Below, one piece after another: positions 1-23,978 of a stretch of 23,978 bases of DNA. How positions within the stretch are numbered: position 1 is the stretch's first letter; each line of letters starts with the position of its first letter. The stretch spans positions 1-23,978 of the forward strand of contig JAGWUK010000002.1 in the NCBI GenBank assembly GCA_028868455.1, given 5' to 3'. The translations under genes and the position numbers were made by a program. This DNA is from Burkholderiales bacterium. GTDB lineage: Bacteria; Pseudomonadota; Gammaproteobacteria; Burkholderiales; Burkholderiaceae_D. The notes under the pieces are model-generated. The model was given only the letters and a program-made list of their open reading frames with translations. It did no database searches and was not told the origin of the DNA.

Positions 1-19
1 GGCATTGTGAAGATTGCCG

Positions 20-230
20 GCCGGTGGTAGACCGGCGGCTACTTACTTTTCTTGTCTCGCCAAGAAAAGTAAGCCAAAGAAGGCGACCGCGAAGTCGCTG
101 CCCTGCGGGTTCCCGTTTGTGCAGAACAAAAAATGGGAAGTGTCCGAAACTCGGCTGCGCCTCAGACAACGGACACTTCTTTTTCCATTTTCTGTCCCGC
201 ACAAACGGCAGCGCCAGAGCGGGTTAAAGT
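20..230. repeat. Intergenic repeat element with nested inverted repeats
   Basis: This is a non-coding stretch rich in dyad symmetry. A perfect 13-bp inverted repeat (42-54 with 61-73, CTTACTTTTCTTG and its complement) has a 6-base loop. It is followed by a nested structure: outer arms 113-122 (CCGTTTGTGC) and 199-208, and inner arms 137-146 (GAAGTGTCCG) and 170-179, with short AAAATGG/CCATTTT arms between them. The short open frames here have no recognisable content. From memory, similar 'ACTTTTCTT...AAGAAAAGTAAGC...AAGGCGACC' intergenic elements recur in many Burkholderiales and Xanthomonadales genomes. I cannot test copy number from this window. Confidence 0.7.
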
Positions 231-267
231 CAAAAGCAACAGCAAAGTCAGAAGCAAAGTCAGAAGC
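226..267. repeat. Short direct repeat (12-bp unit, three copies)
   Basis: The unit AAAGTCAGAAGC occurs exactly at 244-255 and 256-267, with a one-mismatch copy at 226-237. It adjoins the inverted-repeat element and lies downstream of the LacI gene that ends at 311. It may be a slippage product at the edge of the element. No function is visible. Confidence 0.6.
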
Positions 268-310
268 AATGGCCCGCTAACGATGTTCAAATAAATCTGG
301 TTTTGATTCG

Positions 311-1327
311 TCAGTCAGGGCTGGGGCCAGTGCTGTTGCCTGGGCTTAGCACCGGTTGCCACAATTCCTGCAAGTCCGCTGGTGCAGTGCCGTTGATCAG
401 GGCCAGCAGCATTTCGCTCATTTTTGCTCCGGCTTCGCGTGGATGCGGCTGGGCGATTGTGGTCAGGCTGGTCTCGGCCAGCATGTCTTCGACATTGCCC
501 CAGACGATGAGGGAAATATCCTTTCCCAGCGTGATACCGGCATCCAGCAAGGCGCGCACAGCGCCAACGCCGGACAGATGATTGTCCACAATGATCGCTG
601 TCGGGCGTGGCGTGCATTGCAGCAGTTGCTGGATTGCCTGGTAACCGCTGCGCCGGTCTAGTGCATCGTGAATCAGGTAGGCCGTATTCACTGGCAATCC
701 GGCTGTACTCATGGCGGCCAGAAAGCTATTCAGCCTTTGTCTGGCAAAATTCATTTCCAGCGGTGCGCTGACCAGGCTGATGCGTTGATGTCCCAGTGCC
801 AGCAAATGGTTTACCGCGAGTCGTATTCCAGCTTCGTTGTCGTAGTCGAACCATGCGTAAGGCTGGTCTATGCGCGTGCGCCCATGTGCGATGAATGGGA
901 ATCCGCGTTTGGCCAGATAGGCGATGCGCTGATCCTGTACCAGCGTGCGACTGACAATCAGGCCGTCCACACGTTTTCCCCTGACCATTTGTTCATACGA
1001 CGGCAACTCATTCTGCGACGAGACTGGCGCAATCATCAGATTCATCTTGCGCGCTTCCAGTGCTTCGGCCATGCCGCCGACAACTTCCAGAAACATCGGG
1101 TCACCCAGATCGGCTGGCAGCAAAGGGTAAATCAGGCCAAAGACATTGGTACGCCCTACGGCCAGACTGCGCGCCATGGGATTGGCTTCGTAGCCAACGG
1201 CACGCGCTGCTTCCAGCACTTTCTTGCGCGTCGCTTCGCTGACTTCGGGATAACCGTTCAGGGCGCGGCTGACTGTCGTTTTGGACATTCCCAAAGTACT
1301 GGCGAGATCCTTTAAGTTCATGGACAT
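311..1327 (-). CDS. LacI-family transcriptional regulator (sugar locus, distal)
   Basis: The 338-residue protein has the standard LacI/GalR layout. The N-terminal helix-turn-helix (about residues 4-24, with TTVSRALNG) is followed by the hinge helix (about 50-58, NPMARSLA) and a periplasmic-binding-protein-like effector domain to the end, including a DNHLSGVGAVRAL stretch. It is the last gene of the minus-strand sugar cluster, starting 20 bp after the MFS transporter stop, so the two are probably co-transcribed. The start is ambiguous between Met1 and Met3; neither has a strong ribosome binding site. Its partners are a GH65 phosphorylase, a phosphoglucomutase and a permease, so an alpha-glucoside-responsive repressor is likely. 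The ACCGGT-core operators before the phosphorylase gene are candidate targets, but the second LacI gene could equally bind them. Confidence 0.93.
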   Translation of the reverse strand: MSMNLKDLASTLGMSKTTVSRALNGYPEVSEATRKKVLEAARAVGYEANPMARSLAVGRTNVFGLIYPLLPADLGDPMFLEVVGGMAEALEARKMNLMIAPVSSQNELPSYEQMVRGKRVDGLIVSRTLVQDQRIAYLAKRGFPFIAHGRTRIDQPYAWFDYDNEAGIRLAVNHLLALGHQRISLVSAPLEMNFARQRLNSFLAAMSTAGLPVNTAYLIHDALDRRSGYQAIQQLLQCTPRPTAIIVDNHLSGVGAVRALLDAGITLGKDISLIVWGNVEDMLAETSLTTIAQPHPREAGAKMSEMLLALINGTAPADLQELWQPVLSPGNSTGPSPD

Positions 1328-1347
1328 AAGGGCGTTGGCTGGTCTGT

Positions 1348-2616
1348 TTATTGAGGCAAGTCAGCGATTATAGCCGAGCCGTTCTGCCCCAGACGCGCAA
1401 TGGCACGTTTGAAGAAATACAGGGCGACCAGAATAATCGCCAGCGGCAGCAGCGAAAGATAAAACGCCGTCTGTCCGCTCATATGACCAAACACGAATCC
1501 GGTAATCAGCGAACCAGTGGTACCGCCCAGAGCGGAAAAAATCACGAGTAAGCCGGTCATGGAGGAATGTTGATGTTTGGGCAGTGCGCTCAGCATCACG
1601 GAATTGATGCCCGGATACACAGGCGCCATGAACAGCCCGATCAAAGGAAAAATAAACGCGGCCAGCGGCGCATTCGCCCAGCGCAGATGCGGAGCGGCAA
1701 CGATATGATGTGTCAGCGGCAAGGTCAGCACGACCAGCACAGCCATACCAATCAGGCAGGCATTTAATACCGGATACCAGTGCAGCTTGCGCATGATCGC
1801 GCCAGCGCTGAGTCTGCCTGCCGCCAGACTGGCAGCAAAAATACTGGTTGCCTGCACGCTCATGCTGACCGGCAATTTTAAAATTTCGTTATTAAATGTC
1901 GGTAACCAGGTACCGATACCTTGTTCCAGCAGGACGTATAAAAAAGCGGCAATGATGTAGACGCACACCAACGGGCGCGCCAGCAATTTCAGCATCCCCA
2001 GAAAATCCTGAACAAGTCCACCTTTGGGTGCTTGCGCTGCGACTGCGTCGTCACCAAAAGGCGTACTGGCGATCAGCATAAAGGTCAGTGCGCACAAAGC
2101 GGCCAGCATCCAATACACATGCAGCCAGACGGGCGAAGACGGATGATCGGCATCGATAAAATAGCCGAATACCCAATATCCACTCAAAACCCCGATCATG
2201 AAAAAACCTTCCAGCGTATTCATCAGGCCGGCATGCTGCCGCTGGTCGCGGCTGATCAGTCCGATGGTCGAATACACGGAAACCTTGACCAGCGCAAAAC
2301 CGACACCAACGCTGAGAAACAGTAGCTTCGTCATCAGGAAACCGGGTAGTAAAGGCATCGCCACGCAAGCCGCTGCAACGATCGCCAGACCAGCCAGCAT
2401 GGCGCGCTGGTAACCGATACGCGGCAGGAACGAAGCGATCAGAAACGACACAATGCTGATCGGAATATCCTTGAAGCCTTCCAGCACGCTGGCTGAAGAT
2501 TTACTGACGCCATAGGTGTTGATGACTTGCAGGATAACGGTGCCGACGCTGTTTAACAGGATCGCAAAGACGAAATAGATCAGCAGCAGGGCAAACAGAA
2601 TACGGCGGTTTTTCAT
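1348..2616 (-). CDS. MFS transporter, probable sugar permease
   Basis: The 422-residue protein has about 12 hydrophobic segments in two halves, separated by a polar central loop near residue 195 (ASTPFGDDAVAAQAPKGG), as in major facilitator superfamily permeases. The start is well supported by a GGAGA ribosome binding site 6 nt upstream. It lies between beta-phosphoglucomutase (248-bp gap upstream) and a LacI regulator (20-bp gap downstream). The context indicates inner-membrane import of the disaccharide cleaved by the GH65 phosphorylase. Substrate specificity cannot be read from the sequence. The 248-bp gap may hold its own promoter, but I see no convincing -35/-10 pair there. Confidence 0.9.
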   Translation of the reverse strand: MKNRRILFALLLIYFVFAILLNSVGTVILQVINTYGVSKSSASVLEGFKDIPISIVSFLIASFLPRIGYQRAMLAGLAIVAAACVAMPLLPGFLMTKLLFLSVGVGFALVKVSVYSTIGLISRDQRQHAGLMNTLEGFFMIGVLSGYWVFGYFIDADHPSSPVWLHVYWMLAALCALTFMLIASTPFGDDAVAAQAPKGGLVQDFLGMLKLLARPLVCVYIIAAFLYVLLEQGIGTWLPTFNNEILKLPVSMSVQATSIFAASLAAGRLSAGAIMRKLHWYPVLNACLIGMAVLVVLTLPLTHHIVAAPHLRWANAPLAAFIFPLIGLFMAPVYPGINSVMLSALPKHQHSSMTGLLVIFSALGGTTGSLITGFVFGHMSGQTAFYLSLLPLAIILVALYFFKRAIARLGQNGSAIIADLPQ

Positions 2617-2864
2617 GTTGTCTCCATGAGGGCTGGAAATGCTGGTTCCGCCCGTTTGATTTAGTGTAATGATTCCTGGGACTGACGAAAAACCGTTCCA
2701 GCAAGGTGACGCATCTTATTGTGCGTTGATTCTCCCTTGCAAGAGATGTCCATCACATCGTCCGATGCGACGGCATCCAGCTACCGGTGTCGTTTTGTGC
2801 CCATCCTGATGGATTACCTGGCCGTCAGATTGTTATGTTTTTCGGCCTTGATGCTGCTCGCTTG
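2617..2864. other. Intergenic gap between MFS gene and pgmB
   Basis: These 248 bp lie inside an otherwise compact minus-strand gene series. I see no gene, no clear Rho-independent terminator after pgmB and no good copy of the ACCGGT-type palindrome found at the phosphorylase promoter; an isolated ACCGGT occurs near 2784 without flanking symmetry. Whether the MFS gene has its own promoter is undecided. Confidence 0.5.
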
Positions 2865-3530
2865 TTAGCCTGGTGCCGCTTGCCAATAATCGTGTAAATT
2901 AAAATGATCCAGTCCGCTGATGACAACATCTGCCTCCGTCAGGATAATTGCCTTGCCGATTCCCAGCGCAAACATGCCCGCCGATTTGATCGCGCGAATG
3001 CCGGCAATCGAATCTTCTACGCCCAGACAGTCTTGCGGTGCAAGCTGTAACTGTGCGGCGGCGGCCAGAAAAATTTCAGGATCAGGTTTGCTGTTGCGAA
3101 TACCGGCAGCATCCACCACGATATCGAACAGGCTGGTGATGCCCAGCATTTGTAAGACGGCACTGGCGTTTTTACTGACTGATGCCAGCGCTGTTTTCAA
3201 ACCGGCAGCTCGGACAGCCTGTAAAGCATCCGCCGCCCCCGGTAACAGATCGGCAGGTTGCATCACGGCGATCAGTTGTTGGTAATGGCGATTTTTTTGT
3301 TCGGCCAATGCCAGTTTTTCCTGTTCGCTGCATGATTTTCCTGCCGCCGCGAGTATCAGTTCCAGTGAGCCCATTCTGTCCACGCCTTTCAACTGTTCAT
3401 TGAAGGTCGCATCGAAATGACAGCCGAGGCTATTGGCCAGTTGCTTCCAGGCCAGATAGTGGTAATGCGCCGTGTCAGTCAGTACACCGTCCAGATCGAA
3501 AATCACGGCGCGGTAGGGATGTCTACGCAT
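2865..3530 (-). CDS. pgmB: Beta-phosphoglucomutase (HAD family)
   Basis: The enzyme converts beta-D-glucose 1-phosphate to glucose 6-phosphate, the step after a GH65 inverting phosphorylase. The 221-residue protein has the HAD motifs: FDLDGVLTDTA at about residues 10-20 (nucleophile and acid/base Asp), a cap domain with LKGVDR, ASVSKNA (motif II), NSKPDPEIF (motif III Lys) and GVEDSIAGI (motif IV). I placed the start at the ATG at 3530, giving the usual N-terminus MRRHPYRAVIFDLDG. A longer open frame reaches 3782 but only overlaps the phosphorylase gene. The start lies 8 nt inside the end of the phosphorylase gene, which implies translational coupling. Confidence 0.95.
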   Translation of the reverse strand: MRRHPYRAVIFDLDGVLTDTAHYHYLAWKQLANSLGCHFDATFNEQLKGVDRMGSLELILAAAGKSCSEQEKLALAEQKNRHYQQLIAVMQPADLLPGAADALQAVRAAGLKTALASVSKNASAVLQMLGITSLFDIVVDAAGIRNSKPDPEIFLAAAAQLQLAPQDCLGVEDSIAGIRAIKSAGMFALGIGKAIILTEADVVISGLDHFNLHDYWQAAPG

Positions 3531-5952
3531 GTTGTGGCTCCTGAAAAGAAAACGGGACGTGTTCCAGCGCACCCTGGCCATTGAGCGTAATGCGTTGTTC
3601 ATGATGGAGTAATTGCAGGGATTGCCCGCGTAACAAGCAGTAGCTGACCTGCTGACGGTCAACGCGTACCTGCAATAACTGCCCCTGAAAATGGATATGA
3701 AACTGGTAGTGTTGCCATTGCGGCGGCAATACCGGGGCAAAACGCGGTAGCTCATGAACGATACGCAAGCCGGCAAATCCATACGCGATGCCCAGCCATG
3801 TGCCAGCCATCGCTGCCGTGTGCACGCCGTAATGCGTGTTGCCGTGTGTGTCGTCCAGGTCTAGCCGCGCGGTTTGCATGAAGTAGGCATAGGCTTTGTC
3901 CTGATAACCGATTTCATTCGCGATGATGCTGAAAATGCAGGTCGACAGCGAGGAATCATGCGTCGTGACTTTTTCATAAAAATCAAAATCGCGGCGCTTA
4001 TCTTCCAGAGAAAACTGCTCGCTCAACAGCAGCAAAGCCAGCACCACGTCGGCCTGTTTGCAGACCTGGTGACGGTAGATCACCAGCGGATGATAGTGCA
4101 GCAGCAGCGGATAATTATCGGCTGGCGTGTCTTTGAAATTCCACGGTTTTTTGGACAGGAACGCGTCATCCTGCGCATGGATTCGCAGCGCCGCATCGTA
4201 GGGTAAAAACATCTGTTCGGCGGCTCTTTCCCATGCATTGATTTCGTCTGCGCTGAGGCTCAGGGTTTGTCTGAGCTGCTGCCATTTTTCCGCGTGATGT
4301 TGTGCCAGCTCCATCGCGATTTGTGCTGCAAAACGCAAATGCATCTGCGCCATGGCATTCGTGTAGTAGTTGTTGTTAACCAGCGCCGTATACTCATCCG
4401 GGCCGGTGACTTCATTGATACAGAATTGTTCGCGGCCAGTCGCGCCATTGCTGGAAAAATGGCCGAGTTCCATCCATAGTCGGGCCGTCTCCAGGACTAT
4501 TTCTGCACCTTGTTCCAACAAAAATTCGGTGTCGCCTGTGACTTGCAGATACAGCCGGATAGCGTAGGCGATATCGGCATTGATGTGGTATTGCGCCGTG
4601 CCTGCCGGGAAATATGCGGAGCATTCTTCTCCGGCGATGGTGCGCCACGGATACAGCGCGCCTTTGCTATGGGCCATCTGGCGTGCGCGAGTGCGTGCTT
4701 GCGGCAGATACTGGTAGCGGTATTCCAGCAGCTTCCTGGCAATTTCCGGTTTGTTGTACAGGAAAAAAGGAAAGATATAAATTTCCGTATCCCAGAAATA
4801 ATGCCCTTCATAGCCTTCACCAGTCAGTCCTTTGGCTGCAATATTGGTTTTGCCGTCGCGACCGACCGATTGCAGCAAATGAAACTGGTTGAAATGCATG
4901 CCTTGTTGCAGGGCATCGTCGCCTTCAATCTCCACGTCGGCTTGTTGCCAGAAATCGTCCAGATACGCTTGTTGTTGTGCCGCCAGTTCCTTAAAGCCGC
5001 TGGCCTGTGCTTGTGCCAATAGTTGCTGCGCCAGCAGCGTCAATTGCGTTTCGGGAAAATCGCGAGACGAGTGATAGCTGGCGTACTTGCATAGTTGTAC
5101 AGGCTGGTGACGACTTAGCTTTACCGTAAATATTTGCTCCAGCAACTTGCCATGCTGTGCATGGGCAGCCTCAAACGTCTGTTCGCACAGCAGGTGGTTT
5201 TGCATCGCTGTGCACAGTGTGAAACCGCTGTTGTGGGTGCGGTGTGTCAGTGCCGCGAAATTTCCTTGCCATTCCTCGCCAATCTGCTCCAATGCTGCGC
5301 CGCTGATCGCCGAGCCGACGCGCGGATCGTCACCAGCAGCCATATTGCTGACCTGACCATTGAGTGCAGAAATCAGTTGTATCGTGCCGTCAAAATTTAA
5401 GGGGGTCACTTCGTAACGGATGGCAAACAAGTTGGGATGCCGGAAGCTGACCAGCCGTTCGCTATGCACGCGCACGCGTCGTCCTGACGGCGACAGCCAG
5501 ACCAGCGAGCGTGTCAGCAACCCGGTGCGGAAATCCAGCGTGCGCTGATAGCTTTCCAGCGTGCCGGTACGCGGGTCAAAATCTTCATTTTCCAACCGGA
5601 GACGCAGGCATTTTGCATTCGGCACATTCAGCATGAATTGATTCGTGCGCGCCAGTCCGCAGGCATTTTCCGGATAGTGAATTGCTTCGGATTCGTAAAA
5701 TCCATTCAGATAACTGCCATCCAGCGATTGCCCTTCGGCTCCGCTATACCCTTCTTCTTCCGTTCCGCGCAGGCCGATATAGCCATTACCTACCGAGAAC
5801 AAGGTCTCGCGCAAGAAATGCGTGTCGTCGGCAGGCTCGTTTTCTGTAATTCGCCAGGCCTCCAGTGGGAGAGTATGGTGCGCTGCATGCAGTTTTTGCA
5901 CGGGATTTTCCTTCATTGTTATTGGCAGGGCGGCGATCGTCTCCAACGCCAT
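3523..5952 (-). CDS. GH65 family alpha-glucoside (disaccharide) phosphorylase
   Basis: The 809-residue protein has the GH65 layout: N-terminal beta-sandwich (about 20-290), helical linker, (alpha/alpha)6 catalytic barrel (about 350-720) and a small C-terminal beta domain. The catalytic acid is expected at Glu520 in GPDEYTALVNNNYYTN. The phosphate-binding loop HDSSLS is at about 665-670, and KQADVV at about 632-637 also matches the family. Such enzymes phosphorolyse maltose, trehalose, kojibiose or nigerose to beta-glucose 1-phosphate. The GPDEYTALVNNNYYTN form does not let me assign one substrate safely. A downstream start at 5916 (MKENPVQ) is possible; neither start has a strong ribosome site. 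There is no signal peptide, so it is cytoplasmic. It has its own promoter with LacI-type operators (5967-6024) and is coupled to pgmB. Confidence 0.93.
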   Translation of the reverse strand: MALETIAALPITMKENPVQKLHAAHHTLPLEAWRITENEPADDTHFLRETLFSVGNGYIGLRGTEEEGYSGAEGQSLDGSYLNGFYESEAIHYPENACGLARTNQFMLNVPNAKCLRLRLENEDFDPRTGTLESYQRTLDFRTGLLTRSLVWLSPSGRRVRVHSERLVSFRHPNLFAIRYEVTPLNFDGTIQLISALNGQVSNMAAGDDPRVGSAISGAALEQIGEEWQGNFAALTHRTHNSGFTLCTAMQNHLLCEQTFEAAHAQHGKLLEQIFTVKLSRHQPVQLCKYASYHSSRDFPETQLTLLAQQLLAQAQASGFKELAAQQQAYLDDFWQQADVEIEGDDALQQGMHFNQFHLLQSVGRDGKTNIAAKGLTGEGYEGHYFWDTEIYIFPFFLYNKPEIARKLLEYRYQYLPQARTRARQMAHSKGALYPWRTIAGEECSAYFPAGTAQYHINADIAYAIRLYLQVTGDTEFLLEQGAEIVLETARLWMELGHFSSNGATGREQFCINEVTGPDEYTALVNNNYYTNAMAQMHLRFAAQIAMELAQHHAEKWQQLRQTLSLSADEINAWERAAEQMFLPYDAALRIHAQDDAFLSKKPWNFKDTPADNYPLLLHYHPLVIYRHQVCKQADVVLALLLLSEQFSLEDKRRDFDFYEKVTTHDSSLSTCIFSIIANEIGYQDKAYAYFMQTARLDLDDTHGNTHYGVHTAAMAGTWLGIAYGFAGLRIVHELPRFAPVLPPQWQHYQFHIHFQGQLLQVRVDRQQVSYCLLRGQSLQLLHHEQRITLNGQGALEHVPFSFQEPQHA

Positions 5953-5966
5953 TGTCCGGTCGATGA

Positions 5967-5988
5967 AAATTTTAACCGGTTTGAATTT
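5967..5988. promoter_or_regulatory. Second LacI-type operator at the GH65 promoter
   Basis: A 22-bp near-palindrome (9 of 11 base pairs symmetric) with core AACCGGTT has its centre 32 bp, about three helical turns, from the spacer palindrome, and lies just downstream of the -10. It shares AACCGGTTTGAA with the first site, so the same regulator probably binds both. Confidence 0.75.
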
Positions 5989-5994
5989 AAATTT

Positions 5995-6024
5995 ATTCTA
6001 TTTCAAACCGGTTTGAAAAGTCAA
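5995..6024 (-). promoter_or_regulatory. Promoter of the GH65-pgmB operon with an operator filling the spacer
   Basis: On the minus strand TTGACT (6024-6019) and TAGAAT (6000-5995), each 5/6 to sigma-70 consensus, are separated by exactly 18 bp. That spacer is itself a perfect 18-bp palindrome with ACCGGT core (6001-6018). A protein bound there would occlude RNA polymerase directly. This is a sequence reading; the transcription start is not mapped. Confidence 0.85.
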
Positions 6025-6132
6025 TTTAGTTTTATTTTGCAGAGGAATGCTGCGTTCCGGCGGTTTAAAGCGTGGAGTGGGGGGGGGCTTATCCTGGCTC
6101 GATTGGCCGGTAGCGACCAATCCGATCAGAAC

Positions 6133-7143
6133 TCAGGTCTGGCGTATGACCAGTGTGGTCGGAAGGACTTCGGAATTGACGACTTCGCCGTTAATCAGAT
6201 CAAGAATTTTTTTCGCCAGCAATACGCCACCGTCGCGCAAATATTGATGAACGCTGGTCAACGGCGGAACAAAGCTGGCAGCACCTGGCGTGTCATCGTA
6301 TCCGACAACCGATACATCGCCAGGCACTGATAAGCTGCTTTCATTGATGGCGCGTATCGCCCCCATCGCCAGTAAATCGCTGGCGGCGAAAACCGCGTCG
6401 AAGTTTTTTCCGTGCTGGCGCAGGTGATTCGTCATGCTGTCAAAGCCGGCCTCAAACGTAAACGCGGCCGGTTGCACAATCGTGACGGACTGTTTGTTTT
6501 CTCCGAGCGCATCGACGAATCCTGCGCAGCGCTCCTGGACTTCGGCATGATTGATGTCGCCCAGAAAAATTAATCGCTGGCGGCTTTGTTCGATAAAACG
6601 TTGGCCGACGCTGGCACCGCCTTTGCGGTTATCGCTGCCGACCACGATGCAGGCCGGATCGGTGTCCGGCGCACCCCAGACGACCAAGGGCAAGCCGGAT
6701 CGTTGTAAATGTCTGACCGCTTCACCGTGCGAGCCCTGACCCAGCAAAATCAAGCCGTCTGCCGCTTGCACAGGTGGCGTGTCCAGCAACTGCAACGAAG
6801 TCAGTACGACGCTATAGCCAGCGGTCGTCAACTCCTGGGTAATGCTGCCCAACAGTTCCAGCGGGTAAGGGTCGGACATCGGCCTGTCTCTGGCAGGTGC
6901 CATTTCGACGACCACTGCTACTGAATGACTGCGGCGCAAACGCAGATTCCGCGCGCTGATGTTGAACCGGTATCCCTGGTCTTCGGCGATTTTGCGGATT
7001 TTTTCGCGGGTTTCCACGGTGACCAGCGGACTGTCGCGCAACGCACGTGAGACTGTAATCGTCGATACCCCGGCGATCTGCGCCAGATGCTCCATGGTGA
7101 CGCCAGATTCGTTGCTACGCTTACCGGTCTTTTTCGCGGGCAT
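6133..7143 (-). CDS. LacI-family transcriptional regulator (sugar locus, proximal)
   Basis: The 336-residue protein starts with a basic leader (MPAKKTGKRSNESG), then a helix-turn-helix at about residues 18-38 (TMEHLAQIAGVSTITVSRALRD), hinge helix (about 65-72, SARNLRLRRS) and a full ligand-binding domain (VVGYDDTPGAASFVPPLTSVHQ near the C-terminus is typical). It lies upstream of, and in the same direction as, the GH65 gene, and is divergent from the TonB-dependent receptor. The HTH differs from that of the other LacI protein here, which fits two operator types in the locus. The tandem ATCGAT-core sites at the receptor promoter are its most natural target, by position only. An alternative start is Met17. 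Confidence 0.92.
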   Translation of the reverse strand: MPAKKTGKRSNESGVTMEHLAQIAGVSTITVSRALRDSPLVTVETREKIRKIAEDQGYRFNISARNLRLRRSHSVAVVVEMAPARDRPMSDPYPLELLGSITQELTTAGYSVVLTSLQLLDTPPVQAADGLILLGQGSHGEAVRHLQRSGLPLVVWGAPDTDPACIVVGSDNRKGGASVGQRFIEQSRQRLIFLGDINHAEVQERCAGFVDALGENKQSVTIVQPAAFTFEAGFDSMTNHLRQHGKNFDAVFAASDLLAMGAIRAINESSLSVPGDVSVVGYDDTPGAASFVPPLTSVHQYLRDGGVLLAKKILDLINGEVVNSEVLPTTLVIRQT

Positions 7144-7586
7144 TCAGTACTCTTGTGTGGTTGAAAAAATGGGAATAGCAGAAAAAATTGCTGCGTACCG
7201 ACAGATTAGCGCTGCATGGACATGCAGGTAATAACTGGTGCCGCAACTGCATTTTCTGCGCACATTATGACAGAGCTTATTTGTGCATGGTAAGTGCGCC
7301 GCTTACCGGGTTGGTCAGACCTGGTATTGCGCAAAGGCCTGGACAAGCCAGGCTAACGAGCCGCAAGAACACGCATTTGCAGAATTGCGACACTAAATGA
7401 CATCGATAACATTTAAATTGACATCGATAACATTTATTGTTTCAATGACGTACGTCTTCACATCTTTTCATTTGAATCTGCGCAAAAACAGGTTCGTTTA
7501 GGAAATGAAGTATCAGGATGAGGAATCGCGGGCCTGGCTTGCTATTCTGGGGACGAATAACCTGCACAATAAATGGGGACAATCCA
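7144..7586. other. 443-bp divergent intergenic region (LacI / TonB receptor)
   Basis: No convincing gene is present. Besides the promoter and tandem operators at 7394-7446 there are three short dyads: CTGCATG-GA-CATGCAG (7212-7227), GGTAAG/CTTACC with a 7-nt loop (7289-7307) and GCCTGG/CCAGGC with a 5-nt loop (7337-7353). None is followed by a T-tract, so none looks like a terminator. The first could be another operator. Confidence 0.6.
7394..7446 (+). promoter_or_regulatory. Tandem operators and promoter of the TonB-dependent receptor
   Basis: An 18-nt sequence, TGACATCGATAACATTTA, is repeated exactly at 7398-7415 and 7419-7436, a 21-bp offset that puts both on the same DNA face. The first copy lies in a 22-bp near-palindrome (7394-7415, 9 of 11 pairs) with ATCGAT core, a LacI-family style of site. 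The second contains a perfect -35 TTGACA (7418-7423). A weak -10 TTCAAT (7441-7446) follows at 17 bp. Repressor binding at the second copy would block the -35. Confidence 0.75.
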
Positions 7587-10058
7587 ATGAAAAGTAATGA
7601 CAAATTCTTGTTGTCGTCGATCACGCTCGCCGTGCTGACGCTGACGAACCAGGCCTATGCACAAGAAGCAGCCAATAATACCGTCGCTGCACCGAGCGCG
7701 GCCGTGAAACCTGCCGCGGATTCTGTGCCGGCTGAAGTCCAGCAAGTCGTGGTGACCGGAAATACCAAAAATGGCGGTTTGCGCAAAATTGACGCATCGT
7801 ATTCGATTACGACGGCCAGCGAAGAGCAATTGAAACAAGCCGCGCCCAGCAGCACTGCCGATCTGATGAAAATTGTTCCCGGCGTGTATGCCGAATCCAG
7901 CGGTGGCAATGCGGGTGCGAATATCGGTGTGCGCGGATTTCCTATCGATGGCGATGCACCGTTCGTCACCATACAATTGAACGGCTCGCCCTTGTTTCCA
8001 CCGCCGACTTTGTCTTTCCTCGAAGGCTCGTCGCTGTTCCGGATCGATGATACGGTCGAGCGCGTCGAAGTATTGCGTGGCGGACCAAGCCCGATATTTT
8101 CTAATGGCCAGCCTGGCGCGACCATGAATTTTCTGCTGAAAAAGGGGACGGACGTCGCCGATGGCAGCCTGCGTGCAACAGTTGGCACCGGCAATCTGCG
8201 TCGCTTTGACGGTTTTTACGGCGGTAAAATCGCCAATGGCTGGTATGGGTCGATAGGTGGTTTTTATCGCGTTGCGCAGGGCGTGCGTGACGGCCAATAT
8301 CCTGCCGATGACGGCGGTCAACTGACGGCGACCGTAACGCATAAACTGGATCAGGGCGAAGTCACCGTTTATGCCCGCACGACGAATGAAAAAAACACGT
8401 TTTATACCGGCGTTCCGCTGATATCAGCGAAGACCGCAGGCGGCGATCCTACTGCGTTTCCGGGGTTTGATCCTTTGACAGGTTCTTTCTATGGGAACGA
8501 ACTGCGCAATGTCGCTCTCGAAGTCGGCCCAGGGCAGGTCATCAATAAAGATCTGGCCGACGGTCGCGGTTTGCAGGCAAATCTGTTTGGTGTCGATTTT
8601 GAGCAAAATATCAATGGCTGGAGCGTCAGCAATAAGCTGAATCATTTTTCCGGCGACGCGCCGACGCTGGCGATTTTTACCGGCAATAGTCCCGTCAGCA
8701 TGAGTAGTTACCTGAACACGGCAATTCAGTCTGCCAACGCGCAGGCAAATGTCGTCAGCGCGGCTGGCGGCAAAATGGCAACGACCGGAACGGCGACGTA
8801 TCTGAACGGTGGCGGTGCCGTTGACGGCAATCAGCAAGTTATGTCAGCTGGCATCTGGTCTGTCGAGAAAAAAATCAAATCCTTTACGGACGAATTGCGC
8901 GTGAGCAAAGAGATCGTCAAAGATCACACGATGACGGCCGGTCTGTATTACGCCGATTACTCATCGAAAGATATGTGGTATCTCGGCAATAGCGTTTTAA
9001 TGACCGCCACGCCCAATGCGCGCCCGATCAATCTTAGTTTGAATAACGGCGTGGTGGTCAGCGGTAATGGTCACGACGGTGCTTCGTTTTACACCTTGAA
9101 TGAAAACTTCTCGGCGCAAAACACAGCCATTTATCTGGCCGATGAATGGAAAGTCAGTGATCGCATTCGGGTAGATGCAGGTCTGCGCAGCGAGTCGCGC
9201 CGGCTGAATGGCGTGATTTCCAATCCTAAGTCCGTTGATCTGGATAACAATCCGCTAACCTTGTACAACAACAATGCGTCGGTATTGAGCGGCTCGAATA
9301 AACCCGTCAATCGCAACGATAGTGAGATGTCGTATACCTTGGGCGGTAATTACAAAGTCTCGCAAAATTTCAGTGTATTTGCGCGCTTGAATTCTGGGTT
9401 CGCTTTGCCGCAGTTCGATACCATTCGCGACAACGGCGTCGATACCGTGGTGACCAGGGTCAAGCAATATGAAATTGGCTTGAAGGCAGTCACTGAAAAA
9501 TACAGCGCCTATCTGACTTTCTTCCATAATAAATTCACTGGTTTGCCGTTCCAGCAATTTCTGGCGGACGGCAGTAATGTGACCGCGATCGGAGGTTCCA
9601 GCGGGTCGGGTCTGGAATTCGAAGTAGCCGCGCGGCCTGTTAAAAATTTCCAGATTTCGCTGAGCGGCGCTTATCAGGAATCGAAATACGAAAACTATGG
9701 AGCCAATACAGGAAACGAAGTGAAGCGTCAGCCTAAACTGCAATTCCGTCTGTCGCCGAGTTATCGCATTCCGCTTGATACCAGCAATGTCAAGATTTAC
9801 GGAACATATACCCACGTTGATGCGCGTTTTGCCGACGCCGAAAATCAGCAGGCATTACCGAAGTACTACACACTCGATGCTGGTGTATTGGTCAGCCTTG
9901 GCGAGAACCTTGAGTTCCGTCTCGCGGGCACCAATCTGACCAATCAACTCGGTCTGACCGAAGGCAATTCCCGTGTGATCGGCAGTGGCAGCAGCGTCGT
10001 GTTTGCAAGACCAATATTTGGTCGCGCAGTGGAAGCATCCGTGGTCTACCGTTTCTAA
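7587..10058 (+). CDS. TonB-dependent outer-membrane receptor (probable oligosaccharide uptake)
   Basis: The product is an energy-coupled outer-membrane importer. I chose the ATG at 7587, not an upstream in-frame ATG at 7518. It has a GGGGA ribosome site 7 nt away and begins a clear signal peptide (25 residues, ending NQAYA before QEA). The 823-residue protein then has a Pro/Ala-rich linker, a TonB-box-like VQQVVVTG, a plug domain (about 65-180, with STADLMKIVPGVY, IGVRGF and ERVEVLRGGPSPIF) and a 22-strand-type barrel ending in VVYRF with the terminal Phe of outer-membrane proteins. The signal-transducing N-terminal domain of FecA types is absent. Position opposite a LacI regulator and next to phosphorylase, mutase and permease genes argues for a sugar rather than a siderophore. 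Confidence 0.93.
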   Translation: MKSNDKFLLSSITLAVLTLTNQAYAQEAANNTVAAPSAAVKPAADSVPAEVQQVVVTGNTKNGGLRKIDASYSITTASEEQLKQAAPSSTADLMKIVPGVYAESSGGNAGANIGVRGFPIDGDAPFVTIQLNGSPLFPPPTLSFLEGSSLFRIDDTVERVEVLRGGPSPIFSNGQPGATMNFLLKKGTDVADGSLRATVGTGNLRRFDGFYGGKIANGWYGSIGGFYRVAQGVRDGQYPADDGGQLTATVTHKLDQGEVTVYARTTNEKNTFYTGVPLISAKTAGGDPTAFPGFDPLTGSFYGNELRNVALEVGPGQVINKDLADGRGLQANLFGVDFEQNINGWSVSNKLNHFSGDAPTLAIFTGNSPVSMSSYLNTAIQSANAQANVVSAAGGKMATTGTATYLNGGGAVDGNQQVMSAGIWSVEKKIKSFTDELRVSKEIVKDHTMTAGLYYADYSSKDMWYLGNSVLMTATPNARPINLSLNNGVVVSGNGHDGASFYTLNENFSAQNTAIYLADEWKVSDRIRVDAGLRSESRRLNGVISNPKSVDLDNNPLTLYNNNASVLSGSNKPVNRNDSEMSYTLGGNYKVSQNFSVFARLNSGFALPQFDTIRDNGVDTVVTRVKQYEIGLKAVTEKYSAYLTFFHNKFTGLPFQQFLADGSNVTAIGGSSGSGLEFEVAARPVKNFQISLSGAYQESKYENYGANTGNEVKRQPKLQFRLSPSYRIPLDTSNVKIYGTYTHVDARFADAENQQALPKYYTLDAGVLVSLGENLEFRLAGTNLTNQLGLTEGNSRVIGSGSSVVFARPIFGRAVEASVVYRF

Positions 10059-10102
10059 AATCAGTTTTCAATTTTTGTAGTAGCTCTCCCTGTAGTCCCC
10101 TC

Positions 10103-10141
10103 AAGCGAGGCACTTCCCAACGGTGTCTCGCTTATTTTTTT
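10103..10141 (+). terminator. Rho-independent terminator of the TonB receptor gene
   Basis: An 11-bp stem (10103-10113 with 10123-10133, AAGCGAGGCAC against GTGTCTCGCTT, one G-U pair) with a 9-nt loop is followed by an A and seven Ts. It begins 44 bp after the receptor stop codon. Confidence 0.9.
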
Positions 10142-10221
10142 CCGACTCCGATGTCAGACGGCAAAAATGGAATGGAACTTTGGCGCAGTGTTGTCCGTCA
10201 GACCATTCTTTTGGGGGGGAA

Positions 10222-11301
10222 ATGGAAAAACAACGAATACTCGGCTACGACCTGGCCAGGTCGCTGGCCATTTTTGGCATGGTCTTTGTCAATTTCAAAG
10301 TCGTCATGCATGCGTCACCAGAAGCAGGGCACGAATGGCTGTCCATATTCAATTTTCTGGATGGACGCGCCTCATCGGTTTTCGTGGTGCTGGCAGGGAT
10401 CGGTGTCAGCCTGATGAGCAACAAGGCGCGCTTGAGCGGCGATGCAAAACGATACAGGCTGGTGCAGCGCAGCGTGATGAAGCGTGCATTGTTTTTGTTT
10501 ATCTTTGGACTTTCGTACATTGCTATCTGGCCGGCCGATATTTTGCATTTTTACGGCATCTATATGCTGTTTGGCGTTCTGTTGCTGTCATGTTCACCAA
10601 AAGTATTGCTGACGATTGCAGCGCTGCTTTCCATCGTGTTCACGATGTTGTTTTTTACATTGAATTACGGTGAAGCCTGGGACTGGACGAATTTATCGTA
10701 TGCCGATTTCTGGCAAGCACAGGGGTTTTTGCGCAATCTGTTTTTCAACGGCTTCCATCCCTTTTTTCCCTGGGCCGGTTTTTTTCTGATTGGCTTGATG
10801 CTCGGTCGCCTGAATATGCACAACGCGCAGACGCGATGGCGGATAGCGGTCTGGAGCGTCTGTGCAATCGTAGCGGCGGAGTTGTTGAGCTACATCCTAA
10901 AGTTTGTACTGGGTAATCAAGGCTGGGATGCAGAATCCATCGCCGTTCTGACATCGGTGCATCCTATGCCGCCTTTGCCGGTGTATTTTCTGTCGGCGAG
11001 CGGCAGTGCCTGTTTTCTCATTGTGATGTGCGTCGTGATGGGAGACCGGTTTTGTCAAGCTCGGTGGTTGACGCCGCTGGTCAATACGGGACAGTTGGCA
11101 CTCAGTCTGTATCTGGGCCATGTCATTGTTGGCATGGGAGCCCTGGAGGCCATGGGAATGCTGCATGCGCAGAGCATGGGATTTTCTGTTTTTAGCGCGA
11201 CTATTTTTTGTGCTGCCGCCATTATTTTCTCGCATGCCTGGCGCCATTATTTTGCGCAAGGTCCCATCGAATGGCTAATGCGCAAAGTGACGATGACGTA
11301 A
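10222..11301 (+). CDS. YeiB/DUF418-type polytopic membrane protein
   Basis: The 359-residue protein has about 9-10 hydrophobic segments. It opens with RILGYDLARSLAIFGMVFVNF, the N-terminal signature of the HGSNAT-like (DUF1624) acyltransferase module. It ends with the DUF418-like part (TGQLALSLYLGHVIVGMGALEAMG). Relatives such as E. coli YeiB have no established substrate; transmembrane acetyl or acyl transfer is inferred from the family. I placed the start at 10222 because it follows an exceptionally G-rich Shine-Dalgarno (seven Gs and an A, 10213-10220) and begins at the conserved motif. The upstream extension to 10123 would run through the receptor terminator. It seems to be a single gene, followed by the small-RNA array. 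Confidence 0.88.
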   Translation: MEKQRILGYDLARSLAIFGMVFVNFKVVMHASPEAGHEWLSIFNFLDGRASSVFVVLAGIGVSLMSNKARLSGDAKRYRLVQRSVMKRALFLFIFGLSYIAIWPADILHFYGIYMLFGVLLLSCSPKVLLTIAALLSIVFTMLFFTLNYGEAWDWTNLSYADFWQAQGFLRNLFFNGFHPFFPWAGFFLIGLMLGRLNMHNAQTRWRIAVWSVCAIVAAELLSYILKFVLGNQGWDAESIAVLTSVHPMPPLPVYFLSASGSACFLIVMCVVMGDRFCQARWLTPLVNTGQLALSLYLGHVIVGMGALEAMGMLHAQSMGFSVFSATIFCAAAIIFSHAWRHYFAQGPIEWLMRKVTMT

Positions 11302-11471
11302 ATGCTGCAAGCCGTTTGCAAGGTCAGAGACCCAAAAAAGCTTGTCTGTTACTGTGGAAAGATGTGCGCCGTCGTTGATTTCAATATTACCAATGAGATA
11401 TTCAATTGCGTGATGACTGGTATACAAAAAATAGTGGTGATAAATTTGCTGCACTGCGATAAAGTTGCACC

Positions 11472-11538
11472 TGTCTCCTCCAACACCTCCTAAGGTTTGG
11501 ATTTAGCCCGCAACCTTCAGGTCGCGGGCTTTTTTTTT
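11472..11538 (+). ncRNA. Small RNA, tandem copy 1 (anti-Shine-Dalgarno motif)
   Basis: The predicted RNA is about 67 nt. A -10-like TAAAGT (11460-11465) follows a -35-like GTGATA (11437-11442) at 17 bp. The RNA would begin near the invariant CTGTCTCCTCC. A hairpin follows (11479-11501: UCCAA pairs with UUGGA and ACCU with AGGU, with one bulged C and a CCUA loop). CACCTCCT (11484-11491) equals the anti-SD tail of 16S rRNA. It ends in a terminator with AGCCCGC/GCGGGCT arms, a larger inner loop than the other copies, and nine Ts (11530-11538). The 5' end is a prediction. Confidence 0.75.
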
Positions 11539-11689
11539 GTCGCTTATTTCAGAGGGCCACAATATCGGTCAACAAGTTCAAATACATTCTTGCAAGAAAT
11601 AAAATGCATACTCATTTATATTATTTGTGAATGATTGATATGTGAAAATTCTTATTGGTGAATTTGTTGCGACGCGATATAGTTACACC

Positions 11690-11752
11690 TGTCTCCTCCA
11701 ACACCTCCTAAGGTTTGGATTTAAGCCCGCAAACTTTGCGGGCTATTTTTTT
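11690..11752 (+). ncRNA. Small RNA, tandem copy 2 (anti-Shine-Dalgarno motif)
   Basis: The predicted RNA is about 63 nt and has the best -10 of the four: TATAGT (11678-11683, 5/6), with a poor -35-like TTGGTG at 17 bp. The CTCCTCC box is at 11693-11699 and the hairpin at 11697-11719. CACCTCCT at 11702-11709 is identical to copies 1 and 4. The terminator stem is 9 bp (AGCCCGCAA with TTGCGGGCT), followed by A and seven Ts ending at 11752. Its upstream flank is more AT-rich and diverged than those of copies 3 and 4. Confidence 0.75.
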
Positions 11753-11875
11753 GCCTGGAAGAAAAATATTTGCCAAATCCCTTTATTTTTCGGGACATGC
11801 GGTATACAAAATGCGAATGACAGATATGTGAAGAATAAAGCATACAAACATGCTGCATTGCAGTAAAGTTACTCC

Positions 11876-11937
11876 TGTCTCCTCCAACACCGTCAAAGGT
11901 TTGGACTTCAGCCCGCAAATTTAGCGGGCTTTTTTTT
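11876..11937 (+). ncRNA. Small RNA, tandem copy 3 (loop variant lacking CACCUCCU)
   Basis: The predicted RNA is about 62 nt. The -10-like TAAAGT is at 11864-11869 and CTCCTCC at 11879-11885. The hairpin at 11883-11905 keeps its UCCAA/UUGGA and ACC/GGU pairing, but the loop has changed so that CACCTCCT is replaced by CACCGTCA (11888-11895). The terminator is AGCCCGC, a 7-nt loop, GCGGGCT and a T run to 11937. It keeps one CCUCC core instead of two, so it may have different targets or be decaying. Confidence 0.72.
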
Positions 11938-12063
11938 CGCCTTGGAAAAAGCAACTTAAATCGTTCAGGCTTATAGATGTCGCCAAGATGTATACGAATT
12001 TAAAATAACTGATATGCGAAGAATAAAGCAGACAAAAATGCTGCGTCGCAGTAAAGTTACACC

Positions 12064-12126
12064 TGTCTCCTCCAACACCTCCTAAGGTTTGGACTTCAGC
12101 CCGCAAACTCTGCGGGCTATTTTTTT
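12064..12126 (+). ncRNA. Small RNA, tandem copy 4 (anti-Shine-Dalgarno motif)
   Basis: The predicted RNA is about 63 nt. The -35-like CAGACA (12029-12034) and -10-like TAAAGT (12052-12057) are 17 bp apart, with CTGCGTCGCAG, a dyad, directly before the -10. The CTCCTCC box is at 12067-12073, the hairpin at 12071-12093 and CACCTCCT at 12076-12083. The terminator arms are AGCCCGCA and TGCGGGCT, followed by A and a T run ending at 12126. The unit points toward the convergent DUF817 gene, 76 bp away. Confidence 0.75.
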
Positions 12127-12202
12127 GCCGTTAAGAAAGTATCCGATGCGGTTCAGGCTCATCCACGGACAAAGACCGTCGTGCTGTCGCAAAGCCTGTA
12201 TC

Positions 12203-13060
12203 TTAGTCCTGGGCAATATGTATATGCCGTTTGATGTGCTTCAGATGCGCAACGATCGTAAATGTCATGATCACTAACAGCGACCAAGAGCTCCATTTAC
12301 CGAGATGGACAGTCGACCAGGCGCCGATCTGGTTGGGGTAACGCCAGATGCCGAAAAACGTCCCCATATTTTCTGCCAGCCAGATAAAAAAGCCGATCAG
12401 CACAAATGCCAGCAATAAGGGCATGCTGCGGTCCCTATCCAGCGGGCGGAATACGACAGACGAGCGCGCATATAAACCCAGGGCACAAGCAGCCAGATAC
12501 CAGCGGATATCACCGATATAGTGGTGAGTAAAAAAATTCAGATAAATCAAACTGCCAATCAGTGCTGCCATCCAGTACGGCGGGTGATGGCGTACCCTGA
12601 GATCAAACAGGCGCCATGCCTGAATAATATAGCTGCCTATGCTGGCATACATAAAGCCGCTGAACAGCGGTACGCCCCACAGTTTGCTATAGCCAGGCTC
12701 TGGATAAGTCCAGGACTGGATACTGGTCGAAGTCTTGAATACTTCCAGCGCGAAACCGATCAGGTGGAACAAGGTGATGGCTTTTAATTCGTCAATGGTC
12801 TCCAGCCTGCTCCAGACCATGCCCGCCTGAATCAAAAGCGCGACGATGAACAGGACGTCGTAGCGCGCCAGCCCAAACAGGCCAGCTTTGGGAACAATCA
12901 GAATTGATGCAAAAAACAAACCGACAAACAGACAGGCGCGCAATTCTTTGATGCCGAAATACCAGAATTCGGTAAAAAAGCGGGCAACACCGTGAAGCTC
13001 TTTCGTTGCAGGTGGCTGTAGCAGGAATTGATCAATGGACGAGAGGCGCATGCCGCGCAT
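12203..13060 (-). CDS. DUF817 (YoaT-type) membrane protein
   Basis: The 285-residue protein has about eight hydrophobic segments and the conserved texture of DUF817 proteins (IQSWTYPEPGYSKLWGVPLFSGFMYASIGSYI, HHYIGDIRWYLAA, FFIWLAENMGTFFGIWRYPNQIGAW). The molecular function of this family is not known to me. It starts 4 nt after the allA stop codon, so it is probably the last gene of the uraH-puuD-alc-allA operon. That placement suggests, but does not prove, a role in ureide or purine metabolism such as transport. An alternative Met lies three codons downstream. The N-terminal 25 residues are soluble. Confidence 0.9.
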   Translation of the reverse strand: MRGMRLSSIDQFLLQPPATKELHGVARFFTEFWYFGIKELRACLFVGLFFASILIVPKAGLFGLARYDVLFIVALLIQAGMVWSRLETIDELKAITLFHLIGFALEVFKTSTSIQSWTYPEPGYSKLWGVPLFSGFMYASIGSYIIQAWRLFDLRVRHHPPYWMAALIGSLIYLNFFTHHYIGDIRWYLAACALGLYARSSVVFRPLDRDRSMPLLLAFVLIGFFIWLAENMGTFFGIWRYPNQIGAWSTVHLGKWSSWSLLVIMTFTIVAHLKHIKRHIHIAQD

Positions 13061-13064
13061 TGTA

Positions 13065-13586
13065 TCAAGTGCGCGCTGCGATCAGGCCTTCCTGTGTCAA
13101 TTGCCAGTCTGTTTCCGGGACAATTTCATCGCAATTGTGTCCCTGGCCTATCCTGTCCATGACAATAAAGTCGCTGATGCGATGCAGGGCAATTAACGGA
13201 TGATGCCAGACCCCGGGGGCATAATTGACTCCCTGAAAGCCACGGCAAAGGAAAGCCTTGATACGACTGGCGTCGAATTCACCGGCAGGGGCAACGACCA
13301 CCAGATATTCATCCTCGACTTGTTGCGAGAGCGGGACGAAGGCCTGGCTGCCAAACGGGTGCCTCTCCATAATCCGAATGGATAAAGGCAAAGACCGCGG
13401 CTGCGCGCGAAACAGGCTCAGTATGCACTGGCCGCCTTCAGCACTGGTATCGGCTGTTGCCAGTGCATGAAAGCGTTCTGTCGTTCCTTGATTGATCTGA
13501 TAATGGCGTGCGCCTTCCAGCATGATGACTTCGCCGAAAGGCGCGAAAGCTTCACGGCTGAGCGGGGCGATGGGCAAGGTGCGCAT
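13065..13586 (-). CDS. allA: Ureidoglycolate lyase
   Basis: The enzyme splits ureidoglycolate to glyoxylate and urea, the last step of allantoin use through allantoicase. The 173-residue length is usual for the family. Recognisable motifs are APFGEV near the N-terminus, [14 protein letters not shown] (about 73-86) and [16 protein letters not shown] (about 119-134), which form the cupin-like active site. It follows allantoicase by 17 bp and precedes the DUF817 gene by 4 bp, consistent with one operon. Confidence 0.95.
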
Positions 13587-13603
13587 GGTGTTCTCGCTCT
13601 CGC

Positions 13604-14614
13604 TCAGGCAAGTTTGCTCAACAAGCGCAGGCGCGAGACGCCGCCATCCGGGAAAATATTAAAGCGGATATGGGTAATTGGTCCCAGCGCCTGAATCTCT
13701 TGTGCAAAATAATGTTGATGATCCATTTGCAGTTTTTGCTGAGGCAATAAGACCGGCCAGAACATCGATTGCGTCACCAGGGAAGTTTCCGTACCACCCT
13801 GCATGAAGGCAGCCTGAATCGAGCAGGTATCTGGATAATTCCCTTTGAAGTGGCAAGTATCGACTTCAATCTTTTCTACTGTACCCGGATGCGCCAGCGC
13901 GATGATGCACCAGTCATTACCAGGTTCGCGGCGACGCCGGGTTTCCCAGCCATCACCCATATTGATGCCGCGACCCGGCATCAGCAGATTGCTGGCCAGA
14001 CCGAAATGCTGGTTATTGCTGGCAACGACATATCCACCGTTTTCCATGGCGATCAAGTCAAACAAACTATCGCGGTCGGCATGCGCCCAATCGTTTTGTG
14101 GTTGTCCGTAAACACGCAGGCGCGCAACACCGCCGTCCGGATAAATATGAAGCCGCAAATGCGTAAACGCCTGCGTACTTTCAATCGCGTGATAGTGATG
14201 CTGATTGCCTTGCAGGTTCACTGACGGCAGCACTTCTTGCCAGCTTGTCGTGTCATCTGGCTCACCCTGTATAACGAATGCACCCTCGATCGAAGCCGCA
14301 GGTGGATAGTTACCGGTAAAGTGACTGGTGTCGATATCCACACCTTGAAGAATGCCAGCGCGCGCCAGCCTGACCACGCACCAGTCGTGGCCATTGACAC
14401 GTTTGCGGCGCGATTCCCAGCCGTCCATCCATTTACCGTTCGTATCGTATTTACCGGGGACAAAGACCGCAGGCTCAGGATTGAGCATGCGCGCCATTTC
14501 CGCAAAAAAGTCGTCGCTGCACTGAATCGCGCGTGCGCCCAGTCGGGCATCAGCGAGATTCGGATAACGACGGCAGAAGTCGGGGGCATTGGGGTCGAGC
14601 GAAATGATGGCCAT
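13604..14614 (-). CDS. alc: Allantoicase
   Basis: The enzyme hydrolyses allantoate to ureidoglycolate and urea. The 336-residue protein contains the two internally duplicated jelly-roll halves of the family. One has [11 protein letters not shown]...[12 protein letters not shown]...[14 protein letters not shown], the other [11 protein letters not shown]...[12 protein letters not shown]...[14 protein letters not shown], with '[12 protein letters not shown]' or '[12 protein letters not shown]' closing each. I start it at 14614 ([13 protein letters not shown]), 19 nt after the puuD stop. A 26-codon longer frame would overlap puuD and adds non-family sequence. No strong ribosome site is visible, so translation may be coupled to puuD. 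Confidence 0.95.
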
Positions 14615-14633
14615 GTGCGAAAAATATGAAGGA

Positions 14634-15827
14634 TTATTTGGAATGTGCTGCGCCGGATTCGACCCACCGCGCAATGACTGCGCGTTCGTCATCAGTGATG
14701 TGAGTCAGGTTACCGAGCGGCATCAGTTTTTGCTGAACGACCTGCTGATAGATCAACTGTGAACGTGCCCTGATCAGCTCCGGTTTGTCCAGGATGACGC
14801 CTTTGGCCGGAAACTCCATCAAGCTCGGATGCTCACCATGACATTGAATGCAGCGCGCCTGCACAATTTGCTGAACTTCCGCGAACTGATCTTTGTCCGA
14901 TTTAACGTCCCCGGTCGCCTTTGTGACTGGGGCGATCCAGGCCGCAACACCAGCCAGAATGATGACGGCACCCAAAGGATATTTCCACTGCGTCCTGCCT
15001 TTATGTCGCAAGATAAAGAACTGCCTGACCAGCACACCAGCCAGCATAATCAGCACCAGTACCAGCCAGTTACTGGTGTGACCGTAAGTCATGCTGTAAT
15101 GATTGGACAGCATCGCGAACAGCACCGGCAATGTAAAGTAGGTGTTATGCACGCTGCGTTGCTTGCCGCGCTGCCCATGTACAGGATCAACCGCTTCGCC
15201 GGCTTTCATCGAGGCGACGACTTTGCGTTGACCCGGAATTATCCAGAAAAAGACATTGGCGCTCATGATGGTGGCAATCATGGCACCGATAATCAGAAAG
15301 GCAGCACGTCCGGAAAATAAATGGCAGGCGCCCCAGGCGGCGGCAATTACATAAGCCACAATCAATGTGGACAAAAGTTTTTCGTTCTTGCCAAAGAAGC
15401 GGCACAACAGGTCATACACGATCCAGCCCAGCGCCAGAAACCCCAGTGCGCAAAGTATCGCGGTCACCGGCGTCAAATCAGCGACGGCCGGATCAATCAG
15501 GTAGGTCCGGGCATTGAATATGTACACCAGCATAAACAGGCTGAAACCCGATAGCCAGGTGCTGTACGACTCCCAGTAAAACCAGTGCAGATGCTCAGGC
15601 AGGCGCGGTGGGGCGCCAAGATATTTTTGCGGGTTATAAAAACCGCCGCCATGCACAGCCCACAATTCACCGCCGACACCCTGCTGTTTTAATTGCGGAT
15701 CCGTCGGCGCGACCAAATGGTTGTCCAGCCAGACAAAGTAAAAAGACGATCCTATCCAGGCAATTGCGACAATCACATGCAACCAGCGCAACAGGAGATT
15801 GGCCCAGTCAAACAGATAAGCTTCCAT
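14634..15827 (-). CDS. puuD: Membrane urate hydroxylase with C-terminal cytochrome c domain
   Basis: This is the PuuD-type urate oxidase (DUF989), which makes 5-hydroxyisourate at the inner membrane and can pass electrons to the respiratory chain instead of producing peroxide. The 397-residue protein has about eight membrane segments through residue 305, including the conserved [30 protein letters not shown] periplasmic cytochrome c domain follows, with CIQCH at 326-330 and a likely axial Met in LMPLGN (about 369). Its ATG overlaps the uraH stop by one base (TGATG). No soluble uricase occurs in the window, so this is the urate-oxidising step of the pathway. Confidence 0.95.
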
Positions 15828-16180
15828 CAGCTGCCCCGGTAGGTTGAATAGCTCCAGGGAGTCGTCACCAGCGGAACATGGTAATGCTGACTGGCGTCGG
15901 CAACATTGAAGCGCAAAGTAACGATGCCGAGGAACGCAGGTTCGGGCAGGCTGGTACCCATTTGTTTAAAGTAGCTGCCGATATCGAAATCGAGTTCATA
16001 GGTGCCAGCCTCGAAGGCCGCGCCTTCCAGCAAAGGCTGATCGCAACGTCCGTCGGCATTGGTGTGCGTCTGACATAACAAATGTCGTTGTTGCTGCTCC
16101 GCGCGGTACAGTGCTACGGCGATGCCCTGACCGGGTTTGCCATGCGCAGTGTCAAGCACGTGTGTCGTCAAACGTCCCAT
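15827..16180 (-). CDS. uraH: 5-hydroxyisourate hydrolase
   Basis: This transthyretin-like enzyme opens 5-hydroxyisourate to OHCU, the step after PuuD. At 117 residues it has the family length. LTTHVLDTAHGKPG (about 4-17) carries the active-site His, and it ends in the diagnostic C-terminal YRGS. It is the first gene of the minus-strand operon. A GAGGAAAA ribosome site and a promoter with a perfect TTGACA and a palindromic operator lie upstream. It overlaps puuD by one base. Confidence 0.97.
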   Translation of the reverse strand: MGRLTTHVLDTAHGKPGQGIAVALYRAEQQQRHLLCQTHTNADGRCDQPLLEGAAFEAGTYELDFDIGSYFKQMGTSLPEPAFLGIVTLRFNVADASQHYHVPLVTTPWSYSTYRGS

Positions 16181-16214
16181 TTTTCCTCTTTGCTGGTATC
16201 AGAATTTTGAAAAT

Positions 16215-16254
16215 ATTGTCGACAATCTTAAACTTCGGAAAATAGCCGTGTCAA
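16215..16254 (-). promoter_or_regulatory. uraH operon promoter with GntR-type operator
   Basis: On the minus strand a perfect -35 TTGACA (16254-16249) and a -10-like TAAGAT (16230-16225) are 18 bp apart. The 12-bp perfect palindrome ATTGTCGACAAT (16215-16226) overlaps the last two bases of the -10. The TTGT-CG-ACAA pattern fits operators of FadR/FCD-type GntR regulators, and a GntR gene is divergent. Repression by steric block is the simplest reading. Confidence 0.8.
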
Positions 16255-16321
16255 ACAAATCCTAAATAAAACAGTAATTTATGAGACACATTTTAATTTT
16301 TGCTAGCACCATTGTTTTAGT

Positions 16322-16333
16322 ATTGTCGACAAT
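16322..16333. promoter_or_regulatory. Second identical GntR-type operator, near gntR
   Basis: This is an exact second copy of ATTGTCGACAAT, 107 bp from the first and 40 bp before the regulator start codon. It probably serves autoregulation of the gntR-puuE-uraD operon. I could not place a convincing -35/-10 pair for this side. Confidence 0.75.
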
Positions 16334-16373
16334 CATGATTAAATATTGAAATTATTTAATACGATAAATTTGC

Positions 16374-17108
16374 ATGAACAAGACAGCCGTTTCCTCTGCC
16401 GGTCAGAGTGCGATCAGCGAAACCAGCGACAGTGCCGAGCGTGAACAGCGCATGTATCGCGACATTTACGATGCCATCATGGATCATCGCTTGCCTGCAC
16501 GCACCAAATTAACAGAGCAATCTTTGAGCCAGATTTACGAGATGGCGCGGCACGGCATTCGCAAGGTGCTCAATCAACTTGCAGCCGATGGCCTCGTCGA
16601 TCTGGAGCCGAATCGTGGCGCCTTTATTGCCAGTCCCGGCGAAAAAGAGGCGCAGGATATGTTTGAACTACGCCAGACGCTGGAGCAAATGGCGCTGGAA
16701 AAGGCGCTGCAAGTCACCGATGCCACAGCCATTGCCGCATTACGCGACCTGGTCGAGCGCGAACGCGATGCGTATTTGCAAGGCAATCGTCCACAATGGA
16801 TACGCTTGTCCGCCGATTTTCATATCGAGCTGGCGCGCTTGAGCGGCAACGATTTGCTGGTCGAGATGTTGCGTCGGCTGGTATCACGCACTACTTTGAT
16901 GATTTCCAGTAACGATGCACCGGGAACGCGCCCTTGTTCCTTCGATGAACATCTGAAAGTGGTCGAGGCGCTGGAGCGTCGCGATAAAAAATCTGCCCTG
17001 CAAGAGATGGCACATCACTTGCATCAATGCGCATGTCGGACACCGAAAAATACCGGAAAAGGATTCGATTTGCGCGCCGTACTTGGTCCATCCCGGAGTC
17101 AAACCTGA
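16374..17108 (+). CDS. GntR-family (FCD domain) regulator of purine degradation
   Basis: The 244-residue protein has an N-terminal winged helix (about 30-90, LTEQSLSQIYEMARHGIRKVLNQLAADGLVDLEPNRGAFI) and an all-helical FCD ligand domain (about 100-225), with metal-site-type residues in ADFHIELARLSGN, FDEHLKVVEAL and the HHLHQC segment. It is divergent from the uraH operon and overlaps the puuE start (TGATG). Both sides have the ATTGTCGACAAT palindrome. It is very likely a local regulator responding to a pathway intermediate; which one is not visible. Confidence 0.93.
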   Translation: MNKTAVSSAGQSAISETSDSAEREQRMYRDIYDAIMDHRLPARTKLTEQSLSQIYEMARHGIRKVLNQLAADGLVDLEPNRGAFIASPGEKEAQDMFELRQTLEQMALEKALQVTDATAIAALRDLVERERDAYLQGNRPQWIRLSADFHIELARLSGNDLLVEMLRRLVSRTTLMISSNDAPGTRPCSFDEHLKVVEALERRDKKSALQEMAHHLHQCACRTPKNTGKGFDLRAVLGPSRSQT

Positions 17109-18058
17109 TGAATAATAATGCCCATTATCCGCGTGACCTGATTGGTTACGGTCGCCATGTGCCGCATGCGCAATGGCCGCAACAGGCGCGCATTGCCGTG
17201 CAATTCGTGCTCAATTATGAAGAGGGCGGAGAAAACTGTGTGCTGCATGGCGACGCAACATCGGAACAGTTTTTGTCTGAAATTGTCGGTGCGGCTGCCT
17301 ATCCGGCGCGGCATATGTCGATGGAATCGATTTATGAATACGGTTCGCGCGCCGGTGTCTGGCGCATCCTGCGCGAATTTGAGCGACGTGGTTTGCCATT
17401 GACTGTCTTCGGTGTTGCTATGGCTTTGCAACGCCATCCTGAGCTGACGCAGGCGTTTGGCGAACTCGGTCACGAGATCGCCTGTCATGGTTTGCGCTGG
17501 ATACATTATCAGGACATGGATGTTGCGACCGAAAGGCAACATATGCAGCACGCCGTGCAGATCATGCGTGAACTGACCGGCCAGGCGCCGCTGGGCTGGT
17601 ACACCGGACGCGATTCACCAAATACGCGCCGTCTGGTTGTCGAGCATGGCGGCTTTGCTTACGACGCCGATTATTACGGTGATGATTTGCCGTTCTGGAC
17701 CAAGGTGACGACCAGCGATTGCACTGTCAAACCGCATCTGGTGGTGCCTTATACGCTCGACAGCAACGATATGCGCTTTGCCACGCCGCAAGGATTTAAT
17801 ACTGCCGAACATTTCTTCACTTACCTGAAAGACAGTTTTGACGTGCTGTATGCAGAAGGCGATCCGGCCGGGCAGAATGCGCCGAAAATGCTGTCAGTCG
17901 GTATGCATTGCCGATTGCTGGGGCGTCCAGGTCGCTTCCGCGCCTTGCAGCGTTTTCTGGATTATGTACAGACGCATGACAAAGTCTGGATCTGCCGTCG
18001 CATCGACATCGCTCATCACTGGATGCAACATCATCCATATCAGGAGACATCGGCATGA
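17108..18058 (+). CDS. puuE: Cofactor-independent allantoinase (polysaccharide deacetylase fold)
   Basis: The enzyme hydrolyses allantoin to allantoate. The 316-residue protein is of the PuuE type, not the metal-dependent amidohydrolase type. Motifs include YPRDLIGYGRHVPHAQWP at the start, VQFVLNYEEGGENCVLHGD, SIYEYGSRAGVWR, EIACHGLRWIHYQ, GWYTGRDSPNTRRLV, GFAYDADYYGDDLPFW and SVGMHCRLLGRPGR. I start it at 17108, which overlaps the gntR stop by one base and has GGAG upstream. A longer frame from 17027 is a shadow inside gntR. It overlaps uraD by 4 nt. Confidence 0.96.
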   Translation: MNNNAHYPRDLIGYGRHVPHAQWPQQARIAVQFVLNYEEGGENCVLHGDATSEQFLSEIVGAAAYPARHMSMESIYEYGSRAGVWRILREFERRGLPLTVFGVAMALQRHPELTQAFGELGHEIACHGLRWIHYQDMDVATERQHMQHAVQIMRELTGQAPLGWYTGRDSPNTRRLVVEHGGFAYDADYYGDDLPFWTKVTTSDCTVKPHLVVPYTLDSNDMRFATPQGFNTAEHFFTYLKDSFDVLYAEGDPAGQNAPKMLSVGMHCRLLGRPGRFRALQRFLDYVQTHDKVWICRRIDIAHHWMQHHPYQETSA

Positions 18059-18576
18059 ACGCGCCTGTTCCATTGACGGTGTTGAATCAATGTTCGCCTG
18101 AGGAGTTTGTACAGCGTCTTGGCGCTATCTTTGAACATTCACCGTGGGTAGCGGCAGCCGTCGTGACGCAACGACCGTTTGCCAGTGTGACGGCCTTGCA
18201 CGCGGCGATGGCTGATGCGGTGCGGCAGGCCGATGAAGCTGCCCGCCTGACGCTGATACGCGCTCATCCTGAGCTGGCTGGCAAGGCGGCCGTGCGCGGC
18301 GAATTGACGGCAGAGTCAACGCGCGAGCAGAGCGGTGCGGGTCTGAATCAATGCAGCCCTGAGGAATTTACGCAGCTACAAACCTTGAATGCAGACTACA
18401 ACGCCAAGTTTGGTTTCCCTTTCATCATCGCGGTCAAGGGGCACGACAGGCAAAGCATCATTCGCCATTTTACGCAGCGCCTGAGTGCGGATCGCGACAG
18501 CGAAATGCGTGAGTGCATAGAGCAGATCAACCGTATCGCAGCGTTTCGTCTCAACGACCTGATTACCAATACTTGA
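18055..18576 (+). CDS. uraD: OHCU decarboxylase
   Basis: The enzyme converts 2-oxo-4-hydroxy-4-carboxy-5-ureidoimidazoline to S-allantoin, linking UraH to PuuE. The 173-residue protein has the motifs IRAHPELAGKAA (about 62-73, catalytic His), SGAGL (about 93-97), YNAKFGFPFIIAVKG (about 115-129) and a C-terminal RIAAFRLNDLI. An ATGA overlap with puuE shows translational coupling. With uraH, puuD, puuE, alc and allA it completes urate to glyoxylate plus two ureas. NQCSPEEF occurs twice (about 11-18 and 98-105); the second may be chance. Confidence 0.96.
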   Translation: MNAPVPLTVLNQCSPEEFVQRLGAIFEHSPWVAAAVVTQRPFASVTALHAAMADAVRQADEAARLTLIRAHPELAGKAAVRGELTAESTREQSGAGLNQCSPEEFTQLQTLNADYNAKFGFPFIIAVKGHDRQSIIRHFTQRLSADRDSEMRECIEQINRIAAFRLNDLITNT

Positions 18577-18630
18577 GCGATGGCAGTGCGCCAGGCCGTA
18601 TTGATCTGAACGATGTGTTGCCAATGAATT

Positions 18631-18640
18631 GTTGTACAAC
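18631..18640. promoter_or_regulatory. Short palindrome before the porin gene
   Basis: The perfect 10-bp palindrome GTTGTACAAC lies 18 bp before the porin start codon. It shares the TTGT/ACAA halves of the GntR operator but lacks the central CG, so the half-site spacing differs by 2 bp. It may be unrelated. Confidence 0.3.
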
Positions 18641-18657
18641 TTAGAAAAGGAAGAAAG

Positions 18658-19752
18658 ATGAAATTGCAAACCAAGAGTATGGCATTGGCGGTGTTGTCTT
18701 GCCTGGCAGCAGGCAGTGCAATGGCGCAATCCAGTGTCACCGTGCAGGGGTTGGTCGATGTTTCGGTCGGCTCGGTCAAATATAGCGGCGACAGCGGCAG
18801 CACGGCAGCCGTCAACAGTGGCGGCATGACCACGTCATGGCTGGGATTTAAAGGCGTGGAAGATCTCGGCGGCGGTCTGAAGGCAGAATTCGCGCTGACC
18901 AGCTTCTTGCAGGCAGATACAGGAGCTGGTGGGCGATTTGGCGGCGATACGCTGTTTTCACGCGATGCAAACCTGACTTTGGCAGGATCATTCGGGCGCG
19001 TATCGCTGGGTCGCAATCTGGCACCGAGTTTTTTGCCGACGGTGATTTTTAATCCTTTCGGCGATTCCTTTAATCTCTCGCCACTGGTGTTGCATACCTA
19101 TGTCCCCAGCGGAAACTATGCGGCGCGTACCTGGGCAAATTTCGCTGCGGGTGATTCTGGCTGGAGCAATGAAGTCATTTACAGCACGCCTGATTTTGGT
19201 GGCCTGACCGCGAATTTTCATTACCAGTTCGGCGAAAAAGCGGGCGACACCGGGACCAAAAATGTCGGGATGAACGCGCTCTATTTCAATGGGCCTCTGG
19301 CTTTGAGTGCGTATTATCATCAGGTGCAGGTCAGCAATCCTTTGGGCGGTTCAGCAATTGTTGATGCGACGACTGCACCGGTCAATTTTGCTTCCATCAA
19401 TAATCAAAAAACCTATTTCGTCGGCGGCAGCTATGATCTGACGGCAGCAAAACTGTATGCGACGTATTCGTCCAGTAAAGACGACAGCACATCGGGCAAG
19501 TCACTGGATGACAAGACCTATAGCCTGGGTGTGAAAGCGCCAGCGGGCGGCGGTGATATTTTGCTGGCATTCGCCAATACCAAGCGCACCGGCACACTGG
19601 CGGGCGCCGACCTGAAACGCGATACCTTGTCGGTGGGCTATGACTACAATTTGTCCAAGCGTACTGATGTGTATACCGTGCTGATGAGCGACAAAATCAA
19701 TACGGCGGATCGTGCGACCAGCTTAGTTGCCGGTTTGCGCCACAAGTTCTGA
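18658..19752 (+). CDS. General porin, Gram-negative (betaproteobacterial type)
   Basis: The 364-residue outer-membrane protein begins with a signal peptide cleaved after residue 23 (AGSAMA before QSS). The mature start SSVTVQGLVDVSVG is typical of trimeric 16-strand porins of Burkholderiales. SWLGFKGVEDLGGGLKAEFALTSFL, RVSLGRNLAP and the end LVAGLRHKF with terminal Phe agree. A GGAAGAAAG ribosome site precedes the ATG. It lies 81 bp after uraD in the same direction, so it could be co-expressed and admit purines or allantoin. No substrate can be read from the sequence. Confidence 0.93.
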   Translation: MKLQTKSMALAVLSCLAAGSAMAQSSVTVQGLVDVSVGSVKYSGDSGSTAAVNSGGMTTSWLGFKGVEDLGGGLKAEFALTSFLQADTGAGGRFGGDTLFSRDANLTLAGSFGRVSLGRNLAPSFLPTVIFNPFGDSFNLSPLVLHTYVPSGNYAARTWANFAAGDSGWSNEVIYSTPDFGGLTANFHYQFGEKAGDTGTKNVGMNALYFNGPLALSAYYHQVQVSNPLGGSAIVDATTAPVNFASINNQKTYFVGGSYDLTAAKLYATYSSSKDDSTSGKSLDDKTYSLGVKAPAGGGDILLAFANTKRTGTLAGADLKRDTLSVGYDYNLSKRTDVYTVLMSDKINTADRATSLVAGLRHKF

Positions 19753-20034
19753 ATGACATCTCTACTTTGTATCGCCGTGTCAGACTGGCACGGGCGTGGG
19801 ACGGTGGCGTCAGTCAATCGCGTCTTGTACGGCGCGCTGCGCATCGCACGTCTGCATCATGTGATCGCGCGCCAATTCGGTGAGCGCATGCAGTATGTCA
19901 TGGCTGAGATCAATGGCGAGCCAGGTTTACTGCGTTATATCGACGGCAAGCTCGATTCCAGCATTTCCATCGTGACGGATGGCGAAAAAATTCTGGCCAT
20001 GTATGCCGTCAGAAACCCCGACAAACTGGCGTAA
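19753..20034 (+). pseudogene. 5'-truncated SigJ-type sigma factor remnant
   Basis: The 93-codon open frame begins at the base after the porin stop codon. From about residue 10 it reads like the C-terminal SnoaL-like part of SigJ-family ECF sigma factors (SVNRVLYGALRIARL, EINGEPGLLRYIDGKLDSSISIVTDGEKILAMYAVRNPDKLA). The ending RNPDKLA is characteristic. The sigma-2 and sigma-4 regions, roughly the first two thirds of a protein of about 290 residues, are missing. No ribosome site separates it from the porin. A deletion that fused the porin 3' end to the sigma gene is the simplest explanation. Some expression as a free small domain cannot be excluded. Confidence 0.8.
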
Positions 20035-20130
20035 GGCCAGCCGTTGTCACAAACGGCCAGCCTGCTTCGTCTTGATGGTGAAGAAAGCGATTCTTCAAAC
20101 AATTTCATTGACCATCATCGGAGTTTTACC

Positions 20131-20580
20131 ATGCAAACAAGATTAAATTACGCCAAATTGTCTCCTGCCGCATTTCAGGCCATGCTGGGATTTAGCCAGT
20201 CGCTGGAAGAAAGCAGTCTGGGCAAGTCCTTGATGGAACTACTGTTCTTGCGCGTTTCGCAAATTAATGGCTGCGCCTTTTGCATTGATATGCATGGCTA
20301 CGCACTCAAGCAGATGGGTGAATCTTTTCAGCGTTTAAATAGCCTGGCCTTCTGGCGCGATGCGCCCTGTTTCAGCGAGCGTGAACGCGCCGCGCTGGCA
20401 TGGGCCGAAACACTGACGAATGTTGCCAGCAGTCGTGCGCCGCAGGATTTATACCTGGCCTTGCAAGCGCATTTCAACGAACATGAAATTGCCGATCTGG
20501 GCTTTGCGATCGCGGCGATCAATGCCTGGAACCGCATCGCCATTGGCTTTGATCAGGCGGTCGCTTTGCGCGCTGCCTGA
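20131..20580 (+). CDS. AhpD-like / carboxymuconolactone decarboxylase family protein
   Basis: The 149-residue protein has the redox motif of the AhpD-like core: C48-A-F-C51 followed by H55 in QINGCAFCIDMHGYALKQMG. Two-cysteine members act as alkylhydroperoxidases or disulfide reductases; the substrate is unknown. I start it at 20131, where GGAG stands 7 nt upstream. A longer TTG-started frame from 20044 adds non-family residues. Genes of this type commonly sit beside SigJ sigma factors, which explains the sigma remnant just upstream and suggests the gene has lost its dedicated sigma factor. Confidence 0.92.
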   Translation: MQTRLNYAKLSPAAFQAMLGFSQSLEESSLGKSLMELLFLRVSQINGCAFCIDMHGYALKQMGESFQRLNSLAFWRDAPCFSERERAALAWAETLTNVASSRAPQDLYLALQAHFNEHEIADLGFAIAAINAWNRIAIGFDQAVALRAA

Positions 20581-20593
20581 CCGCGCGGAATGT

Positions 20594-21088
20594 TCAGCCG
20601 CCGACCGTGGCCAACCACTGCATCAGTTGTTCGCCATCGTCGTCGCAGCGTATGTCTAGTGCGGTGAAGCCGCAGTGCCTGACCACGCCGTTGGATGCGA
20701 TATTGTCCGGGTTGACCTGCGCCAGTATCTGGTCTACCTCGCCGCTGGCCGCACCGATTGCCAGCAATGCTCGCACGGCTGCGGTGGCGACGCCCTGGCG
20801 GCGGGCTTCTGGCGCAACACCATAGCCGATTTCGACGCGGCGTCCGGCGGGCGCATCTTTGAAACCGCAACTGCCGACGATGACACCATCGCTGTTGCGT
20901 ACCATGTAGTAGGTGCTGCACCATTGCGGCGGCTTGCCATCGGCCAAATGCTGTAGCGCGCGTCGGGCAACGAAGTCCGGCGGCAGGGCCGACGGCAAGG
21001 TATGCTCAGCGACCGAAGGCGGCATCAGGGATTGTGCCAATTGCTGCAAATCCTCTGGCGGAACAAGACGCAGATGGATACGCGTCAA
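20594..21088 (-). CDS. GNAT-family N-acetyltransferase
   Basis: The 164-residue protein has the GNAT fold. The acetyl-CoA motif A is VAPEARRQGVATAAVRALL (about 91-109, with the R-R-Q-G-V-A pyrophosphate loop). It is preceded by VGSCGFKDAP...VEIGYG and followed by VNPDNIASNGVVRHCGF, the pattern of RimJ/RimL-like members. The substrate is unknown. The likely start is TTG at 21088, 4 nt after the stop of the upstream gene and preceded by AAGGG. The next in-frame ATG would remove 21 residues. It is convergent with the AhpD-like gene, with 13 bp between them. Confidence 0.9.
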   Translation of the reverse strand: MTRIHLRLVPPEDLQQLAQSLMPPSVAEHTLPSALPPDFVARRALQHLADGKPPQWCSTYYMVRNSDGVIVGSCGFKDAPAGRRVEIGYGVAPEARRQGVATAAVRALLAIGAASGEVDQILAQVNPDNIASNGVVRHCGFTALDIRCDDDGEQLMQWLATVGG

Positions 21089-21092
21089 GAAC

Positions 21093-21623
21093 TTAGCCCT
21101 TGCTTTGATAGATCACGCTGTCGAGTTCCGGCAAGCCATACACATCGGCATTGCTGAGAAAATCGTCAAACGGGCCCAGTTTGCTGATGCGCTGGCCGCG
21201 TTTGAAAATCAGTTGCAGCCCGAGTTCTTCTTCCCAGTCGCAATCGCATTCGAGCGAAATGTAGACAGCACGGTCGCCGGTTTGGCGGCGGCAGACCAGA
21301 ATCTCGTCACAGAACTGGATATGTTGCCAGACTGCTTCCGGCGTCGCGATGTCTACGGTGCTTCGGCCGGCGGCCTTGTTTTGCACAACGCAATCGCGGT
21401 AGTAGGCAAAAATCTGCTCTTGCACGGCTTCCAGTGTGTCGCGCCGGAGCGCCAGGAAATTGCTGATCGCTGCCTGAAATTCTTCCGGATGCGTGTCGTC
21501 ATCCATGCCGTCAATCAGGAAGCAGTATTGGTCATCGTCGAGCGCAGGAATGCTGACGGCTGGACTGATATACCAGCCATTTTCTTCTTCTTTTTCAAGC
21601 TGACCTAATTCGGGGAGATACAT
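21093..21623 (-). CDS. DUF6985-like protein of unknown function
   Basis: The 176-residue acidic protein has no signal peptide or membrane segment. The opening NGWYISPAVSIPALDDDQYCFLIDGMDDD and the closing CDCDWEEELGLQLIFKRGQRISKLGPFDDF resemble the DUF6985 group from memory; a profile search would settle it. Its position between a small membrane protein (34-bp gap) and an acetyltransferase (4-bp gap) suggests a three-gene minus-strand unit. No function is proposed. Confidence 0.75.
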   Translation of the reverse strand: MYLPELGQLEKEEENGWYISPAVSIPALDDDQYCFLIDGMDDDTHPEEFQAAISNFLALRRDTLEAVQEQIFAYYRDCVVQNKAAGRSTVDIATPEAVWQHIQFCDEILVCRRQTGDRAVYISLECDCDWEEELGLQLIFKRGQRISKLGPFDDFLSNADVYGLPELDSVIYQSKG

Positions 21624-21657
21624 CGTGTTTCCATTTCAAAAATAAGAGGGCAATTAT

Positions 21658-22104
21658 TCAGCGATTGCAGGATGCCATGGCCTTGGGCGACAGCAACAAC
21701 ACCAGAAAAGCCACCAGCAGCGCCGTGATCGCCAGCAAATGCATGCCCGGCAGATGCGAAAAGCTGTAATGCGTCACGATCCAGCTGACTGTGCGGTACA
21801 ACTGGAATCCCGCGGCCGCCACGCCGCCCCACCACGCCCATGCATAGCGTTGCCACAGGCCCCAGGCCAGTAACAGCCCGATGATGGCGATGATCCAGTT
21901 GCTGAGCTGGGCGATATTCAGGCGCAAATTCAAATAATTGCCGGTATTGGCAAAATGTATCAGGGACATGCCAACCACCAATGCCACGTAGACGATGGCA
22001 ATCAGGGCTGCAATGATAATCCGGGGTCTGGCCACGTTATACCTAATCTCAAAATACTGCTGCGGCCTTGCCCGCCGTGGCGCTGTCATCCGCGCAGGGG
22101 GCAT
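21658..22104 (-). CDS. Small polytopic membrane protein, unknown
   Basis: The 148-residue frame has four hydrophobic segments (about residues 29-50, 66-84, 88-108 and 120-140) and a basic N-terminus. I do not recognise the family. The start is uncertain: 22104 is the longest, and a GTG at 22035 (VARPRIII) preceded by AGG six bases away is an attractive alternative that begins just before the first membrane segment. The 34-bp gap to the next gene suggests co-transcription with the DUF6985-like gene. Confidence 0.7.
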   Translation of the reverse strand: MPPARMTAPRRARPQQYFEIRYNVARPRIIIAALIAIVYVALVVGMSLIHFANTGNYLNLRLNIAQLSNWIIAIIGLLLAWGLWQRYAWAWWGGVAAAGFQLYRTVSWIVTHYSFSHLPGMHLLAITALLVAFLVLLLSPKAMASCNR

Positions 22105-22348
22105 GGGTCAGGCAGCCGGTGTTGGTTGGTCTTGGCCGCCAGCGGCCGCATGAAGCTGGCTGCTTGGTGGCGATGTTTGTGTTGCCCAATTTTAGTCGGG
22201 TCGCGCCGTCGGGACGATCTCTGCGACTGCCGAAGCTGCATCAGGATAGCAGAAAGTATTGCCAGCCAGAACACTGAATGTCATGCGGCCGTATTTTTCT
22301 TCGCGGCAAAGCTGGGGCGCGACGAGCCGGCATTTGATGCGCTTGCGT

Positions 22349-22843
22349 TTATTTTTCTGCGCCTGGCGCATGGGCAAGCTGGTGCGCGTAATTCGACAGT
22401 GAGCGTTGATAACGCGGCAGATGGCGTGCCAGCGCGGTCAGTGCGAGCGCCGTCGCGGCGCGCTCTTGCCCGGCCTGCGCCAGTGCCAGCGCCAGAAAAG
22501 CGCTGACGGCATCGTCCAGATGATCGCTGGTGCGTGTTTGCTCGGCACGCAGTAACTGAATGCTTTCTTCGATCTGACCAATACTGCGCAATGAGCTGGC
22601 GAGTTGTATCGAAGCGCGCCGGCGTCGTTCGCCTTCCAGCCCATTGTGCAGTGCTTGCCGGTATAACGGAGTCGCTAGTGCCGATTGACCGGTGGAATCG
22701 AGTGAAGACGCGAGTTCAAATGCCGCGATGGCGCTATCAGCCGGCAATTCGCCACATAGCGCGCGCATTTGCGCAACGAATCCTTCCGTGCTGCCATTGT
22801 CCAGCGCCGCCCAGAGCTGGCTGAGTCTTTGTTCCCATTCCAT
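22349..22843 (-). CDS. TPR_5-type tetratricopeptide repeat protein
   Basis: The 164-residue helical protein matches the TPR_5 pattern closely: AAFELASSLDSTGQSALATPLYRQALHNGLEGERRRRASIQLASSLRSIGQIEESIQLL, then AFLALALAQAGQERAATALALTALARHLPRYQRSLSNYA. Such proteins are soluble interaction scaffolds without a known reaction. The ATG at 22843 has an AAGGA some 12 nt upstream, slightly far. It stands alone, with 244 bp to the downstream membrane-protein gene and 175 bp to the HDOD gene upstream. Confidence 0.88.
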   Translation of the reverse strand: MEWEQRLSQLWAALDNGSTEGFVAQMRALCGELPADSAIAAFELASSLDSTGQSALATPLYRQALHNGLEGERRRRASIQLASSLRSIGQIEESIQLLRAEQTRTSDHLDDAVSAFLALALAQAGQERAATALALTALARHLPRYQRSLSNYAHQLAHAPGAEK

Positions 22844-23018
22844 TGTTTTGCTGTGTCCTTGGTTGAAAAAAATGCTTCTTTATTTTGTGCTGAGGATCTC
22901 AAATTTAAGATACTGGACTGAGTATATTTTTAAAACCCGCTATTTATCTGCGCAATAAGGCGATTTATTTGAAAATGGTGGGGAGTATGTGTATTTGTCC
23001 TCCGTCCTCCCTCCAGAC

Positions 23019-23978
23019 TCAGGTTTCCGGTGCGGCGGGGGGCGGTGTGGCGCCGTTCAGGTCGTATAGCTGGATCTGGTTGAGCGTGTCAAAACAATGC
23101 GCGAAGACCGGTTGCAGACCGGTTTTCAATTGTTGGTCATTCGGGCTGAGTTGCCCATGATTGACGAGGATGCGCATTTTGCTGATCAGGTCGGCGTCAT
23201 GCAGCAAGTGGCCGAGCGGCGTCCAGACCGGCAATTTGCGCCCCCCGGCTTGTTGTTGCAGCGCTTCGATGATGTGCGGCGGAAATTCCCAACGCTGCGC
23301 AATGCGATACGACAAGGTGGCGGCAACCGAGGAAAAAATCATCTGGAAGCTGGTCGAATATTTCAGCCGCGTTTGTTCGCACACCTGATCCAGCAGGCGA
23401 AACGCAATGATCAGCCCGACGTTTTTCATCAGTCCGGCCAGAAACGCATGGAACGGGTCAAAATCCTGCCCGCTGCGTGTCAGCGCATGGCAGGCGACCG
23501 CGCATTTTTCCGATTGCGCCCAGATCATTGGCGCAGCGCGGCGCGTGTACTGTCCGGCGCTGAGATTGATGATGGGACGGAAAGCAACCTTGGCGATCAC
23601 CAGCCGCAGTCCTTCTTCACCGAGCATCATGACGGCCTTGTCCAGACTGCTGATGCGGTCAGCCGGATTATACAAAGCGCTGTTGACGGTATTGATGACT
23701 TCGCCGACCAGCACCACGTCCTTGACGATATGCCGCGTCAGTTCGCCAGTGGAGACGGTCTTGCTGCGCAGGCTGCTGAGCAGTTGCGGGATCACGGTTG
23801 GCACGCGCGGCACGATCACGGCATCGTTCAGATCCGAGGCCAGCAAGCGGTACAGGGCCTGCATCACAGTCTGTTCGGTTTCCGGGTTGGCGCCGCTACC
23901 CGGATAACCCATGAGCCAGTCAAAGAACAGGGTATCGATAGGTAATGCCGGTTTCCATGCCTGCAAATGGCTGGTCGC
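23019..23978 (-). CDS. HDOD-domain protein (partial, 5' end outside window)
   Basis: The frame stays open to the right edge, so the true start lies beyond it. The first codon usable as a start inside the window is a TTG at 23966, which I do not believe is the start. The visible C-terminal 319 residues contain an HDOD domain (about residues 50-245 of the visible part: PRVPTVIPQLLSSLRSK, EVINTVNSALYNP, SLDKAVMMLGEEGLRLVIAKVAF, HAFLAGLMKNVGLIIAFRLLD). HDOD proteins are signalling or output domains related to HD hydrolases but lack the metal-binding His-Asp pair, and none is seen here. The Pro/Ala-rich C-terminus is probably disordered. Confidence 0.88.
   Translation of the reverse strand, partial: ATSHLQAWKPALPIDTLFFDWLMGYPGSGANPETEQTVMQALYRLLASDLNDAVIVPRVPTVIPQLLSSLRSKTVSTGELTRHIVKDVVLVGEVINTVNSALYNPADRISSLDKAVMMLGEEGLRLVIAKVAFRPIINLSAGQYTRRAAPMIWAQSEKCAVACHALTRSGQDFDPFHAFLAGLMKNVGLIIAFRLLDQVCEQTRLKYSTSFQMIFSSVAATLSYRIAQRWEFPPHIIEALQQQAGGRKLPVWTPLGHLLHDADLISKMRILVNHGQLSPNDQQLKTGLQPVFAHCFDTLNQIQLYDLNGATPPPAAPET

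Follow-up and report, generated by a model that had tools for sequence, protein, structure and literature searches.

The window, as we call the whole stretch of 23,978 nucleotides analysed here (contig 163 of a 4.1 Mb assembly in 879 contigs), carries four small RNA (sRNA) genes of a known family, RF02278, which lie head to tail on the plus strand between positions 11472 and 12126 and form an unusually large tandem array. A link of this array to PHB storage is probable. We lean towards a model in which each unit is transcribed separately under repression by PhaR and induction by PHB, and in which the RNAs act in trans by blocking selected ribosome-binding sites. The RNAs are widespread in the bacterial family sampled here, yet their name, Betaproteobacteria toxic small RNA, tells only of toxicity in E. 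coli. A PhaR site would provide a simple trigger, carbon storage, and would tie the RNAs to the catabolic genes which they seem to repress, in parallel to the alphaproteobacterial sRNA MmgR. Producers of PHB are also of industrial interest. New here are candidate PhaR-type operators; these and the conserved upstream boxes had been missed by the earlier reading of the sequence. The features of the array are as follows.

11450..11465, plus strand: promoter of copy 1, with PhaR-type operator motif TGCACTGCG (11450-11458) and -10 box TAAAGT (11460-11465)
11472..11538, plus strand: sRNA copy 1, RF02278; 67 nt with the T-run included, terminator stem at 11505-11530; 55.4 bits, above the gathering score; fold of -25.9 kcal/mol
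11668..11683, plus strand: promoter of copy 2, with PhaR-type operator motif TGCGACGCG (11668-11676) and -10 box TATAGT (11678-11683)
11690..11752, plus strand: sRNA copy 2, RF02278; 63 nt, terminator stem 11724-11744; 52.2 bits, above the gathering score; fold likewise computed
11854..11869, plus strand: promoter of copy 3, with PhaR-type operator motif TGCATTGCA (11854-11862) and -10 box TAAAGT (11864-11869)
11876..11937, plus strand: sRNA copy 3, RF02278-like; 62 nt, terminator stem 11910-11930; 43.6 bits, E 3e-7, below the gathering score
11989..12034, plus strand: upstream module of copy 4, with TAT-containing boxes at about -75 to -73 and -53 to -51 and an AT-rich stretch to about -35
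12042..12057, plus strand: promoter of copy 4, with PhaR-type operator motif TGCGTCGCA (12042-12050) and -10 box TAAAGT (12052-12057)
12064..12126, plus strand: sRNA copy 4, RF02278-like; 63 nt, terminator stem 12098-12118; 47.7 bits, E 2.7e-8, below the gathering score

Every unit has a -10-like box and a terminator of its own, as the earlier note had claimed from the sequence, and the lengths are 62-67 nt. The RNAs would begin at UGUCUCC (positions 11472, 11690, 11876 and 12064) and stop at their own terminators, ending with the T-runs at 11538, 11752, 11937 and 12126; relatives have been mapped by others. A search for repeats finds 93-nt copies spaced by 218, 186 and 188 nt. GUCUCCUCC and CUCCUCC are present in all four copies. 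The stretch CACCUCCU, which we take to be the 3′ tail of 16S rRNA, occurs in copies 1, 2 and 4, exactly as noted before; in copy 3 the loop is altered to CACCGUCAAAGG and CACCUCCU is missing.

The covariance model of RF02278 bears out both the four-unit array and the family membership that the earlier note had suspected, with scores of 43.6-55.4 bits at defined coordinates on the plus strand. In a search of 1 kb the E-values of copies 1-4 are 3e-10, 2e-9, 3e-7 and 2.7e-8, and thus a chance match is excluded. All copies match over the whole model. Copies 1 and 2 reach the gathering score of 50 bits and copies 3 and 4 narrowly fail it; we therefore regard the former as formal members and the latter as close paralogues. 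The array also shows the feature set of the family, that is, a 5′ UGUCUCCUCC, a hairpin and then a terminator hairpin with a T-run, and the host genus, presumably betaproteobacterial, agrees with the occurrence of the family in this class.

Each unit of the window folds as two hairpins with z-scores from -4.76 to -5.64, and none of 200 shuffles equals the fold of any unit. According to the predicted fold a stem takes up most of CACCUCCU, with just CCUA in the loop (copies 1, 2 and 4), and the unpaired part is the 5′ UGUCUCC. We aligned 52 hand-chosen sequences which represent this genus and nine others. In this alignment 89.3% of the pair cells are paired, and both partners vary in 10 of the 14 pairs. 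None of 500 shuffles is as high, and slid versions of the structure reach 47.0% at most. A scan of the genus kept 91 units after two false matches had been dropped. GUCUCCUCC is the most constant element with 89 of the 91 units, a count which is partly built in because a unit had to resemble the core closely to be picked up by the scan. The promoter and seed counts exclude three divergent copies (L039, L070 and L075). GTCTCCTCC is missing from two of them, and CACCTCCT and an operator at -22 are missing from all three; L039 has GUCUCCUCC, L070 and L075 do not, and the 88 units left have it throughout. CACCUCCU, in contrast, is present in 67 of the 91 units and absent from 24 (21 of the 88). 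The earlier emphasis on this 16S-like stretch as the key element can thus not be upheld.

The -10-like box lies at -12 to -7 relative to the start of UGUCUCC, in the window as well as in the 88 genus units aligned at this start. Between -22 and -15 the aligned units show a TGC-N3-GC element which resembles the PhbF site of Herbaspirillum (PMC3206438). According to that report, PhbF gives a footprint on TG[N]TGC[N]3GCAA, represses promoters and binds to PHB granules. The PhaR motif described for S. meliloti includes YGCRNYGCR, with the mmgR promoter as a listed target (PMC12542648), and MmgR is reported to be repressed by AniA (that is, PhaR), a conserved dyad being located between -35 and -10 (PMC8401924). 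In the window, YGCRNYGCR is found directly upstream of the -10 box at four of four promoters. It is present at -22/-21 in 77 of the 88 genus units (77 of 91 overall) as compared to 4 of 240 background windows, although the 88 units are not 88 independent cases because the sites share descent. At least one unit with the motif occurs in each of the 30 genus arrays, and 24 of 26 genus phasin genes have it as well. Six of the 11 units without it, from three related loci, read GCC in place of GCR. The narrower TGCN3GCA is too strict for the array, with only 20 of 88 units.

The gene for PhaR (PF07879) was found in all 13 genus genomes searched, the source genome included. Among the gapped patterns upstream of 26 genus phasin genes, TGC-N3-GCA ranks first (24 of 26, expected 2.1); four of 30 phasin loci had been dropped for an unclear start, one of which (L205) is probably a phasin. 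We built an operator matrix from 41 phasin TGC-N3-GCA sites with no sRNA promoters in the training set. This matrix matches 85 of the 88 sRNA promoters at a shuffle p ≤ 0.05 as compared to 5 of 60 background gene upstreams. It also matches 19 of 19 long-leader copies, where the site is placed differently, as compared to 8 of 60 background regions. The genus thus combines a PhaR gene with phasin-operator matches at the sRNA promoters, which is the sequence pattern of a PhaR regulon, and we infer that PhaR may control the promoters of the array. Of 12 phaR genes of the genus (one with a doubtful start), just 1 has TGCN3GCA in the upstream region scanned, unlike Herbaspirillum phbF.

The long-leader copies (L083-L112 and L010-L028) represent a second promoter class. 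Here the sRNA starts 38-72 nt past the start of TATANT, and therefore these RNAs may be processed, as S17 of Bordetella is. The source genome itself has a fifth, dispersed RF02278 copy (C830:5170-5230) with this different, S17-like layout. The best-scoring loci from 30 family genomes comprise 12 of the long-leader CACCCUCCUC class, which all have TGCN3GCA, and 18 others, which all lack it; in nine of the 12 its TGC begins exactly 22 nt before TATANT. For copies from nine other genera, YGCRNYGCR lies within 200 nt in 27 of 57 as compared to 6 of 60 background regions, and within 40 nt in 14 of 57; in one outside genome just two of the ten copies have TGCN3GCR at a distance of up to 200 nt. With just 27 of 57 outside copies we reject a universal PhaR operator across the family.

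The TAT boxes of the module listed for copy 4 have similar counterparts, 22 bp apart, before the other three window copies, and such boxes also precede many copies in the family. In the profile of the 88 units T at -73 reaches 93% and G at -53 reaches 83%, with an A-rich stretch at about -45. The protein that binds these boxes is perhaps an activator. PhaR is unlikely to be the sole input because its operator adjoins upstream boxes which some other factor may bind. As to the -35 region, TTGGTG or a similar sequence is seen by eye in many position-2 units, and others have no good match. Readings as sigma-54, sigma-28 or sigma-32 promoters, compared by eye with the consensus sequences, do not fit.

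It is possible, if doubtful, that another factor binds TGC-N3-GCR or that this element belongs to the core promoter, and that the sRNAs answer starvation or some other signal via the upstream boxes. The top upstream pattern of the family copies is indeed ATA-N5-TAT (26 of 57, expected 3.7) and not the operator. NtrC is described as a further activator of MmgR (PMC8401924), and the expression of Bordetella S17 has been linked to BvgA~P (PMC11722255). However, the element is detected by a matrix trained on phasins, it recurs at another promoter position in the long-leader loci and not in the 18 other loci, and it fits the published PhaR consensus (PMC12542648). Repression by PhaR hence remains our preferred reading. 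In the titles and abstracts searched we found no published link between RF02278 and PhaR; Fig. S3 of PMC5688073, on a Burkholderia upstream motif, may already show the operator.

The claim of the earlier note that the RNAs are complementary to ribosome-binding sites proved right. The complement of the first ten RNA bases is GGAGGAGACA, and a scan of 42 genus genomes for GGAGGAGACA-N2-10-ATG gives 33 sites; a pair of these are antisense to the sRNA genes themselves. The remaining 31 face 19 and 18 for two scrambled controls, and the bare count is therefore weak evidence by itself. Spacing and gene classes set the GGAGGAGACA sites apart from the controls better. The ATG follows at 2-5 nt in 29 of the 31 sites as compared to 10 of 19 and 9 of 18 in the controls (hand count). 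From the 30 of 33 sites which were fetched, four have no reading frame longer than 26 aa and the other 26 lead to 19 non-redundant proteins. Thirteen of the 19 belong to substrate transport or catabolism as compared to 3 of 20 proteins behind another Shine–Dalgarno sequence, the labels having been given post hoc and unblinded. The control proteins derive from 30 loci with 22 open reading frames of at least 60 aa, of which 20 were compared with Pfam.

The transport proteins include MFS and dicarboxylate symporters and a TRAP-type binding protein. Among the enzymes are a thiolase, an enoyl-CoA hydratase, an AMP-binding enzyme, a protein of the FAD monooxygenase type, a GH18 glycosidase, a lipase-type protein, a hydantoinase and an acetyl-CoA hydrolase. 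In the source genome the two genes with GGAGGAGACA code for a Pyr_redox_2 protein and the acetyl-CoA hydrolase, and relatives of the former, 87-99% identical among themselves, bear GGAGGAGACA in four other genomes examined. When the C is varied (GGAGGAGADA-N2-5-ATG), 37 matches are found, 22 with A, 8 with T and 7 with G, versus 29 with C (hand count). The C is thus enriched over G and T and only slightly over A, and part of the signal may be a favoured Shine–Dalgarno context. Since the extended matches often fall on genes for uptake and breakdown, targeted repression is favoured over a global brake, and the array RNAs probably silence genes for substrate uptake and breakdown. The targets published for RF02278 relatives are, as far as these sources describe them, of the same sort (PMC5688073, PMC11722255, PMC10987360). 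Phasins, which MmgR is thought to lower, are rejected as targets in this genus, as none of the 26 phasin ribosome-binding sites read has the extended match.

A global anti-Shine–Dalgarno brake, by which mimics of the 16S tail lower most translation or are toxic under stress, appears improbable to us. Such an action would suit the presence of CUCCUCC throughout the array and of CACCUCCU in three copies. The family was also named for its toxicity in E. coli (PMC5688073, PMC4603805), and overexpression of ncS27 is reported to slow the growth of B. cenocepacia (PMC5688073). Yet CACCUCCU is mostly paired and missing from 24 of 91 units, and the extended matches favour catabolic genes. S17S is described as causing no harm to exponential growth of E. 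coli BL21 and as slowing the entry into stationary phase only modestly (PMC11722255), and a review states that NcS27 overexpression slows growth on several substrates but not on others (PMC10987360). The dampening of translation foreseen in the earlier note is therefore not supported in its general form and is favoured for selected mRNAs, given that the extended matches cluster on catabolic and transport genes and that S17S regulates a set of targets. That no antitoxin is present is no puzzle, because targeted regulation is favoured and the relative S17S hardly impairs the growth of E. coli.

We regard it as very improbable that the array serves as a sponge which mops up Hfq or Shine–Dalgarno-bearing sRNAs instead of silencing mRNAs; the many similar copies (1-21 per matching genome) would agree with this, but the repression of BP2158 by S17S was demonstrated with a lacZ fusion (PMC11722255). 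A type I toxin–antitoxin system or a selfish repeat array, as tandem repeats and the family name might suggest, is hardly credible in view of the lack of any open reading frame of at least 90 aa within 11302-12202, the covariation of the RNA structure, the recurrence of DUF817 or allantoin genes next to 21 of 30 arrays in different species and the separate, conserved promoters.

On the reading which we prefer, targeted blocking under PhaR control, the array could work as follows. PhaR bound at YGCRNYGCR beside the -10 box would repress transcription. As PHB granules accumulate, PhaR would be drawn off and the sRNAs would be made. Their free 5′ end GUCUCCUCC, probably assisted by Hfq, would then pair with ribosome-binding sites whose complementarity extends beyond the plain Shine–Dalgarno core (GGAGGAGACA) and block translation. 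Judging by the target matches and the published relatives, this would chiefly affect genes for the uptake and breakdown of organic substrates. That the array signals carbon stores and holds back carbon intake suggests itself because MmgR is controlled by PhaR and because PhbF binds granules and represses. Extra copies might raise the dosage and could be tuned separately; units 1 and 2 would be the counterparts of the first two positions in the usual triple, with units 3 and 4 as two versions of position 3. The chances seem about even to us that RF02278 in this genus is the betaproteobacterial counterpart of the alphaproteobacterial MmgR, with granules titrating PhaR and an anti-Shine–Dalgarno battery shutting down carbon import and catabolism. 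If true, one storage-sensing repressor drives anti-Shine–Dalgarno sRNA families of two bacterial classes which are not joined by Rfam.

The array can be compared with several known systems. The double-hairpin RNAs ncS03, ncS05, ncS27 and ncS62 of Burkholderia cenocepacia are members of RF02278 and like the array RNAs have two hairpins, their own terminator and several genomic copies. Their length is similar (57-67 nt for three of them, 92 nt before processing for ncS27), and CU-rich stretches are likewise predicted to lie over ribosome-binding sites (PMC5688073). The Burkholderia copies are said to 'occur not in tandem', whereas the window has four in tandem with PhaR-type sites, and this work of 2017 states the regulator of RNA accumulation as unknown (PMC5688073). 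For Herbaspirillum seropedicae four RF02278 RNAs are among the reported sRNAs (PMC7011215). Bordetella pertussis S17S resembles the array RNAs as an RNA of 67 nt with a 5′ region conserved across Betaproteobacteria. It pairs with ribosome-binding sites through its Sites 1 and 2, and transporters are prominent targets, as among the candidates of the array (PMC11722255). S17S is described as the product of RNase E-dependent processing of a BvgA~P-linked RNA of ~190 nt (PMC11722255), whereas in the window a -10 box is located right before the short RNA; S17 was compared here by its description.

The alphaR8 sRNAs (RF00519), that is, Sinorhizobium MmgR and Caulobacter SisA-D, are also short and have several siblings in some genera, some of them adjacent. 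SisA-D share with the array a 10-mer anti-Shine–Dalgarno motif. The mmgR gene is repressed by AniA/PhaR and its promoter has a conserved dyad between -35 and -10 (PMC8401924, PMC12542648), and all four array promoters have a like motif near -10, the likeness being one of motif only. RF00519 scores 17.4-21.7 bits on the array and does not reach its gathering score of 41. Neisseria NmsRa and NmsRb are tandem siblings as well, with CU-rich anti-ribosome-binding-site stretches and a role in central metabolism (PMC5688073); their model (RF02877) gives 29.3 bits with copy 1 only, the gathering score being 52.

All 43 genus genomes carry RF02278 matches. None of 14 control genomes has a match at E ≤ 0.001, and 11 of the 14 have one at E ≤ 1. 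In a sample of the family 107 of 116 genomes are positive with 1-21 copies each. All nine negative genomes are small, at 1.7-2.6 Mb, and this absence is perhaps a loss along with genome reduction, possibly together with PHB storage; some small genomes of 2.2 and 2.5 Mb (G055 and G084) keep a copy. One family genome of 7.2 Mb (G136) has 20-21 copies, some of them in tandem or as divergent pairs. Outside the genus, two same-strand copies less than 1 kb apart are present in 13 of 40 genomes, a non-random set whose second batch of 20 family genomes was partly picked after pairs or high copy numbers had been seen. Tandem siblings thus recur in the family.

Within the genus we read one locus each from 39 of the 42 other genomes (all but G008, G020 and G025) as well as the window and the fifth copy. 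These 41 loci comprise 11 single copies, 11 pairs, 18 triples and one quadruple. Thirty of the 41 are hence arrays of 2-4 copies, and that of the window is the sole one with four units among them, which agrees with the earlier remark that such an array is notable. Upstream of the window array is a DUF418/HGSNAT gene (10123-11301, plus strand). Downstream (12203-16180, minus strand) follow genes for DUF817, ureidoglycolate lyase, allantoicase, a urate oxidase N-terminal domain and a HIUase/transthyretin-like protein, that is, a purine breakdown cluster. At 3523-10058 the window also contains a sugar cluster with a GH65 enzyme (minus strand), a LacI-type regulator (minus strand) and a TonB-dependent receptor (plus strand). 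The 21 arrays with DUF817 or allantoin-degradation neighbours are that of the window and 20 of the other 29; seven of the 20 have DUF817 only (one also DUF418) and 13 have allantoin genes. Within the stretch read, no such neighbours were found for the nine remaining arrays and for eight of eight single copies of the same class.

For the history of the array, we compared the window units with 18 three-unit arrays after trimming the first 30 RNA bases. Unit 1 comes closest to position 1 in 14 of these arrays and unit 2 to position 2 in 16, and position 3 is the best counterpart of unit 3 in 13 arrays and of unit 4 in 14. In a tree of 53 units window units 3 and 4 cluster with a local support of 0.879, with the long-branched position 2 of locus L050 inside the cluster. 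On the simplest reading of these likenesses the array would be a triple whose position 3 was doubled and whose copy 3 then lost CACCUCCU from its loop. Units 2 and 3 can also lie farther apart, with 0.8-3.2 kb from start to start in several other loci (L044, L049, L052, L057 and others).
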